This document shows positions 1 to 64,000 of a stretch of 64,000 nucleotides of DNA, piece by piece. The stretch's first letter is position 1. Every line of letters starts with the position of its first letter. The position numbers were made by a program, and so were the translations under genes. The notes below the pieces were generated by a model that ran no database searches, was not told the DNA's origin, and worked only from the letters and a program-made list of their open reading frames with translations. This DNA comes from Cupriavidus phytohabitans (GTDB lineage: Bacteria > Pseudomonadota > Gammaproteobacteria > Burkholderiales > Burkholderiaceae): NCBI RefSeq assembly GCF_000426345.1, contig NZ_AUFE01000006.1:1-64000 (forward strand), given 5' to 3'.

Positions 1-408
1 GGCGGCTTCCTGTACGACTCCGACTACTACGGCGATGACCTGCCCTTCTGGACCGAAGTGGAAGTCACCGGCGGCGAGAAGAAGCCCCACCTGGTGGTGC
101 CCTACACGCTGGACTCGAACGACATGCGCTTTGCCACGCCGCAGGGCTTCAACACCGGCGAGCAGTTCTTCCAGTACCTGAAGGATGCGTTCGACGTGCT
201 GTATGAAGAAGGCGATCCCGCAGGGCAGGACAGCCCCAAGATGCTGTCGATCGGCATGCACTGCCGGCTGCTCGGCCGCCCCGGCCGCTTCCGCGCGCTG
301 CAGCGCTTCCTCGACTACGTGCAGGGCCACGACAAGGTGTGGATCTGCCGCCGTGTCGACATCGCCCGCCACTGGGCCGAGACCCATCCCTACACGCCCG
401 CCAAGTAA
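1..408 (+). CDS. puuE: Allantoinase PuuE-type (polysaccharide deacetylase fold), 3' part only
   Basis: The gene enters from the left edge with an open frame from base 1 and ends at TAA 406-408, so about 135 C-terminal residues are present. The start GFLYDSDYYGDDLPFW is typical of the metal-independent PuuE allantoinases, which open the hydantoin ring of allantoin to allantoate and belong to the polysaccharide deacetylase (NodB) fold. The tail carries the segment MLSIGMHCRLLGRPGR that follows in these proteins. The next gene, uraD, starts 27 bases downstream on the same strand, which fits a purine/ureide breakdown operon. The family call is firm; enzyme activity is inferred, since the N-terminal half is outside the window. 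Confidence 0.88.
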   Translation, partial: GGFLYDSDYYGDDLPFWTEVEVTGGEKKPHLVVPYTLDSNDMRFATPQGFNTGEQFFQYLKDAFDVLYEEGDPAGQDSPKMLSIGMHCRLLGRPGRFRALQRFLDYVQGHDKVWICRRVDIARHWAETHPYTPAK

Positions 409-435
409 CACGCTCGCAAGTAAACCGGATTCAGC

Positions 436-954
436 ATGAGCCAGACCTACACCTTAGCCCAACTCAACACCATGCCTGTCGCGGAATTCGTGCAGGTGCT
501 GGGCGGCATCTATGAACATTCGCCGTGGTTCGCCGAGGCCGCTGCCACGCAACGGCCCTTTGCCGATGCCGCCGCGCTGGCGCAGGCGCTGCGCAGCGCC
601 GTGGATGAAGCCGGCGAGGCCGCGCAACTGAAGCTGGTGCGCGCTCACCCGGAGCTCGCCGGCAAGGCCGCGGTGCGCGGCGAACTGACCGCCGAATCCA
701 CGCGCGAGCAAAGCGGCGCCGGCCTGAACCTGTGCACCCCTGAGGAATTCGATCGCCTGCAGGCGCTCAACGCCACGTACAACCAGAAATTCGGCTTCCC
801 GTTCATCCTCGCCGTGCGCGGCTACGACCGCCACGGGATCATCGCGGAGTTCGCGCGCCGCGTAGAAAACTCGCCGAAGGAAGAGTTGCAAACTTGCATC
901 AACCAGATCCATCGCATTGCGCAGTTCCGACTTGACGACTTAGTATCCGCCTGA
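436..954 (+). CDS. uraD: OHCU decarboxylase UraD
   Basis: A 172-residue protein matching 2-oxo-4-hydroxy-4-carboxy-5-ureidoimidazoline (OHCU) decarboxylase, which turns the unstable product of the uricase/HIU hydrolase steps into S-allantoin in the cytosol. The family's catalytic His lies in HPELAGK (H71), followed by the Glu-rich stretch LTAESTREQSGAGL and the FGFPFILAVRG motif near residue 118. The length is normal for a stand-alone bacterial UraD. It starts with ATG 27 bases after puuE, so the two are probably co-transcribed. UraD acts just before allantoinase, which supports both calls. Confidence 0.93.
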   Translation: MSQTYTLAQLNTMPVAEFVQVLGGIYEHSPWFAEAAATQRPFADAAALAQALRSAVDEAGEAAQLKLVRAHPELAGKAAVRGELTAESTREQSGAGLNLCTPEEFDRLQALNATYNQKFGFPFILAVRGYDRHGIIAEFARRVENSPKEELQTCINQIHRIAQFRLDDLVSA

Positions 955-1129
955 GAAAAAAAGCGTCACCTGTATAACAAAAAACGCTGTACCCGATGCC
1001 GCCGGCACCCAAAGCACCACACCGCACCGAGCCTGAGCCAGGCGGCACGAATATAAGACATTAAAAGAACCCGACAGGGACCCAGTACACAACGTTCCAA
1101 GCAGGATCCAAAACCACGGAGGTCTAAAC

Positions 1130-2197
1130 ATGCAGAAGCAGTACAAGCCGGCAATGAAGCTGGCGGCGGTAGCGGCTACCCTTCTTTCCGGCACGGCCAT
1201 GGCCCAGTCCAGCGTGACGCTGTACGGCCAGGCCGACATGTTCGTCGGTGCGGTCAAGAGCCCGGGTGTAGGCGAGCGTGCATGGGTCGCAAATTCGGGC
1301 GGGATGCAGACGTCTTACTGGGGTATCAAGGGCACCGAAGACCTGGGCGGCGGCACCAAGGCCCTGTTCGACCTGAACGGCTTCTTCCGCACCGACAGCG
1401 GCAACAGCGGCCGCTTCACCGGCGACTCGATGTTCAGCCGCAATGCCTACGTCGGCCTGCAGAACGACAAGGCCGGCACGATCAAGCTGGGACGCAACAC
1501 CACGCCGTACTTCGTGTCGACCATCCTGTTCAACCCGCTGATCGACTCGTACGTGTTCTCGCCGACGATCTTCCACACGTACTTCGGCGCGACCAGCGGC
1601 GCGGTGGTGGATCCGGGCATCATCGGCGACTCGGGCTGGAACAATTCGGTGCTGTACTCCACGCCGAACTTCGGTGGGCTGACCGCCAACTTCATCTACT
1701 CGTTCGGCGAGCAAGCCGGTGCCAACGGCAAGAACAAGTGGGGCGGCAACCTGATGTACTTCAGCGGCCCGTTCGCGGCCACCGTTGCCTACCAGCAGGT
1801 GCGCTTCAACAACGTGCCGACCGACATGTCCGACGCCGGCCTGTCGCGCCAGGACGCCGCCCAGCTCGGCCTGTCCTATGACTTCAAGGTGGTCAAGCTG
1901 TTCGCGCAGGGCCAGTACATCAAGACCCGCGCCACTACCGCGCCGTCCGGCGACACCAAGCACATCGACGGCCAGTTCGGCGCCTCCGTGCCCATTGGCG
2001 CCGGCAGCCTGCTGGCCTCCTACGCCTACGGCAAGGTCGACAACTCGCTGGGCGACTTCAAGCGCAACACCTTCGCCGTGGCCTACGACTACAACCTGTC
2101 CAAGCGTACCGACGTGTACGCCGCCTACTACTACGACAAGATCACCGGCATCGAGCACGGCGATACCTTCGGCGTGGGCGTGCGCCACAAGTTCTGA
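1130..2197 (+). CDS. Gram-negative porin (OmpC/Porin_4 type)
   Basis: A 355-residue outer-membrane general diffusion porin of the Burkholderiales type. A signal peptide (about residues 1-25, cleavage after GTAMA) precedes QSSVTLYGQAD, the usual first beta strand. The body alternates short aromatic and glycine-rich strands, and the protein ends in Phe (VGVRHKF), the signal for assembly by the BAM machinery. A Shine-Dalgarno GGAGG lies 8 bases before the ATG. It stands alone, with a 175-base upstream gap and a strong terminator just downstream, so it is probably a single-gene transcript. Substrate preference cannot be read from sequence. Confidence 0.94.
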   Translation: MQKQYKPAMKLAAVAATLLSGTAMAQSSVTLYGQADMFVGAVKSPGVGERAWVANSGGMQTSYWGIKGTEDLGGGTKALFDLNGFFRTDSGNSGRFTGDSMFSRNAYVGLQNDKAGTIKLGRNTTPYFVSTILFNPLIDSYVFSPTIFHTYFGATSGAVVDPGIIGDSGWNNSVLYSTPNFGGLTANFIYSFGEQAGANGKNKWGGNLMYFSGPFAATVAYQQVRFNNVPTDMSDAGLSRQDAAQLGLSYDFKVVKLFAQGQYIKTRATTAPSGDTKHIDGQFGASVPIGAGSLLASYAYGKVDNSLGDFKRNTFAVAYDYNLSKRTDVYAAYYYDKITGIEHGDTFGVGVRHKF

Positions 2198-2225
2198 TGG
2201 CGTAACCGCCTCACCTGCTGTCCTG

Positions 2226-2252
2226 AAGCCCGCCTTTCCGGCGGGCTTTTTA
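2226..2252 (+). terminator. Rho-independent terminator of the porin gene
   Basis: A 9-bp perfect stem (AAGCCCGCC with GGCGGGCTT, loop TTTCC) followed by a T-rich tail, 29 bases after the porin stop codon. Confidence 0.9.
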
Positions 2253-2435
2253 TTGCACCTGCACCAGTCACTTAAAGCAGGAAAACATCACGGAATGCTG
2301 CGCTGCGCCATTAGATGCCAAGCCAGCGGCGGATCGGAAGCCTTCGCCCCATAGGGGGATTCAATTGGAAGCACTCACTGGCGCTACCTAGATTGGTGTT
2401 CCAGGCCTCAAAACTCCATCCCAGAGAGGTGACTC

Positions 2436-2681
2436 ATGCGGCGATATGCGAAGACGCGATCCGAATTGATGGCCATCCTGAACCAGTGCCTCGACAACAA
2501 CCCCGAGTGCGGCGAATGCGAACTGCACGCGGTGCGAATGCACCAGCCTGACCATACCGGATGCAACTGGAGCGCCGAGGTCGATTTCCGACAGGAGTAC
2601 GTCGAAAACCTCGACACCCAGCTGGCCGCGGCCAAGTCCATCATCGTGGTCATGCGCGAGCAGTACAACGTGCTGCAATAG
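2436..2681 (+). CDS. Small hypothetical protein with four cysteines
   Basis: An 81-residue protein I do not recognise. The ATG is preceded by AGAGAGGTGACTC, an acceptable ribosome site, and the gene ends just before a strong terminator, which supports a real transcript. Cysteines at positions 18, 25, 28 and 43 include a CxxC pair (C25/C28), with His at 31, 36 and 40 nearby. A small metal site is possible but not shown. The C-terminal third is predicted helical by eye. It is separated from the porin by that gene's terminator and is convergent with maeB. Function unknown. Confidence 0.65.
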   Translation: MRRYAKTRSELMAILNQCLDNNPECGECELHAVRMHQPDHTGCNWSAEVDFRQEYVENLDTQLAAAKSIIVVMREQYNVLQ

Positions 2682-2733
2682 CCACCGCACCGAATGCCTG
2701 CTGCGCGTACCGTGCGGCAAGGCAGCAACAAGC

Positions 2734-2765
2734 AAAAAGCCGGGTCATCGACCCGGCTTTTTGCA
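2734..2765. terminator. Bidirectional terminator between the small gene and maeB
   Basis: A 12-bp perfect stem, AAAAAGCCGGGT with ACCCGGCTTTTT around loop CATCG. The A-run on one side and T-run on the other make it work on both strands, serving the + strand small gene and minus-strand maeB. Confidence 0.92.
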
Positions 2766-2802
2766 TCCTGGCGCTACGCCAGGCAACTACCCTCTCCGCA
2801 CA

Positions 2803-5124
2803 TCAGCGAATGGCATTGCACTCCGCCACCGCCACCGCCGTCATGTTGACGATGCGGCGCGCGGTCGCCTGCGGGTTCAGGATGTGCACCGGCTTAGCCG
2901 CACCCAGCAGGATCGGGCCAACGGTCACACCCTGCCCGCCCGTGATCTTGAGCAGGTTGAAGGCGATATTGGCGGCGTCCAGCGTCGGCATCACCAGCAG
3001 GTTGGCGCTGCCGGCCAGTTGGGTCGACGGCAGGAAGTGGCGGCGCACGTCCTCGTCCAGTGCGGCGTCGCCCTGCATCTCGCCCTCCACTTCCAGGTGC
3101 GGTGCCGCCTTGGCCAGGATCGCGGCAGCCTCGCGCATCTTGCGCGCCGACGGGCGGGTCGAGGAGCCGAACATCGAGTGCGACATCAGCGCGGCCTTGG
3201 GATGCAGCCCGAAGCGCCTGATCTCCTCGGCGGCCAGCTGCGCGATCGCGGCCAGTTCTTCCGCGGTCGGATCATCATTGACGAAGGTGTCGGTGATGAA
3301 CAGCGTGTGCTTTTCCAGCATCAGCGCGTTCATCGCGGCGAACACCTTGGCACCCGGCGCCAGGCCGATCACGTCGCGCACATGCTCCAGGTGCGCCTCG
3401 AAGCGGCCCACGGTGCCGCACAGCAGCGCGTCGGCGTCGCCCATGTGCATCAGCATGGTGCCGATCAGCGTGTTGGAACGGCGCAGCGCCACCTTGGCCA
3501 TGTCCGGCGTGACGCCGTCGCGGCCGCGCAGCGCGTGGTAGGCCTCGTGGTAGGCGCGGTAGCGCGGGTCTTCTTCCGGGTTGACCAGGTCGAAGTCCAC
3601 GCCGGCCTTCAGACGCAGGCCGGCCTTCTCGATGCGCATCTGGATCACGTGCGGACGGCCGATCAGGGTCGGGCGTGCCAGGCCTTCGTCGACCACGCTC
3701 TGCACCGCGCGCAGCACGCGCTCTTCCTCGCCCTCGGCGTAGGCGACGCGCTTGGGCGCTGCCTTGGCGGCCGAGAACACCGGCTTCATGATCAGGCCGG
3801 TGTGGTAGACGTAGGTCGAGAGCTGCTGGCGATACGCCTCCAGGTCCTGGATCGGGCGCGTGGCCACGCCGGACTCTTCAGCGGCCTTGGCCACCGCCGG
3901 CGCGATCTTCTCGATCAGGCGCTGGTCGAACGGCGTCGGGATGATGTAGTCGGGGCCGAACTTCAGCTCGCGGCCACCGTAGGCGGCGGCCACGGCATCG
4001 TTCAGCTCGGCTTCGGCCAGCTCGGCGATCGCCTTCACGCAGGCCAGCTTCATCGCTTCCGTGATCTTGGTCGCGCCGCAATCGAGCGCGCCGCGGAAGA
4101 TGTACGGGAAGCACAGCACATTGTTGACCTGGTTCGGGTAGTCCGAACGGCCGGTCGCGATGATGCAGTCCGGGCGCGCGGCCTTGGCCAATTCCGGGCG
4201 GATTTCCGGCTCGGGGTTGGCCAGCGCCAGGATGATGGGCTTGTCGGCCATGGTCTTGACCATGTCGCCGGTGAGCACGCCGGCGGTCGAGCAGCCCAGG
4301 AAGACATCCGCGCCCTTGACGATGTCGGCCAGCGTGCGCGCCGAGGTGTCCTGCGCGTAGCGGGCCTTGTTGGCTTCCATGTTGGCGTCGCGGCCAACGT
4401 AGATCACGCCCTTGGAGTCCACCACCGAGACGTTCTCGCGCTTCACGCCCAGGCTCACCATCGTGTCCAGGCAGGCGATCGCCGCGGCGCCGGCGCCCGA
4501 CACCGCCAGCTTGACCTCGGCGATATCCTTGCCTACCACCTTCAGGCCGTTCAGCAGCGCCGCCGCCGAGATGATGGCGGTGCCGTGCTGGTCATCGTGG
4601 AAGACGGGAATGTTCATGCGCTCGCGCAGCTTCTGCTCGATGTAGAAGCACTCCGGCGCCTTGATGTCTTCCAGGTTCACGCCGCCCAGCGTGGGCTCGA
4701 GCGCGGCGACGATCTCGACGATCTTGTCCGGGTCGCGCGCGTCGAGCTCGATGTCGAACACGTCGATGCCGGCGAACTTCTTGAACAGGCAGCCCTTGCC
4801 CTCCATCACCGGCTTGCCGGCCAGCGGGCCAATGTCGCCCAGGCCCAGCACGGCGGTGCCGTTGGTCACCACGGCCACCAGGTTGGCGCGCGAGGTGTAT
4901 TCGGCGGCGGTGGCGGGATCCTTGGCGATTTCCTCGCAGGCGTAGGCTACGCCAGGCGAGTACGCCAGCGACAGGTCGCGCTGGTTGGACAGCGCCTTGG
5001 TCGCGGTGACCTGGATCTTTCCCTTGGTGGGACTGCGGTGGTATTCCAGTGCAGCGAGGCGCAGTTGCGCTTCAGGACTGTTCGGGGCATGTTGCGGTGC
5101 ATCACCGCTGTTCTGGCTGCTCAT
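2803..5124 (-). CDS. maeB: NADP-dependent malic enzyme, long form with C-terminal phosphotransacetylase-like domain
   Basis: A 773-residue cytosolic enzyme that oxidatively decarboxylates malate to pyruvate, making NADPH. The N-terminal half (about 1-430) is the malic enzyme part. It has the catalytic region [15 protein letters not shown] near residue 55, the metal/substrate segment [15 protein letters not shown] near 110-125, and the nucleotide-binding [13 protein letters not shown] near 210. The remainder (about 440-773) resembles phosphotransacetylase. In this family that domain is usually described as regulatory (acetyl-CoA response) rather than catalytic. The length matches the MaeB family. 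It stands alone, with 293 bases of non-coding DNA upstream and a bidirectional terminator downstream. Confidence 0.96.
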
Positions 5125-5417
5125 TGGCTCGTCCGGAAAGTGGCCCGTGCCGGAAGCGCCCTTCTCCCGCCATGATTCGTATCAGCCGCAATCGGGACAA
5201 AGGACCGGCAGCGAAGAAAACCTGGCAGCGAAACTGGCGATTCCGACCACAAGGCCGGAAAAATCGAGCAGTTATTCTAGCCCCGGCATCGTGCAAAGTG
5301 CCACCAAAGCCAGTCCCAAAGCCGTATTTTGGGCGGAATGTTCCAGTTAAACAGCTTTTACCAATGGGTATGCAATGAACGCCAGAGGCATGCTCCTGCA
5401 CGCATTTGCACGCAGCC

Positions 5418-6125
5418 TTATTTCTGCGGCTTCTCGACTTCAAGCTCGACACGCCGCGGCTGTCCACTGTTCCCCGGGAAGCCCGCGAAGGCGCTGCGGA
5501 TCAGGTATGGCATCGTCGCTGGCAGGCTGCCGTTCTCGGTCTGGTTCTGCGCCGTGACCTGGTAGACGCGCTTGCCGCTGGCAGCATCCCTGAAATAGAC
5601 ACGCAGGCTCGAGAACAGCACCGTCACGTCGCGCACCACCGTCTGCGGCGGCCAGTAGCCTGGACCCCACGGACCCCACGGCCCCCATGGGCGGTAATAG
5701 CCCGGACCCCAGTACGGTCCCCAATATGGCCCCCATGGGCCGTACCAGGGATCGGGATAGACCGTCTCGGCCACGCGCACGATGCCGGGCGCGGCGTCGA
5801 AATCCATGCTGATGCGGTAGTGCGCCTGCTTCTCGGGGACCTGCTCATAGCCAACGCCAGACAGCGCCGCGGCCAGCCATTGCTCGTAGGTCTGACGGTC
5901 CAGCTGCGCCGCCTGTTCCGGGGTGCGTTCGAAGCTGTAGGTGTGCGGCGCATCGTTCTGCCAGCCGGGCTGGCTGAAGGCGGTGACATCGGTCACCACG
6001 GTGCTGGCGCATCCAGTCAGCACCAGCGCCGCAAGCAGCGACAGCGCGCCCCAAAGCCCCGGGAATCCCGTGGACCGACCGCTTCGTTCTTTTTCATTGC
6101 CGACACCGCCTGCGCGCTGCCACAT
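5418..6125 (-). CDS. DUF4136-type lipoprotein with a Trp/Gly/Pro/Tyr-rich insert
   Basis: A 235-residue predicted lipoprotein. A hydrophobic segment ends in the lipobox LTGC near residue 38, so the mature protein would be acylated. The core from FSQPGWQNDAPHTYSFERTP to the C terminus is typical of DUF4136 envelope lipoproteins, whose role is unknown. Residues about 127-160 are an unusual low-complexity run built from repeats of YWGP and PWGP. AGGTGG stands before the chosen ATG, giving a rather long charged stretch ahead of the lipobox. A later start would give a more normal signal peptide, so the exact start is uncertain. It is divergent from pepN. Confidence 0.8.
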   Translation of the reverse strand: MWQRAGGVGNEKERSGRSTGFPGLWGALSLLAALVLTGCASTVVTDVTAFSQPGWQNDAPHTYSFERTPEQAAQLDRQTYEQWLAAALSGVGYEQVPEKQAHYRISMDFDAAPGIVRVAETVYPDPWYGPWGPYWGPYWGPGYYRPWGPWGPWGPGYWPPQTVVRDVTVLFSSLRVYFRDAASGKRVYQVTAQNQTENGSLPATMPYLIRSAFAGFPGNSGQPRRVELEVEKPQK

Positions 6126-6326
6126 AGTGCCACCTCGCTTTCCACACGCTCGAAATCGTCCCGCGTGTCGCTGAGACCACGCGGCACCGGCGGAATTCCC
6201 GCCGGCCCGGGTGCGGCGGCGGACGATACCCCGCCACCCCCTTGGCTACAATGAGGACTTCGGCGCCATGCTTCGCCCGCGCGCATGGCACCCTCCCCAA
6301 CGGTCTTCCGAAGACAGGATCTCTCC

Positions 6327-9041
6327 ATGCTGCGCACCGACACGCCCGTTACCGTCTATCGCAAGGACTATACCGCGCCCCCGTTCGCCATCGACCATGC
6401 CGAGCTGGTGCTCGATCTCGATCCCCAGCGCACCATCGTCACCAGCACGCTGCGTTTCGCGCGCCAGCCCGGCGCCGCCGCCGACGCGCCGCTGGTGCTG
6501 TGCGGCGACGAACTCGAACTGGTCGGCGTCAGCCTGGACGGCAAGCCGGTGGCCAATGCCACCCAGGACGCCGGCACGCTGACCATCCCCGGGCTGCCCG
6601 CGCAGGGCTCGCTCGAGATCACCACCGCGTGCCAGCCCGCGGCCAATACCACGCTGTCGGGCCTGTACGTGTCCAACGGCAACTTCTTCACCCAGTGCGA
6701 AGCCGAGGGCTTCCGCCGCATCACCTACTTCCTCGACCGCCCTGACGTGATGGCGACCTTCCGCGTCACGCTGCGCGCCAATCGCGACGCCTACCCGGTG
6801 CTGCTGTCCAACGGCAACCTCGTCAGCAAGCAGGACCTGTCCGACGGCCGCCATGAAGCTGTATGGGAAGACCCGTTCCGCAAGCCGTCGTACCTGTTCG
6901 CGCTGGTGGCCGGCAAGCTGGAATGCATCGAGGAAAAGATCCAGTCCGCCTCCGGCAAGGACAAGCTGCTGCAGGTATGGGTCGAGGCGCGCGACCTGGA
7001 AAAGACCCGCCACGCGATGGATTCGCTGGTCCATTCGATCCGCTGGGATGAACAGCGCTTCGGCCTGGAACTCGATCTCGACCGCTTCATGATCGTCGCC
7101 GTCGGCGACTTCAACATGGGCGCGATGGAGAACAAGGGCCTGAACATCTTCAACACCAAGTACGTGCTGGCCAATGCCGAAACCGCCACCGACACGGACT
7201 TTGCCAATATCGAGGCTGTGGTCGGCCACGAGTACTTCCACAACTGGACCGGCAACCGCGTGACCTGCCGCGACTGGTTCCAGCTGTCGCTGAAGGAAGG
7301 CCTGACGGTGTTCCGCGACCAGGAATTCTCCGCCGACATGATGGGCTCGGAATCCGGCCGCGCGGTCAAGCGCATCGAAGACGTACGCGTGCTGCGCCAG
7401 GTGCAGTTCCCCGAGGACGCCGGTCCGATGGCGCACCCGGTGCGCCCCGACAGCTATGAAGAGATCAACAACTTCTACACCGTCACGGTGTACGAGAAAG
7501 GCGCCGAGGTCGTGCGCATGTACCAGACCCTGCTGGGCCGCGATGGCTTCCGCAAGGGCATGGACCTGTACTTCGAGCGCCATGACGGCCAGGCCGTCAC
7601 CTGCGACGACTTCCGCGCGGCAATGGCCGATGCCAATGGCCGCGACCTGACGCAGTTCGGACTCTGGTACAGCCAGGCCGGCACGCCGGTGGTGACCGCC
7701 CGCACCGTCTGGAACGGCGACGACGGCAGCCTGACGCTGACGCTGACGCAGCGTTGCCCCAAGGTCGGCATCGAGACCCGCGCCGGCACGCCCGAGAAAC
7801 AACCCTTCCACATCCCGTTCGCGCTCGGCCTGCTCGGCGCCGACGGCAAGGACCTGCCGCTGCAGCTCGAGGGCGAAAGCGCGCCCGGCGCGACCACGCG
7901 CGTGCTCGACTTCACGCAGGCCGAGCAGACCTTCCGCTTTATCAACCTGCCGCGCGGCGCGGAGGCACCGCTGCCGTCGCTGCTGCGCAATTTCTCCGCG
8001 CCGGTGATCGTCGATGCCGAGTACACCGACGCGCAGCTGACCTTCCTGCTCGCGCACGACAGCGACGCCTTCAACCGCTGGGAAGCCGGCCAGCGCCTGG
8101 CGACGCGCGCGCTGCTGCAGCTGGTCGCCGACGTGCAGGCCGGCCGCGAACTCAAGCTCGACCCGGCGCTGGTCCAGGCCATGCGCGCCGTGCTGACCGA
8201 CGACACGCTCAACCCCGCCTTCCGCGAGCAGGCGCTGGTGCTGCCCGCCGAAGCCTACCTGGCCGAGCGCATGGGCGTGGCCGATCCCGCCGCCATCCAC
8301 CGCGCCCGCCAGTTCATGCGCGAAGGTCTGGCCCGCGCGCTCAAGGCCGACTGGCTGGCCGCCTACGAGGCCAACGCCACGCCCGGCGCCTACTCCCCGG
8401 ATGCCGCCTCCGCCGCCAGGCGCGCGCTGCGCAACCTTGCGCTCGGCTACCTGGCCGACAGTGGCGACGCCGACATGCACGCCCTGGCCGACAAGCAGTA
8501 CCAGGCCGCCGACAACATGACCGACCGCTTCGCCGCGCTGTCGGCGCTGGTGAACAGCTTCGCGCCCGGGCGCGAGCATGCACTCGCGGATTTCTACGAG
8601 CGCTTCGAGGACGACGCTCTGGTGATCGACAAATGGTTCTCGCTGCAGGGCATGCAGCGCGGCAGCGTGGGGCCACAACCGGGGGGCCCGCACGCCGGCA
8701 AGCGCACCATCGACACCGTGCTCAGGCTGATGGAGCACCCGGCGTTCAACCTGCGCAACCCCAACCGCGCACGCTCGCTGATCTTCAGCTTCTGCTCCGG
8801 TAACCCGGCGCAGTTCCATGCCGAAGACGGCTCGGGCTACCGTTTCTGGGCGGACCAGGTGCTGGCGCTCGACGCCATCAACCCGCAAGTGGCCGCGCGC
8901 CTGGCGCGGGTGATGGACCGCTGGCAGAAATACGAGCTGACGCTGCGCGGCCGCATGCGCGCCGAGCTGGAGCGCGTCGCCGCCAGCACCACGCTGTCGC
9001 GCGACGTCAGGGAGATCGTCGGCAAGGCGCTGGCCGCCTGA
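6327..9041 (+). CDS. pepN: Aminopeptidase N (M1 zinc metallopeptidase)
   Basis: A cytosolic M1-family aminopeptidase that removes N-terminal residues from peptides. With the start at ATG 6327 it is 904 residues, beginning MLRTDTPVTVYRKDY as in known PepN. The open frame extends upstream to 6285, but that ATG gives an atypical leader. Substrate-recognition motif GAMEN is at about residue 264. The zinc site HEYFHNW is at about 301, with the third ligand Glu in LKEGLTVFRDQEF. The length is slightly above E. coli PepN (about 870). It is followed by fbp after 95 bases and is divergent from the DUF4136 lipoprotein. Confidence 0.96.
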   Translation: MLRTDTPVTVYRKDYTAPPFAIDHAELVLDLDPQRTIVTSTLRFARQPGAAADAPLVLCGDELELVGVSLDGKPVANATQDAGTLTIPGLPAQGSLEITTACQPAANTTLSGLYVSNGNFFTQCEAEGFRRITYFLDRPDVMATFRVTLRANRDAYPVLLSNGNLVSKQDLSDGRHEAVWEDPFRKPSYLFALVAGKLECIEEKIQSASGKDKLLQVWVEARDLEKTRHAMDSLVHSIRWDEQRFGLELDLDRFMIVAVGDFNMGAMENKGLNIFNTKYVLANAETATDTDFANIEAVVGHEYFHNWTGNRVTCRDWFQLSLKEGLTVFRDQEFSADMMGSESGRAVKRIEDVRVLRQVQFPEDAGPMAHPVRPDSYEEINNFYTVTVYEKGAEVVRMYQTLLGRDGFRKGMDLYFERHDGQAVTCDDFRAAMADANGRDLTQFGLWYSQAGTPVVTARTVWNGDDGSLTLTLTQRCPKVGIETRAGTPEKQPFHIPFALGLLGADGKDLPLQLEGESAPGATTRVLDFTQAEQTFRFINLPRGAEAPLPSLLRNFSAPVIVDAEYTDAQLTFLLAHDSDAFNRWEAGQRLATRALLQLVADVQAGRELKLDPALVQAMRAVLTDDTLNPAFREQALVLPAEAYLAERMGVADPAAIHRARQFMREGLARALKADWLAAYEANATPGAYSPDAASAARRALRNLALGYLADSGDADMHALADKQYQAADNMTDRFAALSALVNSFAPGREHALADFYERFEDDALVIDKWFSLQGMQRGSVGPQPGGPHAGKRTIDTVLRLMEHPAFNLRNPNRARSLIFSFCSGNPAQFHAEDGSGYRFWADQVLALDAINPQVAARLARVMDRWQKYELTLRGRMRAELERVAASTTLSRDVREIVGKALAA

Positions 9042-9136
9042 ACCCATGAGCACATCAGGGAGGCCCCGCAACGCCACTTTGCCCGGCCAGGGCCGGCCGG
9101 GCATGTAGAATTGCGGCCATCCAAGGAGAACCAACC

Positions 9137-10153
9137 ATGACTCGCATCAGCCTCACCCGCTACCTGGTCGAGGAGCAGCGCAAGCACAACACGATCCAGC
9201 CCGAACTGCGGCTGCTGATTGAAGTGGTCGCGCGCGCCTGCAAGGCCATTTCCAACGCCGTCAACAAGGGCGCCCTCGCCGGCGTGCTGGGCTCGGCCGG
9301 CACCGGCAACGTCCAGGGCGAGACCCAGCAGAAGCTGGACGTGATCGCCAACGAAGTGCTGCTCGACGCCAATGAATGGGGCGGCCACCTCGCCGCGATG
9401 GCGTCGGAGGAAATGGAATCGTTCTACGAGATTCCCAACCGCTACCCGAAGGGCGAATACCTGCTGATGTTTGACCCGCTCGACGGCTCGTCCAACATCG
9501 ACGTCAACGTGTCGATCGGCACCATCTTCTCGGTGCTGCACATGCCCAAGCCCGGGCAGACCGTGACCGAGGCCGACTTCCTGCAGCCCGGCACCCACCA
9601 GGTCGCCGCGGGCTACGCCGTCTACGGCCCGCAGACCACGCTGGTGCTGACCGTCGGCAACGGCGTGCACGTGTTCACGCTGGACCGCGAGGCCGGCAGC
9701 TTCGTGCTGACCCAGTCCAACCTGATGATTCCGGAAGACACCAAGGAATTCGCCATCAACATGTCGAACATGCGCCACTGGGCCCCGCCGGTGCGCAAGT
9801 ACATCGACGAATGCCTGGCCGGCAACGAAGGCCCGCGCGGCAAGAACTTCAACATGCGCTGGGTCGCTTCGATGGTCGCCGACGTGCACCGCATCCTGAC
9901 CCGCGGCGGCGTCTTCATGTATCCGTGGGACAAGCGCGAGCCGGAAAAGGCGGGCAAGCTGCGCCTGATGTATGAAGCCAACCCGATGGCGATGCTGGTC
10001 GAGCAGGCCGGCGGCGCCGCCACCAACGGCCACATCCGCATCATGGACGTGCAGCCGGACAAGCTGCACCAGCGCGTGTCGGTGATCCTGGGCTCGAAGA
10101 ATGAAGTGGAACGCGTCACCCGCTACCACCACGAAGCCGAAGGCAAGGCCTGA
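9137..10153 (+). CDS. fbp: Fructose-1,6-bisphosphatase class I
   Basis: A 338-residue enzyme that hydrolyses fructose 1,6-bisphosphate to fructose 6-phosphate in gluconeogenesis and, in autotrophs, the Calvin cycle. The class I signature is clear: EEMES and the metal-binding [13 protein letters not shown] near residues 113-125, then GYAVYGPQT and the Lys/Arg-rich [20 protein letters not shown] near 255. The ribosome site AAGGAG sits 9 bases before the ATG. A terminator follows 23 bases after the stop. No Calvin-cycle genes are nearby, so this is more likely the housekeeping copy than a cbb operon copy. Confidence 0.97.
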
Positions 10154-10176
10154 GCCTCGCCTTCCGGCAACAGGAC

Positions 10177-10203
10177 GGGGCGCCAGCTGGCGCCCCTTTT
10201 TTC
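10177..10203 (+). terminator. Terminator after fbp
   Basis: An 8-bp stem GGGGCGCC / GGCGCCCC with loop AGCT and a run of seven or more T. Confidence 0.92.
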
Positions 10204-10272
10204 ATCTCCCCGCAAGCGCAGCAGGCGCCGCCTGGACCGTGCCGCCGGATGGCACCGGCGACACAAAAGGGC

Positions 10273-10301
10273 TTCCCAAGCCGGAAAAACACTGCTAGTA
10301 T
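10273..10301 (+). promoter_or_regulatory. Likely sigma-70 promoter of tRNA-Thr
   Basis: TTCCCA, a 17-base spacer and TAGTAT lie 31 bases upstream of the tRNA. A GC-rich stretch (GCGGGC) follows the -10 box, as in stable-RNA promoters under stringent control. By eye only. Confidence 0.5.
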
Positions 10302-10332
10302 TGCGGGCTGTTCCAGTTCACCGGAACTTGTT

Positions 10333-10408
10333 GCCGAAGTAGCTCAGTCGGTAGAGCAGCTCATTCGTAATGAGAAGGTCGGGGGTTCGATTCCTCTCTT
10401 CGGCACCA
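10333..10408 (+). tRNA. tRNA-Thr (anticodon CGT)
   Basis: A 76-base cloverleaf with encoded CCA. Acceptor arms GCCGAAG and CTTCGGC pair, the D arm is AGCTCAGTCGGTAGAGC, the anticodon loop holds CGT at 10366-10368, and the T arm contains GGTTCGATTCC. It reads ACG threonine codons. Confidence 0.98.
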
Positions 10409-10433
10409 AAAGAATTCAGGGCATCGCCCACGC

Positions 10434-10468
10434 AAACCCGGACAGCGTCACGCTCTCCGGGTTTTTTG
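10434..10468 (+). terminator. Terminator after tRNA-Thr
   Basis: AAACCCGGA pairs with TCCGGGTTT across a 13-base loop (which itself contains a short GCGTCACGC hairpin), followed by T residues. Confidence 0.85.
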
Positions 10469-10499
10469 TTGCCCCGCAGCCAAGGAAATGGCGAAGAGA

Positions 10500-10640
10500 T
10501 CAGGGCCCCAACCGCCGTGCCCACCAATACCTGAACGGATGGTCGAAGTCGGGATACAGCACCGGCTGGCTGAAGCAGCCGGCGTGCTTCATCAGGAGGT
10601 AGGCGACAAGCATGGTCGCCCAAAAAGCAAACAGGTCCAT
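10500..10640 (-). CDS. Possible 46-residue membrane-associated small protein
   Basis: A short minus-strand frame starting MDLFAFWATMLVAYLLMKH, hydrophobic at the N terminus, with an aromatic/basic C terminus (FRYWWARRLGP). Composition is protein-like, with a plausible single membrane segment at about residues 3-17. The ribosome site is weak: GGTGG lies about 11 bases upstream, inside the arm of a hairpin (10647-10673). I do not recognise it. It could be a real small protein or chance. Confidence 0.35.
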   Translation of the reverse strand: MDLFAFWATMLVAYLLMKHAGCFSQPVLYPDFDHPFRYWWARRLGP

Positions 10641-10646
10641 GATGCA

Positions 10647-10677
10647 CGGCCACCCTTGTTTGCCAGGTGGCCGTTTT
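10647..10677. terminator. Hairpin with T-run, possible terminator or leader hairpin
   Basis: CGGCCACC pairs perfectly with GGTGGCCG (11-base loop), followed by TTTT on the + strand. No + strand gene ends here. On the minus strand the same hairpin lies just before the 46-codon frame and would cover its only ribosome-site candidate. Confidence 0.45.
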
Positions 10678-10747
10678 CATTATAGGGAGCGCTGTCGCTG
10701 CGGGGCCGATACCGCACTCCGCACTTACCCTAACCCGGCAAGGTGGA

Positions 10748-11665
10748 TCAGTACACTTCCGGCACGAACATCTCTTGCGGTACCGGATGCCGCACGTAGT
10801 CTTCATGCCGCTCGCGCGCCGGCAGCACGATCGGGGGGGCGTCCACGTCCTGGTAGGGCACCAGGCTGAGCAGGTGGTGGATGCAGTTCAGCCGTGCGCG
10901 CTTCTTGTCGTCGGCCTGGACCACCCACCACGGCGCCTCGGCGATGTGGGTGCGCTCGAGCATGGTCTCCTTGGCTTTGGTGTAATCCTCCCAGCGCCGC
11001 TGCGATTCCAGGTCCATCGGGCTGAGCTTCCATTGCTTGAGCGGGTCGTGGATGCGGCTGAGGAAGCGCAGGCGCTGTTCATCGTGCGTGATCGAGAACC
11101 AGTATTTGACGACCTGGATGCCGGAGCGCACCAGCATCTTCTCGAACTCGGGCACTGAGCGGAAGAATTCTTCGTACTGGTCGTCGCTGCAGAAGCCCAT
11201 CACGCGCTCGACGCCGGCTCGGTTGTACCAGCTGCGGTCGAACAGCACCATCTCGCCTGCCGCCGGGAGGTGCGCCGCGTAGCGCTGGAAGTACCACTGG
11301 GTGCGTTCGCGATCGTTGGGCGCGGGCAGCGCGGCCACGCGGCATACGCGCGGGTTCAGCCGCTGCGTGATGCGCTTGATCACGCCGCCCTTGCCGGCGG
11401 CGTCGCGCCCTTCGAACAGGATCACCAGCTTGTGGCCGGTGGTCGCGACCCAGCTCTGCAGCCTCACCAGTTCGCCCTGCAGGCGGAACAGCTCGCGGAA
11501 ATAGTGGCGGCGGCTGTCCTGCTCGGCCGCGTCGGGCAATTGCACGGGGTCGCCGAAGGCCTCGCTGGCATTGCGGTCGTCCAGTTCCAGTTCGATCTCT
11601 TCGTCGTAGTAGTCGGCCACTTCGTTGTGGATGCGCCGCACCAGCTCTGCCTCGCCCGGTCTCAT
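10748..11665 (-). CDS. ppk2: Polyphosphate kinase 2 (PPK2 family)
   Basis: A 305-residue single-domain PPK2 that transfers phosphate between polyphosphate and nucleotides, mainly making nucleoside di- or triphosphates from polyphosphate. Walker A GRDAAGKGG is at residues 86-94 and Walker B DRSWYNR at 143-149, with the lid-region Arg residues between them. The start is ATG 11665, which has AGGAGG seven bases upstream. The frame continues to 11839, but that extension has a random, Arg/Ser-rich composition. Cupriavidus-type genomes carry several PPK2 paralogues, so the nucleotide preference (ADP, GDP or AMP) is not assignable here. Confidence 0.93.
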   Translation of the reverse strand: MRPGEAELVRRIHNEVADYYDEEIELELDDRNASEAFGDPVQLPDAAEQDSRRHYFRELFRLQGELVRLQSWVATTGHKLVILFEGRDAAGKGGVIKRITQRLNPRVCRVAALPAPNDRERTQWYFQRYAAHLPAAGEMVLFDRSWYNRAGVERVMGFCSDDQYEEFFRSVPEFEKMLVRSGIQVVKYWFSITHDEQRLRFLSRIHDPLKQWKLSPMDLESQRRWEDYTKAKETMLERTHIAEAPWWVVQADDKKRARLNCIHHLLSLVPYQDVDAPPIVLPARERHEDYVRHPVPQEMFVPEVY

Positions 11666-11744
11666 CTGCTCCTCCTGTCGGATCCATCGCGGTCGCGCCG
11701 ATGCTGGCACGCCAGTGTTGCAGGCGCGTGAACGCCTTCGCGCG

Positions 11745-13133
11745 CTATGCCGCCGGATTGATGTTGTGGTTGTGGCGGAACAGGTTGCCCGGATCGTACT
11801 GGCGCTTGACCTCGAGCAGCCGTGCAAAGTTGGGACCATAGGCGGCGCCGACGCGGTCGGTTTCTTCTTGCGTCAGGAAGTTGACGTAGACGCTGCCCAG
11901 CGCGAACGGCTCCGCGGCGCGGAATACCTCGCGGGCCCAGCCGATGCAGGCGTCGTCCTCGGCCGGCGTGTCCCAGCGCGCGTGCAGGTTCATGATGAAC
12001 TGCGCGTCGCGGTTGGCATAGGCGGTGGCGTCCGCCGCCACGCGATTGGTCTGGCCGCCCATCGCGCCGATGAACACCTCGCATTGCGGCGACGGCAGCT
12101 TGCCGATCTGCTCGACCAGCATCGCGATCAGGCCGTCGTCGAGCCCGGCGAAGTTGTGCGATTTCCAGTAGTTGCGCGCGCCCGGCGTCAGCAAGGGATC
12201 GAAGGCCTGCTGCCATGCCACGAGCGGCATCGGTCCGACATGCTCGCCATAAGGCGTGCCCAGCTTGCGCAGCGGCTCGACCAGCGCGGGGCCATGCTCC
12301 GGCGGGCCGATGTAGCAGATCGCCAGCGCCACGATCGGCTTGCCGTGCGCCTCCGGCGGCAGGAACGGCAGAGGCGGGGCCTGGCGCAACACCGCCCAGA
12401 CCGTCAATTCATCCGGCATGGACTTGAACTGCTCGCGGAAGGCCGGCAGCACGGCGGGAGCCTGCTCGAGCGGGTAGACGATCAGGCCGCCATAGACCTC
12501 GGGACCGACCGGATGCAGCCGGAACTCGAACATCGTGACCACGCCGAAGTTGCCGCCGCCGCCGCGCAGCGCCCAGAACAGGTCGGGATGCTCGTCGACG
12601 CTGGCGCGCACCAGCTTGCCTTCGGCAGTGACCACATGCGCCGAGACCAGGTTGTCGACGGTGGTGCCGAACTTGCGGCTGAGCCAGCCAAAGCCGCCGC
12701 CCAGGGTGAGCCCCGCGACGCCGGTGGTCGAGTTGATGCCCAGCGGCGTGGCCAGCCCGAAGGCCTGGGCCTCATGGTCAAAGTCGCGCAGCGTGGCGCC
12801 AGGTTCGACCCAGGCACGCTGTGCCCGCGGATCGATGCGCACCGAGCGCATCGCCGACAGGTCGAGCACCATGCCTTCGTCGCAGATCGCCAGCCCGCCG
12901 ATGTTGTGGCCGCCGCCGCGTATGGCCAGCAGCACGCCGTTGTCGCGCACAAAGTTGACCGCGGCGATCACGTCGGCGACGCCGGCGGCCTGCACGATCA
13001 GTTGTGGCCGGCGGTCGATCATCGCATTCCAGATGCGGCGGGCTTCATCGTAGGCGGCGTCGGCGGGCTGCAGCAGCCGGCCGCGCAGTTGCGCCTTCAG
13101 TGATTCGACATGTTCTTGCGATAACTGGCCCAT
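11745..13133 (-). CDS. BBE-type FAD-linked oxidoreductase
   Basis: A 462-residue flavoenzyme of the berberine-bridge/PCMH family. The FAD domain carries AIRGGGHNIGG near residue 75, where the His is the usual covalent FAD attachment site, and TLGGGFGWLSRKFGTTVDN near 140. The C terminus VKRQYDPGNLFRHNHNINP is the conserved BBE tail that closes over the flavin. The start is ATG 13133, with GGGAGA six bases upstream, and matches family N termini; the frame is open to 13223. Relatives oxidise sugars, alkaloids or other alcohols, so the substrate is unknown. It may be co-transcribed with ppk2 (80-base gap). Confidence 0.9.
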   Translation of the reverse strand: MGQLSQEHVESLKAQLRGRLLQPADAAYDEARRIWNAMIDRRPQLIVQAAGVADVIAAVNFVRDNGVLLAIRGGGHNIGGLAICDEGMVLDLSAMRSVRIDPRAQRAWVEPGATLRDFDHEAQAFGLATPLGINSTTGVAGLTLGGGFGWLSRKFGTTVDNLVSAHVVTAEGKLVRASVDEHPDLFWALRGGGGNFGVVTMFEFRLHPVGPEVYGGLIVYPLEQAPAVLPAFREQFKSMPDELTVWAVLRQAPPLPFLPPEAHGKPIVALAICYIGPPEHGPALVEPLRKLGTPYGEHVGPMPLVAWQQAFDPLLTPGARNYWKSHNFAGLDDGLIAMLVEQIGKLPSPQCEVFIGAMGGQTNRVAADATAYANRDAQFIMNLHARWDTPAEDDACIGWAREVFRAAEPFALGSVYVNFLTQEETDRVGAAYGPNFARLLEVKRQYDPGNLFRHNHNINPAA

Positions 13134-13381
13134 GATCTGTCTCCCGATGCGGTTTGAAACCATCGGACGACGCGCGGCTGCCGGGTGGAGGAAGATGGCC
13201 ACGAGAACCGATGATTTCACCATTTAAGGCAGCCCCCCGTCGAATGTAAACGCGGCATGGATGCGACATAAGCGCGGCGCGCGGCGAGCCCCGCCCAAGT
13301 GCCGCAACGCGATCATGGCGCCGTGCCGGCCTATCATGGAACTATTGCCGGCACGTCCCAACCCCACCGGCCGGCTACGCA

Positions 13382-14494
13382 ATGGACACAACCAGCCCCC
13401 CTCCCCTGTTCCTGTGCGGCGATGTGATGACCGGGCGCGGCATCGACCAGATCCTGGCGCACCCCAGCCAGCCGCTGCTGCATGAGTCGTATGTGCATTC
13501 GGCGCTCGACTATGTGCGCCTGGCCGAGCGCAAGGCGGGCCCGATCGCGCGTCCGGTGGCGCCGGCGTATCCATGGGGCGATGCCCTCGCCGAGCTCGAT
13601 CGTCGCGGCGCAAGTCCGCGCATTGCCAACCTGGAAACGGCGATCACTACCAGCGATGACGCATGGCCGGGCAAGGCCGTGCATTACCGCATGCATCCGG
13701 GCAACGTCGATTGCCTGCAGGCCGCGGCCATCGACTGCGTGGCACTGGCCAACAACCATGTGCTCGACTGGGGACGCGCGGGCCTGGCCGATACTCTGGG
13801 GGCGCTCGATGCTGCGCATATCGCACATGCCGGGGCCGGCCCCGACGAGGACAGCGCGATGCGGCCGGCGTCGCTGCCGCGGCCGGGCGGCGGCCGTGTC
13901 CTTGTGTTTGCCTTCGCCATGCATGATTGCGGCACACCCGCGGCATGGCGTGCCACCGCCGGCCACTCCGGCGTGAACCTGCTGGATGACTGGTCCGCCG
14001 CCTCGTGCGACCGCATCGCCGCGCGGATCGGCAAGGACAGGCGTGCCGACGACCTGGTGGTGGCGTCGATCCACTGGGGTGCCAACTGGGGCTACCAGAT
14101 CGATCCGGCGCAACGCGCCTTCGCGCACGGGCTGGTGGAACGGGCCGGCGTGGATATCGTGCATGGACATTCCTCGCACCATCCACTCGGCATCGAGCTG
14201 CATGCGGGCAAGCCCATCCTCTATGGCTGCGGCGACTTCATCAACGACTACGAAGGCATCGGCGGCTACGACGATTACCGGCCGGATCTGGCGCTGATGG
14301 TCTTCGTCAGCTTCGATGCGGCAGGCGACGCGGACCTGCGGCTGGTGCCGCTGCGGCGCAGCCATTTCCGGCTGGAATATGCGGGCGAAGTCGATATCGC
14401 ATGGCTGCTGGCGATGTTCGCCTACGAAGGACGCGCGCTCGGCACGCGGGTCGAGCGCAGCGGGCTGCACGAACTGCACATGTCGGCGGCGTGA
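13382..14494 (+). CDS. CapA/PgsA-family metallophosphoesterase-like protein
   Basis: A 370-residue CapA-family protein. Conserved motifs appear in order: CGDVMTGRGID near residue 12, ANLETAIT near 80, LANNHVLDWG near 120, VASIHWGANWGYQ near 230, VHGHSSHHPLGI near 258 and YGCGDFINDYEG near 280. These form the two-metal phosphoesterase-like core. The family is named after poly-gamma-glutamate capsule synthesis, but this copy has no signal peptide or membrane segment and no capsule genes beside it. A cytosolic phosphoesterase role is therefore as likely as a capsule role. No clear ribosome site; the next ATG is not obviously better. Confidence 0.85.
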   Translation: MDTTSPPPLFLCGDVMTGRGIDQILAHPSQPLLHESYVHSALDYVRLAERKAGPIARPVAPAYPWGDALAELDRRGASPRIANLETAITTSDDAWPGKAVHYRMHPGNVDCLQAAAIDCVALANNHVLDWGRAGLADTLGALDAAHIAHAGAGPDEDSAMRPASLPRPGGGRVLVFAFAMHDCGTPAAWRATAGHSGVNLLDDWSAASCDRIAARIGKDRRADDLVVASIHWGANWGYQIDPAQRAFAHGLVERAGVDIVHGHSSHHPLGIELHAGKPILYGCGDFINDYEGIGGYDDYRPDLALMVFVSFDAAGDADLRLVPLRRSHFRLEYAGEVDIAWLLAMFAYEGRALGTRVERSGLHELHMSAA

Positions 14495-14505
14495 AGCCCG
14501 CGCCA

Positions 14506-14533
14506 TGAAAAAGCCCGCCTGCACGGCGGGCTC
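14506..14533 (-). terminator. Terminator of the 51-residue minus-strand gene
   Basis: AGCCCGCC / GGCGGGCT stem with a five-base loop. The minus-strand transcript ends in TTTTTC, so this serves the gene at 14567-14722. It may also slow + strand transcription from the CapA gene. Confidence 0.85.
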
Positions 14534-14566
14534 TTGCAGCACGTACCGCTAAGCTGCGGTGCCGCG

Positions 14567-14722
14567 CTAGTGGCGGTGGATCATATGGTCGAACCATGTG
14601 CGCACCGACTGCTCCTGCTGCTGCAGCAGCGTCGGGTTCTTCTCGCGCATGATCCAGACGACAATGGCGGCGCAGGCGACCAGGGCGACCAGCGCCAATG
14701 CCGTGATCAGGGCGGCAGTCAT
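14567..14722 (-). CDS. Small single-span membrane protein, 51 residues
   Basis: The protein begins MTAALITALALVALVACAAIVVWIM, one strong transmembrane segment, followed by a charged, Gln-rich tail ending in FDHMIHRH. AGGAGG lies five bases before the ATG and a terminator follows the stop, so the gene is well supported despite its size. No family recognised. The His-rich end (three His in the last eight residues) could bind metal, but that is speculation. Confidence 0.75.
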   Translation of the reverse strand: MTAALITALALVALVACAAIVVWIMREKNPTLLQQQEQSVRTWFDHMIHRH

Positions 14723-14791
14723 AGCAACCTCCTGTGAGAGACTGGTTGCACCTTTAGTGTAGGTCGGATCGCGCGCGCTGCGCGTGCGTGC

Positions 14792-14828
14792 AAAAAGCAG
14801 GAAGGCCAGCCGCATTGGCTGGCCTTCC
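14792..14828 (-). terminator. Strong Rho-independent terminator not attached to a coding gene
   Basis: GGAAGGCCAGCC / GGCTGGCCTTCC, 12 bp with loop AATGC on the minus strand, then TGCTTTTT. The nearest upstream minus-strand stop codon is 184 bases away. Confidence 0.9.
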
Positions 14829-14950
14829 GGTATCTCAAGTGCCACGTGAATCGGTTCCGTGTAACGCTTCCACAGTTTGCTGGTCCGCTTCTGCATTCAC
14901 TGCCCGAGACTAGCTCTCTCGCCCATCCTGCGGCACCCCAGGACATACCT
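14792..14950 (-). ncRNA. Candidate structured small RNA or long structured 3' trailer
   Basis: A minus-strand stretch of about 155 bases ends in a 12-bp perfect hairpin (14800-14811 with 14817-14828) followed by a TTTTT tract, yet no coding region ends there. Upstream, three nested complementary pairs can close a long stem: 14945-14949 with 14829-14833, 14932-14936 with 14839-14843, and 14895-14900 with 14846-14851. A hairpin CGAGA/TCTCG lies inside. A -10-like TACTAT stands just before the start, with no convincing -35. It may be an independent RNA or the 3' end of the DUF342 message. No known RNA family was recognised. Confidence 0.4.
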
Positions 14951-15011
14951 GCAGGATAGTACAAATTCGGGCGCAGGAAAGACTCTCGCTCGGGCCACGC
15001 CCAGGTTCCGC

Positions 15012-16622
15012 TCACGTCACCGCAATACGGTCCTCGATCAGGCGGATCTGGCCGCCAGGCTTGTCTTCCATCACCTTGAGCACGCGGCTGCCCACCTGCA
15101 GCGTGACGCCGCCATGGATGCGGCGGGCGGCGTCGATCACGGCATCGGCCGATGGCTGCATTTGCTGGCCCAGCTCTGTCAAGCGGCCTTCCAGCTCGAA
15201 CAGGTCACGCGAGAGCTTGAACAGCGTGGCGCGCGCCTTCTCGCGCAGGTCGCCTACGGCCTTTTCAGAATTCCTGGCAAAGAACGCAACCAGTTGGTTG
15301 AGCTTGCTCTGCTCTTCCAGCAGCCTGCGGCGGTCGGCCTCGAGCGCGGCACGTTGCGCGTCCGCGTAAGGGTTCAAGCCCACCTGCACGCTGGTGGCAC
15401 TGCCTGCAGGACTGCCGAGCACCGCGGCGCGCACTGCCAGCATGGCGCGCGTGCGCCCGCCGCTGATGCTGCCCTGCACGCCTGGGCCGCCGACCACGAT
15501 ACGCTCGCCCGCGGCGACGTCGCTCTGGCGGATGCCGCTGTCGACGTTCACCTCGGTGCCGGCCTCGACCACGGCGTTCTCGATGAAGCGCGCCTTGACC
15601 GCGCCCTTGCAGCGCACGCGGGCGCGGCTGATGCCGCCGTCGGCATGTCCGGTCTTGGTCTTGCCGATGATGCCACCCTTGACCACGACATTGCCGCCGG
15701 CGTCGATGTCGGCCGCTTCGATGGTGCCCTCGACCAGCACGTCGCCGCTGACGCGCACCGACATGCCGGTACGGATATCGCCCGCCACGCGCAGCGTGCC
15801 GTCAAAGGCAACGTTGCCGGAATGCAGGTCGACCGCCTCCACCTGCACCACCGGGCTGACGGCGATGCCATGCACGCCGGCCACCGGCGCGCCGGCGATC
15901 ACGGCCACCAGCAGATCGGGGTCGTCCGGATCGGCGGCGGCGCCGGTGAGGCCCTCTGCGAAGGGTGGATCGTCCACGGGATCGGCGGCAATGGGCTTGC
16001 CGAACACGTCCACGCCGTCATGGCCGGGCACCGCGGGGATGCGGCGCATCAGCGGCGTGCCAGGGCTGACCAGCAGCAGGTTGCCGAGATCGCGCAGGTC
16101 GACGCGCGAATCTTCTTCATCGGCCTGCACCGGCTTGCGCGGCTGCAGCAGGTTAAGGAAGCGCGCCGGCTCGCCCTGGCGCGGCGCAACGCCGGCGGCG
16201 ATGGTGCGCAGCTCGCAGCGGCCTTCGGCCAGCGCGGCGCCGAGCGCCAGCGCCTGGATCGGCAGCACCACGCCGCGCTCGGCGACGGCGCGCCGGATAT
16301 CGTCCTCCGCCACCGGCCGACCGCCTTCGGCGGGCATCAGCGTGAGCCGCACGGCCAGGCCGTCGTCCGTGATATCGAGCGTGAACGCGCCATCGACCAG
16401 TACACCGATGGCGGCGTCGATCTCATGCTCGGCACGCTGGCACTGCTGCAGGAACTGCGCGACAGCGCGTGCATCCAGCCTGGCGCCGGCCCAGCCGTGG
16501 CTGTCCAGGCACTGCTTCAGGCTGTCGTGACCCGGCGCCAGCCTGCCTGGCTCCGGTGTGTAGCGTGCATGCACCTGCTCGCCTGGCTCGGTCAGTTCCA
16601 GGCGCAAACCTGACTCGTGCAT
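15012..16622 (-). CDS. FapA / DUF342 family protein
   Basis: A 536-residue DUF342 protein. After a roughly 180-residue N-terminal part comes a glycine- and valine-rich right-handed beta-helix, for example GDVLVEGTIEAADIDAGGNVVVKGG near residues 290-315. A C-terminal coiled coil (about 415-500) follows, rich in Leu, Glu and Arg. This is the FapA architecture (flagellar assembly protein A in Vibrio; polymer-forming fold), but no flagellar gene is nearby, so the role is unknown. The start is ATG 16622 with AGGGGA upstream; the open frame to 16874 has non-protein-like composition. It is divergent from the methyltransferase gene. Confidence 0.85.
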   Translation of the reverse strand: MHESGLRLELTEPGEQVHARYTPEPGRLAPGHDSLKQCLDSHGWAGARLDARAVAQFLQQCQRAEHEIDAAIGVLVDGAFTLDITDDGLAVRLTLMPAEGGRPVAEDDIRRAVAERGVVLPIQALALGAALAEGRCELRTIAAGVAPRQGEPARFLNLLQPRKPVQADEEDSRVDLRDLGNLLLVSPGTPLMRRIPAVPGHDGVDVFGKPIAADPVDDPPFAEGLTGAAADPDDPDLLVAVIAGAPVAGVHGIAVSPVVQVEAVDLHSGNVAFDGTLRVAGDIRTGMSVRVSGDVLVEGTIEAADIDAGGNVVVKGGIIGKTKTGHADGGISRARVRCKGAVKARFIENAVVEAGTEVNVDSGIRQSDVAAGERIVVGGPGVQGSISGGRTRAMLAVRAAVLGSPAGSATSVQVGLNPYADAQRAALEADRRRLLEEQSKLNQLVAFFARNSEKAVGDLREKARATLFKLSRDLFELEGRLTELGQQMQPSADAVIDAARRIHGGVTLQVGSRVLKVMEDKPGGQIRLIEDRIAVT

Positions 16623-16867
16623 CTTGAGTCCCCTGACATTGGTTGCGGAGCTGCATGGCGACCGGCCACGGCGGCCTGCCCGCGCTGGCGGACAGTGCGT
16701 GCCCGGACGGCTGGCGCTCCACTTGTTATCGATCCATGACCATCGGCAGCGCGGGTGCAAAACTTGAGCGCACAACGATCCCCGCCGAGGTGGGGGGCTG
16801 GGCCGAAACTTCGGTAAACTGTCGGCATTTCCGGGGCGCGCCGCGTCCCGCAGCCTGTGCAGTCCCC

Positions 16868-17734
16868 ATGTCAAATACCCACGAAATCCGCCCCGGCCAG
16901 TCCATCGAGCTGCTCAAGGAACTCCATATCCTGACGCGCGACGGCAAGATGAACCAGGACAGCCGGCGCAAGCTCAAGCAGGTCTACCACCTGTTCCAGT
17001 TCATCGAGCCGCTGCTGCAGCAGGTCAAGGATGAGCGCGGCCACGTCACGCTGGTCGACCATGGGGCCGGCAAGTCGTACCTCGGCTTCATCCTGTACGA
17101 CCTGTTCTTCAAGGCATTGAAGGACGATTCCCATATCTACGGCATCGAGACGCGCGAGGAACTGGTGAAGACCTCGCAGGCGCTGGCGGCGCGGCTGGGC
17201 TTTCCCGGGATGTCGTTTTTGAACCTGTCGGTGTCGGACTCGATCACCTCGCCGCAACTGCCGCCGACCGTCGACGTGGTCACCGCGCTGCATGCGTGCA
17301 ACACCGCCACCGACGACGCCATCCGCTTCGCACTGGCCAAGCGCGCGCAGCACATCGTGCTGGTGCCCTGCTGCCAGGCCGAAGTTGCCAGCGTCCTGCG
17401 CAAGCACAAGGGCAAGCTGCTGGCGGGCAATCCGCTGACCGAAATCTGGCGCCATCCGCTGCATACGCGCGAATTCGGCAGCCAGGTGACCAACGTGCTG
17501 CGCTGTCTGCAGCTGGAGGCGCATGGCTACCAGGTCAGCGTGACCGAGTTGGTGGGATGGGAGCACTCGATGAAGAACGAGCTGATCATCGCCCAGTACA
17601 AGGACCTGCCGCGCCGGCGCCCGGCGGAGCGGCTGCAGAACGTGCTGGAAACGCTGGGGCTGGAAGAGATGAACGAGCGCTTCTTCGCCGCTCCGCTATC
17701 GGCCACGCCGGTCACGCCGGCCGAGCCGGCGTAA
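16868..17734 (+). CDS. SAM-dependent methyltransferase (Methyltransf_32-like)
   Basis: A 288-residue class I methyltransferase. The start is ATG 16868 (MSNTHEIRPGQS). SAM-binding motif I is TLVDHGAGKSYLGF near residue 62, followed by the acidic post-motif GIETREELV near 97 and VDVVTALHACNTATDDAIRFAL near 138. PCCQAE near 166 is typical of the Methyltransf_32 group (GSTCD-like proteins). Such bacterial proteins are unstudied; the substrate may be RNA, but this is family-level inference. It converges with the DUF1415 gene with one base between stop codons. The long open frame to 16643 is upstream readthrough. Confidence 0.82.
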   Translation: MSNTHEIRPGQSIELLKELHILTRDGKMNQDSRRKLKQVYHLFQFIEPLLQQVKDERGHVTLVDHGAGKSYLGFILYDLFFKALKDDSHIYGIETREELVKTSQALAARLGFPGMSFLNLSVSDSITSPQLPPTVDVVTALHACNTATDDAIRFALAKRAQHIVLVPCCQAEVASVLRKHKGKLLAGNPLTEIWRHPLHTREFGSQVTNVLRCLQLEAHGYQVSVTELVGWEHSMKNELIIAQYKDLPRRRPAERLQNVLETLGLEEMNERFFAAPLSATPVTPAEPA

Positions 17735-17735
17735 G

Positions 17736-18347
17736 TCAGTCTTTCGCGGGCGGGTTCTTGCCGGCGGCTTTGTCTTCGGCTGAGTCTTCGTCCTCGCCCG
17801 CCATCCAGCGGCGCCAGCCCGCATGGCCCAGGCGGCGCATGGTTGCCTGGTTGCGCTCGTAGATATCCGCCGCATCCGGAAAGGCCGCCGCAGCGCGCGC
17901 GATGCTGTCCTCGCGCAGCAAGTGCAGGATCGGATACGGCGCGCGGTTGGTGTAGTTCTCGATATCGTCCGGCCCGGTATCGGCGAACTGGTATTGCGGA
18001 TGGAAGCTCGCGATCTGCAGCGTGCCGTCCAGTCCCAGGCTGCCGAGCAGGCGGTCGGCGAAGTACAGCAGGTCGTTGTAGTCGAGGAAGTCGGCCACCG
18101 CGTCGGGCAGGATCAGCAGCGTGGTGTCGATCTCTGCCGGATCTGTCTCGTCGAGCAGGCGGAGCTCGCGCTCGAGTTCATCCAGCACATCCGGCGCTTC
18201 CGTCGCCGTGCTGACCACGTAGCGCACCTGCTCCTTCACATACACGCTCTTGGCAAAAGGGCACAGGTTGAGGCCGATCACCGCGCGTTCCAGCCAGTGG
18301 CGGGTGGCGGCGATGACTGCGTCTGCGGAAGTGGCGGCGGAAGACAT
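17736..18347 (-). CDS. DUF1415 family protein
   Basis: A 203-residue protein recognised as DUF1415, common in beta- and gammaproteobacteria and of unknown function. Marks are WLERAVIGLNLCPFAK near residue 18, with a conserved Cys, then LLILPDAVADFLDYNDLL near 76 and ASFHPQYQFADTGPDDIENYTNRAPYPILHLLRE near 112-145. The last 35 residues are acidic and Lys-rich and probably disordered. ATG 18347 is the first start. It ends one base from the convergent methyltransferase stop and starts 106 bases from the divergent flavoprotein gene. Confidence 0.87.
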   Translation of the reverse strand: MSSAATSADAVIAATRHWLERAVIGLNLCPFAKSVYVKEQVRYVVSTATEAPDVLDELERELRLLDETDPAEIDTTLLILPDAVADFLDYNDLLYFADRLLGSLGLDGTLQIASFHPQYQFADTGPDDIENYTNRAPYPILHLLREDSIARAAAAFPDAADIYERNQATMRRLGHAGWRRWMAGEDEDSAEDKAAGKNPPAKD

Positions 18348-18453
18348 GATGGCGATACCGGGGAAACCGTCATTCTAGCGCTGCCGCAGGCTCTATAATC
18401 CGCGGCGGAAACACTCCCTGCCCTACCCGACCACCCGACCACCCGACCTCCAT

Positions 18454-19749
18454 ATGTCCCTCGCCAACGCGTCCGCGTCCCCTTCGCTCGCCAGCCGCCC
18501 CGACGTCGCCATCATCGGCGGCGGGCCGGCCGGGCTGATGGCGGCCGAGGTACTGGTGGCGCAGGGCGCGACCGTGGCCGTCTATGAAGCGATGCCGTCG
18601 GTGGGGCGCAAGTTCCTGATGGCCGGCAAGGGCGGCATGAACCTCACGCATGCGGAGCCGGAACCGGCCTTCCTCGGCCGCTATGGCGCCCGTGCAGCAC
18701 AGATCGCGCCGATGCTCGCAGACTTCGGCCCGCAGGCGCTGCGCGAGTGGGTGCACGGGCTTGGCATCGAGACCTTCGTCGGCAGCTCGGGCCGCGTTTT
18801 CCCCACCGACATGAAGGCCGCGCCGATGCTGCGCGCATGGCTGCACCGGCTGCGCGAGGCCGGCGTGCAGTTCCATATGCGCCATCGCTGGCTGGGCTGG
18901 GATGAGTGCGCGCCGCATACGCTGCGCTTTGCCACCCCGCATGGCGACGTGTCGGTGTCCACGCGTGCCGTGGTGCTCGCGCTCGGCGGCGCAAGCTGGG
19001 CGCGGCTGGGATCGGATGGCGCGTGGGTGCCGCGGCTGGCTGACCGTGGCGTCGATATCGCGCCGCTGCGCCCCGCCAATTGCGGCTTCGATGCGGCATG
19101 GAGCGAATCATTTGCCGACCGTTTCGCCGGCACGCCGGTCAAGCCGGTGGCGATCGCATTGACCGGTCGCGACGGCAACGCGCACTACCGGCAGGGGGAG
19201 TTCGTCATCAGCGCCACCGGCATCGAAGGCAGCCTGGTCTACGCGATGTCGGCGCCGATCCGCGACCGGATCGAAGCCGACGGCAGCGCGGTGATCCACC
19301 TCGACCTGCTGCCCTCGCACACCGCGGAACAGGTCGGCAATGAAGTGAACCATCCGCGCGGCTCGCGCTCGCTGTCCAGCCACCTGCAGAGCCGGCTCGG
19401 CATTACCGGCGTCAAGGCCGGCCTGTTGCGCGAATGCCTGACAAAGGACGCGATGCAGGATTCCGGCACGTTGGCCGTGTCGCTCAAGGCACTGCCGCTG
19501 CGCCTGCTGCGTCCGCGTCCGATCGACGAGGTCATCAGCAGCGCGGGCGGCGTGCGCTTCGAGGCGATGGATGAACGATTGATGCTGCGTGCGCTGCCGG
19601 GCGTGTTCTGCGCGGGCGAAATGCTGGACTGGGAAGCGCCCACCGGCGGCTACCTGCTGACGGCGTGCTTCGCCAGCGGGCGCACTGCGGCGCAGGGCGC
19701 CGCGGCATATCTGCGGCAACCTCCGCGCCAACCTCCGCGGCAATCCTAA
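18454..19749 (+). CDS. TIGR03862-type (BaiN/HI0933-like) flavoprotein
   Basis: A 431-residue FAD/NAD(P)-binding oxidoreductase. An ADP-binding motif IIGGGPAGLMAAE lies near residues 19-31, then GRKFLMAGKGGMNLTH near 51-66, the family's hallmark after the first strand. VVLALGGASWARLGSDG follows near 172, and a C-terminal FAD site GVFCAGEMLDWEAPTGGYLL near 382-402. Members of this group are largely uncharacterised; related BaiN-type enzymes reduce ring systems. The stop codon overlaps, by bases of CTAA, the stop of the next convergent flavoprotein gene. Confidence 0.87.
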   Translation: MSLANASASPSLASRPDVAIIGGGPAGLMAAEVLVAQGATVAVYEAMPSVGRKFLMAGKGGMNLTHAEPEPAFLGRYGARAAQIAPMLADFGPQALREWVHGLGIETFVGSSGRVFPTDMKAAPMLRAWLHRLREAGVQFHMRHRWLGWDECAPHTLRFATPHGDVSVSTRAVVLALGGASWARLGSDGAWVPRLADRGVDIAPLRPANCGFDAAWSESFADRFAGTPVKPVAIALTGRDGNAHYRQGEFVISATGIEGSLVYAMSAPIRDRIEADGSAVIHLDLLPSHTAEQVGNEVNHPRGSRSLSSHLQSRLGITGVKAGLLRECLTKDAMQDSGTLAVSLKALPLRLLRPRPIDEVISSAGGVRFEAMDERLMLRALPGVFCAGEMLDWEAPTGGYLLTACFASGRTAAQGAAAYLRQPPRQPPRQS

Positions 19750-21371
19750 GCCTGCTTGCCCCCGACGATGCTGAGCGCCACCGCTTCGGCCACCTCGATG
19801 CCATCGATCGCGGCCGAGTAGATGCCGCCGGCATAGCCGGCGCCCTCGCCCGCCGGGTACAGGCCCTTGACGTTGATGCTCTGGTAATCGTCGTTGTTGC
19901 GGCGGATGCGCAGCGGCGACGACGTGCGCGTCTCCACGCCAGTCAGCACCGCGTCATGCAGCGCGAAGCCCGGCAGCTTCTTGTCGATCTCCGGAATGCC
20001 TTCGCGGATCGCTTCGATCACGTAGTCGGGCAGCGACGTGCTCAGATCCGTCGGCGTCACGCCCGGCTTGTACGAAGGCTCGACCGAGCCCAGCGACGTC
20101 GAGGCACGGCCGGCGATAAAGTCGCCCACCAGCTGGCCCGGCGCGTTGTAGTTGCGGCCGCCCAGCTCGAACGCGCGTTCTTCCCACTTGCGCTGGAACT
20201 CGATGCCGGCCAGCGGGCCGCCCGGATAATCTTCCGGGGTAATGCCGACCACGATGCCGGCGTTGGCATTGCGCTCGGCGCGCTTGTACTGGCTCATGCC
20301 GTTGGTCACCACGCGCCCCGGCTCCGAGGCCGCCGCCACCACCGTGCCGCCCGGGCACATGCAGAAGCTGTACACCGAACGCCCGTTGCTGCAGTGGTGC
20401 ACCACCTTGTAGTCGGCCGCGCCCAGCAGCTTGTTGCCGGCGAACTTGCCGAAGCGGCTGCGGTTGATCAGGCCCTGCGGATGCTCGATGCGGAAGCCCA
20501 GCGAGAACGGCTTGGCCTCCATGAACACGCCGCGATCGTGCAGCATCTGGAAGGTATCGCGCGCGCTGTGGCCGACCGCCATGATGACGTGGTCGGCTTC
20601 CAGGTATTCGCCATTCGACAGCTTCAGGCCGCGCACCTGGCCGCCGTCGATGTCGATATCGTCGACGCGCGTTTCGAAGCGGATCTCGCCGCCCAGCTCG
20701 ATGATCTCCGCGCGCATCTTCTCGACCATGCTGACCAGGCGAAAGGTGCCGATATGGGGGCGCGCCTTGTACAGGATGTCTTCCGGCGCACCGGCGCGCA
20801 CGAACTCGTTCAGCACCTTGCGCCCGTAGTGCTTCGGGTCCTTGATCTGGCTGTACAGCTTGCCGTCCGAGAACGTGCCCGCGCCGCCTTCGCCGAACTG
20901 CACGTTCGACTCCGGGTTGAGCACGCTCTTGCGCCACAGGCCGAACGTGTCCTTGGTGCGCTCGCGCACTTCCTTGCCGCGCTCCAGCACGATCGGGCGG
21001 AAGCCCGACTGCGCCAGGATCAGGCCGGCCAGCAGCCCGCACGGGCCCATGCCGATCACCACCGGGCGCAGCGCGGGGCCGCCCTGCGGCGCGCGCGCGA
21101 CGAAGTGGTACTCCATATCGGGCGTCACGCTCCAGTTGGGCTTGCCGGCCATGCGCTTGCGCGCCGCGGCTTCGTCGCTGACTTCGATATCGATGATGTA
21201 GGTCAGCTTGATATCGGAGCGCTTGCGCGCATCGTGGGCGCGGCGGAATACCGTATAGCCGATCAGGCCGTCTCCCTTGACGCCGATCTGCGCGGCGCTG
21301 GCGCGCACGGCGGCGTCCAGGTCGCTTTCGGTATGGTCGAGCGGGAGTTTGACTTCACTTAGACGTAGCAT
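19746..21371 (-). CDS. FAD-dependent dehydrogenase (COG2509 type)
   Basis: A 541-residue flavoprotein. The start is ATG 21371 (MLRLSEVKLPLDH); the open frame reaches 21542 but the extra part looks non-coding. An N-terminal domain of about 90 residues precedes the FAD motif VVIGMGPCGLLAGLILAQ near 105-122, then ERGKEVRERTKDTFGLWR. FGEGGAGTFSDGKLYSQIKD near 160 and GLYPAGEGAGYAGGIYSAAIDG near 500-521 mark this widespread uncharacterised family. Another family hallmark is a Cys-containing stretch, SFCMCPGGTVVAA, near 345. It converges on the preceding flavoprotein with overlapping stops. Substrate unknown. Confidence 0.87.
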   Translation of the reverse strand: MLRLSEVKLPLDHTESDLDAAVRASAAQIGVKGDGLIGYTVFRRAHDARKRSDIKLTYIIDIEVSDEAAARKRMAGKPNWSVTPDMEYHFVARAPQGGPALRPVVIGMGPCGLLAGLILAQSGFRPIVLERGKEVRERTKDTFGLWRKSVLNPESNVQFGEGGAGTFSDGKLYSQIKDPKHYGRKVLNEFVRAGAPEDILYKARPHIGTFRLVSMVEKMRAEIIELGGEIRFETRVDDIDIDGGQVRGLKLSNGEYLEADHVIMAVGHSARDTFQMLHDRGVFMEAKPFSLGFRIEHPQGLINRSRFGKFAGNKLLGAADYKVVHHCSNGRSVYSFCMCPGGTVVAAASEPGRVVTNGMSQYKRAERNANAGIVVGITPEDYPGGPLAGIEFQRKWEERAFELGGRNYNAPGQLVGDFIAGRASTSLGSVEPSYKPGVTPTDLSTSLPDYVIEAIREGIPEIDKKLPGFALHDAVLTGVETRTSSPLRIRRNNDDYQSINVKGLYPAGEGAGYAGGIYSAAIDGIEVAEAVALSIVGGKQA

Positions 21372-21438
21372 GGGGAACCCGGGAACTGCGGCCGGGGGGT
21401 TGGGCACACCAATGTGCCAGGCCGGCCGGAGCGCAATT

Positions 21439-21828
21439 TTATAGTTTTTCGGGCGCCGGGTCGGCAATCCGTTGCGGCTGGTGCCACGGTGGCGACGACA
21501 GGCGGCGCCTGCGCCACGCCAGCAGTGCCGCCAGGCGGTCAATCACGCCGAGCGGCAAGGTGATGGTGAAGGCGGCGTCGCCGCACGCCACGACCTGCAG
21601 CCAGCCGCGCGCCGGTATCGTCAGCGTCTCGCCCGCACGCAGGCGCCAGCGCGGGATATGCCAGCTTTCGGCCAGCCATTGCGGCGGTCCGCTGACCTCG
21701 ATCCGGCCGGCGCCGGCATGCAGCACCGTGCCCGCCGCCACGCGCAGATGCAGGCATTGCCCGGCGGGCAGGCGCGTGGCGGAGGCCGGCAAGACGGTTC
21801 CTGAAGTGTCGATCGATACGCTTGGCAT
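21439..21828 (-). CDS. DUF2917 family protein
   Basis: A 129-residue protein with the cupin-like short-strand pattern of DUF2917: hydrophobic strands carrying GQCLHLRVAAGTVLHAGAGRIEVSG, then WHIPRWRLRAGETLTIPARGWLQVVA. The function of the family is unknown. The C-terminal 30 residues are basic and Trp-containing. It is divergent from the MocR regulator gene at 22004. DUF2917 genes are often found next to such regulators in Burkholderiales (from memory), so this gene may be its target. The call rests on pattern memory. Confidence 0.62.
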   Translation of the reverse strand: MPSVSIDTSGTVLPASATRLPAGQCLHLRVAAGTVLHAGAGRIEVSGPPQWLAESWHIPRWRLRAGETLTIPARGWLQVVACGDAAFTITLPLGVIDRLAALLAWRRRRLSSPPWHQPQRIADPAPEKL

Positions 21829-21937
21829 GGCTTGGCTCCGGTAACAGATTCAGGCCTCCAGCCTATCGGCCGCCCCCCGCCCGCGGCAGGCACATCACCG
21901 CGAAACCTCCACCGGAACAGCAAGGCAAAACCGGGGC

Positions 21938-21974
21938 TGTTACGATACAGGCGCCCCGCCTCTGTATCTGTACC
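21938..21974. promoter_or_regulatory. Likely MocR operator with repeated TGTA(T/C)C-like half sites
   Basis: The divergent intergenic region holds GATACAG (21944-21950) and CTGTATC (21962-21968), a perfect 7-base inverted repeat with 11 bases between. The flanking half sites TGTTAC (21938) and TGTACC (21969) are similar. Such half-site arrays next to a regulator gene are typical binding sites. Confidence 0.6.
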
Positions 21975-22003
21975 CCGATGGCCAACCGCGCCACCATGCC
22001 CCC

Positions 22004-23440
22004 ATGGAAGCCACTCCGCTCTACCGCCAGGTTGCCGGCCACTACCGCCGCGCCATCGAATCCGGCACGCTGACCGCCGGCGACCGCATGCCATCCGTGC
22101 GCGCGCTGATGGGACTGCACGGCGTCAGCCTGTCCACGGCCCTGCAGGCTTGCCGCCAGCTGGAGAGCGACGGCCTGCTCGAAGCCCGCCCGCGCGCCGG
22201 CTATTTTGTCGCGGCACCTGTGCGCGCGCCGCTGGCACCGCTGACCGAACCCGACGCCGCGCTGCCCGATCCCGCGCAGTACGTCGGCATCCACCAGCGC
22301 ATTTCGGGGCTGCTGGCGCGCAGCCAGCACCAGCATGTCCATACCAACCTGGGCGGCGCCTACTGTGCGCCCTCGCTGTATCCCGCCGAGGCACTGCGCA
22401 GCGCCGCGGCGCGCGCCCTGCGCCGGCATCCGATGCTGTTCGGCGAGGCGGTCGAGCCGGAAGGCCATGCGCCGCTGCGCGGCGCCATCGCGCGCCAGGC
22501 GCTGCACGCGCGGATGCAGCTGGCGCCGGAGGAGATCGTCATCACGCACGGCTGCACCGAGGCGCTCAACCTGGCGTTGCGCGCGGTGGCCGGCCCGGGC
22601 GACGTGATCGCGGTGGAATCGCCCACCTACTACGGGCTGCTGCAGATCCTCGAAAGCCTCGGCATGCGCGCGCTGGAAATCCCGTGCAGCCCGCAGACGG
22701 GGATGTCGCTCGAGGCGCTCGAGCTGGCGGCGCAGCACTACGACAATATCCGCGCGGTGGCGGTAGTGCCCAACCTGCAGAATCCGCTCGGCTGCATCAT
22801 GCCGGACGCGCACAAGGCGCGGCTGGTGCAGTGGTGCGAGGCGCGCGGCATCGCGCTGATCGAGGACGACTGCTTTTCCGCCACCGCCGACGGCGATACC
22901 CAGCCGGCGGCGGCCAAGGCCTGGGATGGCAGCGGGAACGTAATCCACTGCGCCTCGCTGCACAAGGTGCTGGCGCCGGGCATGCGGCTCGGCTGGATCG
23001 CTGCCGGCAAATGGCAGCCGCGCGTGGAAATGCTCAAGTTCGGGCTGTCGCGGCCCAACGAAATGCTGTCGCAGATGGCGGCGGCGGATTTCCTCGCCAG
23101 CGGCGCGCATGAACGGCACCTGCGCCGGTTGCGCACGCGGCTGCAACTGCAGCGTGAATGGTTCGCGCAGGCGGTGGCGGCCAGCTTCCCGGCCGGGACG
23201 CGGCTGGGCTCGCCGCGCGGCGGCATGCACCTGTGGGTGGAGATGCCCGTGCAGGTCTCGTCCGAGGCGGTCTTCGACCAGGCGCTGCAGGCGGGCATCC
23301 GCGTCATGCCGGGAGTGATGTTCTCCAACGCCGGGCGCTTCGACCATTGCCTGCGCATCAACTGCGGCACGCCGCGTTCGGCGCAGATCGAGCGCGCGCT
23401 GGCCACGCTGGCCGGCGTGGTGCACCGCCTTGCCGGCTAG
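22004..23440 (+). CDS. MocR-type regulator (GntR DNA-binding + aminotransferase fold)
   Basis: A 478-residue MocR regulator. The GntR winged helix (about 1-75) has LYRQVAGHYRRAIESGTL, DRMPSVRALMGLHGVSLSTALQACRQLESDGLL and the wing ARPRAGYFV. The type I aminotransferase domain (about 95-478) has YYGLLQILESLG, NLQNPLGCIMP near 258, and the PLP-lysine region ASLHKVLAPGMRLGWIAAGK near 318-337. It likely senses an amino compound or PLP and controls itself and the divergent DUF2917 gene. The direct target and effector are unknown. Confidence 0.92.
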   Translation: MEATPLYRQVAGHYRRAIESGTLTAGDRMPSVRALMGLHGVSLSTALQACRQLESDGLLEARPRAGYFVAAPVRAPLAPLTEPDAALPDPAQYVGIHQRISGLLARSQHQHVHTNLGGAYCAPSLYPAEALRSAAARALRRHPMLFGEAVEPEGHAPLRGAIARQALHARMQLAPEEIVITHGCTEALNLALRAVAGPGDVIAVESPTYYGLLQILESLGMRALEIPCSPQTGMSLEALELAAQHYDNIRAVAVVPNLQNPLGCIMPDAHKARLVQWCEARGIALIEDDCFSATADGDTQPAAAKAWDGSGNVIHCASLHKVLAPGMRLGWIAAGKWQPRVEMLKFGLSRPNEMLSQMAAADFLASGAHERHLRRLRTRLQLQREWFAQAVAASFPAGTRLGSPRGGMHLWVEMPVQVSSEAVFDQALQAGIRVMPGVMFSNAGRFDHCLRINCGTPRSAQIERALATLAGVVHRLAG

Positions 23441-23648
23441 CCTCGTGCGGGGGCAGCGCGCATTATTGCAACACACGTACAGGCGCACTGCCGGGTTGAC
23501 CTGCTTTTTGCGCCCCGTTTGCCCCATTTGCCGCCGCCTCGCCTATCCTAGTGCGCTGGCGCGCGGCCGTGGCCCGGCTGTCCCCGCTGCCGGTGCCCCG
23601 CTGCCAAGCGCCGCCATCAGACAGGAACAAGAACAAAGGAGAGTGGCC

Positions 23649-25154
23649 TTGAGCAGTCCATCCGCGGCATCGCGCAACCGCCCGGCCGGCACGAGGCCGG
23701 ACAACAGCGCCGACGATTACCAGATGCTGTTCCAGCTCGCCCCCGTGTCGCTGTGGCTGGAAGACTTCAGCGATGTGCGGGTGCATTTCGAACAGCTGCG
23801 CCGCGACGGGGTCACCGACCTGCGCGCCTACCTGCGCGCCAATCCGCACCAGGTAGCGCAATGCTCGTCGCTGATCCGCGTGATCGACGTCAACCAGCGC
23901 ACGCTCGACCTGTTCCGCGCGGCCGACCTCCACGACCTCATCGCCAACCTCGAAACGGTCTTCCGCGACGACATGTTCGACCAGCACGTGGAAGAACTCG
24001 GCCAGCTCTGGGACGGCGGCAGCCGCTTTTCCAGCCAGACCGTCAACTACACGCTGGACGGCGAACGCCTCGACATCCGGCTCGAAGCCACGGTGATGCC
24101 CGGCCATGAAGGCACATGGGAGCGCGTGCTGCTGTCGATCGAAGACATCACCGCGCGCGTGCGCACCGAACGCGAGTTGCGCCGCAGCGAGCAATATGCC
24201 GTTGGCCTGTTCGAACACTCGCCGGTGTCGCTGTGGGTGGAGGACTTCAGCGCGGTCAAGGTGCTGCTCGATGAAGTGCGCGCGGCCGGCATCACCGACT
24301 TCCGCACCTTCCTCAACGTGCATCCGGACTTCGTCTCGCGCTGCATGCAGGAGATCCGCGTGCTCGACGTCAACCGGCAGACGCTGCTGATGTTTGGCGC
24401 CGAGTCCAAGCAGATCCTGTTGTCGCGCCTCGGCGACGTGTTCCGCGACGACATGCGCATCCACTTTGCCGAGCAGCTGGTCGACCTCTGGCACGAAAAG
24501 CTGTGGCAGCAGCGCGAGGTCATCAACTACGCGCTCGACGGCCGCCAGGTCGACGTCTTCATGCAGTGGTCGGTCTTCCCCGGCTGCGAAGCCGACTGGG
24601 ACCAGGTGCTGGTATCGCTGACCGACATCACCGCGCGCAAGAAGGCCGAGGCCTATGTCGAGTTCCTGGGCAAGCACGACGTGCTGACCAAGCTCTACAA
24701 CCGCGCCTACTACGAAGACGAACTGGCGCGGCTGGGCCGCAAGGGCCCGTGGCCGGTCAACGTGGTGGCGGTGGACCTGAACGGGCTGAAAGTGGTCAAC
24801 GACCAGTTCGGCCACGGCGACGGCGACGGACTGCTGCGCCGCACCGGCGAGGTGCTGAAGAAGGCGGTGGGCGACCAGGCCTGCGTGGCGCGCATCGGCG
24901 GCGATGAATTCATGGTGCTGCTGCCCGGCCGCGACGAGCGCGGCGCCGCCACGGTGGTCGAGCAGATCGAACAGGTGGTGGAACTGAACAACACCTTCTA
25001 TCCCGGCGTGCGCCTGAGCTTCTCTATCGGCCACGCCACCTGCGTGCAGGGCGAGCGCCTCACCGACGCGGTCAAGGTGGCCGACAGCCGCATGTACGAA
25101 GCCAAGCGCGCGCACTATGAGGCGCTGGGCAACGAGCGGCGCCGCGGCAACTGA
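23649..25154 (+). CDS. Diguanylate cyclase with two tandem PAS domains
   Basis: A 501-residue cytosolic PAS-PAS-GGDEF protein that should make cyclic di-GMP. The TTG at 23649 is chosen because AAGGAG lies at good spacing and no ATG is placed well; a GTG sits too close to that site. Each PAS (about 20-180 and 185-335) begins with a near-identical APVSLWLEDFS / SPVSLWVEDFS and ends in an SxxDITAR linker, so the pair arose by duplication. The GGDEF domain (about 340-495) has a canonical active site RIGGDEFMVLL, so it is probably active. No transmembrane segment. The PAS ligand is unknown. Confidence 0.9.
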   Translation: MSSPSAASRNRPAGTRPDNSADDYQMLFQLAPVSLWLEDFSDVRVHFEQLRRDGVTDLRAYLRANPHQVAQCSSLIRVIDVNQRTLDLFRAADLHDLIANLETVFRDDMFDQHVEELGQLWDGGSRFSSQTVNYTLDGERLDIRLEATVMPGHEGTWERVLLSIEDITARVRTERELRRSEQYAVGLFEHSPVSLWVEDFSAVKVLLDEVRAAGITDFRTFLNVHPDFVSRCMQEIRVLDVNRQTLLMFGAESKQILLSRLGDVFRDDMRIHFAEQLVDLWHEKLWQQREVINYALDGRQVDVFMQWSVFPGCEADWDQVLVSLTDITARKKAEAYVEFLGKHDVLTKLYNRAYYEDELARLGRKGPWPVNVVAVDLNGLKVVNDQFGHGDGDGLLRRTGEVLKKAVGDQACVARIGGDEFMVLLPGRDERGAATVVEQIEQVVELNNTFYPGVRLSFSIGHATCVQGERLTDAVKVADSRMYEAKRAHYEALGNERRRGN

Positions 25155-25166
25155 AGCAGTCCAACG

Positions 25167-25196
25167 CAAGAGAGCCGGCATGTGCCGGCTCTCTTG
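25167..25196. terminator. Perfect 13-bp hairpin between convergent genes
   Basis: CAAGAGAGCCGGC pairs with GCCGGCTCTCTTG around loop ATGT. It lacks a long T-run but sits between the convergent stops of the diguanylate cyclase and LpxO-like genes, so it is likely a bidirectional terminator. Confidence 0.7.
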
Positions 25197-25214
25197 CTGA
25201 TGACTTCCCGCGAA

Positions 25215-26117
25215 TTACAGGAAGATGACCAGGGCCACGCCCCCCACGATCAGGCCGAATTTGGCCACGTAGTACAGCTGGCGGTTCCATGCCTTGAAGC
25301 GGCGGCGATATTGCCCGCCCAGCCAGACAAAGCGGAACAGCTTGTTGATCATGCCGGTCTGGTCGTGCTCGTCGTTGGGCGAGCTGGCCGCGGTCATGAC
25401 CTTGCGGCCCATCCAGTGGTTGAACCTGGCGGCCCAGCCATAGCGCATCGGCCGCTCGATATCGCAGAACAGGATCAGGCGGTTGGCGTCGCTGCGGTTC
25501 TCGGCCCAGTGCAGGTAGGTTTCGTCGAACACCACGCCCTTGCCGTCGCGCCAGCTGTGGCGCTCGCCGTCGACCTCGATAAAGCAGCGGTCATCGTTGG
25601 GTGTGGACAAACCCAGGTGGTAGCGCAGCGAGCCGGCGAACGGGTCGCGGTGCGGATTGAGCTTGCCGCCCGGCGGCAGCTCGGCGAACATTGCGGCCTT
25701 CACGCTCGGCAGCTCGCGCAGCAGGGCCACGGTCTTGGGGCACAGCACTTCCGCGGACGGGTGCTGGGCCTCGTACCACTTCAGGTAGAAGCGCTTCCAG
25801 CCATACTTGAAGAACGAGTTGAAGCCGGCGTCGTCGTTCTTGTCCGCGGCCTTGATCTTGCGCATCGCGGCCAGCGCCAGGCCTTCATCGCGGATCTCCG
25901 GCCACGCGGTGCGCAGTTTCTCCAGGTCCGGGAAATTTTCGACCGGAATGTATGGCGTGCGCGGCACGCCCGAGAACGCATACATGAAGCAGTTGATCGG
26001 CGCGACCAGCGCCGAATGGTCCAGCAGCTGGCGCCAGATCTTCAGCCTTACCTTGCCGCGGAAGTGCACATACAGGATGGCACCGAGGTAGCCCGCGACG
26101 ATTATCCACTTGATCAC
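25215..26117 (-). CDS. LpxO-like aspartyl/asparaginyl beta-hydroxylase, membrane anchored
   Basis: A 300-residue iron/2-oxoglutarate oxygenase of the Asp/Asn beta-hydroxylase family, close to LpxO, which hydroxylates a lipid A fatty acid on the cytosolic face of the inner membrane. An N-terminal helix (IIVAGYLGAILYV) and a C-terminal one (FGLIVGGVALVIFL) would anchor it. Iron ligands are in LNPHRDPFAG near residue 155 (His, Asp) and LHWAENRSDANR near 202 (His), with an Arg for 2-oxoglutarate. The start codon is GTG with AGGAGG upstream. It could also modify another lipid; no lipid A genes are adjacent. Confidence 0.85.
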   Translation of the reverse strand: MIKWIIVAGYLGAILYVHFRGKVRLKIWRQLLDHSALVAPINCFMYAFSGVPRTPYIPVENFPDLEKLRTAWPEIRDEGLALAAMRKIKAADKNDDAGFNSFFKYGWKRFYLKWYEAQHPSAEVLCPKTVALLRELPSVKAAMFAELPPGGKLNPHRDPFAGSLRYHLGLSTPNDDRCFIEVDGERHSWRDGKGVVFDETYLHWAENRSDANRLILFCDIERPMRYGWAARFNHWMGRKVMTAASSPNDEHDQTGMINKLFRFVWLGGQYRRRFKAWNRQLYYVAKFGLIVGGVALVIFL

Positions 26118-26255
26118 CCGAAGTCCTCCTGGTTGGCCGCCCTGGCGCGCCGATGACTGGCGCAGCAGGCAGGCTGGGCGAAAACCGGCATTTTACCGAA
26201 ATGGCCGGCACGCCGCAGCTAGTGGCGGCTGAGGCACATCACAGCGAGAGGCAAT

Positions 26256-26579
26256 CTAGGACTCGCGATCCTGCCCGCCGCGCGACTGGCGCGCGATGCG
26301 ATCGATCAGCGCCTGGGCATCCTCGGGCATGCCCTGCAGTGTCAGCAAGCGGGCGTTGAGCACGAGGTTTTCCAGCACCAGCTTGGCGGTCGAGGCCCAC
26401 ATCGTGGCCAGCAGCGCTTCCATCGGCATGCCGGAGGCTTCCATCTGCTCGGAGCGCTCGGCGATCAGCCGGCACGCCAGCTGGCGCAGCGCGCGGTCGT
26501 CGAACGGCAGGTCGGCGTAGTCGATCGGGTCTTCCTTCTCGACCTCGGCCATCAGTTGCAGCAGGGTGTCTTCTGTCAT
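26256..26579 (-). CDS. Hypothetical protein, 107 residues, mostly helical
   Basis: The protein begins MTEDTLLQLMAEVEKEDPIDYADLPFDD and continues with amphipathic Leu/Ala-rich helices. ATG 26579 has AGGAGT at good spacing; the frame is open further to 26675 but the extension is not protein-like. No family recognised, no membrane segment and no cysteines. It stands between the LpxO-like gene and the AhpD-like gene on the same strand, with gaps of about 140 and 240 bases. Function unknown. Confidence 0.68.
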   Translation of the reverse strand: MTEDTLLQLMAEVEKEDPIDYADLPFDDRALRQLACRLIAERSEQMEASGMPMEALLATMWASTAKLVLENLVLNARLLTLQGMPEDAQALIDRIARQSRGGQDRES

Positions 26580-26818
26580 GGGCAGACTCCTGGCAAGGCA
26601 TGAACGCGATGGGCACCGCCAGTCACGCGGCGACGAACTGCTCAGCATCGCGCTTGACCTGACCGGCATTGCCATAGCCTACCATCGCATCGGCCATCGG
26701 GCCACGATGCCTCCCTGCCGCGCGCCGGCGGCTGTGCCTTCCGTTCGGCGCCGTGGCGCGAATGCAGCGCGCCGTGGCCGGTCAATGACCGGCCGCGGCG
26801 GCGAGCGTGGCGCTATGT

Positions 26819-27262
26819 TCAGAGCGCCGGCGGCTGGCGACGGAAGCCGACGCCGAAGCGGTTCCACGCATTGATCATCGAGATCAGCAAGGTCAGGTCG
26901 GCAATTTCCTTCTCCGTGAACTGCTCGCGCACCGCGTTGTAGTCAGCGTCGGGCGCCTGGCTTTGCGCCAGCAGCGTCAGCGCCTCGGTCCAGGCCAGCG
27001 CGGCACGCTCGCGCGCGGTGAACCAGCTCACTTCGCGCCAGGCCGGCAGCAGGCTCAGCCGGCGATCGCTCTCGCCGTGCTTGCGCGCGTCGGTCACATG
27101 CATGTCGAGGCAGAAGGCGCAGCCGTTGATCTGCGAGGCGCGGATCTTCACCAGTTCCTTCAGGCTGTTTTCGAGTCCGCAGCGGGCAAGGTAGATCTCC
27201 ACGCCGACCATGGCCTTGTAGGCATCCGGGGCCACGTCTTGCCAGTTCATGCGTTCTTCCAT
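26819..27262 (-). CDS. Carboxymuconolactone decarboxylase/AhpD-like protein
   Basis: A 147-residue AhpD-fold protein. The redox/proton-relay motif CAFCLDMH (CxxCxxxH, near residue 38-45) follows LVKIRASQING, as in peroxidase-related AhpD-like proteins. These usually act as small alkylhydroperoxidase-type antioxidants. ATG 27262 has GGAG seven bases upstream; a second ATG four codons on is possible. The frame is open far upstream (to 27598) but overlaps the divergent regulator gene. It is divergent from a MocR regulator across 135 bases that hold an ATTGG repeat array, so that regulator probably controls it. Confidence 0.88.
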   Translation of the reverse strand: MEERMNWQDVAPDAYKAMVGVEIYLARCGLENSLKELVKIRASQINGCAFCLDMHVTDARKHGESDRRLSLLPAWREVSWFTARERAALAWTEALTLLAQSQAPDADYNAVREQFTEKEIADLTLLISMINAWNRFGVGFRRQPPAL

Positions 27263-27353
27263 GTCGATTCTCCAGGGTTCCGGTAGTTGAGTGATTGGCG
27301 GGCGCTGGCCCGTTGGACTCAAAGATAGTCCTGGCGATTGGCTCCGTACACCG

Positions 27354-27384
27354 CCAATTTCCGTCAAAATTGGTAGACCAATTT
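27354..27384. promoter_or_regulatory. Operator-like CCAATTT/AAATTGG array between AhpD-like and MocR genes
   Basis: CCAATTT occurs at 27354-27360 and 27378-27384, 24 bases apart. AAATTGG at 27367-27373 forms inverted repeats with both. Two more ATTGG sites lie upstream in the same intergenic region. It overlaps the likely promoter of the + strand regulator gene. Confidence 0.55.
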
Positions 27385-27397
27385 CCAGGCAAAGACC

Positions 27398-28846
27398 ATG
27401 GAGCTCCATCTCGCGCTGGACCACGCCGGCGACCTTACCGCGCAGATCGTCCACCAGATCCGCGACGCCATCCAGGCCGGGCGCCTGGAAGCCGGCGCGC
27501 GCATGCCGCCCACGCGGCTCCTCGGCACGCAGCTGGGCGTCGCGCGCAAGACCGTGACCACCGCCTACGAGCGGCTGGTGGCGGAGGGCTGGCTGCACGC
27601 GCGCGTCGGCGACGGCACCTATGTCGCCGAGGGGCTGGCGCGCAAGCCGGTGCGCATCGCCGCCGCGCCGGTGCTGCCGCCGGCGGTGCAGCGCTGGATG
27701 GCTGTCCAGACGCCCTTCCTCGGGCCGGTCGGCGGTGCGCGCTATGCCTTCCAGCCGGGCCAGGCCGACACCTCACGGTTTCCGCACGAAGCCTGGTCGC
27801 GCTGCGTGCGCGCGGCATTGGCGGCGGAGCGGCAGCGCCCACCCGGGCCTGCGGATCCATGTGGCGAGATGCCCCTGCGTCAGGCCATTGCCAGCCATAT
27901 CGCCTTCACCCGGGGTGTACAGAGTTCTCCGACGGATATCCTGGTCACCGGCGGCGCGCAGCAGGGCATCGACCTGGCAGCCCGGTTGCTGCTGGGGCCG
28001 GGCGCCGTGGTGGCGATGGAGGATCCCGGCTACCCGATGGCGCGCGCGCTGTTCCAGGGGCTGGGCGCGCGCGTGGTGCCGGTGCCGGTCGACGGCGAAG
28101 GACTGGTGGTGGAGGCACTGCCCGGCGAGGCGACAATGGTCTTCGTCACGCCATCGCACCAGTCGCCGCTGGGCGTGCCGATGAGCCTGGCGCGGCGCCA
28201 GGCGCTGCTCGACTGGGCCGCGCGCCGCCACGCGGTCATCCTGGAGGACGACTACGACAGCGAGTTCCGCTATGGCGGGCAGGCGCTGGACGCACTGCAG
28301 ACGCTGGACCGCCATGGGCGGGTGGTGTACCTGGGAACGTTTTCCAAGACGCTGCTGGCCAACCTGCGCTGCGGTTACCTGGTGGTGCCGCCATGGCTGA
28401 TGCCGGTGGCACGCAAGGTCAAGCACCTGATGGACTGGTACACCCCGACGCTGACCCAGCAGGCGCTGGCGCGCTTCCTGTCGGAGGGCCACCTGCTGCG
28501 CCATATCCGGCGCTCGCACGCGCGCCATGCGCAGCGGCGCGCGCGGCTGCTGGCGCGGCTGCACGGCGACCTGTCACCTTGGCTCGAAGCCCTGCCGGCA
28601 ATCGCCGGCTTTCACCTGGCAGCGCGGTTGCGCGTGCCGGTGGCTAGCGACGCGCTGATGGCCGTGGCGCGGCTCGCGGACCTGGAACTGGCCACCCTTG
28701 ACCCCTTCTACGCCACGCCGCCGCCGACCTGCGCCGGCCTGCTGCTCGGCTTTGGCGCCATCGACCTGCTCGACATCGATCCGGCGCTAGACCGGTTGGC
28801 AATGGTACTCTCTGCATTGGCCCCGGAGCCGGCGCGCGTCGTGTGA
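27398..28846 (+). CDS. MocR/PdxR-type regulator (GntR + aminotransferase fold)
   Basis: A 482-residue MocR protein. The N-terminal GntR helix-turn-helix (about 10-75) contains RMPPTRLLGTQLGVARKTVTTAYERLVAEGWL. The aminotransferase-like domain (about 110-482) carries GAQQGIDLAARLLLGPG near 187, EDDYDSEFRYGG near 283 and the PLP-lysine motif GTFSKTLLANLRCGY near 312-326. PLP binding therefore looks intact. It lies divergent from the AhpD-like gene, the most likely target. PdxR controls pyridoxal synthesis in other phyla, but no pdx genes are here. Confidence 0.91.
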   Translation: MELHLALDHAGDLTAQIVHQIRDAIQAGRLEAGARMPPTRLLGTQLGVARKTVTTAYERLVAEGWLHARVGDGTYVAEGLARKPVRIAAAPVLPPAVQRWMAVQTPFLGPVGGARYAFQPGQADTSRFPHEAWSRCVRAALAAERQRPPGPADPCGEMPLRQAIASHIAFTRGVQSSPTDILVTGGAQQGIDLAARLLLGPGAVVAMEDPGYPMARALFQGLGARVVPVPVDGEGLVVEALPGEATMVFVTPSHQSPLGVPMSLARRQALLDWAARRHAVILEDDYDSEFRYGGQALDALQTLDRHGRVVYLGTFSKTLLANLRCGYLVVPPWLMPVARKVKHLMDWYTPTLTQQALARFLSEGHLLRHIRRSHARHAQRRARLLARLHGDLSPWLEALPAIAGFHLAARLRVPVASDALMAVARLADLELATLDPFYATPPPTCAGLLLGFGAIDLLDIDPALDRLAMVLSALAPEPARVV

Positions 28847-29002
28847 CGCTGCCGCCCATTCCGCCAAAAGTGCTGGCCTCAGGGTACGCACCGAATGCGG
28901 GGGAGCGCACGCACAGTCATACTGTCGTCCGCCAGCTCCCGTTGAACAAATCGGACGGAGAGCAGTCTCATTCGCACTTCCAACCACACCAGAGTCGCGT
29001 TC

Positions 29003-29311
29003 ATGACCAAGCGTTTGTTGTCCGCCATGCGTCAGTACGCATGGTTTTCAGGGGTAAAGCACCATGTCGTGCAGGGCGTCGAAGCCCTGGCGGAGTTGCT
29101 CAAGTCCCCTTCCGCCGCGGCGCGCGCCGTCGCGGCCGTGATCGCCGAAACCGAGCACGGCGTGCAGGTCTGGGTTTCGTATCTCGGCAAGCCGCTGGAC
29201 CCGCACACCAACTACGTGCTGTGGCCGAACCGCTCCCTGCGGCCGGCACGGCGCCGCATCCAGCCCTCCCCGATCGAGCAGTTGCAGATGCGACGGCGGC
29301 GCGACGAATAG
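29003..29311 (+). CDS. Hypothetical protein, 102 residues
   Basis: Begins MTKRLLSAMRQYAWFSG, with an Ala/Val-rich middle, the segment YLGKPLDPHTNYVLWPNRSLRP and a basic tail ending in MRRRRDE. No family recognised; no signal peptide or clear membrane span. The ribosome site is weak. It lies alone, 156 bases after a MocR gene and convergent with the PiuC-like gene. The middle reads like real protein rather than shadow, so I keep it at moderate confidence. Confidence 0.55.
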   Translation: MTKRLLSAMRQYAWFSGVKHHVVQGVEALAELLKSPSAAARAVAAVIAETEHGVQVWVSYLGKPLDPHTNYVLWPNRSLRPARRRIQPSPIEQLQMRRRRDE

Positions 29312-29375
29312 CCGCGCCCTTCGCTGCATCGACATAGCGCCCCGCCAGTGCCCCTGCGCCGGGCGCCGGTGGCGC

Positions 29376-30059
29376 TCAGGCGTCCGCCCAGCGGCGCAGC
29401 AGGTTGTGGTAGACACCAGTCAGGCCGATCACGGCTTCATGCGACTGGCCGAGTTCCTGCGCCGTCTGGCGGATGCGCCTGTCCATCTCGAACAGCAGCG
29501 AACGCTGGCCATCGTCGCGCACCATGCTCTGGATCCAGAAGAACGATGACACCCGTGCGCCGCGCGTGACCGGCGTCACGTGGTGGATGCTCGTGGCCGG
29601 GTACAGCACCATATGCCCGGCCGGCAGCTTCACGCGTTGCTGGCCGTAGGTATCCTCGACCACCAGTTCTCCGCCGTCGTACTGGTCCGGCTCGGTCAGG
29701 AACAGCGTAGCCGACAGGTCGCTGCGGATGCGGAAGCTGGTGCCGCGCAGGTAGCGGATCGCGTTGTCGACATGGTTGGCAAAGGTGTGGCCACCCTCGT
29801 AGCGGTTGAACAGCGGCGGATAGACCTTCAGCGGCAGTGCCGCCGAGAAGAACAACGCGTTGTTGCCCAGCGCATCCTGGATCAGGTCGCCAACCTGGCG
29901 CGCCGCGGGCGAGCCTTCGGGCAATTGCAGGTTGCGCTTGGCCAGCGCCGACTGGTAGCCCGAGGTTTCATTGCCATCGGTCCACGGCGCGGCGTCGATG
30001 ACCTGCCGGACCTGCGCCACCTGGGCCTTGGAAAGTACGTCTGGAATCTGCAGCAACAT
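29376..30059 (-). CDS. PiuC/PKHD-type iron(II)/2-oxoglutarate dioxygenase
   Basis: A 227-residue Fe(II)/2-oxoglutarate oxygenase of the PiuC (PKHD hydroxylase) family, normally associated with iron uptake. The iron ligands are HVDNAIR near residue 95 (His, Asp) and [11 protein letters not shown] near 157 (His, with Arg for 2-oxoglutarate). The start [13 protein letters not shown] matches family N termini. The substrate of PiuC proteins is unknown. No TonB receptor gene is adjacent, but a Fur-box-like sequence 92 bases upstream fits iron control. Confidence 0.92.
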
Positions 30060-30150
30060 GGTGGCGACAACCTCTGGGCAAGAATGGGGAAAGCGTGCAC
30101 GCCCCACGGACGCGTCGTGAACGCGTATTGTATGTGAACCCTGCCGCGGC

Positions 30151-30169
30151 CAGAACAAGAATCATTATT
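30151..30169. promoter_or_regulatory. Fur-box-like sequence upstream of the PiuC-like gene
   Basis: On the minus strand AATAATGATTCTTGTTCTG matches 12 of 19 positions of the classical Fur box, including an unbroken run of eight. It lies 92 bases upstream of the dioxygenase start, in the divergent region with the 93-residue gene. Confidence 0.45.
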
Positions 30170-30239
30170 GTTTGAGCTTGCGCAGGCGCCGCCTCCACTA
30201 CAATGGGTTTTGTGTTCCCGTCATCGCCAAGGAGAAGAC

Positions 30240-30521
30240 ATGTCCGAACCGCTACACGACGAAGCGCTGGTCAATCTCTACCTGGAACGAATTTCAGCCC
30301 TGTCGGTGAGCGCCTTCGATGGTGCCGATGTCGGCGCCGAGCTCGATGCCGTGATGCGCGAAGCGGTAGCCAAATGCCAGGCGGCAGGCGGACCGCAGGC
30401 ACAAGGTACGCTGGTGGTGCTGGCCAAGCGGTTGCGCGAGCGCGCGGAAGCGGCCGAGCGCGAAGACCAGGCGCCGGTGCGCGATACCTTTTTGCAGGCG
30501 GCACAGCGATTGCCCGCCTGA
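30240..30521 (+). CDS. Hypothetical protein, 93 residues, helical
   Basis: Begins MSEPLHDEALVNLYLERISAL and is Ala/Glu/Arg-rich and probably all helical. AAGGAG is well placed before ATG 30240, and a -10-like TACAAT occurs at 30199-30204, so expression is likely. No family recognised. It is divergent from the PiuC-like gene and shares its Fur-box-like intergenic region, so iron control is possible. Function unknown. Confidence 0.68.
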   Translation: MSEPLHDEALVNLYLERISALSVSAFDGADVGAELDAVMREAVAKCQAAGGPQAQGTLVVLAKRLRERAEAAEREDQAPVRDTFLQAAQRLPA

Positions 30522-30654
30522 GCGGTTGCATGCGCAACGCCAACGGATGAGTCGCGAATTTGTCGCGGATTCAGTTCGAAACAAGGAATGAGTCAGGCCG
30601 GACGGCCTTGAGAACAACGCCTTGAAGGATGGCGGCGAATGCCGCGAAAGGCGT

Positions 30655-30730
30655 TGGTTGCGGGGGCAGGACTTGAACCTGCGACCTTCGGGTTATGAGC
30701 CCGACGAGCTGCCAACTGCTCCACCCCGCG
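30655..30730 (-). tRNA. Initiator tRNA-fMet (anticodon CAT)
   Basis: A 76-base cloverleaf with encoded CCA. The acceptor begins CGCGGGG and ends CCCCGCA, so position 1 (C) does not pair with 72 (A). Three G:C pairs flank the CAT anticodon loop. Both are hallmarks of the bacterial initiator tRNA. Confidence 0.97.
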
Positions 30731-30743
30731 TCTGAAGAAAACA

Positions 30744-30772
30744 ATTATGCGGTAGTTGCGCGCATCTGGCAA
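30744..30772 (-). promoter_or_regulatory. Sigma-70 promoter of tRNA-fMet
   Basis: Minus strand TTGCCA, 17-base spacer, CATAAT, ending 13 bases before the tRNA 5' end. Confidence 0.7.
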
Positions 30773-30796
30773 GTCTTTTCTTGGCGTGCGTGGATA

Positions 30797-31057
30797 TCAG
30801 TCGGGCGGCGGCCCGAGCAGGCGGTCCACCAACGCATAGCCGGCACCGAATGCCGCCACCTCCGCGGCGTGGCGCGTGGCGAACTGCTGCGAGCCACTCG
30901 CCAGTACTTCGGTATCGCCCGCATCCGCGGGATCGACGCCTTCCTGGGCCACGCGGACTTCATAGCCCCATCGGCCGATGCTGCCCCGCCCTTGCGGCAA
31001 CACCAGGACGTAGACGTCCATGTCGCGGTACTGCTCGACGCGCCAGTCGTTTTCCAT
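30797..31057 (-). CDS. Hypothetical protein, 86 residues
   Basis: Begins MENDWRVEQYRDMDVYVLVLPQ; ATG 31057 has GGAG eight bases upstream, better spaced than the ATG two codons earlier. The segment GRWGYEVRVAQEGVDPADAG suggests a small beta-rich fold, followed by a helix ending in VDRLLGPPPD. No family recognised. It lies between two minus-strand tRNA genes and may be transcribed with or between them. Confidence 0.62.
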   Translation of the reverse strand: MENDWRVEQYRDMDVYVLVLPQGRGSIGRWGYEVRVAQEGVDPADAGDTEVLASGSQQFATRHAAEVAAFGAGYALVDRLLGPPPD

Positions 31058-31210
31058 GCGCATTGCTCCGGGTTCGGCTTGCTCTGCCCTTGAGTCGAGC
31101 CTAGAAGGCGGCAAGGACGCGCGCAAGCCGTGGTGCAGCAAAAAGCGCTGCCGGCGCGGGGACTACAAGCGATGGGGAAGACAGAGAGAGAGGGAGAAGG
31201 CAGCAAAACA

Positions 31211-31242
31211 AAAAGGGCCTCCGTTTCCGGAAGCCCTTTTCT
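31211..31242 (-). terminator. Terminator after tRNA-Arg
   Basis: An interrupted stem, AAGGGCTTCCG with CGGAGGCCCTT (one mismatch) around GAAA, followed by TTTTTG on the minus strand. Confidence 0.82.
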
Positions 31243-31253
31243 TACTGCATAGG

Positions 31254-31330
31254 TGGCGCGGCTGGCAGGATTCGAACCCACGACCCCTTGGTTCGTAGCC
31301 AAGTACTCTATCCAACTGAGCTACAGCCGC
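31254..31330 (-). tRNA. tRNA-Arg (anticodon ACG)
   Basis: A 77-base cloverleaf with encoded CCA. Acceptor arms GCGGCTG and CAGCCGC pair, the anticodon loop is CTACGAA, and the T arm contains GGTTCGAATCC. A34 is presumably converted to inosine to read CGU, CGC and CGA. Confidence 0.97.
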
Positions 31331-31344
31331 ACTCGAGAAAAGAG

Positions 31345-31372
31345 ATTATATCTGAGATTTCAGATTTGTGAA
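31345..31372 (-). promoter_or_regulatory. Sigma-70 promoter of tRNA-Arg
   Basis: Minus strand TTCACA, 16-base spacer, perfect TATAAT, ending 14 bases before the tRNA. The spacer contains the palindrome ATCTGA/TCAGAT. Confidence 0.75.
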
Positions 31373-31432
31373 CCCCCCTCTGCACTTTTTTCTCATCTTT
31401 TTGCGGGCACGGGCCTGCACGCAGCGTTTTTC

Positions 31433-31438
31433 TATAAT
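31433..31438 (+). promoter_or_regulatory. -10 element of greB
   Basis: A perfect TATAAT 26 bases before the greB ATG. No convincing -35 hexamer at normal spacing. Confidence 0.55.
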
Positions 31439-31464
31439 GGGAACCCGAAGATGTGATCCGGACC

Positions 31465-32031
31465 ATGAACAAGGCATTTGTCAAAGAGTCCTCAGGCGAC
31501 GAGGACGACGACCTCCCCGAAGGCGCAACGCCGCTGCCTCCCGGCACCAAGAACTACATCACCGCCGATGGCTACAACCGCCTGCGCAATGAGCTGATGC
31601 AGCTGATCGACGTCGACCGGCCCGATGTGGTGCAGATCGTCTCGTGGGCGGCATCCAATGGCGACCGCTCCGAGAACGGCGACTATCTCTACGGCAAGAA
31701 GCGCCTGCGCGAGATCGACCGCCGCATCCGCTTCCTGACGCGCCGCCTCGACAAGGCCGAGGTTGTGGATCCCTCATTGCAGGGCGACAACGACCAGATC
31801 TTCTTCGGCGCCACCGTCACCTATGCCAACCGCGCCGGCGAAGAGACCACCATCACCATCGTGGGCATGGACGAGGTAGACCTGGACAGCAACCGCGTCA
31901 GCTGGATCTCGCCGATCGCCAAGGCGCTGATCAAGGCGCGCGAAGGCGACACCGTGCCGCTGCGCACACCGGCCGGGGTCGAGCAGATCGATATCCTGGA
32001 AGTCAGCTACCCGTCAAAAAACAATAAGTAG
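31465..32031 (+). CDS. greB: Transcription elongation factor GreB
   Basis: A 188-residue GreA/GreB-family factor that enters the RNA polymerase secondary channel and stimulates cleavage of backtracked RNA. The N-terminal coiled coil carries GDRSENGDYLYGKKRL near residue 66-81, with the acidic tip residues, and the C-terminal FKBP-like domain ends VEQIDILEVSYP. YGKKRLREIDRRIRFL is typical of GreB rather than GreA. An acidic extension of about 20 residues precedes the domain. ATG 31465 is preferred over GTG 31453. It converges with spoT, with 12 bases between. Confidence 0.93.
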   Translation: MNKAFVKESSGDEDDDLPEGATPLPPGTKNYITADGYNRLRNELMQLIDVDRPDVVQIVSWAASNGDRSENGDYLYGKKRLREIDRRIRFLTRRLDKAEVVDPSLQGDNDQIFFGATVTYANRAGEETTITIVGMDEVDLDSNRVSWISPIAKALIKAREGDTVPLRTPAGVEQIDILEVSYPSKNNK

Positions 32032-32043
32032 GCGGGCGCCCGC

Positions 32044-34575
32044 CTAGCCGTCGTTGCGGTCGCGGAAGATGCGGATGACGTCCGGGTTGCGGCGCAGCCC
32101 GCGCATCACGTTGGCCAGGTGCAGTCGGTTCTGCACCTGGATGACGAACTGCATGTAGGTGGCTTCCTGATGGCTGCCGTCCTGCTGCTCCATCGCCACG
32201 TGCGCGACGTTGGCATCGGCGGCGGTCAGGTCCGCGGCGACGCGCGCGACGATGCCCTTGACGTTGCGCACCATCACCTTGATCGAGACATCGAAGGCAC
32301 GCGTGGTCTTCTTTGCCCACATCACGTCGATCCAGTGCTCCGGATCCTTGCTGTGCAGGCGCTTGGCGATCTTGCAGTCCTGTACGTGGATCTGCAGCCC
32401 TTCGCCCTTGCCCAGGTAGCCGACGATCGAATCGCCGGGGATCGGGCGGCAGCATGCCGAGAAGATCATCGACATGCCTTCGTCGCCGGTGATCGGCACC
32501 GCGGGCGCCTCTTCGCCGGCAAAGGTCTGCACCGCCGCCAGCAGCGCGCTGTCGACGTCGCCGGACAGCTCCTGCAGCAGGATCTCCATGCGCTTGGCCA
32601 CCACCGCCGGCACGCGCCGGCCCAGCGCCAGGTCGGCGAAGATGTCTTCGCGCTGCTTGTTGCCGGTCCACTGGATCATGCGGTCCCACACCGACTGCGG
32701 CACCGCCTTCAGCTCGATGCCGAGCTGGCGCGCGCATTGTTCCAGCAGCCGCTCGCCGAGCTGGATCGCTTCGTCCAGCTTGGTGGTCTTCAGGTAATGG
32801 CGGATCGCCGCGCGCGCCTTGCCGGTGCGCACGAACGACAGCCACGCCGGATTCGGCTTGGAGTACGGCGCCGTCACCACCTCGACGATATCGCCGCTCT
32901 TGAGTTCGGTGCGCAGCGGCAGCAGTTCGTTGTTGATCTTGACCGCGACGCACTGGTTGCCCAGGTCGCTGTGCACCGCATAGGCAAAGTCCAGCGCCGT
33001 GGCGCCGCGCGGCAGCGCGCGGATATGGCCCTTGGGCGTGAACACGTAGACCGCATCCGGGAACAGGTCGATCTTGACGTGCTCGAGGAATTCCTGCGAA
33101 TCGCCAGTCTGGCTCTGGATATCGAGCAGCGACTGCAGCCACTGGTGCGCCTGCTGCTGGATATCGTTGGCGTGGTCGGCCTGGTGCTTGTACATCCAGT
33201 GCGCGGCCACGCCGGCCTCGGCGATCTGGTGCATGTCGCGCGTGCGGATCTGGAACTCGACCGGCGTGCCGAACGGACCCACCAGCGTGGTGTGCAGCGA
33301 CTGGTAGCCGTTGATCTTGGGGATGGCGATGTAGTCCTTGAACTTGCCGGGCATCGGCTTGTACAGGCCATGCAGCGCGCCCATCGCCATGTAGCAGTGC
33401 ATCTGCGTTTCCACCACCACGCGAAAACCGTACACATCCAGCACCTGCGAGAACGACAACTGCTTGTCGTGCATCTTGCGGTAGATGCTGTACAGCGTCT
33501 TCTCGCGGCCGGACAGTTCGGCCACGATGCCGGCATCGGCCAGCCCCTTCTGCGCGGCCTCGAGGATGCGCTTGACCACTTCGCGCCGGTTGCCGCGCGC
33601 GGCCTTGACGGCCTTCTCCAGCGTGGCGTAGCGGAATGGCGAGCCGACCTTGAACGACAGCTCCTGCAGTTCGCGGTAGATGGTGTTGAGACCGAGACGG
33701 TGCGCGATCGGCGCATAGATCTCCATGGTCTCCAGCGCGATGCGGCGGCGCTTCTCCGGCGGCACGAAGTCGAGCGTGCGCATGTTGTGCGTACGGTCGG
33801 CCAGCTTCACCAGGATCACGCGCACGTCGCGCGCCATCGCCAGCAGCATCTTGCGGAAGCTTTCCGCCTGCGCCTGCTCGCGGCTCTGGAATTCGAGCTT
33901 GTCCAGCTTGGTCAGGCCATCGACCAGTTCGGCGACCTTGGGGCCGAATTTCTCGGCCAGCTCGCTCTTGGTGATGCCCTGGTCTTCCATCACGTCGTGC
34001 AGCAGCGCCGCCATGATGGACTGCACATCGAGCTTCCAGTCCGCGCACAGCTCGGCCACCGCCACCGGATGGGTGATGTAGGGCTCGCCGCTCTGGCGGT
34101 ACTGGCCCAGGTGGGCCTCGTCGGAAAACTGGAAGGCCTCGCGTACGCGCGCCAGGTCGGGCGCCTTCAGGTACGCGAGCTTTTCCATCAGCCGGGTGAT
34201 GGAAATGACCTGCTGGCGCGGCGGCACCGCCGGCTGCGAGGTCGGGCCGAAGAAGTGCCGGTATGACTGCGCCAGCACTGCATCGATAAAGAGGCTGTCC
34301 GCCACCGGAGGCGCCGCTTCCTGCACTGCCGCCAGCTCGTCCTGCAGCGCGGGCGCCCTCGCCTTGCCTGGCGCCAGCGCGGGCGCGACGGCACGCTCCC
34401 CGACGACATCGTCGCCGAGCGGATCGGGAAGATTGGGAGCGCCGGTGCGCGCGTTCACGGAAGACTGGCCCGGGATGGTGCGCTTACGCGCCGTGGGCGG
34501 CGCAGAATCGCCGTGCGCGCCCGCCGCGGGCGTTGGCGGAGAGGAAGGCTGGGAGGGCAGATGCGGCGAAGGCAT
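32044..34575 (-). CDS. spoT: Bifunctional (p)ppGpp synthetase/hydrolase
   Basis: An 843-residue RelA/SpoT protein with all domains: HD hydrolase (about 140-300; YITHPVAVAEL, HDVMED at 193-198, LADRTHNMRTL), synthetase (about 360-470; YGFRVVV and GYQSLHTT), TGS (about 515-575) and C-terminal ACT (about 765-840). The intact HD box means it can degrade ppGpp, so spoT rather than relA fits. The first 100 residues are Pro/Ala-rich, low complexity and longer than usual; a later start is possible but no better ATG is seen before the HD domain. It is downstream of rpoZ and gmk on the same strand. Confidence 0.95.
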   Translation of the reverse strand: MPSPHLPSQPSSPPTPAAGAHGDSAPPTARKRTIPGQSSVNARTGAPNLPDPLGDDVVGERAVAPALAPGKARAPALQDELAAVQEAAPPVADSLFIDAVLAQSYRHFFGPTSQPAVPPRQQVISITRLMEKLAYLKAPDLARVREAFQFSDEAHLGQYRQSGEPYITHPVAVAELCADWKLDVQSIMAALLHDVMEDQGITKSELAEKFGPKVAELVDGLTKLDKLEFQSREQAQAESFRKMLLAMARDVRVILVKLADRTHNMRTLDFVPPEKRRRIALETMEIYAPIAHRLGLNTIYRELQELSFKVGSPFRYATLEKAVKAARGNRREVVKRILEAAQKGLADAGIVAELSGREKTLYSIYRKMHDKQLSFSQVLDVYGFRVVVETQMHCYMAMGALHGLYKPMPGKFKDYIAIPKINGYQSLHTTLVGPFGTPVEFQIRTRDMHQIAEAGVAAHWMYKHQADHANDIQQQAHQWLQSLLDIQSQTGDSQEFLEHVKIDLFPDAVYVFTPKGHIRALPRGATALDFAYAVHSDLGNQCVAVKINNELLPLRTELKSGDIVEVVTAPYSKPNPAWLSFVRTGKARAAIRHYLKTTKLDEAIQLGERLLEQCARQLGIELKAVPQSVWDRMIQWTGNKQREDIFADLALGRRVPAVVAKRMEILLQELSGDVDSALLAAVQTFAGEEAPAVPITGDEGMSMIFSACCRPIPGDSIVGYLGKGEGLQIHVQDCKIAKRLHSKDPEHWIDVMWAKKTTRAFDVSIKVMVRNVKGIVARVAADLTAADANVAHVAMEQQDGSHQEATYMQFVIQVQNRLHLANVMRGLRRNPDVIRIFRDRNDG

Positions 34576-34666
34576 GGCGGCGGCCCCTGGAATCCGGCGG
34601 GAGAGCCTGGAAATATGCTGGCACGTTGCGAGGATGAGCCATGGGCCGGCCGCTCGATCGGGTCGA

Positions 34667-34870
34667 TCAGGTCGGGACCTTCTTCAGCATCTCGATGCCG
34701 ACCTGGCCCGACGCGATCTCGCGCAATGCCACCACGGTCGGCTTGTCCTTGGCCTCGACCTTGGGCGTGTGGCCCTGCACCAGCTGGCGCGCACGGTACG
34801 TGGCCGCCAGGGCGAGCTCGAAGCGATTCGGGATGTGTTTCAGACAATCTTCGACGGTAATACGCGCCAT
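34667..34870 (-). CDS. rpoZ: RNA polymerase omega subunit
   Basis: A 67-residue protein beginning [30 protein letters not shown], the classic RpoZ N terminus, with the conserved [14 protein letters not shown] near 42-55. It helps assemble RNA polymerase and forms part of one ppGpp-binding site. AAGGTGG precedes the ATG. It sits between gmk and spoT, as in many proteobacteria. The frame is open far upstream, but that part overlaps gmk in another frame. Confidence 0.97.
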
Positions 34871-34962
34871 ATCAAATCCACCTTGGGACAAAACCTGTTG
34901 GGTTGCTATTTTACAGCACGCGGCGGAAAACGCCGGAGGCGCCTCCGCCCACGTGCGTCGGC

Positions 34963-35625
34963 TCAGTGGATGCCGAGCTCGATGAACAGCTCCGTGTGAC
35001 GTGCCTTTTGCGACGAAAAGCGCAAACGGGTAGCCCGAACCACGTTGCGCAGCTCTTCCAGCGCATCGTCGAAGATCTCGTTGATGATGACATAGTCCGA
35101 CTCCGACGCATGCGACATCTCGCTGCCCGCTGCCAGCAGGCGGCGCACGATCACATTGGGCTCGTCCTGGCCGCGCTTCTTCAGGCGCTCTTCCAGCGCG
35201 GTCAGCGACGGCGGCAGGATAAAGATCTCGACCGCGTTGGAGAAGCGCTGGTGCACCTGCTGCGCGCCCTGCCAGTCGATCTCGAGCAGCACGTCGTTGC
35301 CTTGCGCCATCTGCTGCTCGATCCACACGCGCGAGGTCGCGTAGTAGTTGCCGTGGACCTCGGCCCACTCCAGGAACTCGCCGCGGTCACGCGAGGCGCG
35401 GAAGTCGTCGACGCTGACGAAGTGGTATTCGCGGCCGTTCTGCTCGCCCGGGCGCGGCGCGCGCGTGGTATGCGAGATCGACAGGCGGATGGCCGGGTCC
35501 TGCGCCAGCAGCGCGTTGACCAGCGTCGACTTGCCGGCTCCCGACGGCGCCACCACCATGAACAGGTTGCCCGGGTAGACGGTGTCGATGGGAGGATGCG
35601 GCGCGGTTTGAGACGTTTGGCTCAT
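34963..35625 (-). CDS. gmk: Guanylate kinase
   Basis: A 220-residue kinase converting GMP (and dGMP) to GDP with ATP. The P-loop [15 protein letters not shown] is near residues 26-40, the GMP-binding [19 protein letters not shown] near 51-69, and the lid segment [13 protein letters not shown] near 148-160. A 17-residue flexible extension precedes the core. It heads the gmk-rpoZ-spoT group, and in some bacteria its activity is inhibited by ppGpp. yicC lies 63 bases upstream on the same strand. Confidence 0.97.
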
Positions 35626-35688
35626 GATGATGATTCGGTGACTTCGGGGTGATTCTGGTTCTTTGCTGCGTTTGCTGCTGTTGCCGCG

Positions 35689-36624
35689 TTATTCGAGGTT
35701 CTGGACCTGCTCGCGCATCTGCTCGATCAGCAGCTTGAGCTCCATCGAGGCATCGGCCAGCTCCTTGGCGGCGGCCTTGGAACCGAGCGTGTTGGCCTCG
35801 CGGTTCAGCTCCTGCATCATGAAGTCGAGGCGCTTGCCGACCTGCCCACCCTTCTTCAGGATATGGCGGGTCTCGTTCAGGTGTGCCTGCAGCCGCGACA
35901 GCTCTTCGGCGATATCGATGCGGATGCCGTAGACGGTGGCCTCCTGGCGGATGCGCTCGGCAATCTCGTCGCGGCTCATCGACGGCATGCCGGCGGGTGC
36001 GGCCAGGTTGAACGCTTCCTGCAGGCGCTCGGTCAGCTTCTGCTGGTGGTGCGCGATCAGCTGCGGGATCGCCGGCGTCAGGCGCTCGACGATCGCCAGC
36101 ATGGCGTCGACGCGCTCCATCAGCGTCGCCTTGAGCGCCTCGCCCTCGCGGCGGCGCGCTTCCAGCAGCTGGTCCAGCGCCTCGCGCGCGGCGCCGGTCA
36201 CGGCTTCGCGCAACGCTTCCTGCGACAGCTCGGGCTCGACCAGCACGCCCGGCCAGCGCAGGATCTCGCCCATGCGCAGCGTGCCGGCGCTGGGGAAGGT
36301 GCCGGCCACGGTGGTTTCCAGCGCGCGGATCTGCGACAGCAGGCCGTCATTGAGCGCCAGCGTGGCGCCGCCCGAATCGGTGCGCTGCAGGTTGATGCGG
36401 CATTCCAGCTTGCCGCGCGACAGCTCGGCCATCAGCATCTCGCGCAGCGCCGGCTCAAAGGCGCGGCACTCTTCCGGGGCCCGGAACAACAGGTCGAGGA
36501 AACGCGAATTGACAGTGCGGAATTCCACCGAAACGGAGGCGGTGCGCCCGCTCGGCTCGCCCTGTGCGTTGGTCAGTGGCGCCTGGCGCGTGGCCAGGCC
36601 ATAGCCTGTCATGCTGTGGATCAT
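35689..36624 (-). CDS. yicC: YicC family endoribonuclease
   Basis: A 311-residue YicC protein; ATG 36624 gives the characteristic MIHSMTGYG start. The conserved regions VSVEFRTVNSRFLDLLFRAPEE near 30 and the C-terminal GKRLDFMMQELNREANTLGSKAA near 265-290 are present. E. coli YicC has been described as a metal-dependent RNase linked to small-RNA decay. It precedes gmk on the same strand, as in many bacteria. The ribosome site is weak. The open frame to 36720 lacks protein-like character. Confidence 0.94.
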   Translation of the reverse strand: MIHSMTGYGLATRQAPLTNAQGEPSGRTASVSVEFRTVNSRFLDLLFRAPEECRAFEPALREMLMAELSRGKLECRINLQRTDSGGATLALNDGLLSQIRALETTVAGTFPSAGTLRMGEILRWPGVLVEPELSQEALREAVTGAAREALDQLLEARRREGEALKATLMERVDAMLAIVERLTPAIPQLIAHHQQKLTERLQEAFNLAAPAGMPSMSRDEIAERIRQEATVYGIRIDIAEELSRLQAHLNETRHILKKGGQVGKRLDFMMQELNREANTLGSKAAAKELADASMELKLLIEQMREQVQNLE

Positions 36625-36829
36625 TGGATGTTCTCGTGAGTGGAGGCGGCCCTGGGGCGATGGCGGCCCGCAGGCACCCTCCTCGAGCCTCCCGCAACCG
36701 CATCCCGGGAGCGCTCTCAAAACGTTGAAAGGAGGGCAACAATGCCCGTATTTGTGTTCTTTACAAGTGACCGATTAGCCCGGACAATCCGTTGGCAAAT
36801 CCGCGGAGGCAAATCCGGTCCCTATTCCC

Positions 36830-37867
36830 ATGACAGAGTCCAAGGGCACGACACAACTGAAGAGTGCACCGCTGCCCGTCGGCACGCTGTTGTCCAACTA
36901 TCGTATTGTAAAGAAGTTGGCCAGCGGGGGGTTCAGTTTCGTCTACCTGGCCACCGATGAAACCGGCGCGCCGGTCGCGATCAAGGAGTACCTGCCGTCG
37001 TCGCTGGCGCGGCGCAACCCGGGCGAGCTGATCCCCGTGGTGCCCGAGGAAAACGCCGCGGCATTCCGGCTCGGCCTGAAGTATTTCTTCGAAGAGGGCC
37101 GCTCGCTGGCCCGCATTTCCCATCCCAGCGTGGTGCGCGTGGTGAACTTCTTCCGCGAGAACGCCACGGTCTACATGGTGATGAACTACGAGCTGGGCAA
37201 GACGCTGCAGGAGCACGTGCTGGCGGCCCGGCAGCAGGGCCGCGCCAAGGTGCTGCGCGAGCATTTCATGCGCAAGGTCTTCCACGACCTGATGAGCGGC
37301 CTGCGCGAAGTGCATATCCACAAGCTGCTGCACCTGGACATCAAGCCCGGCAACATCTACCTGCGCGAGGACGAGTCGCCCATCCTGCTGGATTTCGGCG
37401 CCGCGCGGCAGACGCTGACCATGGAAGCGGCACGCTTCCAGCCAATGTACACGCCCGGCTTCGCCGCGCCCGAGCTGTACGGCAAGCATTCCGACCTGGG
37501 CCCCTGGACCGATATCTACAGCCTGGGCGCCACGCTTTATGCCTGCATGGCCGGGATGCCGCCGCAGGAAGCCAACCAGCGCGAGAAGGACGACCGCATG
37601 GGCGAGGCGCTGGTGCGGCTGCGCAGCAGCTACACCAACGGCCTGGTCGACCTGGTCGAATGGTGCCTGCGGCTGGCGCCGTCGGAGCGGCCGCAGAGCG
37701 TGTTCCGGCTGCAGAAGGAGCTGCGCGAGCAGACCAACGCGCTGAGCGAGCAGGCGCTGCTGGCGGCCGCGCCGCCGGCCCCTGCCGAGCGCCCTGCCCC
37801 CGCTTCGCGCTTCCTCACGCTGCTGCGCCGCCGCGACGAGCCGGCCCCCGGCGCAAGCGTAGAATAA
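36830..37867 (+). CDS. Eukaryote-like Ser/Thr protein kinase
   Basis: A 345-residue Hanks-type kinase. The glycine loop is LASGGFSFVYLA near residue 30, the ATP Lys is in VAIKEYL near 50, the catalytic loop HLDIKPGNIYL is near 166, and DFGAAR near 188. The APE-like motif FAAPELYG also looks intact, so it should be active. The C terminus (about 310-345) is Pro/Ala-rich with no transmembrane segment, so it is probably cytosolic. The catalytic loop has L in place of the usual R before D, a non-RD form. It forms a pair with the PP2C gene 55 bases downstream. Substrates are unknown. Confidence 0.93.
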   Translation: MTESKGTTQLKSAPLPVGTLLSNYRIVKKLASGGFSFVYLATDETGAPVAIKEYLPSSLARRNPGELIPVVPEENAAAFRLGLKYFFEEGRSLARISHPSVVRVVNFFRENATVYMVMNYELGKTLQEHVLAARQQGRAKVLREHFMRKVFHDLMSGLREVHIHKLLHLDIKPGNIYLREDESPILLDFGAARQTLTMEAARFQPMYTPGFAAPELYGKHSDLGPWTDIYSLGATLYACMAGMPPQEANQREKDDRMGEALVRLRSSYTNGLVDLVEWCLRLAPSERPQSVFRLQKELREQTNALSEQALLAAAPPAPAERPAPASRFLTLLRRRDEPAPGASVE

Positions 37868-37922
37868 ATCACAAATCGCGTCCGCCGTGGCGCGCTGACC
37901 TTACTGAATTTCCAAAGCCAAC

Positions 37923-38837
37923 ATGCGATTCTCTGTCTACCAGGAAAGCAGGAAAGGCGGCCGCCGCGTCAACCAGGACCGCATGGGCTATTGCTTCACG
38001 CGCGACGCGCTGCTGATGGTGCTGGCCGACGGGCTCGGCGGCCACGCGCACGGCGAAGTCGCGGCGCAGCAGGCGCTGCAGACGCTCGCGCGGCAGTTCC
38101 AGACCCAGGCGCGCCCGGCGATACGAAACCCCGCGGAGTTCCTGCAGGACACGATCATGCTGGCGCACCGCGAAATCCACCGCTACGCGGAAGCCAACCG
38201 GATGGCCGACGTGCCGCGCACCACGGTGGTCTGCTGCCTGGTCCAGCACGGCCAGGTCTACTGGGCCCATGCCGGCGACTCCCGCTATTACCTGCTGCGC
38301 AAGGGCCGCCTGCTGACGCGCACGCGCGACCATTCCAAGATCGAGAACCTGCTGCAGCAGGAACGCGTGCTGCCGATGCACGTGGCCAACCACCCTGAGC
38401 GCAACAAGCTCTACAACTGCCTGGGTTCGCCCAACCTGCCGCTGATCGACCTGGGCGGCCCGGTGCGGCTGGAGCCCGGCGATGTCGCCTTGCTCTGCTC
38501 CGACGGCCTGTGGGGGCCACTGGACGAGCAGGCGCTGGTCGACAAGCTGTCGCGGCTGTCGGTGGTGCAGGCGGTGCCGGCGCTGATCGAGCTGGCGCTG
38601 CAGAACGCCGGCGAAGGTGCCGACAACACCACCGGCATCGCCATGATGTGGGAGCTCGACAACAACGCCACCGGGCCGGATTCGGTGATGACCGATACGC
38701 TGCCGCTGAACGCGTTCACCACGTCGATCCTGGACCGCACCGGCACGGACAGCGACCTGCTGTCCGAGGAAGAGATCGAGCGCTCGATCGCCGAGATCCG
38801 CGCGGCCATCGACAAGACCAGCAACCTGATGCGCTGA
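37923..38837 (+). CDS. PP2C-family Ser/Thr protein phosphatase
   Basis: A 304-residue PPM/PP2C phosphatase that should reverse the action of the neighbouring kinase. Metal-binding motifs are intact: NQDR near residue 17, [12 protein letters not shown] near 35-46, [10 protein letters not shown] near 116, CSDGLWG near 196 and [11 protein letters not shown] near 234-244. The last 60 residues are acidic and Ser/Thr-rich and could be a regulatory tail. It is probably co-transcribed with the kinase and perhaps with rph (106-base gap). Confidence 0.94.
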
Positions 38838-38943
38838 CCTGCCCCCCCACGGCCTTTGTCGCTCGTCGCGCGCCGGTATGCAGCGCGCGCGGGCCGGCGG
38901 CGGTAGAATCGCGGTCTCTCCCCGATTCCGACCCGAACATCCC

Positions 38944-39663
38944 ATGCGACCCAGCGGCCGCGCAGCCGATGCGCTGCGTTCCATCAGCCTTATCCGCCAC
39001 TACACCCGCCACGCCGAGGGCTCCGTCCTCTGTGCCTTTGGCGACACCAAGGTGCTCTGCACCGCCAGCGTGCTGGCCAAGGTGCCGCCGCACAAGAAAG
39101 GCAGCGGCGAGGGCTGGGTTACGGCCGAATACGGCATGCTGCCCCGCGCCACCCACACCCGCTCGGACCGCGAGGCCGCGCGCGGCAAGCAGACCGGGCG
39201 CACGCAGGAAATCCAGCGCCTGATCGGCCGGGCCATGCGCTCGGTGTTCGACCTCGCGGCGCTGGGCGAGTACACCATCCACCTCGACTGCGACGTGCTG
39301 CAGGCCGACGGCGGCACCCGCACCGCGGCCATCACCGGCGCCTTTGTCGCCGCGCACGACGCGGTCGCCACCATGCTGCGCGATGGCCTGATCGCCGCCA
39401 GCCCGATCCGCGACCACGTGGCCGCGGTCTCGGTCGGCATGGTCGACGGCGTGCCGGTGCTCGACCTGGACTACGCCGAGGACAGCAGCTGCGACACCGA
39501 CATGAACGTGGTCATGACCGGCAGCGGCGGCTTTGTCGAGGTACAGGGCACTGCCGAAGGCGCGCCTTTCAGCCGCGCCGACCTCGACGCCATGACGCGC
39601 CTGGCGGAAGCCGGCATTGCCCGCCTGGTGCAGCACCAGCGCGAAGCGCTCGGCCTGGCCTGA
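38944..39663 (+). CDS. rph: Ribonuclease PH
   Basis: A 239-residue phosphorolytic 3'-5' exoribonuclease that trims tRNA 3' ends. It begins [16 protein letters not shown]; the catalytic/phosphate-binding regions [27 protein letters not shown] near 75-100 and [15 protein letters not shown] near 180-195 are intact. ATG 38944 matches family starts, and the frame to 38878 is an artefact. rdgB follows after 12 bases, the usual rph-rdgB pairing. Confidence 0.97.
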
Positions 39664-39675
39664 CAGGATCCGACC

Positions 39676-40293
39676 ATGCAACGACTGGTACTGGCCTCCA
39701 ACAACCCCGGCAAGCTGCGCGAATTCGGCACGCTGCTGGCCCCCCTCGGCTTCGATGTGGTGCCGCAGGGCGACCTGGGCATTCCCGAGGCCGAAGAACC
39801 CTTCGTCACCTTTGTCGAGAACGCGCTGACCAAGGCGCGCCACGCCAGCCGGCTGTCCGGCCTGCCCGCGCTGGCCGATGATTCCGGCATCAGCGCGCGC
39901 GCGCTCGGCGGCGCACCGGGCGTCTATTCGGCGCGCTACGCGCAGATGGCCGGCAAGCCCAGGTCGGATGCGGCCAACAACGCGCACCTGGTGTCGCAAC
40001 TGGCCGGCAAGCTGGACCGCCACGCGCACTATTACTGCGTGCTGGTGTTGGTGCGCCATGCCGAGGATCCCTGCCCGCTGATTGCCGAGGGCGTGTGGCA
40101 TGGCGAGGTCGTCGACGCGCCCCGCGGCGCGGGCGGCTTTGGCTACGATCCGCATTTCCTGCTGCCGGGGCTGGGCAAGACTGCCGCCGAGCTGTCGGCA
40201 GAAGAGAAGAACGCGGTCAGCCACCGCGCGCAGGCGCTGCGTGCACTGGTGGCCAGGCTGCAGGCCGATGCCGCGCAGCGCAGCAGCCGATGA
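39676..40293 (+). CDS. rdgB: RdgB/HAM1-family non-canonical purine NTP pyrophosphatase
   Basis: A 205-residue dITP/XTP pyrophosphatase that removes deaminated purine nucleotides from the pool. Typical motifs are LASNNPGKLREF near residue 6, TFVENALTKARHAS near 45, ALADDSGISARALGGAPGVYSARYA near 64-89 and GGFGYDPHFLLPG near 153. The catalytic Asp is in the DDSG motif. It overlaps the hemW start by ATGA, so the two are translationally coupled. Confidence 0.96.
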   Translation: MQRLVLASNNPGKLREFGTLLAPLGFDVVPQGDLGIPEAEEPFVTFVENALTKARHASRLSGLPALADDSGISARALGGAPGVYSARYAQMAGKPRSDAANNAHLVSQLAGKLDRHAHYYCVLVLVRHAEDPCPLIAEGVWHGEVVDAPRGAGGFGYDPHFLLPGLGKTAAELSAEEKNAVSHRAQALRALVARLQADAAQRSSR

Positions 40294-41534
40294 TCCCGAT
40301 CGTACCGGCCGGCAGCGCGCCGTCCGCCGCTTCTCCCACCGACAGCAAGCAGCTGTGGCTCAAACCCGGGCAGATCAGCCTGCCCGGCTCGCCGCCGCTG
40401 TCGCTGTACGTGCATATCCCGTGGTGCGTGCGCAAGTGCCCGTATTGCGATTTCAATTCGCACGCGGCGCCGGGCGCCGACAACCATGAGATCCCGGAAG
40501 AGCTCTACCTGGACGCGCTGCGCGCGGACCTGGAGCAGTCGCTGCCGCTGGTGTGGGGCCGTCCCGTGCATACCGTCTTTATCGGCGGCGGCACGCCCAG
40601 CCTGCTGTCGGCCGCCGGTATGGACCGGCTGCTGTCCGATCTCCGCGCCTTGCTGCCTCTCGATGCCGACGCCGAGATCACGATGGAGGCCAATCCCGGC
40701 ACCTTCGAGGCCGACAAGTTCGCCAGTTACCGCGCCAGCGGCATCAACCGGCTGTCGATCGGCATCCAGAGCTTCAACGACCGGCACCTGGAGGCACTTG
40801 GGCGCATCCATGGCGGCGCCGAGGCGCGCAAGGCGATCGATATCGCGCAGGCGAGCTTCGACAACATCAATCTCGACGTCATGTACGCCCTGCCCGGGCA
40901 GACGCTGGACGAATGCCGGCAGGATCTGGAGGCCGCGCTGTCGTACGGCACCACGCACCTGTCGCTGTACCACCTGACGCTGGAGCCAAACACGCTGTTC
41001 GCCAAATTCCCGCCCGCGCTGCCGGACGACGACAGCGCGTACGAGATGCAGGACCTGATCGAGGCACGCACCGGCGAGGCGGGCTATCGCCACTACGAGA
41101 CGTCGGCCTATGCCAGGCCGCATCGCGAGGCGCGCCACAATCTCAACTACTGGCGCTTCGGCGATTACCTCGGCATCGGCGCGGGCGCGCACGGCAAGCT
41201 GTCGTTCCCGCACCGCATCGTGCGCCAGATGCGGCACAAGCATCCGGCCACCTACATGGCGCAAGCGCTCGCGGGCAACGCCGTGCAGGAAGCGCGCGAC
41301 GTGAGCGCCGATGAGCTGCCGTTCGAGTTCATGCTCAATGCGCTGCGCCTCACCGAGGGCGTGCCGGCATCGAGCTTCCAGGACTACACCGGGCTGCCGC
41401 TGCGTACCATCAGCAAGCAACTCGCCGAAGCCGAGAAGAAGGGACTGCTGGAAGCGGACCTGACGACCATCCGGCCGACGGAACTGGGGCGGCGCTTTCT
41501 CAATGACTTGCAGGAGATGTTCCTGAAGGATTGA
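40290..41534 (+). CDS. hemW: HemW radical SAM heme chaperone
   Basis: A 414-residue radical SAM protein. The cluster motif is CVRKCPYC, CxxxCxxC, without the extra Cys of true HemN oxygen-independent coproporphyrinogen oxidases, so HemW (heme chaperone) is the better call. IGGGTPS near residue 90, EANPGTFE near 127, GIQSFND near 152 and GAGAHGK near 302 are as expected. The C-terminal HemN domain ends with ADLTTIRPTELGRRFLNDLQEMFL. A frame extending upstream to 40095 is ignored in favour of ATG 40290, which overlaps the rdgB stop. Confidence 0.94.
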   Translation: MIPIVPAGSAPSAASPTDSKQLWLKPGQISLPGSPPLSLYVHIPWCVRKCPYCDFNSHAAPGADNHEIPEELYLDALRADLEQSLPLVWGRPVHTVFIGGGTPSLLSAAGMDRLLSDLRALLPLDADAEITMEANPGTFEADKFASYRASGINRLSIGIQSFNDRHLEALGRIHGGAEARKAIDIAQASFDNINLDVMYALPGQTLDECRQDLEAALSYGTTHLSLYHLTLEPNTLFAKFPPALPDDDSAYEMQDLIEARTGEAGYRHYETSAYARPHREARHNLNYWRFGDYLGIGAGAHGKLSFPHRIVRQMRHKHPATYMAQALAGNAVQEARDVSADELPFEFMLNALRLTEGVPASSFQDYTGLPLRTISKQLAEAEKKGLLEADLTTIRPTELGRRFLNDLQEMFLKD

Positions 41535-41563
41535 GTTGTGGACGCAGAGGCGTCACAAAAGAC

Positions 41564-41591
41564 AAAGGCCACGCAATCGCGTGGCCTTTGC
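41564..41591. terminator. Bidirectional terminator, hemW / glycine-zipper lipoprotein
   Basis: AAAGGCCACGC pairs perfectly with GCGTGGCCTTT around AATC (11 bp), with A and T tracts on the outer sides. It lies between convergent genes. Confidence 0.88.
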
Positions 41592-41613
41592 CGTTCCGAA
41601 CGGGAGGTCAGCG

Positions 41614-42120
41614 TCAGTACGGCGTCGCCATATCGTTGGCTACGCGTGCACGCATGCCGACCTGCAGGTTGCCCAGGCTCGACTGCGTCACGGTCGCCAC
41701 GCGGCCATCATCCAGGCGCACGTTGACGCGATACGCGTTCTGCGTATTGCTGCCCGCACGCTTCTCGATCTGGTTGCCCGCCACCGCGCCGACCACGGCA
41801 CCGCCGATGGTGGCCGCGGTCTGCCCGCGCCCGCCGCCGATCTGGTGGCCCAGCAGGCCGCCGGCGGCACCGCCGATGACCGTGCCGAGCAGGCCCGAGC
41901 TGTTTTGCGTGGCAGTGATCGGCTCGATCGATTCAACGCGGCCGTAGTACACCGAGCCGGCAGGCGCCTGCGTGGTGTTGGGGGTCTGGTAGCCCGGAGG
42001 CGGCGCCGTGTTGTATCCGGTATTGCTGTAGCCGCCGTTATACGGCGCAGCACAACCAGCCAGCACCGCCACCGCGGTAGCTGCCGGCAGGAACAGCCAT
42101 TTCTTGCTTTGCATTCGCAT
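41614..42120 (-). CDS. Glycine-zipper 2TM lipoprotein (SlyB/Rick_17kDa-like)
   Basis: A 168-residue outer-membrane-type lipoprotein. The signal peptide ends in VLAGC near residue 23. A Tyr/Asn/Pro-rich linker leads to the glycine-zipper pair GLLGTVIGGAAGGLLGHQIGGG and TAATIGGAVVGAVAGNQIEKR near 75-120, then a C-terminal beta-rich domain (YRVNVRLDDGRVATVTQ). Such proteins stabilise the envelope. The start is ATG 42120 with GAGGAG eight bases upstream. The longer frame to 42231 lacks a sensible signal peptide. Confidence 0.88.
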   Translation of the reverse strand: MRMQSKKWLFLPAATAVAVLAGCAAPYNGGYSNTGYNTAPPPGYQTPNTTQAPAGSVYYGRVESIEPITATQNSSGLLGTVIGGAAGGLLGHQIGGGRGQTAATIGGAVVGAVAGNQIEKRAGSNTQNAYRVNVRLDDGRVATVTQSSLGNLQVGMRARVANDMATPY

Positions 42121-42321
42121 ATTGAGTTCTCCTCTGTTGCCAGTCGAAGCCGGGATTGCGGCACACACACCGCGCCCGAGCACTCCAATATGAGCGACGA
42201 CCACATGTGAAGGTTCCGCAATGTCAGACACACGCCGACAGCCGCAGGCGGCAGTGTGGCAGGAAGCTTACGCATGCACGTTCACCGCAGCGCAACGCCA
42301 CCCGCTGCCACGCAGGCCTTG

Positions 42322-42392
42322 TATAATGCGCGGCCTGACCGTCAGATCGATGGCAACAAGGCGCCGAAGGATCCGCCCTTTCGCGCTACAAT
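42322..42392 (+). promoter_or_regulatory. Two -10-like elements before tRNA-Ser
   Basis: TATAAT at 42322-42327 and TACAAT at 42387-42392. The second is 14 bases before the tRNA and is the more likely start. No good -35 at normal spacing for either. Confidence 0.45.
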
Positions 42393-42405
42393 GCCCGCAC
42401 TTTCC

Positions 42406-42495
42406 GGAAGCGTGGCCGAGTGGTTTAAGGCAGCAGTCTTGAAAACTGCCGATGGGGTGACCCATCCGTGAGTTCGAATCTCACCGCTTCCGCCA
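42406..42495 (+). tRNA. tRNA-Ser (anticodon TGA)
   Basis: A 90-base class II tRNA with encoded CCA. GGAAGCG pairs with CGCTTCC, the anticodon loop is CTTGAAA, and the long variable arm (GATGGGGTGACCCATC region) is typical of serine tRNAs. Confidence 0.97.
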
Positions 42496-42503
42496 GACAG
42501 CAA

Positions 42504-42540
42504 GACGGCCCGCACCAGGCAACCGGTGCGGGCCGTCTTT
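42504..42540. terminator. Strong terminator after tRNA-Ser
   Basis: A 13-bp perfect stem GACGGCCCGCACC / GGTGCGGGCCGTC, then TTTATTT. It also lies at the 3' side of the minus-strand HExxH gene, whose stop is inside its T-run. Confidence 0.9.
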
Positions 42541-42913
42541 ATTTGGGCGAGCCTTCCGGACACTGCGTCAGCAACCGGTAGGCTTCCGCCTCAGAAATCT
42601 TCAGCCGGTACTTCTGGGCCAGCACGCGCGCAAAGGCATGCGCCGAGTCCGGGTGGCAGTACCGCAACTGCTCCCGGTACGCCTCCACTTCATAGCGCAA
42701 CCGCCAGCGCCGGCTGGCGAGATACAGCACGCCCATCAGCCCCCAGCTGCGCCAGAACTGGCGCACATGGACTTTTTCGTGTTCGATCAGCGCCTCATCG
42801 GCACCGGGCCGCAGCAGGATCAGCGGACCGGGCGTAAAGCCGTCAAACCCGCGCGGGATCAGCCAGCGGGTTTCGACAACCAGACAGAGCGGGGAGCGGC
42901 AGTAGCGGAGCAT
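42539..42913 (-). CDS. Small protein with an HExxH motif
   Basis: A 124-residue protein I do not recognise by name. It contains EHEKVHVRQFW near residues 44-54, an HExxH zinc-metalloprotease-like motif, and RYEVEAYREQLRY about 25 residues later, where a Glu could be a third metal ligand. The segment WGLMGVLYLASRRW between them is hydrophobic. The layout resembles a stripped-down HExxH peptidase, but protease activity is not shown. It lies between tRNA-Ser and the ABC importer genes, with a weak ribosome site. Confidence 0.7.
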   Translation of the reverse strand: MLRYCRSPLCLVVETRWLIPRGFDGFTPGPLILLRPGADEALIEHEKVHVRQFWRSWGLMGVLYLASRRWRLRYEVEAYREQLRYCHPDSAHAFARVLAQKYRLKISEAEAYRLLTQCPEGSPK

Positions 42914-42968
42914 GCGTCAAGCATAGCCCGGATGCTCGCGCTCTGCCTCGCCCTACCTTGCGCTGCGC

Positions 42969-44144
42969 TCAGGCCGCCGCGCGCAGCGGCGCCGGCGCGG
43001 CAGCCGTTGGCATCTCCACCGCCGCCTGGCCGCGCGAACGGCCCGAGCTGAGGTAGCCCGCGATCGATTCCTGCGTCACTTCGCCCAGGTAGTCACCATC
43101 CGCACCCATCACCGGCAGCCAGCTGGTGTTGTGCTGGTACATGCGCGACAGCACGATGCGCAGGTGCTCGTCGGACGCCGCGGTCACCGCGAACGGGCGC
43201 ACCACCTCGCTGCACACGCCCTTGCCGGAGCGGGCGTCGCGGCGCGTCACATAGCCCACCGCGCGCTGCGCGTCGTCCACTACCGGCAGGTGGCGCACGT
43301 CGGCATCGTCCATCACGCCCAGCGCCTCGGCCAGCGGCATGTCGGGGCGGCAGCTCGGCGGCATGGTGGCGGCATCGCCGGCGCGCACCAGCAGCAGGCG
43401 CTTGAGCGTGTTGTCGTGGCCGACGAAGGCCTGCACGAACTCATCGGCCGGATGGGCCAGCAGCGCGTCGGGGTGGTCGAACTGCACCAGCTTGCCGCTG
43501 CGGAACACCGCCACCTTGTCGGCCAGCTTGATGGCTTCGTCGATATCGTGCGAGACCATGATCACGGTCTTGCCGAGCTGGCGCTGCATCTGCAGGAACT
43601 CGTTCTGGATGCTCTCGCGATTGATCGGATCGACCGCGCCGAAGGGCTCGTCCATCAGCAGTACCGGCGCATCGGCCGCCAGCGCGCGGATCACGCCGAT
43701 GCGCTGCTGCTGCCCACCCGACAGTTCGCGCGGATAGCGGCCGAGCATCAGGTTGGGATCGAGCTGCACCATCGCCATCAGTTCGCGCGCGCGCTCGCGG
43801 CATTGCTTCTTGTCCCAGCCGAGCAGGCGCGGCACGACCATGATGTTCTCTTCGATGGTCATGTTGGGAAACAGGCCGATCTGCTGGATCACGTAGCCGA
43901 TCTTGCGGCGCAGGGCCACGCCGTCGATGCCGCGCGTGTCCTCGCCCTCGATGCGCACCGTGCCCGACGTCGGCTCGATCAGGCGGTTGATCATCTTCAG
44001 CGTGGTGGTCTTGCCGCAGCCCGACGGGCCCAGGAAGACGCAGATCTCGCCGTTCGGCACCGTCAGCGACACGGCGTCGACGGCGCGCACTTCAGTGCCG
44101 TCTTTCTGCTGGAAGGACTTGGTGAGTTGGTCGAGTTCGATCAT
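42969..44144 (-). CDS. Osmoprotectant-type ABC importer, ATP-binding protein
   Basis: A 391-residue ATPase of the glycine betaine/carnitine/choline (OpuC/ProV) type, which powers import of compatible solutes. Walker A GPSGCGKTT near residue 39, signature LSGGQQQR near 140 and Walker B VLLMDEPFGAVDP near 157. Two CBS-like segments follow (about 265-360), usually linked to ionic-strength sensing. The start ATG 44144 overlaps the permease stop (ATGA), so it is the last gene of the minus-strand operon. The exact substrate is not readable. Confidence 0.92.
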   Translation of the reverse strand: MIELDQLTKSFQQKDGTEVRAVDAVSLTVPNGEICVFLGPSGCGKTTTLKMINRLIEPTSGTVRIEGEDTRGIDGVALRRKIGYVIQQIGLFPNMTIEENIMVVPRLLGWDKKQCRERARELMAMVQLDPNLMLGRYPRELSGGQQQRIGVIRALAADAPVLLMDEPFGAVDPINRESIQNEFLQMQRQLGKTVIMVSHDIDEAIKLADKVAVFRSGKLVQFDHPDALLAHPADEFVQAFVGHDNTLKRLLLVRAGDAATMPPSCRPDMPLAEALGVMDDADVRHLPVVDDAQRAVGYVTRRDARSGKGVCSEVVRPFAVTAASDEHLRIVLSRMYQHNTSWLPVMGADGDYLGEVTQESIAGYLSSGRSRGQAAVEMPTAAAPAPLRAAA

Positions 44145-44791
44145 AGACGGATCCCCTTCGGCGTCAGCACCCGCTGCAACCACTGCAGGAAGGCGTCCGC
44201 CACGATGGCGAGCAGGCTGACCAGGACCGCGCCCACGGCCAGCTTGCTCATGTTGCTCTGGCTGATCGCCTGCAGGATCAGCACCCCAAGGCCACCCGCG
44301 CCGATGATGGCGGCAATGGTGGCAACCCCGATATTCATCACCACGGCGGTACGCACGCCGCCGAGGATCACCGGCACGGCCAGCGGCAGGTCGACCAGCC
44401 GCATGCGTTGCCAGGTGGTCATGCCGATGCCGCGGCCCGCTTCCTGGATGCCGGGGTCGACATTGGCCAGCGCGGTGTAGGTGTTGCGCATGATCGGCAG
44501 CAGCGAGTACAGGAACACCGCCGTCACCGCCGGCACGTAGCCGAGCGCGTGGCCGAAGCGCGCGAAGATCGGGATCATCAGCCCGAACAGCGCGATCGAC
44601 GGCAGCGTCAGCACGATGGTGGCCAGCGCCAGCAGCGGCGTGGCCAGCGCGCGGAAGCGCGTGATCACGATGCCCAGCGGCACCCCGATCAGGATCGCCA
44701 GGCCCACCGCCGAACCGACCAGCGCGAGATGCTCGCCGGTCATTTTCAGCAGCGTGGGCCAGCTGTGTTGCAGGTAAGCAAATAGGTCCAT
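44141..44791 (-). CDS. Osmoprotectant-type ABC importer, permease (OpuCB-like)
   Basis: A 216-residue inner-membrane permease. About five transmembrane segments are visible, and the ATPase-contact (EAA) loop is EAGRGIGMTTWQRMRLVDLPLAVPVILGG near residue 117-145. ATG 44791 has GAGGAC seven bases upstream and is preferred over TTG 44797. It overlaps the ATPase gene by four bases and follows the binding-protein gene by 10 bases. Confidence 0.92.
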   Translation of the reverse strand: MDLFAYLQHSWPTLLKMTGEHLALVGSAVGLAILIGVPLGIVITRFRALATPLLALATIVLTLPSIALFGLMIPIFARFGHALGYVPAVTAVFLYSLLPIMRNTYTALANVDPGIQEAGRGIGMTTWQRMRLVDLPLAVPVILGGVRTAVVMNIGVATIAAIIGAGGLGVLILQAISQSNMSKLAVGAVLVSLLAIVADAFLQWLQRVLTPKGIRL

Positions 44792-44801
44792 TCGCAAGTC
44801 C

Positions 44802-45764
44802 TCAGATCAGTCCGTGGCTGCGCAGGAAGTCCTCCGCGACCTTGTCCACCGGCTGCTGGCCGATGTCCACCTTGTAGTTCATGTCGGTCATGCTCTGGTT
44901 GTCGAGCCTGGCCGCCAGCGCGTTGAGCAGGCCCGCCAGTTCCGGATGCTTGTCGAGCACCGGCTTGCGCACCACCGGCACCGCGTTGTATGGCGGGAAG
45001 AAATGCAGGTCGTCTTCCAGCAGCACGAGGTCGAAGCCTTTGACGCGGCCATCCGTGGCGTAGACCAGGCCCAGCTCGACCTGGTTGTTCTTCAGCGCGG
45101 TGTAGACCAGGCCCGGGTCGAGCTGGATCACGTCGCGGCGCGAGAACGGCAGCTTGTACAGCTGCTTGAGCGGCTCCAGGCCGTCCGGGCGCGCGGCGAA
45201 TTCCATGTCGACCGCGAACGGGTGGCTGGCATCGGGGCCGGCCTTGCGCATCTGCTCGGCAAACGCCGACAGCGTGGTCACGCCTTTGCCAGCGCGCTCC
45301 TTCGGCATCGCCAGCGCGTAGGTGTTATTGATGCCCGAGGCATCCAGCCACACCAGCCCGCGCGCGCCGTCCATCTGCCTGACACGCTCATAGCTTTCCT
45401 TCGCGCCCAGCTTTTCCTGGACCTTGTTGAACACGATCAGCGCGGTGCCGGTGTAGTCCCAGACCACGTCGAGCTGGTTGCTCTCCATGGCCTGGCGCAT
45501 CAGCGTGCTGCCCAGCCCGGCGGTCAGCTCGGTGCTGAAGCCCTTGGCACGCAGGTATTTCGACGTCATCGACGACAGCAGCAGCTGCTCGGTGAAGTTC
45601 TTGCCGCCCACGCGGATCGGCGTTGCGGCGGTATTGGCGCCATCGGCGGCATGCGCCCCGGGCGCCGTGGCCAACGCCAGTCCTGCCGCGAATGCGGTGA
45701 CGGCTGCCACCAGCATCGCGGCGCGCCGCGCGCGGCGGCGGATGAATTGCATCGGGTCTTTCAT
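44802..45764 (-). CDS. Osmoprotectant-type ABC importer, substrate-binding protein
   Basis: A 320-residue periplasmic binding protein of the OpuAC/ProX type. The signal peptide ends around PGAHAADG (residue 40). VGGKNFTEQLLLSSMTSKYLRAKGF near 52-76 and LDVVWDYTGTAL near 98-109 are hallmarks of this family (OpuCC/OsmF/YehZ). Aromatic residues for quaternary-amine binding could be W102 and Y104. The gene lies between the two permease genes. Confidence 0.92.
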   Translation of the reverse strand: MKDPMQFIRRRARRAAMLVAAVTAFAAGLALATAPGAHAADGANTAATPIRVGGKNFTEQLLLSSMTSKYLRAKGFSTELTAGLGSTLMRQAMESNQLDVVWDYTGTALIVFNKVQEKLGAKESYERVRQMDGARGLVWLDASGINNTYALAMPKERAGKGVTTLSAFAEQMRKAGPDASHPFAVDMEFAARPDGLEPLKQLYKLPFSRRDVIQLDPGLVYTALKNNQVELGLVYATDGRVKGFDLVLLEDDLHFFPPYNAVPVVRKPVLDKHPELAGLLNALAARLDNQSMTDMNYKVDIGQQPVDKVAEDFLRSHGLI

Positions 45765-45795
45765 GTCGGCCCCCTTGGTAAGCGCTGTCAGCGCG

Positions 45796-46512
45796 TCAGC
45801 GCGCCAGCCCGCGGCGGCGCAGGTACATCTGGCCGGCAGCGGCGAACAGCGCGTCCAGCGCCAGTGCCAGCAGCGCGGTGGCGGCCGCGCCCAGCAGCAG
45901 CAGCGACTGGTTGTTCAGGTAAATGCCCGGGAAGATCAGCTCGCCCAGGCTGTTGGCGCCGATCAGGAACGACAGCGGCACCGTGCCGACATTGATCACC
46001 AGCGCGATGCGGATGCCGGCCAGCATCACCGGCAGCGCGTTCGGCAGTTCCACGCGCACCAGCCGCTGCACCGGCGTCATGCCGATGCCGCGCGCCGCTT
46101 CGCGCAGCGTGGGCGAGACGTTGCGCAGCCCCTCGTAGGTGTTGCGCACGATCGGCAGCAGCGAAGCCAGCCACAGCGCCAGGATCGCCGGGCGCTCGCC
46201 GATGCCGAGCACCGCCAGCGCGAGTGCCAGCACCGCCAGCGACGGCACCGTGTTGCCGACGTTGAAGACCTGCATCAGCCGGTCGGCCCAGCGGCGCATG
46301 CACGGGCGGCTTAGCGCGATGCCGGCCGGGATGCCGGTGGCCAGCGCCAGCGCCATCGAAATCGCGACCAGGCGCAGGTGGTCGGCAACGTCGTAAATCA
46401 GGCGCTCCTGATATTTCTGAATCACATCCACGCCAATCCATGCGACCAATGCGGCGATCGCGGCAAGCGTCAGTCCTGCCCAGGCGAAAGACCGGGCCGA
46501 TTGCTTTGGCAT
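45796..46512 (-). CDS. Osmoprotectant-type ABC importer, second permease
   Basis: A 238-residue permease similar in layout to the other one. The EAA-like loop is EAARGIGMTPVQRLVRVELPNALPVMLAGIRIAL near residue 137-170, with several membrane helices on both sides. The start is ATG 46512 (MPKQSARSF) with a purine-rich GGAGAAGGGGAGAG leader; the frame to 46608 is ignored. It is the first gene of the operon (permease, binding protein, permease, ATPase). Confidence 0.92.
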   Translation of the reverse strand: MPKQSARSFAWAGLTLAAIAALVAWIGVDVIQKYQERLIYDVADHLRLVAISMALALATGIPAGIALSRPCMRRWADRLMQVFNVGNTVPSLAVLALALAVLGIGERPAILALWLASLLPIVRNTYEGLRNVSPTLREAARGIGMTPVQRLVRVELPNALPVMLAGIRIALVINVGTVPLSFLIGANSLGELIFPGIYLNNQSLLLLGAAATALLALALDALFAAAGQMYLRRRGLAR

Positions 46513-47189
46513 ACTCTCCCCTTCTCCGGGGCCGAAAAGAGAGCAAGGCGCCACTTCCCGATCGCGGAAAACAATATGGGCTGGTGGTTGCGGAGATGGA
46601 GGCGCCACCGGCCCGGTTCAGATTGCATTGCCGCCATGACCGGCACGATTGCCGGCGGACGGTCTGTGGACCCTTCCGCCTTGGCGGGGAGCCCGATTGA
46701 CGGGACGCCGGCACATGCGGCCGGGCATTCCCTGATGCGGCGCAACCGGCGACGCGCAAGCGTGACGACCAGTTGGCCAGTGGCAGCGCAGGTATTGAGG
46801 TTTTTCGACGCGCCGCCGATCCATTGGCCGTTGACTGGCAAGGGCTGGCGCGGATTCGGCCACCTTGCAATTCACATCAACGGATGACAAAGAGAGCGCT
46901 ATTATAGCGATCTTCTTCCATCTTGTCATCTTCCCACCTTCCTACCCCCAATTTGCGGCAATTTTATGCTGCCACGGGGCGTTCGCGGTACCGGTCGCCG
47001 AGGCCAGCATCGGCTCTCGCGCTGTTCCAATTTCGATAGCGATGTTCTGAGCCTCGACTCACGGATGGAACAATCTGTTGCCTTCCCGCCCTCTACTCTT
47101 TCCCAGCCAAACCACTAAATTCACTGGGTAGCTGAAACGACGGGACAGCGCGGCACGATCGCAGCGCCTCCCGCCCACAGGAGAAAGAC
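46513..47189. other. 677-base intergenic region between the ABC importer and the pirin gene
   Basis: No convincing gene. It holds a strong minus-strand promoter near 46901-46929, a long (about 380-base) stretch between that promoter and the first importer gene, and an AT-richer section around 46880-46980. A 123-codon minus-strand frame here has a shadow-like composition and overlaps the permease start. Confidence 0.7.
46901..46929 (-). promoter_or_regulatory. Strong sigma-70 promoter for the osmoprotectant importer operon
   Basis: Minus strand ATGACA (five of six matches), 17-base spacer, perfect TATAAT. The -10 sits in the palindrome CGCTATTATAGCG (46897-46909), and GATGACAA / TTGTCATC (46883-46890, 46923-46930) flank the site as an outer inverted repeat, so a repressor could bind here. 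Confidence 0.72.
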
Positions 47190-48128
47190 ATGGACACCCG
47201 TATCGCCTTCACCACCGTTCCCGCCACCGCCGCGGAAAGCGTGCAACGCTCGCGCTCCGTGGACCGCGTCGTGCGGGGAATCGCCACCTCCGACGGCGCC
47301 GGCGTCAAGCTGACCCGCGTGCTGACGCAGAACCTGCAGCGCCGGCTGGACCCGTTCCTGATGCTCGATGCCTTCGGCACCGACAGCAAGGACGACTACG
47401 TCGGCGGCTTCCCCGATCACCCGCACCGCGGCTTCGAGACCATCACCTACATGCTGGCCGGCCGCATGCGCCATCGCGACAGCGCGGGCAACGAAGGCCT
47501 GCTGCAGAACGGCGGCGCCCAGTGGATGGTGGCCGGCGCCGGCGTGGTGCACTCGGAAATGCCCGAGCAGGAAGACGGCCGCATGGAAGGCTTCCAGCTG
47601 TGGCTGAACCTGCCGGCCGCGGACAAGATGACCGCGCCGTGGTACCGCGACATGCCGTCGGCCGAGATTCCGACGGTAGCACTGGGGGACGACGGGAGCG
47701 GCGGCACGGTCCGCGTACTGGCCGGCGCCAGCCACGGTGTGGCCGGTGCGGTGACGCGCCCGGTGACCGAGCCGCTCTACCTCGACGTGCACCTGCCGGC
47801 CGGACAGGCGTTCACGCAGGCGCTGCCGGCCGGGCATAACGCCTTTGTCTATGTGTACCAGGGCGAGGTGTCGATTGGCGATGGCGACGACAGCGCGGTG
47901 GTCGAGGCCCAGCGCATGGGCGTGCTGGACAATGCCGGCACGGCCGACGGCGTGGTGGTGCGGGCCGATGCGGACGCGCGCTTCCTGCTGATCGCCGGCA
48001 AGCCGCTGAACGAGCCGATCGCGCAGTACGGCCCGTTCGTGATGAACACGCAGGAGCAGATCTACCAGACGCTGGCGGATTTCCGGGATGGGCGATTCGC
48101 GACGATCGCGGCGGGTTCTGGGGCGTAA
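47190..48128 (+). CDS. Pirin family protein
   Basis: A 312-residue pirin, a bicupin. The N-terminal cupin has FPDHPHRGFETITYMLAGRMRHRDSAGNEG near residues 74-103, providing the metal-binding His residues. VVHSEMPEQEDGRMEGFQLWLNLP near 119-142 is the second hallmark. The C-terminal cupin is weaker, as usual. Some pirins act as quercetin dioxygenases, others as regulators; the role here is unknown. GGAGAA precedes the ATG. It is divergent from the osmoprotectant importer operon. Confidence 0.95.
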   Translation: MDTRIAFTTVPATAAESVQRSRSVDRVVRGIATSDGAGVKLTRVLTQNLQRRLDPFLMLDAFGTDSKDDYVGGFPDHPHRGFETITYMLAGRMRHRDSAGNEGLLQNGGAQWMVAGAGVVHSEMPEQEDGRMEGFQLWLNLPAADKMTAPWYRDMPSAEIPTVALGDDGSGGTVRVLAGASHGVAGAVTRPVTEPLYLDVHLPAGQAFTQALPAGHNAFVYVYQGEVSIGDGDDSAVVEAQRMGVLDNAGTADGVVVRADADARFLLIAGKPLNEPIAQYGPFVMNTQEQIYQTLADFRDGRFATIAAGSGA

Positions 48129-48168
48129 CGCTGGCCGGAGCCCGGGGCGTCCGTGCTTCGGCTGGTTT

Positions 48169-48296
48169 GCTCCCCTCTCCCGCTAGCGGGAGAGGGGCCG
48201 GGGGGGAGGGCCGGCGCTTGCAAGGGGCATTGGCTTCGTGGTGACGCCCGCCCTCACCCCCACCCTTCTGCCATAAATGGGAGAGGGGAGAAAACC
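48169..48296. repeat. REP-like intergenic repeat (copy 1)
   Basis: The head is a 12-base perfect palindrome arm pair, CCCCTCTCCCGC / GCGGGAGAGGGG (48172-48197). The tail has GGGAGAGGGGAGAAAACC at 48279-48296. Similar pieces recur at 53499-53515 and 59055-59085. Confidence 0.75.
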
Positions 48297-48323
48297 CTCG
48301 CAGTTCCGGCGTCGTCGGCAACC

Positions 48324-48360
48324 AAGCCGCCGCCTCCACCAGGAGGCGGCGGCTTTTTTT
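48324..48360 (+). terminator. Strong terminator downstream of the pirin gene
   Basis: AAGCCGCCGCCTCC / GGAGGCGGCGGCTT with loop ACCA, then seven T. Confidence 0.92.
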
Positions 48361-48455
48361 CGTGCCGCAGCCGGCATGCGACTTGCAACCTGCCTGCAAC
48401 CGTTGCGGGGACTGGACACTCGCCCGTTTCGGACCTTCCAGCCTCCGCGCACTTA

Positions 48456-48461
48456 TATAAT
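48456..48461 (+). promoter_or_regulatory. -10 element upstream of the BMP-type importer operon
   Basis: A perfect TATAAT 131 bases before the GTG start. No good -35 at 16-18 bases. Confidence 0.45.
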
Positions 48462-48591
48462 TTGTCACCAATATCGAGCATCACCAGTTCATGATGAATG
48501 CTGCAATGCGTCGCGGCGATCCTGCGCCACGCACTGCCGCGCTTTGACTCATCCCGACGTTGCTGCCCTCACAACAACCCGAGCCGCCTCA

Positions 48592-50160
48592 GTGACATCA
48601 CAGACCCCTCCCAGGCTGGCGCTTGCCCATATCAGCAAGCGCTATCCGGGCGTCGTCGCCAACGACGACGTCAGCCTTACCGTCGCTCCCGGCGAGATCC
48701 ACGCCGTACTGGGCGAGAACGGCGCCGGCAAGTCCACCCTGATGAAGATCATCTTCGGCGCCGTCCGGCCCGATGCCGGCGAAATGCACTTCAACGGGGC
48801 GCCGGTCACGATCAACAGCCCGCACGATGCCCGCAACCTGGGCATCGCCATGGTGTTCCAGCATTTCTCGCTGTTCGACACGCTGACCGTGACCGAAAAC
48901 ATCGCGCTCGGCCTGCCGGCCAGCCAGCAGGGCAACCAAGGCAACATCAGGCAGCTGGCCGAGCGCATCCGCGCCACCGCCGAGCGCTATGGCCTGCCGC
49001 TGGAACCGAACCGCCACGTGCACACGCTGTCGGTCGGCGAGCGCCAGCGCGTGGAGATCGTGCGCGCGCTGCTGGCCAACCCGCAGCTGCTGATCCTGGA
49101 CGAGCCCACTTCGGTGCTGACGCCGCAGGCAGTGGAAACGCTCTTCGTCACGCTGCGCCAGCTGGCCGACGAAGGCACCAGCATCCTCTACATCAGCCAC
49201 AAGCTCGATGAGATCCGCGCGCTGTGCCATCACGCCACCGTGATGCGCATGGGCAAGGTCACCGGCGTGTGCGATCCGCGCCAGGAAACCGCGGCGTCGC
49301 TGTCGCGGCTGATGATCGGCGGCGAACCGCCGCGCGAGGCCCGCGTCGCCGCCGAACGCGGCCCGGTGCGGCTGAGCGTGCAGGAACTGTCGCTGCCGCG
49401 CTCGCATGCCTTTGCCACCGAACTCGAGCGGATATCGCTCGACGTGCATGCGGGCGAGATCGTCGGCATCGCCGGCGTTTCCGGCAATGGCCAGCAGGAA
49501 TTGCTCGCCGCGCTGTCAGGAGAAGACACGCGCGCGTCGAATGTCTCGGTACAGCTTGGCGGCAAGCCGGTCGGCAAGCTCGATGCGCGCCAGCGCCGAC
49601 GCGCGGGGCTGGCATTCGTGCCGGAAGAACGCCTTGGCCGCGGCGCGGTGCCGGGCATGAGCCTGGCCACCAATATCCTGCTGTCGCACCAGACGCCGCC
49701 CTATGTACGGCAAGGCATGATCTCGCCGCGTGCGGCGACCGGGCTCGCGGTGGCGGTGATCAACCGCTTCCGCGTCAAGACCAGCGGGCCGGATGCGCTG
49801 GCGCGCAGCCTGTCCGGCGGCAACCTGCAGAAATTCATTGTCGGCCGCGAGATCGAAAGCGGCCCGAAGGTACTGATCGTGGCGCAACCGACGTGGGGCG
49901 TGGACGTGGGCGCCGCGGCGCAGATCCATAATGAGATCCTGGCGCTGAAGGCCACCGGGTGCGCCATCCTGGTGGTGTCGGAAGAACTCGACGAGCTGTT
50001 TGCGATCTGCGACCGGCTGCACGTGATCGCCAAGGGGCACCTGTCGCCGTCGGTGCCGACCGAAACCGCCACGCGCGAGCAGGTCGGCCTGTGGATGAGC
50101 GGCTTGTGGGAAGGCGGTCCCGCCAAGGCAGGCAATGCGGAGGTGGCAAGCCATGGCTGA
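48592..50160 (+). CDS. BMP-type (nucleoside) ABC importer, ATP-binding protein
   Basis: A 522-residue double-domain ATPase of the sugar/nucleoside import type (YufO/NupA-like). The first half has GENGAGKSTLMKIIFGA near residue 40, Q-loop FQHFSLFD, signature LSVGERQRVE and Walker B LLILDEPTSVLTP. The second half has a degenerate P-loop (GVSGNGQQELL), signature LSGGNLQK and LIVAQPTWGVDVGA. The start is GTG 48592; no in-frame ATG is suitably placed and no clear ribosome site is seen. Its end overlaps the permease start by eight bases. Confidence 0.92.
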   Translation: MTSQTPPRLALAHISKRYPGVVANDDVSLTVAPGEIHAVLGENGAGKSTLMKIIFGAVRPDAGEMHFNGAPVTINSPHDARNLGIAMVFQHFSLFDTLTVTENIALGLPASQQGNQGNIRQLAERIRATAERYGLPLEPNRHVHTLSVGERQRVEIVRALLANPQLLILDEPTSVLTPQAVETLFVTLRQLADEGTSILYISHKLDEIRALCHHATVMRMGKVTGVCDPRQETAASLSRLMIGGEPPREARVAAERGPVRLSVQELSLPRSHAFATELERISLDVHAGEIVGIAGVSGNGQQELLAALSGEDTRASNVSVQLGGKPVGKLDARQRRRAGLAFVPEERLGRGAVPGMSLATNILLSHQTPPYVRQGMISPRAATGLAVAVINRFRVKTSGPDALARSLSGGNLQKFIVGREIESGPKVLIVAQPTWGVDVGAAAQIHNEILALKATGCAILVVSEELDELFAICDRLHVIAKGHLSPSVPTETATREQVGLWMSGLWEGGPAKAGNAEVASHG

Positions 50161-51262
50161 TGTGCGACGCTTCTTCCCCCGTTCCCCGCTCACGCTGGCA
50201 CCGCGCGGTCTGCCGTCGCGCACCATGGCCTACGCCTCGCCGGTGGTCGCGCTGGCGCTGACGCTGTTGTTCGGCGCGCTGCTGTTCCTGGTGCTCGGCA
50301 AGGACCCGGTGGCCGCGCTCAAGGTGTTCCTGGCCGATCCGCTGCGCGACAAGCGCGCCATCGGGGAAGTTTTGCTGAAGACGGTGCCGCTGGTGCTGTG
50401 CGCGCTGGGGCTTTCGGTGTGCTACCGGGCCAATGTGTGGAACATCGGTGCCGACGGACAGCTGATCGCCGGCGGCATCTGCGCGGGCGCTGCGGTGCTG
50501 TATTTCGACGTGCCGGGGCAAACGATGAACGGCACCGTGGTGCTGGTGCTGGCCTCGCTCGCCGGCATCGTCGGCGGCATGGCGTGGGCTTCGCTCACGG
50601 CGCTGCTAAAGGACAGGTTCAACGCCAACGAGATCCTGGTCTCGCTGATGCTCACCTATATCGCGCAGCAGCTTCTGCTGTGGGTGGTCAACGGGCCGCT
50701 GAAGGATCCCGACGGCATGAACTTCCCGCAGTCCAAGGTGTTCTCGTCCGAGTTCCTGCTGCCCAACCTGATGTCGGGCTCGCGCCTGCACGCCGGCTTT
50801 GCGGTGATGCTGGTGCTGGTGGCAGTGATGACGGTGTTCGTGTTCCGCAGCTTTGCCGGGTATCGCCTGCAAGTGGGCGGCACGGCGCCGTCAGCGGCGC
50901 GCTACGCGGGCTTTTCAGCACGCAGCGCGTTGTGGAGCGCGCTGCTGATCTCCGGCGCCACGGCAGGACTGGCGGGCGCATTTGAAGTGGTCGGCCCGAT
51001 CGGCCAGCTGTTGCCGTCGATCTCGCCGGGCTACGGCTTCACCGCGATCATCGTCGCGTTTATCGGCCGGCTGCACCCGGTCGGCACCGTCTTCGGCGGC
51101 ATCATGATGTCGCTGTTCTATATCGGCGGCGAGATGGCGCAGTCGCGCCTGGGCCTGCCTTCGGCCATCGGCTGGGTGTTCCAGGGCATGCTGCTGTTCT
51201 TCCTGCTGGCCTGCGACACATTGATCGAAAACCGCCTGCGCTGGCGCGCCGCCACGGCCTGA
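50153..51262 (+). CDS. BMP-type ABC importer, permease 1
   Basis: A 369-residue permease of the BPD_transp_2 type. The N-terminal segment is basic, then eight or more hydrophobic segments; VCYRANVWNIGADGQLIAGGI near residue 90 is the family hallmark. GGAGG precedes ATG 50153. It overlaps the ATPase gene by eight bases and is followed by a second permease after 19 bases. Confidence 0.92.
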   Translation: MADVRRFFPRSPLTLAPRGLPSRTMAYASPVVALALTLLFGALLFLVLGKDPVAALKVFLADPLRDKRAIGEVLLKTVPLVLCALGLSVCYRANVWNIGADGQLIAGGICAGAAVLYFDVPGQTMNGTVVLVLASLAGIVGGMAWASLTALLKDRFNANEILVSLMLTYIAQQLLLWVVNGPLKDPDGMNFPQSKVFSSEFLLPNLMSGSRLHAGFAVMLVLVAVMTVFVFRSFAGYRLQVGGTAPSAARYAGFSARSALWSALLISGATAGLAGAFEVVGPIGQLLPSISPGYGFTAIIVAFIGRLHPVGTVFGGIMMSLFYIGGEMAQSRLGLPSAIGWVFQGMLLFFLLACDTLIENRLRWRAATA

Positions 51263-51281
51263 GCGGAGCAAGACAAAGAAC

Positions 51282-52202
51282 ATGGAACAACTCGCTCCCC
51301 TCATCGCCACCGCCATCAACGCGGGCACGCCGCTGCTGCTCGCGGCACTCGGTCTGCTGATCAACGAGCGCTCGGGCGTACTCAACCTGGGCGCCGAAGG
51401 CATGATGCTGGTCGCCGCGGTGGCCGGCTTCATGGTCGGCTACCAGACCCAGTCGCCGCTGCTCGGCTTTGCCGCCGGCGCGCTGGCCGGCATGCTGATG
51501 GCCACGCTGTTCTCATGGCTGGCGCTGGTGCTCGCCACCAACCAGGTCGCCACCGGCCTGGCGCTGTCGATCTTCGGCACCGGGCTGTCGGCCTTCATGG
51601 GCCAGCGCTTCGTCGGTTTTGCCATGCCGGCGCAGGCCAAGGCCGTGCCCGGGCTGGCGGACCTGCCCTTCGTCGGCCCGGCGTTCTTCCAGCATCACTG
51701 GATGGTGTATTTCAGCCTGCTGCTGTGCCTTGCCATCATGTGGTTCCTGTTCCGCACGCGCGCGGGCCTGACGCTGCGCGCGATCGGCGAGTCGCCGGAA
51801 TCCGCGCACGCGCTGGGCTATCCGGTGCGCACCATCCGCTTCGGTGCGCTGCTGTTCGGCGGCGCCTGCTGCGGGCTGGCGGGCGCCTACCTGTCGCTGG
51901 TCTACACCCCGATGTGGGTCGAGAACCTGGTCGCCGGCCGCGGCTGGATCGCGCTGGCGCTGACCACCTTCGCTACCTGGCGCCCCGGCCGCGTGCTGAT
52001 CGGCGCGTGGCTGTTCGGCGGCGTGACGATCCTGCAGTTCTACCTGCAGGGCATTGGCGTATCGGTGCCGTCGCAGTTCCTGTCGATGCTGCCGTACGCG
52101 GCCACCATCGTGGTGCTGGCGCTGATCTCGCGCAACCCGGCGTGGATACGCCTGAACATGCCGGCATCGCTGGGCAAGCCGTTCCGGCCCGGCAATGCCT
52201 GA
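51282..52202 (+). CDS. BMP-type ABC importer, permease 2
   Basis: A 306-residue permease, also BPD_transp_2 type, with [24 protein letters not shown] near residue 27 as family hallmark and [46 protein letters not shown] near 160-205 as the ATPase-contact region. Together with permease 1 it forms the pore. RBS GGAGCAAG upstream. Confidence 0.93.
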
Positions 52203-52271
52203 TCGGTATTGTCTGACCGCTTTACCTGACGGAAATCCCCGAGCTACCAACAATTCACACAAGGAGAAATC

Positions 52272-53417
52272 ATGATCGTCACGCGCAGGAAGACCCTGGC
52301 GGCCCTGGCCGCCACCGCAGTGCTGGCCCTGGCCGGCTGCGGCAAGAAGGAAGCCGACAAGCCTGCCGAGACCGCCGGCGCCGCTTCCGCGCCCGCTGCC
52401 GGGCAGGCGGCCGAGCCGCTCAAGGTCGCCTTCGTCTATATCGGCCCGGTCGGCGATGCCGGCTGGACCTACGCGCATGACAACGGCCGCAAGGCCGTGG
52501 AAGAAAAGTTCGGCAGCAAGGTCAAGACCACCTTCGTCGAGAACGTGCCCGAATCCGCCGCCGATGCGGAGCGCGTGTTCCGCGACCTGGCCAGCCAGGG
52601 CAACAAGCTGATCTTCGGCACCACCTTCGGCTACATGGAATCGATGCTCAAGGTCGCCAGGGAATTCCCGGACGTGAAGTTCGAGCACGCCACCGGCTTC
52701 AAGACCGCCGACAACATGGCCCAGTACGACGTGCGCACCTATGAAGGCGCATACCTGGCGGGGGTGGTCGCCGGCAAGATGAGCAAGACCGGCAAGATGG
52801 GCGTGGTCGCGTCGGTGCCCATCCCCGAGGTGATCCGCAATATCGACTCGTTCACGCTGGGCGCGCGCAGCGTCAACCCAAATGCCACGGTCAAGGTGGT
52901 GTGGGTCAACAAGTGGTTCGACCCGGGCAAGGAACGCGAAGCCGCCACCACGCTGATCGGCCAGGGCGTCGACATGCTGATGCAGAACACCGACTCCGCC
53001 GCCGTGGTGCAGACCGCGCAGGAGAAGGGGGTGCATGCCTTCGGCTGGGACAGCGACATGACCAAGTTCGGTGAGAAGGCCCACCTGGCCGCGTCGGTGA
53101 TCTCGTGGGGCGTTTACTACAACAAGGTGGTCGAAGACGTGCTGAACAACCAGTGGAAGAACGGCACCACGTGGTGGGGCCTGAAGGAAGGCATGATCGA
53201 CCTGAAGTCGTTCAACGCGGTCGTGCCCGAGGACGTGAAGAAGCTGGTCGAGGAGCGCAAGAAGGGCATTGCCGATGGCAGCGCGCCGATCTGGAAGGGT
53301 CCGATCAAGGACAACACCGGCACGGAGCAGCTGGCAAAGGATCAGGTCGCGGATGACAAGTTCCTGCACGGCGTGAAGTTCTACGTCGAGGGCGTGGAAG
53401 GGAAGATCCCGGGCTGA
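52272..53417 (+). CDS. BMP-family substrate-binding lipoprotein
   Basis: A 381-residue lipoprotein (lipobox LALAGC near residue 23) of the BMP/Med family, whose members bind purine nucleosides or related compounds. Core features are VAFVYIGPVGDAGWTYAHDNGRKA near 52-75 and KLIFGTTFGYMESMLKVA near 113-130. The ALA/PRO-rich region before 50 is a linker. AAGGAG precedes the ATG. As the last gene of the operon with a 69-base gap, it probably receives substrate for the two permeases. Substrate by family: nucleosides, possibly linked to the ureide genes at the left end. Confidence 0.92.
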   Translation: MIVTRRKTLAALAATAVLALAGCGKKEADKPAETAGAASAPAAGQAAEPLKVAFVYIGPVGDAGWTYAHDNGRKAVEEKFGSKVKTTFVENVPESAADAERVFRDLASQGNKLIFGTTFGYMESMLKVAREFPDVKFEHATGFKTADNMAQYDVRTYEGAYLAGVVAGKMSKTGKMGVVASVPIPEVIRNIDSFTLGARSVNPNATVKVVWVNKWFDPGKEREAATTLIGQGVDMLMQNTDSAAVVQTAQEKGVHAFGWDSDMTKFGEKAHLAASVISWGVYYNKVVEDVLNNQWKNGTTWWGLKEGMIDLKSFNAVVPEDVKKLVEERKKGIADGSAPIWKGPIKDNTGTEQLAKDQVADDKFLHGVKFYVEGVEGKIPG

Positions 53418-53498
53418 TCGGTCGCTCGACGGCGCTGGGGCGGGCCACAGCGAGACGCACCGCCTCAGCCTTTGACCCCCGCCCCGGTCTATACACCC

Positions 53499-53515
53499 GG
53501 AGAGGGGAGAAAACC
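53499..53515. repeat. REP-like fragment (copy 2)
   Basis: GGAGAGGGGAGAAAACC, identical in 17 bases to the tail of the copy at 48279-48296. It sits in the 232-base gap after the BMP gene. Confidence 0.6.
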
Positions 53516-53649
53516 GCGGGCACCTGAAGCCGCGATACCACTGCCTCTCCCATCACATCGGCCCTGCGGAACTTGAACCCGCCCACACCGGCCCAACCTC
53601 TCTGCGTATGCGCCGATCCCAGGCGCCCGCCATGTGAAGGAGGCCTCTC

Positions 53650-53943
53650 ATGTTGAAGCGATTTTCGGCCCTGTGGACGCTGGTACGCCGTGATGGACGG
53701 CTGTTCTGGTATGCGCTGCGCCACCCTGATGCGCCGGCATGGCTGAAACCCGCGGCGATCGGGCTGTTGCTGTACGCGGTTTCGCCGATCGACCTCGTGC
53801 CTGACGTGGTCGCGGGCCTCGGCATCATCGACGATGTGGTGCTGATCCCGCTGGCCGTTCATCTGATCCTCAAGCGCCTGCCGCCGCATATCCTGCGCCA
53901 GGCGCAGGCGCGCGCCACCGCCACGACTGTCCGGCCCCACTGA
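53650..53943 (+). CDS. YkvA family (DUF1232) protein
   Basis: A 97-residue protein with the DUF1232 core WLKPAAIGLLLYAVSPIDLVPDVVAGLGIIDDVVLIPLAVHLILKRL near residues 37-83, a helical hairpin with hydrophobic faces and a conserved SPIDLVPD. AAGGAGG is eight bases before the ATG. Function unknown; possibly membrane-associated. A strong bidirectional terminator follows. Confidence 0.93.
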   Translation: MLKRFSALWTLVRRDGRLFWYALRHPDAPAWLKPAAIGLLLYAVSPIDLVPDVVAGLGIIDDVVLIPLAVHLILKRLPPHILRQAQARATATTVRPH

Positions 53944-53950
53944 GGCGCCA

Positions 53951-53990
53951 AAAAAATCCCCGGGGCAGCGATTGCCCCGGGGATTTTTTA
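53951..53990. terminator. Bidirectional terminator between the ykvA-like gene and qor
   Basis: A 17-bp perfect stem, AAAAAATCCCCGGGGCA / TGCCCCGGGGATTTTTT around GCGAT, serving both convergent genes. Confidence 0.94.
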
Positions 53991-54008
53991 TTCCTGCGCA
54001 GCACCGGA

Positions 54009-54986
54009 TCAGCGCGGCAGCAGGATGGTCGAGCCGGTGGTCTTGCGCGCTTCCAGGTCGCGGTGCGCCTGCGCCACTTCAGACAGCGCATAGCGCTGGC
54101 GGATATCGACCTTGACCTTGCCGGTCGTGACCGCATCGAACAGGTCGGCCACCATTGGCTCGAGCAGCTCGCGGTGCACCACATAGGTCATCAGCGTCGG
54201 GCGCGTCAGCCGCAGCGAACCCTTGTTGCCCAGCACCGAGAGATCGAACGGCGGTACCGGGCCCGAGGCGTTGCCGAAACTCACCATGGTGCCACGTGGC
54301 GCCAGGCAGTCGAGCGAGCCCTGGAAGGTGTCCTTGCCGATCGAGTCATAGACCGCCGGCACGCCCTTGCCATTGGTGATCTCCTTGACGCGGTCCACGA
54401 ACGACTCGCGCGTATAGACGATGGTATGGGCGCAGCCGTTGGCGCGGGCCAGCTCGGCCTTCTCGTCGGTGCCGACGGTACCGATCACGGTCACGCCAAG
54501 CGCCTTGAGCCACTGGCTGACGATCAGGCCCACGCCGCCGGCGGCCGCGTGCAGCAGCACCGTGTCGCCCGGCTGTACCTTGTAGCTGTCGCGGATCAGG
54601 TATTGCGCGGTAAGGCCCTGCAGCATCATCGCCGCGGCGGTGTCGAACGGGATCGCGTCCGGCAGCCGCACCACGATATCGGCCGGCATGACGCGCACCT
54701 GCGCATAAGCGCCGGTCGGGCGGCCGGCATACGCGACGCGGTCGCCCACGCTCACGTGGCCGACGCCCTCGCCCACCGCCTCGACCACGCCCGCGCCTTC
54801 CATGCCGAGGCCGCCGGGCAGCGGCTGCTTGTACAGGCCGGTGCGGAAATAGACGTCGATGTAGTTCAGGCCCACCGCCTCGTGGCGCACGCGCACCTGG
54901 CCGGGCCCGGGCTCGCCCACTTCCACATCGACCCACTGCATGACTTCAGGACCGCCGGTCTGCTCGATCCGGATGGCTTTGCTCAT
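54009..54986 (-). CDS. qor: NADPH:quinone reductase-type oxidoreductase (zeta-crystallin family)
   Basis: A 325-residue medium-chain dehydrogenase/reductase without zinc ligands. GLNYIDVYFRTGLYKQPLPGGLGMEGAGVVEAVG near 40-72 and the NADPH-binding LLHAAAGGVGLIVSQWLKALG near 146-166 match Qor. AAGGAG precedes the ATG. It is the last gene of a minus-strand run eamA-SDR-mgsA-qor; with methylglyoxal synthase upstream it may help handle reactive carbonyls, but that is inference. Confidence 0.92.
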   Translation of the reverse strand: MSKAIRIEQTGGPEVMQWVDVEVGEPGPGQVRVRHEAVGLNYIDVYFRTGLYKQPLPGGLGMEGAGVVEAVGEGVGHVSVGDRVAYAGRPTGAYAQVRVMPADIVVRLPDAIPFDTAAAMMLQGLTAQYLIRDSYKVQPGDTVLLHAAAGGVGLIVSQWLKALGVTVIGTVGTDEKAELARANGCAHTIVYTRESFVDRVKEITNGKGVPAVYDSIGKDTFQGSLDCLAPRGTMVSFGNASGPVPPFDLSVLGNKGSLRLTRPTLMTYVVHRELLEPMVADLFDAVTTGKVKVDIRQRYALSEVAQAHRDLEARKTTGSTILLPR

Positions 54987-55028
54987 CTGCGTCGCTCCTT
55001 GTTGTGGTGCTGCATCGATCGGGGAAAT

Positions 55029-55436
55029 TTAGCTTGCCTGCGCGCCATCGGCCACGTTGGCCTCGTCGGCCAGGCCTGCGATCATCAGCTCGGCGGTGGC
55101 CACGTTGGTCGCGCACGGCACGTTGTGCACGTCGCACGCGCGCACCAGCGCGTTGATGTCCGGTTCATGTGGCTGCGGCGTCATCGGGTCGCGCAGGAAC
55201 ACGACGGCGCGCACGCGCCCTTCGGCCAGCTGCGAGCCGATCTGCAGGTCGCCGCCCCACGGGCCCGACAGCATGCGCGTCACTTCCAGTCCGACCTCGT
55301 CGATCAGGCGGCCGCCGGTCGTGCCGGTGGCCAGCAGCTCGCATTGCGAGAGGAACGCGCGGTGGCGCGTGGCGAAGGCGACGATGTCGTCCTTCTTGTG
55401 GTCGTGGGCGATCAGCGCGATGCGAGGGCGTGTCAT
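55029..55436 (-). CDS. mgsA: Methylglyoxal synthase
   Basis: A 135-residue enzyme converting dihydroxyacetone phosphate to methylglyoxal and phosphate. [15 protein letters not shown] near residues 7-21 (His and Asp in phosphate/substrate binding), TGTTGGRL near 37, [13 protein letters not shown] near 56-68 with catalytic Asp, and [15 protein letters not shown] near 80-94 are all intact. The gap to qor is 42 bases and to the SDR gene 48 bases, suggesting an operon. Confidence 0.95.
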
Positions 55437-55484
55437 CAGTAATTCCTGGTTGTGGGTGGTCAGACTGCAGCAGGCTGGTGGAAA

Positions 55485-56273
55485 TCAGAACGTGCCGGGG
55501 TAGGCGCCGCCGTCGATCAGCAGGTTCTGCCCGGTGATATAGGCGGCGTTGCGGCTGCACAGGAAGGCGCAGGCGGCGCCGAACTCGGCCGGCTCGCCGA
55601 AGCGGCGCGTCGGGTTCTGCGCGGCACGGCGCTGCGCCACTTCCTCGACGCTCAGGCCGGCCTTCTTGGCACCGCCTTCCATGGTCTTGCGCAGGCGGTC
55701 GGTATTGAACGGCCCGGGCAGCAGGTTGTTGATGGTGACGCCATGCTGCGCCACTTCGCGCGCCACGCCCGCGACAAAGCCGGTCAGGCCGGAGCGCGCG
55801 CCGTTGGATAGGCCCAGCACGTCGATCGGCGCCTTGACCGCGCCGCTGGTGATATTGATGATGCGGCCCCACTTGCGCGCGATCATGCCGTCGACGGTGG
55901 CCTTGATCAGCTCGATCGGGGTCAGCATGTTGGCGTCGAGCGCGGCCAGCCAGTCGCTGCGCTCCCAGTCGCGGAAGTTGCCCGGCGGCGGGCCGCCGGC
56001 ATTGTTGACCAGGATGTCGAGGTCGCCCAGCCTGGCGGCGGCATCCAGCGCCGCCTTGCGGCCCTCGGGCGTGGTGATGTCGGTCGCCACCGCGATCACG
56101 CGGCGGCCATGGCGGGCGCGCAGGTCGGCGGCGGCCTTCTCCAGCGCCTCGGCGCCGCGCGCCACGATCACCACGTCAACGCCTTCGGCCGCGAGCGCGT
56201 CGGCACAGGCAAGTCCAAGGCCCTTGCTGGCGCCGCACACCAGCGCATGCTTGCCGCGCAATCCCAGGTCCAT
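55485..56273 (-). CDS. Short-chain dehydrogenase/reductase with atypical active site
   Basis: A 262-residue classical-size SDR. The coenzyme motif GASKGLGLA is near residue 14, NNAGG near 90, and the active-site Ser region INITSGAVKAP near 139. Where the Tyr-x3-Lys pair is expected, the sequence reads LSNGARSGLTGF near 153-165, so Tyr appears replaced by Ser and Lys by Arg. The substrate is unknown and activity may differ from normal SDRs. GGAGAA precedes the ATG. It lies in the eamA-SDR-mgsA-qor run. Confidence 0.88.
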   Translation of the reverse strand: MDLGLRGKHALVCGASKGLGLACADALAAEGVDVVIVARGAEALEKAAADLRARHGRRVIAVATDITTPEGRKAALDAAARLGDLDILVNNAGGPPPGNFRDWERSDWLAALDANMLTPIELIKATVDGMIARKWGRIINITSGAVKAPIDVLGLSNGARSGLTGFVAGVAREVAQHGVTINNLLPGPFNTDRLRKTMEGGAKKAGLSVEEVAQRRAAQNPTRRFGEPAEFGAACAFLCSRNAAYITGQNLLIDGGAYPGTF

Positions 56274-56333
56274 GAGTTTCTCCTTTGTCGGTTGTATTGG
56301 TACGGCCTTCGGTTGTCCGGTCCGGCCAATGCA

Positions 56334-57260
56334 TCAGGTTTTCTTTGTCGATAGCAGGTACATGCCGGCCAGCACCAGGGCGCTGCCGGCCAGCTGCACC
56401 CCGCTCATCGGCTCGCCCAGCAGCCAGTAGCCGAGCAGCAGCGTCGATACCGGGCCGATCATGCCGGCCTGCGACGCCAGCGGCGCACCGATGCGCGCCA
56501 CCGCCACCATGGTCATCGACACAGGCAGCACCGTGCAGAAGACCGCGTTGATGAGTGACAGCCACATCACCGGCGCGGGCTGCGCCAGCTCGGCCACAGG
56601 CCGGCCCAGCGCCACATACTGGATCGCGCAGCAGGCGGTGGACACGCACATCGCATAAGCCACCAGCCGCAGCGAGCCGATGCGCCGCACCAGCTCGCCG
56701 CTCAGGATCAGGTAGACAGCGTACGTCATGGCACTGCCCAGGACCAGCGCGCCGCCCAGCCATACCTGGCTGCCGCTGACGTCGAGGTCATGGGCGAAGA
56801 CCAGCACGATGCCTGCATAGGCCAGCAGCAGCGACAGCCACTGGCGCGAGCTGATCGGCCGCCGGAACACCAGCGCGGTGGCCAGCAGCACGAACGACGG
56901 CGTCAGGAACAGGATCAGCCGCTCCAGCCCTGCGGTGATGTATTGCAGGCCGATGAAATCGAGGAAGCTCGACAGGTAATAGCCGATGAAGCCGAGGAAC
57001 ACCACGCGCCCCCGGTCCGCCCACGACAGCGGCGCCAGGCGGCGCGACTGCCACCAGCCGATCGCCATGAACAGCGGCACGGCGAACAGCATGCGCAGCG
57101 TCAGCACCATCACGGCATCGACGTTGTAGCGGTACATCAGCTTGGCGACGATCGCCTTGGCGGAGAACAGCACCGCGCCGACGGCGGCGATGGCAAGCCC
57201 CGCGCGCTGCGGCGACGGCAGCGCGGCAGGCGCGGCGAGGGACTTCTGGGAGGCGGGCAC
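56334..57260 (-). CDS. EamA/DMT-superfamily transporter
   Basis: A 308-residue membrane protein with about ten hydrophobic segments in two repeats (AIAAVGAVLFSAKAIVAKLMYRY... and GGALVLGSAMTYAVYLILSGELVRR...), as in drug/metabolite exporters. The start is uncertain: GTG 57260 gives a normal EamA length, but the ribosome site is poor. The frame runs far upstream, overlapping the divergent Bug gene region on the opposite strand. Substrate unknown. First gene of the minus-strand run with SDR, mgsA and qor (60-base gap to SDR). Confidence 0.87.
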   Translation of the reverse strand: MPASQKSLAAPAALPSPQRAGLAIAAVGAVLFSAKAIVAKLMYRYNVDAVMVLTLRMLFAVPLFMAIGWWQSRRLAPLSWADRGRVVFLGFIGYYLSSFLDFIGLQYITAGLERLILFLTPSFVLLATALVFRRPISSRQWLSLLLAYAGIVLVFAHDLDVSGSQVWLGGALVLGSAMTYAVYLILSGELVRRIGSLRLVAYAMCVSTACCAIQYVALGRPVAELAQPAPVMWLSLINAVFCTVLPVSMTMVAVARIGAPLASQAGMIGPVSTLLLGYWLLGEPMSGVQLAGSALVLAGMYLLSTKKT

Positions 57261-57400
57261 GGGAATACGTGGAAAGCGGGCCGCGGGACCGGTGCATACC
57301 GGCCCCGCGTCGGCCCCGCGAAGCGACCCGACGATTGTATTCGAAAAGACGCAACCGCATCGGCGGCCGCCCCGGCCTGCCGCGCGTCCTGCCGATCCCC

Positions 57401-57406
57401 TACAAT
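57401..57406 (+). promoter_or_regulatory. -10 element before the Bug gene
   Basis: TACAAT 61 bases upstream of the ATG; no good -35. Confidence 0.4.
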
Positions 57407-57467
57407 GGCCGCGCGTCGCCTGCGTCACGGCCGGCGCCACAATAACAACCCCAGGAGACTTCTCGCC

Positions 57468-58472
57468 ATGCCAACCCATCCCGCACACGCCGGCCGCCGC
57501 GCGCTGCTGCTCGCTGCGCTGACCGGGGCCGCGGCGCTCGCCGCCAGCTTCGTTGCCGCCGCCGCACCCGGCGACGGCTATCCGTCCCGTCCGATCCGCT
57601 TTGTCGTGCCCTACGCCGCCGGCGGCACCACCGACCTGGTGGCGCGCACGGTCGGCCAGCGCGTGGGCGAGAAGCTTGGGCAGCCGGTGGTCATCGAGAA
57701 CCGCCCCGGCGCCGGCGGCAATGTCGGCATGGACGCCGTGGCCAAGGCCGCGCCGGACGGCTACACCATCGGCTTCGGCGCGATCTCCACCAATGCGCTC
57801 AACCCGCATATCTACAAGCAGGTGCCGTTCGACCCGCGCAAGGACTTCACCGCGATCAGCCTGCTCGGCACGTCGACCATCGTGCTGGAGGTCAGCCCGG
57901 CGCTGCCGGTGAAGACCGTCAAGGAACTGGTGGCCTACGCCAGGGCCAATCCGGGGCTGACCTATGCGACCGCCGGCACCGGCACCTCGATGCACCTGGC
58001 CGGCGCGATGTTCGCGCAGATGACGCAGACCAGCCTGACGCACGCGCCGTACAAGGGCAGCAGCCCGGCCATCAACGACATGCTGGGCGGCCATATCAGC
58101 GTGATGTTCGACAACCTGCCGGCATCGCTGCCGCATATCCAGGCGGGCAAGCTGCGCGCACTGGCGGTGGCCGGCAAGCAGCGCGCGCCGTCGCTGCCCG
58201 ACGTGCCGACGCTGGCCGAAGCGGGGCTGCAAGGCTATGCGGTCGAGCCATGGTTCGGGGTCTATGGGCCGGCCAACCTGCCGCCACCGGTGGTGCAGAC
58301 GCTGAACAGCGCCTTCGTCGAGGCGCTGGCACGTGCCGATGTGCGCGAGAAGCTGGTGCAGGCGGGCTTCAATCCCAAGGGGTCCAGCGCGGCTGAACTG
58401 CAGGCGCTGACGCAGTCGGAATACGAGCGCTTCGGCAAGGTGGCGAAGACGGCAGCGATCACTGTGGAGTAG
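57468..58472 (+). CDS. Bug-family periplasmic solute-binding protein (TctC-like)
   Basis: A 334-residue Bug protein. The signal peptide ends around FVAAAAPGDG (residue 35). YPSRPIRFVVPYAAGGTTDLVARTVGQ near 38-64, IENRPGAGGNVGMDAVA near 77-93 and the Ala/Thr-rich YATAGTGTSMHLAGAMFA near 165-182 are family hallmarks; these contact the ligand, often a carboxylate. One Bordetella Bug protein (Bug27) is reported to bind nicotinate/nicotinamide, and this gene lies next to a nicotinate-type locus, so that ligand is a good guess. No TctA/TctB membrane partners are adjacent. The ATG has AGGAGA upstream. Confidence 0.9.
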   Translation: MPTHPAHAGRRALLLAALTGAAALAASFVAAAAPGDGYPSRPIRFVVPYAAGGTTDLVARTVGQRVGEKLGQPVVIENRPGAGGNVGMDAVAKAAPDGYTIGFGAISTNALNPHIYKQVPFDPRKDFTAISLLGTSTIVLEVSPALPVKTVKELVAYARANPGLTYATAGTGTSMHLAGAMFAQMTQTSLTHAPYKGSSPAINDMLGGHISVMFDNLPASLPHIQAGKLRALAVAGKQRAPSLPDVPTLAEAGLQGYAVEPWFGVYGPANLPPPVVQTLNSAFVEALARADVREKLVQAGFNPKGSSAAELQALTQSEYERFGKVAKTAAITVE

Positions 58473-58533
58473 TTAGCGGACCGGCAGGCAGCGGATATAC
58501 TCTGGGCACGCTCATCCAACGCATCACGTCGAC

Positions 58534-59022
58534 GTGCCCAACCCCTCCGCATCCTCCGCACCGTCAGCAGACCAGACCGCCCCCGACTACGATTTCACCG
58601 AACAGGTCGGCCACCTGCTGCGGCGCGCCTACCAGCGCCACGTGGCGATCTTCCAGCAGACCATCCCGGATTCGCAGCTCACCGCGGCGCAATTCGTGGT
58701 GCTGTGCGCGGTCAGGGACCGGCAGCCGTGCTCGCTGAACGAAGTGGTGCGCGCCACGGCGATCGACCAGGCGACGGTGCGCGGCATCATCGAGCGGCTG
58801 AAGGCGCGCAAGCTGGTTGCGGTGTCGCATGACCCGAACGACCGGCGCAAGGTGGTGGTGACGGTAACGCCCGGGGGGCTGGCGCTGATCGATGAGACGG
58901 TGCCGTTTGCGAAGCAGATCTCGGAGCAGACGTTTGGCGGTTTGAATCCCGCGGAGCGGGTGGCGGTGACGTACCTGCTGCGGAAGATGAGTGAGATCGA
59001 TGAGGGGAATGGGGGCGCGTGA
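58534..59022 (+). CDS. nicR: MarR-family regulator, NicR-like
   Basis: A 162-residue MarR regulator. The winged helix is SLNEVVRATAIDQATVRGIIERLKARKLVAVSHDPNDRRKVVVTVTPGG near 67-115. The N-terminal YDFTEQVGHLLRRAYQRH strongly recalls NicR/BpsR repressors of nicotinate genes, which respond to 6-hydroxynicotinate. The start is GTG with no clear ribosome site. It converges with the NicB-like gene. The nicR symbol rests on recalled similarity and the neighbours. Confidence 0.75.
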   Translation: MPNPSASSAPSADQTAPDYDFTEQVGHLLRRAYQRHVAIFQQTIPDSQLTAAQFVVLCAVRDRQPCSLNEVVRATAIDQATVRGIIERLKARKLVAVSHDPNDRRKVVVTVTPGGLALIDETVPFAKQISEQTFGGLNPAERVAVTYLLRKMSEIDEGNGGA

Positions 59023-59054
59023 GCGCCCTTTTTCCTTCGGATTCCCGATTGCTT

Positions 59055-59085
59055 GCTCCCCTCTCCCGCAAGCGGGAGAGGGAGC
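59055..59085. repeat. REP-like palindrome (copy 3)
   Basis: GCTCCCCTCTCCCGC then AA then GCGGGAGAGGGAGC, nearly identical to the head of copy 1. It sits between the convergent nicR-like and NicB-like genes and may also serve as a terminator. Confidence 0.7.
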
Positions 59086-59116
59086 CAGACAGCGGTATGC
59101 TGAGGCCCTCAGCCCC

Positions 59117-61387
59117 TCAGCCCCGCAACGCCGCCAGCACCGTCTCCGGCACGAACGGCGGCCGCCGCAGCCGCACACCGAGCGCATCGAACAACGCATT
59201 GGCGATCGCCGGTGCTCCCGGCAGCGATGCCGACTCCCCTGCCCCCATCGGCGGCTCTTCCTGCCGCGGCATCAGCACCACCTCGATCGGCGGGATTTCC
59301 GGGAACGTCAGCAACGGATAGCTGCCCCACTCGCGGCTGGCAACACCGTCGGCGTCGAAGCGCACCTGCTCCTTCAACACCCGGCTCAACGCCTGCACCA
59401 CGTTGCCGTGGATCTGGTGGCGCACGCCATCGGGGTTGACCATCATGCCGGTGTCCTGCGCGACCACCAGTTTCTCCACGACGATGCGGCCCGTTGCCGC
59501 TTCCACGGCCACATCGACCACCCATGCCGCCCATGCCGCGCCGAATCCGGGGAAGCGGCTGTGGATATAGCGCGCATAGGCAACACCGCGCCCGCGCAGC
59601 ATGCCGTCGTCGCCAGCTTTGCCGCGCGAACCCTGCGCGCCGCGCTGCCAGCCCGCCGCGTCGGCCACCGCGCGCAGCAGCTCGGCGGCGCGCGTGTCGG
59701 GCAGATGGCGCAGCCGGAAATCGATCGGATCGGCGCCGGCTTCGGCGGCCAGTTCATCGATCACGCATTCATGCGCGAACGAATTCGGCAGCGCCGACAC
59801 GCCCCGCAACCATGACGCCCGCACGATGGCCGGCGTGTCGTCGCAGCCGATGCGGCGCGCGCGGTAGGCATACGGCGGCACAGCGGTGCGGTCGCCCATC
59901 TCCAGCGTGCGCGGCGCGTTGGGAACGACGCCGGCGAGCACCAGCGCCAGTGTCGGCGCATCGTTGGACGGATAGCGGCTGGTGAAGTCATAGCCGAGCA
60001 GTTCGCCGTCGGTGCCCAGCGTTGCGCTGACATCCATCAGCTGGGCCGCGCCCTTGGGTTCCCACAGGTGTTCCTGCTCGCGGGACAGCTGCACGCGCAC
60101 CGGGCGGCCGACGGCACGCGACAGCAGCGCGGCATCGGCGCAGACATCGTCCGCGCAATTGCGGCCGTAGCAGCCGGCGGCTTCCATGCGCACGATCTCG
60201 ATGCTGTCCTCGCCCAGCCCGCACAGGCGTGCCAGGTCGATGCGCAATACGTGCGGGTTCTGCGTGCCCGACCATACCGTGAGCCCATCCTCATGCCAGT
60301 CAGCGACCGCGCACGACGGACCGATCGAACCATGCATCTGGTATGGCCAGACGTAATGGCGTTCCAGCGTCTTGCCGGCGCCGGCCGAAGGCATCTCGCC
60401 GTCGTTGAGCAGTTCGCGGCGCGTCGCCGGGTTGGCGCGCAGCGCGGGTTCAGGGTCGGCGAGCGGCGGCATCGGCGGCACGGGTTTCCAATGCACCCGC
60501 AGCTTGCGCGCGGCAAGCACCGCGTGCTCTTCGCGCTCGGCCACCACGCCGACAAAGTCGCCCTGTACCACCACATCGACCAGTCCCGGCACATCGCGCA
60601 CCGATTCGCGGTCGACCGCGAGCAGGCTGTTGCCGACAAAGTCGCCGCTGTCGCGGCCGGCGTAAGGCGGCCGCACCACGCGCCCATGCAGCATGCCGGG
60701 CACGCGCACGTCATGGACGAAAGTCAGCACGCCGCGCGCCTTGTCGGGGATATCGACGCGGCCCGCGGAGCGGCCGACGATGCGGTAGGACTCCACCGGT
60801 TTGATTGGCACGTCTTCGGCCAACGGCAGCGCCACATGCTCGCCTTGCACCAGCGTGCCATAGCCGATGGCGGCGTCGGCTCCCCGGACGCGGAACTCGC
60901 CGTCCTGCGCCTCGAGCTGATCGGGCGCCACGCCAAGCTGCTGTGCCGCACGCGCCAGTAGCCACGCGCGCGCCTGCGCCGCGGCACGGCGCAGCGGGAT
61001 GGCGGAGATCTGGATCGATGCGCTGGCGATCGTCGGACCCTGGTTGGGGGTCGCTTCGGTATGGCCCAGCACCATGCGCACCTGCGACAGCGGCACGTCG
61101 AGCTCTTCCGCCACGATCTGCGCCAGCGCCGTGCGAATGCCCGTGCCAAGGTCGACATGGCCATTGAAGGCGAGCACCTCGCCACTGTCGCGCACGGCGA
61201 TGAAAATATCCGGCAGCGCCGGTACGTAATCCGACGCCGCGCCGGGCTGGCCGGGCGCGGGACGCGCCGCCGCCTGCGGCGCGCGCGTGACCAGCAGCAC
61301 GCCGGCCGCCTGCAGCAGCGCCAGCCGCAGCGCGCGGGGCGTGGCGGGATCGGCCTGTGCCACGGGTTGCAGGGTCGTTGCCGTCAT
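59117..61387 (-). CDS. Molybdopterin-binding hydroxylase large subunit (NicB-like)
   Basis: A 756-residue xanthine dehydrogenase-family subunit of the isoquinoline/nicotinate type. AFNGHVDLGTGIRTALAQIVAEELDVPLSQVRMVLGHTE near 73-111 and TPNQGPTIASASIQ near 113-126 match NicB, the nicotinate hydroxylase subunit. The catalytic Glu is in PPMGAGESAS near 715-724. NicB in Pseudomonas putida also has cytochrome c domains; here they are missing, and no 2Fe-2S subunit gene adjoins. Substrate is inferred from neighbours nicF and nicX. ATG 61387 has GGAG upstream. It is divergent from a TetR gene. Confidence 0.87.
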   Translation of the reverse strand: MTATTLQPVAQADPATPRALRLALLQAAGVLLVTRAPQAAARPAPGQPGAASDYVPALPDIFIAVRDSGEVLAFNGHVDLGTGIRTALAQIVAEELDVPLSQVRMVLGHTEATPNQGPTIASASIQISAIPLRRAAAQARAWLLARAAQQLGVAPDQLEAQDGEFRVRGADAAIGYGTLVQGEHVALPLAEDVPIKPVESYRIVGRSAGRVDIPDKARGVLTFVHDVRVPGMLHGRVVRPPYAGRDSGDFVGNSLLAVDRESVRDVPGLVDVVVQGDFVGVVAEREEHAVLAARKLRVHWKPVPPMPPLADPEPALRANPATRRELLNDGEMPSAGAGKTLERHYVWPYQMHGSIGPSCAVADWHEDGLTVWSGTQNPHVLRIDLARLCGLGEDSIEIVRMEAAGCYGRNCADDVCADAALLSRAVGRPVRVQLSREQEHLWEPKGAAQLMDVSATLGTDGELLGYDFTSRYPSNDAPTLALVLAGVVPNAPRTLEMGDRTAVPPYAYRARRIGCDDTPAIVRASWLRGVSALPNSFAHECVIDELAAEAGADPIDFRLRHLPDTRAAELLRAVADAAGWQRGAQGSRGKAGDDGMLRGRGVAYARYIHSRFPGFGAAWAAWVVDVAVEAATGRIVVEKLVVAQDTGMMVNPDGVRHQIHGNVVQALSRVLKEQVRFDADGVASREWGSYPLLTFPEIPPIEVVLMPRQEEPPMGAGESASLPGAPAIANALFDALGVRLRRPPFVPETVLAALRG

Positions 61388-61405
61388 CGTCTTCCAATCT
61401 CCTTC

Positions 61406-61424
61406 AACGGGGCACCGTTATACT
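61406..61424. promoter_or_regulatory. Operator-like palindrome in the TetR/NicB-like intergenic region
   Basis: AACGG, GGCA, CCGTT (61406-61419) overlaps the -10-like TATACT (61419-61424) of the + strand gene. The other strand has a TATAAC. The gap is only 70 bases, so one bound protein could control both genes. Confidence 0.5.
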
Positions 61425-61457
61425 GCCAGCCAACAGAGTCAGAGCCACCCAACCATC

Positions 61458-62213
61458 ATGACGAACTCCACCGCGGCGAAACCGTCCGCCAAGCGAGCTG
61501 CCCCAGGCACCCGGGCCAGGCAGGCGCAGGACAGCCGCGAGCGCATCCTTAAAGCCGCGATCAAGGTCTTTGCCCAGCGCGGCTACGACGGTGGCCGCAT
61601 CGAGCGCATTTCCTCGCTGGCCAAGACCTATGACCGGATGATCTACTACTACTTCGGCAGCAAGGAGAAGCTGTTCGTCGAAGTGCTGGAGACCATCTAC
61701 CTGCAGCTCAACGAAGCCGAGCAGCAGCTCGAGCACGAACTTGACGCCGCCGACCCCGTGCGCGCGCTGTCGCAGCTGATCGACTTCATCTGGCAGTATT
61801 ACCTCGACCACCCCGAGTTCGTCGCGATCCTGTCCAGCGAGAACATGAGCCAGGGCAAGCACGCCAAGAAATCGGTCCGGCTCAAGGAAATCTCCAGCTA
61901 CGCGCTGTCGGTACTCGACGGGATCCTCACGCGCGGCAAGTCCGCCGGGCTGTTCCGTCCCGAGATCGGCGCGCGCGATGTCTACATGGTGATCGCTTCG
62001 CTCGGCTACTTCTACAACTCCAACCATCATACGCTCGGCGCCTTCCTGGGCGAGGCCATGATGAGCCCGCCTGCGCTGGCGCACTGGCGCGATGTGATCC
62101 AGCAGACAGTGCTGCGCACGGTGACGGTGCCCGGGGCCGTGCCGGAAGCCAGCGTGCCGCCGGCTGCGCCGGCGCGCAAGGCCGCACGAAACAGGCGGGC
62201 GGCTGCAGCCTGA
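61458..62213 (+). CDS. TetR-family regulator
   Basis: A 251-residue TetR protein. The helix-turn-helix is SRERILKAAIKVFAQRGYDGGRIERISSLAKTYDRMIYYYFGSKEKLFVEV near 25-75, after a 20-residue basic N-terminal tail. The C-terminal half is a ligand-binding helical domain (TetR_C), and the last 30 residues are Pro/Ala/Arg-rich. It is divergent from the NicB-like gene and convergent with nicF, so it likely regulates the NicB-like gene and itself. The effector is unknown. ATG 61458 is preferred over the upstream frame; no strong ribosome site. Confidence 0.9.
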   Translation: MTNSTAAKPSAKRAAPGTRARQAQDSRERILKAAIKVFAQRGYDGGRIERISSLAKTYDRMIYYYFGSKEKLFVEVLETIYLQLNEAEQQLEHELDAADPVRALSQLIDFIWQYYLDHPEFVAILSSENMSQGKHAKKSVRLKEISSYALSVLDGILTRGKSAGLFRPEIGARDVYMVIASLGYFYNSNHHTLGAFLGEAMMSPPALAHWRDVIQQTVLRTVTVPGAVPEASVPPAAPARKAARNRRAAAA

Positions 62214-62236
62214 GACGCAGCGCCGGGCCGCCAACC

Positions 62237-62878
62237 TCAAGCGGCGGCGCGGACGCCTTCACCCGCAACCTGCGCCAGCGCTGCGTCGCGCGTGAGCACG
62301 GTCGCGTACTTCTGCGCCATGTCGAACAGGTTGGCATCGTGCGGGCCGATGGCGCGGTCCCCCACGCAATCGGACACCACCAGCGGGCGGAAGCCCAGCG
62401 ACATCGCGTCGACCACGCTGGCGCGCACGCAGCCGCTGGTGACGCAGCCGGCCACCAGCAGCGTCTGCACGCCGCGCTGCGTCAGCCACGCCGCCAGCGA
62501 GGTGCCGAAGAACGCCGACGGCACCGTCTTGCGCACCACCAGCTCGCCCGGCGCGGGCGCCAGCTCGGGCACGATCTGGCTGTTGTGGCCATCTTCCTTC
62601 AGCGTCAGCATGCCGGGCACCTTCAGCGTGAAGATGTTGTGGTCGCTGTCGTCGTCGGCAAACACGATGCGGCTGTGCGCCACCGGCCAGCCCTGCTCGC
62701 GCGCGGCGCGCAGCAGCGGCTGCGTGTTGCGGATGGCCTCGGGGATATTGCCGCCGCCGAATACGGCCGGGTCGGCAAAGCCGTTGACGAAATCGATGAT
62801 CAGCAGGCCGTACGGCGCCTTGAGTTCCATCGACGCGCCGAAGCCCTGGCGCTGGTAGGTCTGCACTGCGTCATCCAT
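62237..62878 (-). CDS. nicF: Maleamate amidohydrolase NicF (isochorismatase fold)
   Basis: A 213-residue isochorismatase-fold hydrolase that should convert maleamate to maleate and ammonia, a late step of nicotinate breakdown. Catalytic residues are visible: Asp in LLIIDFVNGFADP near 27-40, Lys in ELVVRKTVPSAFFGT near 116-125 and Cys in VTSGCVRASVVDAM near 155. GDRAIGPHDANLFDM near 184 is typical of NicF. The start ATG 62878 overlaps nicX by eight bases, so translation is probably coupled. The frame to 62914 is ignored. Confidence 0.9.
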   Translation of the reverse strand: MDDAVQTYQRQGFGASMELKAPYGLLIIDFVNGFADPAVFGGGNIPEAIRNTQPLLRAAREQGWPVAHSRIVFADDDSDHNIFTLKVPGMLTLKEDGHNSQIVPELAPAPGELVVRKTVPSAFFGTSLAAWLTQRGVQTLLVAGCVTSGCVRASVVDAMSLGFRPLVVSDCVGDRAIGPHDANLFDMAQKYATVLTRDAALAQVAGEGVRAAA

Positions 62879-63950
62879 GGCGCGAATCCTTGTAGAGCGA
62901 TGCGGCGGGAGCATGGTGCCCGTCCATCACCTTGCCGCGCACCACCACCGGCTCGCCGTCGAGGCTGACCGTGCAGTGGCGCACCGGGATATCGATATGG
63001 CAGGCGGTGGTGCGGCTGCCGCCCGCTTCGTTGTTGGGGCCGAACGAGCACAGGAAATTGCCCTCGTAGGCGCGTGCGTCCATGCCGATGGTGGCCTCGC
63101 GGTCGTACATCGCCAGCGCCGACCAGCTTGCGCGCGGCTGCAGGCCCCAGCCGATATGCGACATCGCATACGCTTCGGGGTCGTTGAACGACGCCATGTA
63201 GTCGGCCAATAGCTCGGCATCGACACCGCCTTCGATGCGGCGCACGTAGCCCGCTTCGACCGTGATGCGGATCGGCGCCTGCAGATAGGATTTCATCGGC
63301 AGCAGGATGTCGCCGCGGTCGAGCACGATGGTGCCGTGGGTGCCGCCCTCGTCCGGCCAGGTCAGCACGAAGCCGCTCGGCCAGTGGTCCCAGCGGCCGG
63401 GCTCGTCGACAAAGCCGTACTCGCTGATCGCGGGGAATTCACCCAGGCGGCAACGCAGGTCCATGCCGGCATCGGACACGATATGCATCTCGCGCGCCTT
63501 GCCCAGCCGCTCGGTCGCGGCCTTGACGCGGGTGCGGTCGGCCTCGGTCGGTACCAGCCGTGCCAGCACCTCGGGCGGCTCCACCGCCAGCAGGATTCTG
63601 GTGCCGCCGGACAGGATCTCGTGCTGCTCGGGCGAGAACAGCAGCGTCATCAGGTCCAGCACCAGGTCGCTGGCCTTGAGCGCGGCAATCGCTGCCGGAT
63701 TGCCGGTCAGCGGCGTCGTGCCGAGATAGGCCAGCGCGTCGCGGCTGAGCGCCTTCTCGCCGTTGACCGGCGGCAGGTCGAGCCGGTTGACGATGGCGCC
63801 CATCGACTGCGCCGCCACCAGCGCCGTGCGCAGCGTCTGCGGATGCGTGGCCGCGCCGGTCAGCACGGTGACGGTCTGCCCCGGCTGCAGCTTCGACAGC
63901 GTCAGCACCTGCTTCCACGCCGCCGTCAGGTCGTAATCGCTTACGGGCAT
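62871..63950 (-). CDS. nicX: 2,5-dihydroxypyridine 5,6-dioxygenase NicX
   Basis: A 359-residue protein matching NicX, an iron-dependent ring-opening dioxygenase whose fold derives from M29 leucyl aminopeptidases. Recalled shared segments include TRILLAVEPPEVLARLVPTE near 127, EYGFVDEPGRWDHWPSGFVLTWP near 172-194 and SHIGWGLQPRASW near 258. ACHIDIPVRHC near 312 supplies His and Asp metal ligands. It opens 2,5-dihydroxypyridine to N-formylmaleamate. AAGGAGGG precedes the ATG. The stop overlaps the start of nicF; the upstream stop at 63964 is 14 bases away, so this is a tight operon. Confidence 0.92.
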   Translation of the reverse strand: MPVSDYDLTAAWKQVLTLSKLQPGQTVTVLTGAATHPQTLRTALVAAQSMGAIVNRLDLPPVNGEKALSRDALAYLGTTPLTGNPAAIAALKASDLVLDLMTLLFSPEQHEILSGGTRILLAVEPPEVLARLVPTEADRTRVKAATERLGKAREMHIVSDAGMDLRCRLGEFPAISEYGFVDEPGRWDHWPSGFVLTWPDEGGTHGTIVLDRGDILLPMKSYLQAPIRITVEAGYVRRIEGGVDAELLADYMASFNDPEAYAMSHIGWGLQPRASWSALAMYDREATIGMDARAYEGNFLCSFGPNNEAGGSRTTACHIDIPVRHCTVSLDGEPVVVRGKVMDGHHAPAASLYKDSRHG

Positions 63951-63963
63951 GTTCCCTCCTTGA

Positions 63964-64000
63964 TCAGGTCAGCGCAGCGCCGAGGAAGTCGCCGAAGGCG
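63964..64000 (-). CDS. C-terminal end of an upstream gene in the nic operon (partial)
   Basis: An open frame enters from the right edge and ends AFGDFLGAALT at TGA 63966-63964, 14 bases before nicX and in the same direction. Only 11 complete codons are seen, so the product cannot be named. NicD (N-formylmaleamate deformylase, alpha/beta hydrolase) is a natural candidate from pathway and position. Confidence 0.45.
   Translation of the reverse strand, partial: AFGDFLGAALT

Follow-up and report, generated by a model that had tools for sequence, protein, structure and literature searches.

Our analysis indicates that this Cupriavidus carries a complete nicotinate degradation cluster in which the hydroxylase is split between a molybdenum subunit with an intact set of cofactor and catalytic motifs, NicB1, and a cytochrome-bearing subunit, NicB2, that looks like a pseudo-molybdenum subunit. 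In the bacteria examined, the sequences say that only one of NicB1 and NicB2 can be catalytic. The three-part nicotinate hydroxylase of Alcaligenes has been phrased as having a "two molybdenum-containing subunit" makeup (PMC6403243), whereas the sequences here allow one catalytic subunit; purification, modelling, and expression of the enzyme should change as a result. This type of cluster is already known, and the tripartite hydroxylase is already in print; what is new here is the motif loss in the molybdenum-like domain of NicB2. Our literature search, which was not of full texts, found no published description of a tripartite nicotinate hydroxylase with a single catalytic subunit. We are quite confident in the explanation as a whole, namely a complete nicotinate cluster with a split hydroxylase, control by BpsR and a TetR protein, and a NicB2 that would dock hemes to the enzyme.

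The window that we analyzed is the first 64,000 bases of contig C6 (positions 1-64000 of 219,589 bases, so that contig and window numbering coincide), and the left end of the cluster occupies 57468-64000; it is cut at 64000 because the window has its edge there and the contig runs on. All six genes that the first-pass annotation had claimed in this interval are there (Bug, MarR, molybdenum subunit, TetR, isochorismatase-fold, and NicX), and extending the sequence past 64000, as had been advised, recovered the rest of the pathway genes at 63964-72622. Beyond the window run nicD (63964-64806) and nicE (64818-65585) on the minus strand and nicC (65922-67082), nicA (67180-67677), nicB2 (67674-70619), and an MFS transporter gene (71174-72622) on the plus strand. 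Nicotinate would be taken up via the MFS transporter, 6-hydroxylated by NicA, NicB1, and NicB2, and then converted through NicC, NicX, NicD, NicF, and NicE to fumarate. Judging from the complete cluster, this Cupriavidus probably degrades nicotinate (vitamin B3).

The initial reading of the region as a nicotinate locus with NicX and NicF of the maleamate pathway was borne out. The product of nicF (62237-62914, minus strand; PF00857), a maleamate amidohydrolase of isochorismatase fold, matches 3ot4/3uao (E 2e-99), of which 3uao is presumably Bordetella NicF, even though the PDB entry itself is named "putative isochorismatase." This nearest solved relative scores 335 bits versus 122 for the next, which places the protein with NicF and not with another isochorismatase subfamily such as the nicotinamidases or isochorismatase lyases. 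The start of nicF may be Met13 at 62878; NicF homologues beyond the closest species often align from about residue 13 onward. NicX (62871-63950, minus strand) matches, over residues 1-350, the structure 7cn3, which is named 2,5-dihydroxypyridine 5,6-dioxygenase (E 1e-121). The iron ligands given for NicX in PMC7910607 (His265, Ser302, His318, and Asp320) are invariant in 8/8 aligned Cupriavidus sequences, and this full-length match together with the four ligands confirms NicX as the dioxygenase. With regard to the substrate-contacting residues given in the same source (Leu104-His105, Glu177, and His189), L104, E177, and H189 are kept in the eight aligned sequences, and position 105 is Phe.

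The gene that had been labeled a NicB-like molybdenum subunit is, more exactly, nicB1 (59117-61387, minus strand; MoCoBD_1 and MoCoBD_2), encoding the catalytic molybdenum subunit of a split nicotinate hydroxylase and having no cytochrome domain. Separate Fe-S (NicA), molybdenum (NicB1), and cytochrome-bearing (NicB2) subunits are encoded in one nic cluster, so the hydroxylase is tripartite. NicB of Pseudomonas putida KT2440 is fused to cytochrome domains, and the hydroxylase here would be the two-part NicA plus NicB enzyme in split form. Four cofactor/catalytic motifs, including the GxGE glutamate, were all found in 48/48 NicB1 and in 9/9 fused NicB sequences, and each of the same motifs was found in 0/45 NicB2 sequences (34 of the 48 NicB1 and 32 of the 45 NicB2 being from Cupriavidus). 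These counts leave out a NicB1 fragment of 296 amino acids (L088), rows duplicating the last 300 residues of another row, and a fused NicB from Pseudomonas sp. BYT-1 that is cut by an IS. The roles given to the motifs, namely Moco contacts and the catalytic Glu, are those known from the xanthine-oxidase family; the alignment to 8gy3 and PaoC shows the Glu region kept there and nothing beyond that. The IS-cut BYT-1 protein carries a GSGES motif. A 399-genome sample of the order contained 13 proteins with both molybdenum and cytochrome domains, and these had either none of three motifs (7 proteins) or all three (6 proteins), with none between. In the 11 genomes of the order that were new to the analysis, the degenerate NicB2 was accompanied by a separate NicB1, called at E up to 1e-150, in 5/5 cases, and the fused NicB occurred without one in 6/6. 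The fused NicB of Azospirillum corresponds to NicB1 in its molybdenum domain (60% identity) and to the heme part of NicB2 (57%), and NicB2 itself carries three c-type heme motifs along with a hydrophobic helix.

We considered how NicB2 could have arisen and what its molybdenum-like domain could do. Reading NicB2 as another functional molybdenum subunit would accord with the wording used for Alcaligenes and with a residual MoCoBD_1 match that, at 33 bits, is weak but above the family cut-off; we regard this as highly improbable, given that none of the four motifs occurs in any of the 45 NicB2 sequences (Alcaligenes not among them) and that an N-terminal stretch of roughly 230 residues in NicB1, with part of MoCoBD_2 in it, is without a counterpart in NicB2. 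In eight pairs, dN/dS was 0.19-0.36 for the molybdenum-like part of NicB2 compared to 0.07-0.13 for NicB1 and 0.06-0.13 for the heme part, and since these values are raised yet well below 1, the molybdenum-like part is relaxed but still under selection. The elevated ratio could also fit a decaying remnant without a role, the hemes alone mattering, and the slow decay of a useless domain would suit its further shrinkage in some Caballeronia and its shortening in Paraburkholderia. Such decay is rather unlikely in view of the ratio staying well below 1, the persistence across 28 sequences of invariant residues (W133, R382-G383, A506-A507, N512, G519, and R521), and the presence of the C-terminal piece of the domain in every NicB2 compared (L107 judged by eye). 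The molybdenum-like domain would most likely serve only for docking the heme domain to NicA/NicB1, with NicB2 acting as a membrane anchor and adaptor through which electrons would pass from NicA/NicB1 to the three hemes, possibly within a heterodimer that pairs a live molybdenum subunit with a dead one. We lean modestly toward a joint account in which a fused molybdenum-cytochrome NicB was duplicated, one copy (NicB1) lost its hemes and kept a working molybdenum site, the other (NicB2) lost its molybdenum site and was retained as the anchor and adaptor, and a TetR repressor captured nicB1 in Cupriavidus. In the tree, NicB1 makes up one side of a branch (82/85) and lies next to a fused NicB (88/99). 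A single duplication is one possible history: when the cytochrome tree is left free, the NicB2 rows do not group as a single clade, a grouping that is not rejected (AU p 0.30), and the branches of the NicB2 molybdenum-like domain are too long for it to be placed on the tree.

The MarR protein encoded by bpsR (58534-59022, plus strand) had been described as NicR-like; the family assignment stands, and the likeness is to BpsR instead. Its residues 13-157 have as best PDB matches 6pcp/6pco (E 5e-71), which we take to be BpsR. In the alignment, Tyr19, His27, Arg30, and His36 fall on chain positions 15, 23, 26, and 32, the Tyr15, His23, Arg26, and His32 that make up the 6-hydroxynicotinate pocket of BpsR (PMC6837509). 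P. putida NicR is described there as having no such residues, and the pocket in our protein thus speaks against orthology with NicR, an identity that we set aside on the basis of that description. The protein is therefore a putative 6-hydroxynicotinate-responsive repressor. Bordetella BpsR is reported to connect growth and biofilm formation with the metabolism of nicotinic acid (PMC10269826, PMC6837509), and the locus here suggests a sharp operator for BpsR. Two copies of the operator-like AGTGTACACACT stand between nicE and nicC (here at 65646-65657 and 65836-65847) in 21/21 same-genus loci, and no match to it at up to one mismatch was found elsewhere in the draft genome. The two copies are a probable operator, from which BpsR would repress nicE and nicC until released by 6-hydroxynicotinate. 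Outside Cupriavidus, the operator core is missing from 4/13 nicE-nicC regions and from 5/5 further regions. A promoter scan gave 2 sites versus a mean of 0.9 in shuffles, which is no better than chance.

The second regulatory gene, tetR (61458-62213, plus strand; PF00440 and PF17938 on the longer frame), appears to encode a NicS-like protein, NicS being a TetR protein. We placed its start at the first ATG after a conserved block; the mechanical frame begins at 61287. The gene lies between nicF and nicB1, divergent from nicB1, in 20/21 Cupriavidus loci, and was found at this position only in Cupriavidus, where it separates nicB1 from nicEDXF. The divergent nicB1-tetR intergenic region (61388-61457) holds the conserved block G[TC]TATACT, whose TATACT is kept in 20/20 Cupriavidus loci having tetR and which may have a promoter role; the promoter scan returned no site in this region, and inspection by eye revealed no convincing TetR operator there. 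TetR probably controls nicB1 and its own gene, and its capture of nicB1 in Cupriavidus would give the catalytic subunit, and no other, a switch of its own. The first-pass annotation had considered a Bug receptor together with MarR and TetR regulators less usual; for the pairing of MarR and TetR, this was not supported: the regulators of P. putida are given as NicR and NicS in PMC10269826, and a nic-like locus of Rhizobium acidisoli has a MarR as well as a TetR gene.

Other readings of individual genes and of the locus were weighed. It is doubtful that tetR is a passenger regulating something else. In nic-less Cupriavidus, relatives about 50% identical are found next to genes for other molybdenum hydroxylases (6/7 loci), and one of the 21 nic-positive loci has no tetR; against this, the divergent place beside nicB1 is fixed in the other 20, and the relatives likewise adjoin hydroxylase genes, including a fused nicB remnant on a plasmid of Pseudomonas sp. 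BYT-1 (52% identity). We give almost no credence to the cluster serving another pyridine acid, such as picolinate, through a common lower pathway, even though the Bordetella picGEDF set is reported as nearly identical to the set within the nic cluster (PMC10142695) and other Cupriavidus carry second nicEDXF sets; we rejected it given that BpsR here has the 6-hydroxynicotinate pocket, NicA, NicB1, and NicB2 are all encoded, and NicC is 70-79% identical to NicC of Burkholderiales loci with nicB1/nicB2. The Bug/TctC solute-binding protein (57468-58472, plus strand; PF03401) had been proposed as the nicotinate or nicotinamide receptor of the locus, which we now find very unlikely. Its gene precedes bpsR on that strand with a gap of about 60 bases, its orthologue adjoins bpsR in 7/21 nic loci, and the protein is related to Bug27 (2qpq, 231 bits). 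However, Bug27 is not the nearest solved relative, a terephthalate-binding protein scoring 249 bits, and the gene context is neither nic- nor NAD-linked. Furthermore, Bug27 prefers quinolinate, and its inactivation left nicotinate uptake unaffected according to PMC11452294. The orthologue is missing from 14/21 nic loci, in 7 of which bpsR is directly beside eamA, and 9/14 genomes with the orthologue have no close nicB1. Because the gene is syntenic with an eamA block in nic-less genomes (bug-eamA-sdr-mgsA-bmp being kept in 6/7 nic-less Cupriavidus examined) and nic loci occur without it, we judged Bug to lie outside the nic locus. Two genomes (G001 and G020) show other surroundings, with the orthologue away from the eamA block. 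The case illustrates how a solute-binding gene in the neighborhood can lead functional guesses astray.

Compared with known systems, the cluster shares gene order with the nic operon of Delftia acidovorans Cs1-4, given as marR-nicT-nicB2-nicA-nicC-nicE-nicD-nicX-nicF-nicB1 in PMC4572682, where, unlike here, no TetR gene is given between nicF and nicB1 and the MarR gene is at the other end. The nic locus of Bordetella bronchiseptica (Brickman and Armstrong 2018, as cited in PMC10269826), to the extent that it is described there, shares the tripartite NicA, NicB1, and NicB2, BpsR, and the same pathway; it differs in having an ABC transporter, compared to the MFS transporter here, and tetR between nicF and nicB1 is a difference of our locus. 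P. putida KT2440 uses the same pathway, regulated by a MarR protein and, for nicAB, by a further regulator, but has a two-component hydroxylase with one NicB (PMC10269826). Among solved structures, the membrane-bound aldehyde dehydrogenase 8gy3 resembles the split enzyme in that its large (molybdenum) subunit matches NicB1 (4e-57) and its cytochrome subunit matches the C terminus of NicB2 (8e-100). Unlike NicB2, the 8gy3 cytochrome chain is 444 residues long with no molybdenum-like domain in the match, and unlike 8gy3_C, NicB1 has no twin arginine.

Contig C6, whose first 64,000 bases form the window, is 219,589 bases long and belongs to a draft genome of 7.58 Mb in 260 contigs. The six genes listed in the first-pass annotation were all found in the window, and the extension past position 64000 that it had called for recovered minus-strand nicD and nicE, followed by divergent nicC-nicA-nicB2 and a gene for an MFS transporter. 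Gene names and family scans agreed at the level of the fold; among the NCBIfam models listed for twelve proteins, none reached its own cut-off, and for Bug and NicX no model was listed. At a NicX identity of at least 87%, every named locus was from Cupriavidus, and the genome was assigned to that genus accordingly.

The molybdenum protein of the window, NicB1, has 756 aa and no cytochrome domain. Besides its molybdenum-like part, NicB2 (C6 67674-70619; 981 aa) carries three CxxCH motifs and a hydrophobic helix. Aligned with NicB1, the molybdenum-like part has nothing that corresponds to the first ~230 residues of that protein. We counted the motifs DLGTGxxT, GCYGR, WLRGVS, and GxGE in 21 same-genus loci (20 plus the window's own) and a set of 80 loci, where the genes were found and after near-duplicates had been removed. 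All four were present in 48/48 NicB1 proteins (34 Cupriavidus, 14 others) and in 9/9 fused NicB proteins, and none in 45/45 NicB2 proteins (32 Cupriavidus, 13 others). Two further NicB2-like proteins, from Halomonas sp. PA16-9 and genome G423, also carried zero of four, and the Halomonas strain has a separate NicB1 as well (60%). NicB2 is only about 790-810 aa long in two Caballeronia loci (L136, L129) and one Paraburkholderia locus (L154), its molybdenum-like part being further eroded, and the L154 protein is annotated merely as a c-type cytochrome. Because NicB1 has no twin arginine at the place where 8gy3_C carries one, the molybdenum and Fe-S centers of the hydroxylase may be cytoplasmic, whereas c-type heme assembly takes place in the periplasm.

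If NicB2 is dead, a separate NicB1 is needed in genomes that carry NicB2. A search of 399 genomes drawn evenly from the order with the NicB2 heme part (E up to 1e-110) gave 17 matches in 16 genomes, comprising 4 lone cytochromes and 13 proteins with a molybdenum-type part ahead of the hemes. Scored on three motifs, the fourth falling outside the retrieved loci, 7 of these 13 had 0/3 and 6 had 3/3. Two of the 7 had been seen previously (the window's own genome and G015), and NicB1 was searched for in the 11 genomes new to the analysis (E up to 1e-150). A separate NicB1, 62-69% identical, on the same contig and divergent, was found in 5/5 new genomes with a degenerate NicB2, and in 6/6 with a fused NicB the sole NicB1 match fell within the fused frame. 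One of the five, G533, also has a more distant molybdenum protein beside a lone cytochrome. This third arrangement (C26:51706-55292; L195, L207) pairs a twin-arginine molybdenum subunit, which matches NicB1 at 54%, with an adjoining cytochrome that matches the heme part of NicB2 at 49%.

Azospirillum has a fused NicB that shares 60% identity with NicB1 across 743 residues; against the heme part of NicB2 the figure is 57%. NicB1 formed one side of a branch in the tree (82/85), its neighbor being a fused NicB from the same bacterial family (88/99); the SH-aLRT was 97 in a quick tree. The molybdenum-like part of NicB2 had very long branches. The heme tree did not separate NicB2 from the fused forms, and a single NicB2 clade was not rejected (p 0.30). 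Comparison of the window's genome with 8 relatives gave dN/dS values of 0.07-0.13 for NicB1, 0.06-0.13 for the heme part, and 0.19-0.36 for the molybdenum-like part; the sequence used for the last includes about 29 codons that precede the likely start and overlap nicA. Judged by these ratios, the evolution of the molybdenum-like part is relaxed, not neutral. Duplication followed by complementary loss is the likeliest history, with a single event not proven.

The MarR protein (58534-59022, plus strand) resembles BpsR and retains all four of its 6-hydroxynicotinate residues. The nicE|nicC region contains AGTGTACACACT, an operator-like site proposed for BpsR, twice, inverted, and with at most one mismatch in 21/21 same-genus loci; here, the sites lie at C6 65646-65657 and 65836-65847 (9646-9657 and 9836-9847 of L011, the locus from this genome). 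The two are 190 bases apart in 18/21 loci; this exact spacing is kept despite varying region length and would suit DNA looping. Across the draft genome, AGTGTACACACT with at most one mismatch occurs at these two sites only and the backwards pattern at six, and none was found within the window at up to two mismatches. All 22 named Cupriavidus loci have two copies of the core GTGTACAC in this region, and 9/13 other loci have one or more; the core was absent from the examined region in five further loci, but stands as a single copy just upstream of bpsR in B. cenocepacia and Paraburkholderia. At nicE, one operator-like copy coincides in part with a promoter-like site, but the promoter scan overall showed no excess of such sites (2 versus 0.9 expected, a gap of no more than one to two standard deviations).

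The tetR gene (61458-62213, plus strand) lies between nicF and nicB1 in 20/21 same-genus loci. With matches under 60 bits left out, no TetR match stood there in 15 non-Cupriavidus loci with nicF and a nicB1 match of at least 61%, nor was one at this position in the Paraburkholderia and B. cenocepacia loci. We infer from the divergent position of tetR that its product controls nicB1. The combination of a Bug receptor with MarR and TetR regulators had been considered less usual; the pairing of MarR and TetR genes proved not peculiar to this locus. In nic-less Cupriavidus, relatives of the window's TetR protein (~50%) adjoin other molybdenum hydroxylase genes in 6/7 fetched loci (L172-L176, L178), so this subfamily may be a general regulator of such enzymes.

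The Bug protein (57468-58472, plus strand) had been put forward as a possible nicotinate/nicotinamide receptor of the locus, a role that synteny does not favor. Bug adjoins bpsR in 7/21 nic loci; in 7 others bpsR is directly next to eamA without Bug, and the remaining 7 have neither a Bug orthologue nor eamA within the retrieved stretch. Orthologues (80-100%) occurred in 14/36 genomes searched, and a close nicB1 is lacking from nine of the 14. Nine surrounding stretches were fetched, seven from nic-less genomes, and 6/7 of the latter have bug-eamA-sdr-mgsA-bmp as in the window, minus the qor gene. Bug has other surroundings in G001 (nic-less) and G020 (nic-positive, with Bug on another contig), and G007 has both nic and the bug-eamA block. 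Most likely, the gene belongs to the neighboring eamA-sdr-mgsA block. Bug27 prefers quinolinate, according to PMC11452294.

The identities of NicX and NicF held up. NicX (62871-63950) matched 7cn3 across its length, its four iron ligands, as named in PMC7910607, being invariant in 8 aligned relatives; NicF was closest by far to 3ot4/3uao. Position 105 of NicX is Phe in 8 aligned Cupriavidus proteins, in contrast to the His105 that guides the substrate in P. putida (PMC7910607). Elsewhere in the genome lies one more NicX-like gene (C5:85057-86085, locus L145; 41% identical). Ten Cupriavidus loci (L086, L087, L089, L091-L094, L096, L100, L123) each hold a second nicE-D-X-F set; because 8/10 also have a Fe-S subunit only 36-40% similar to NicA, these are probably clusters for picolinate or some other pyridine.

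The split nicotinate hydroxylase is already known. For Bordetella and Burkholderia gladioli the enzyme is described as tripartite (NicA, NicB1, NicB2; PMC10269826), the one of Alcaligenes faecalis JQ135 is said to have two molybdenum-containing subunits (PMC6403243), and Delftia has a gene order nearly identical to that of the present locus (PMC4572682). What our alignments add to these systems is the missing NicB2 segment and the loss of its motifs.
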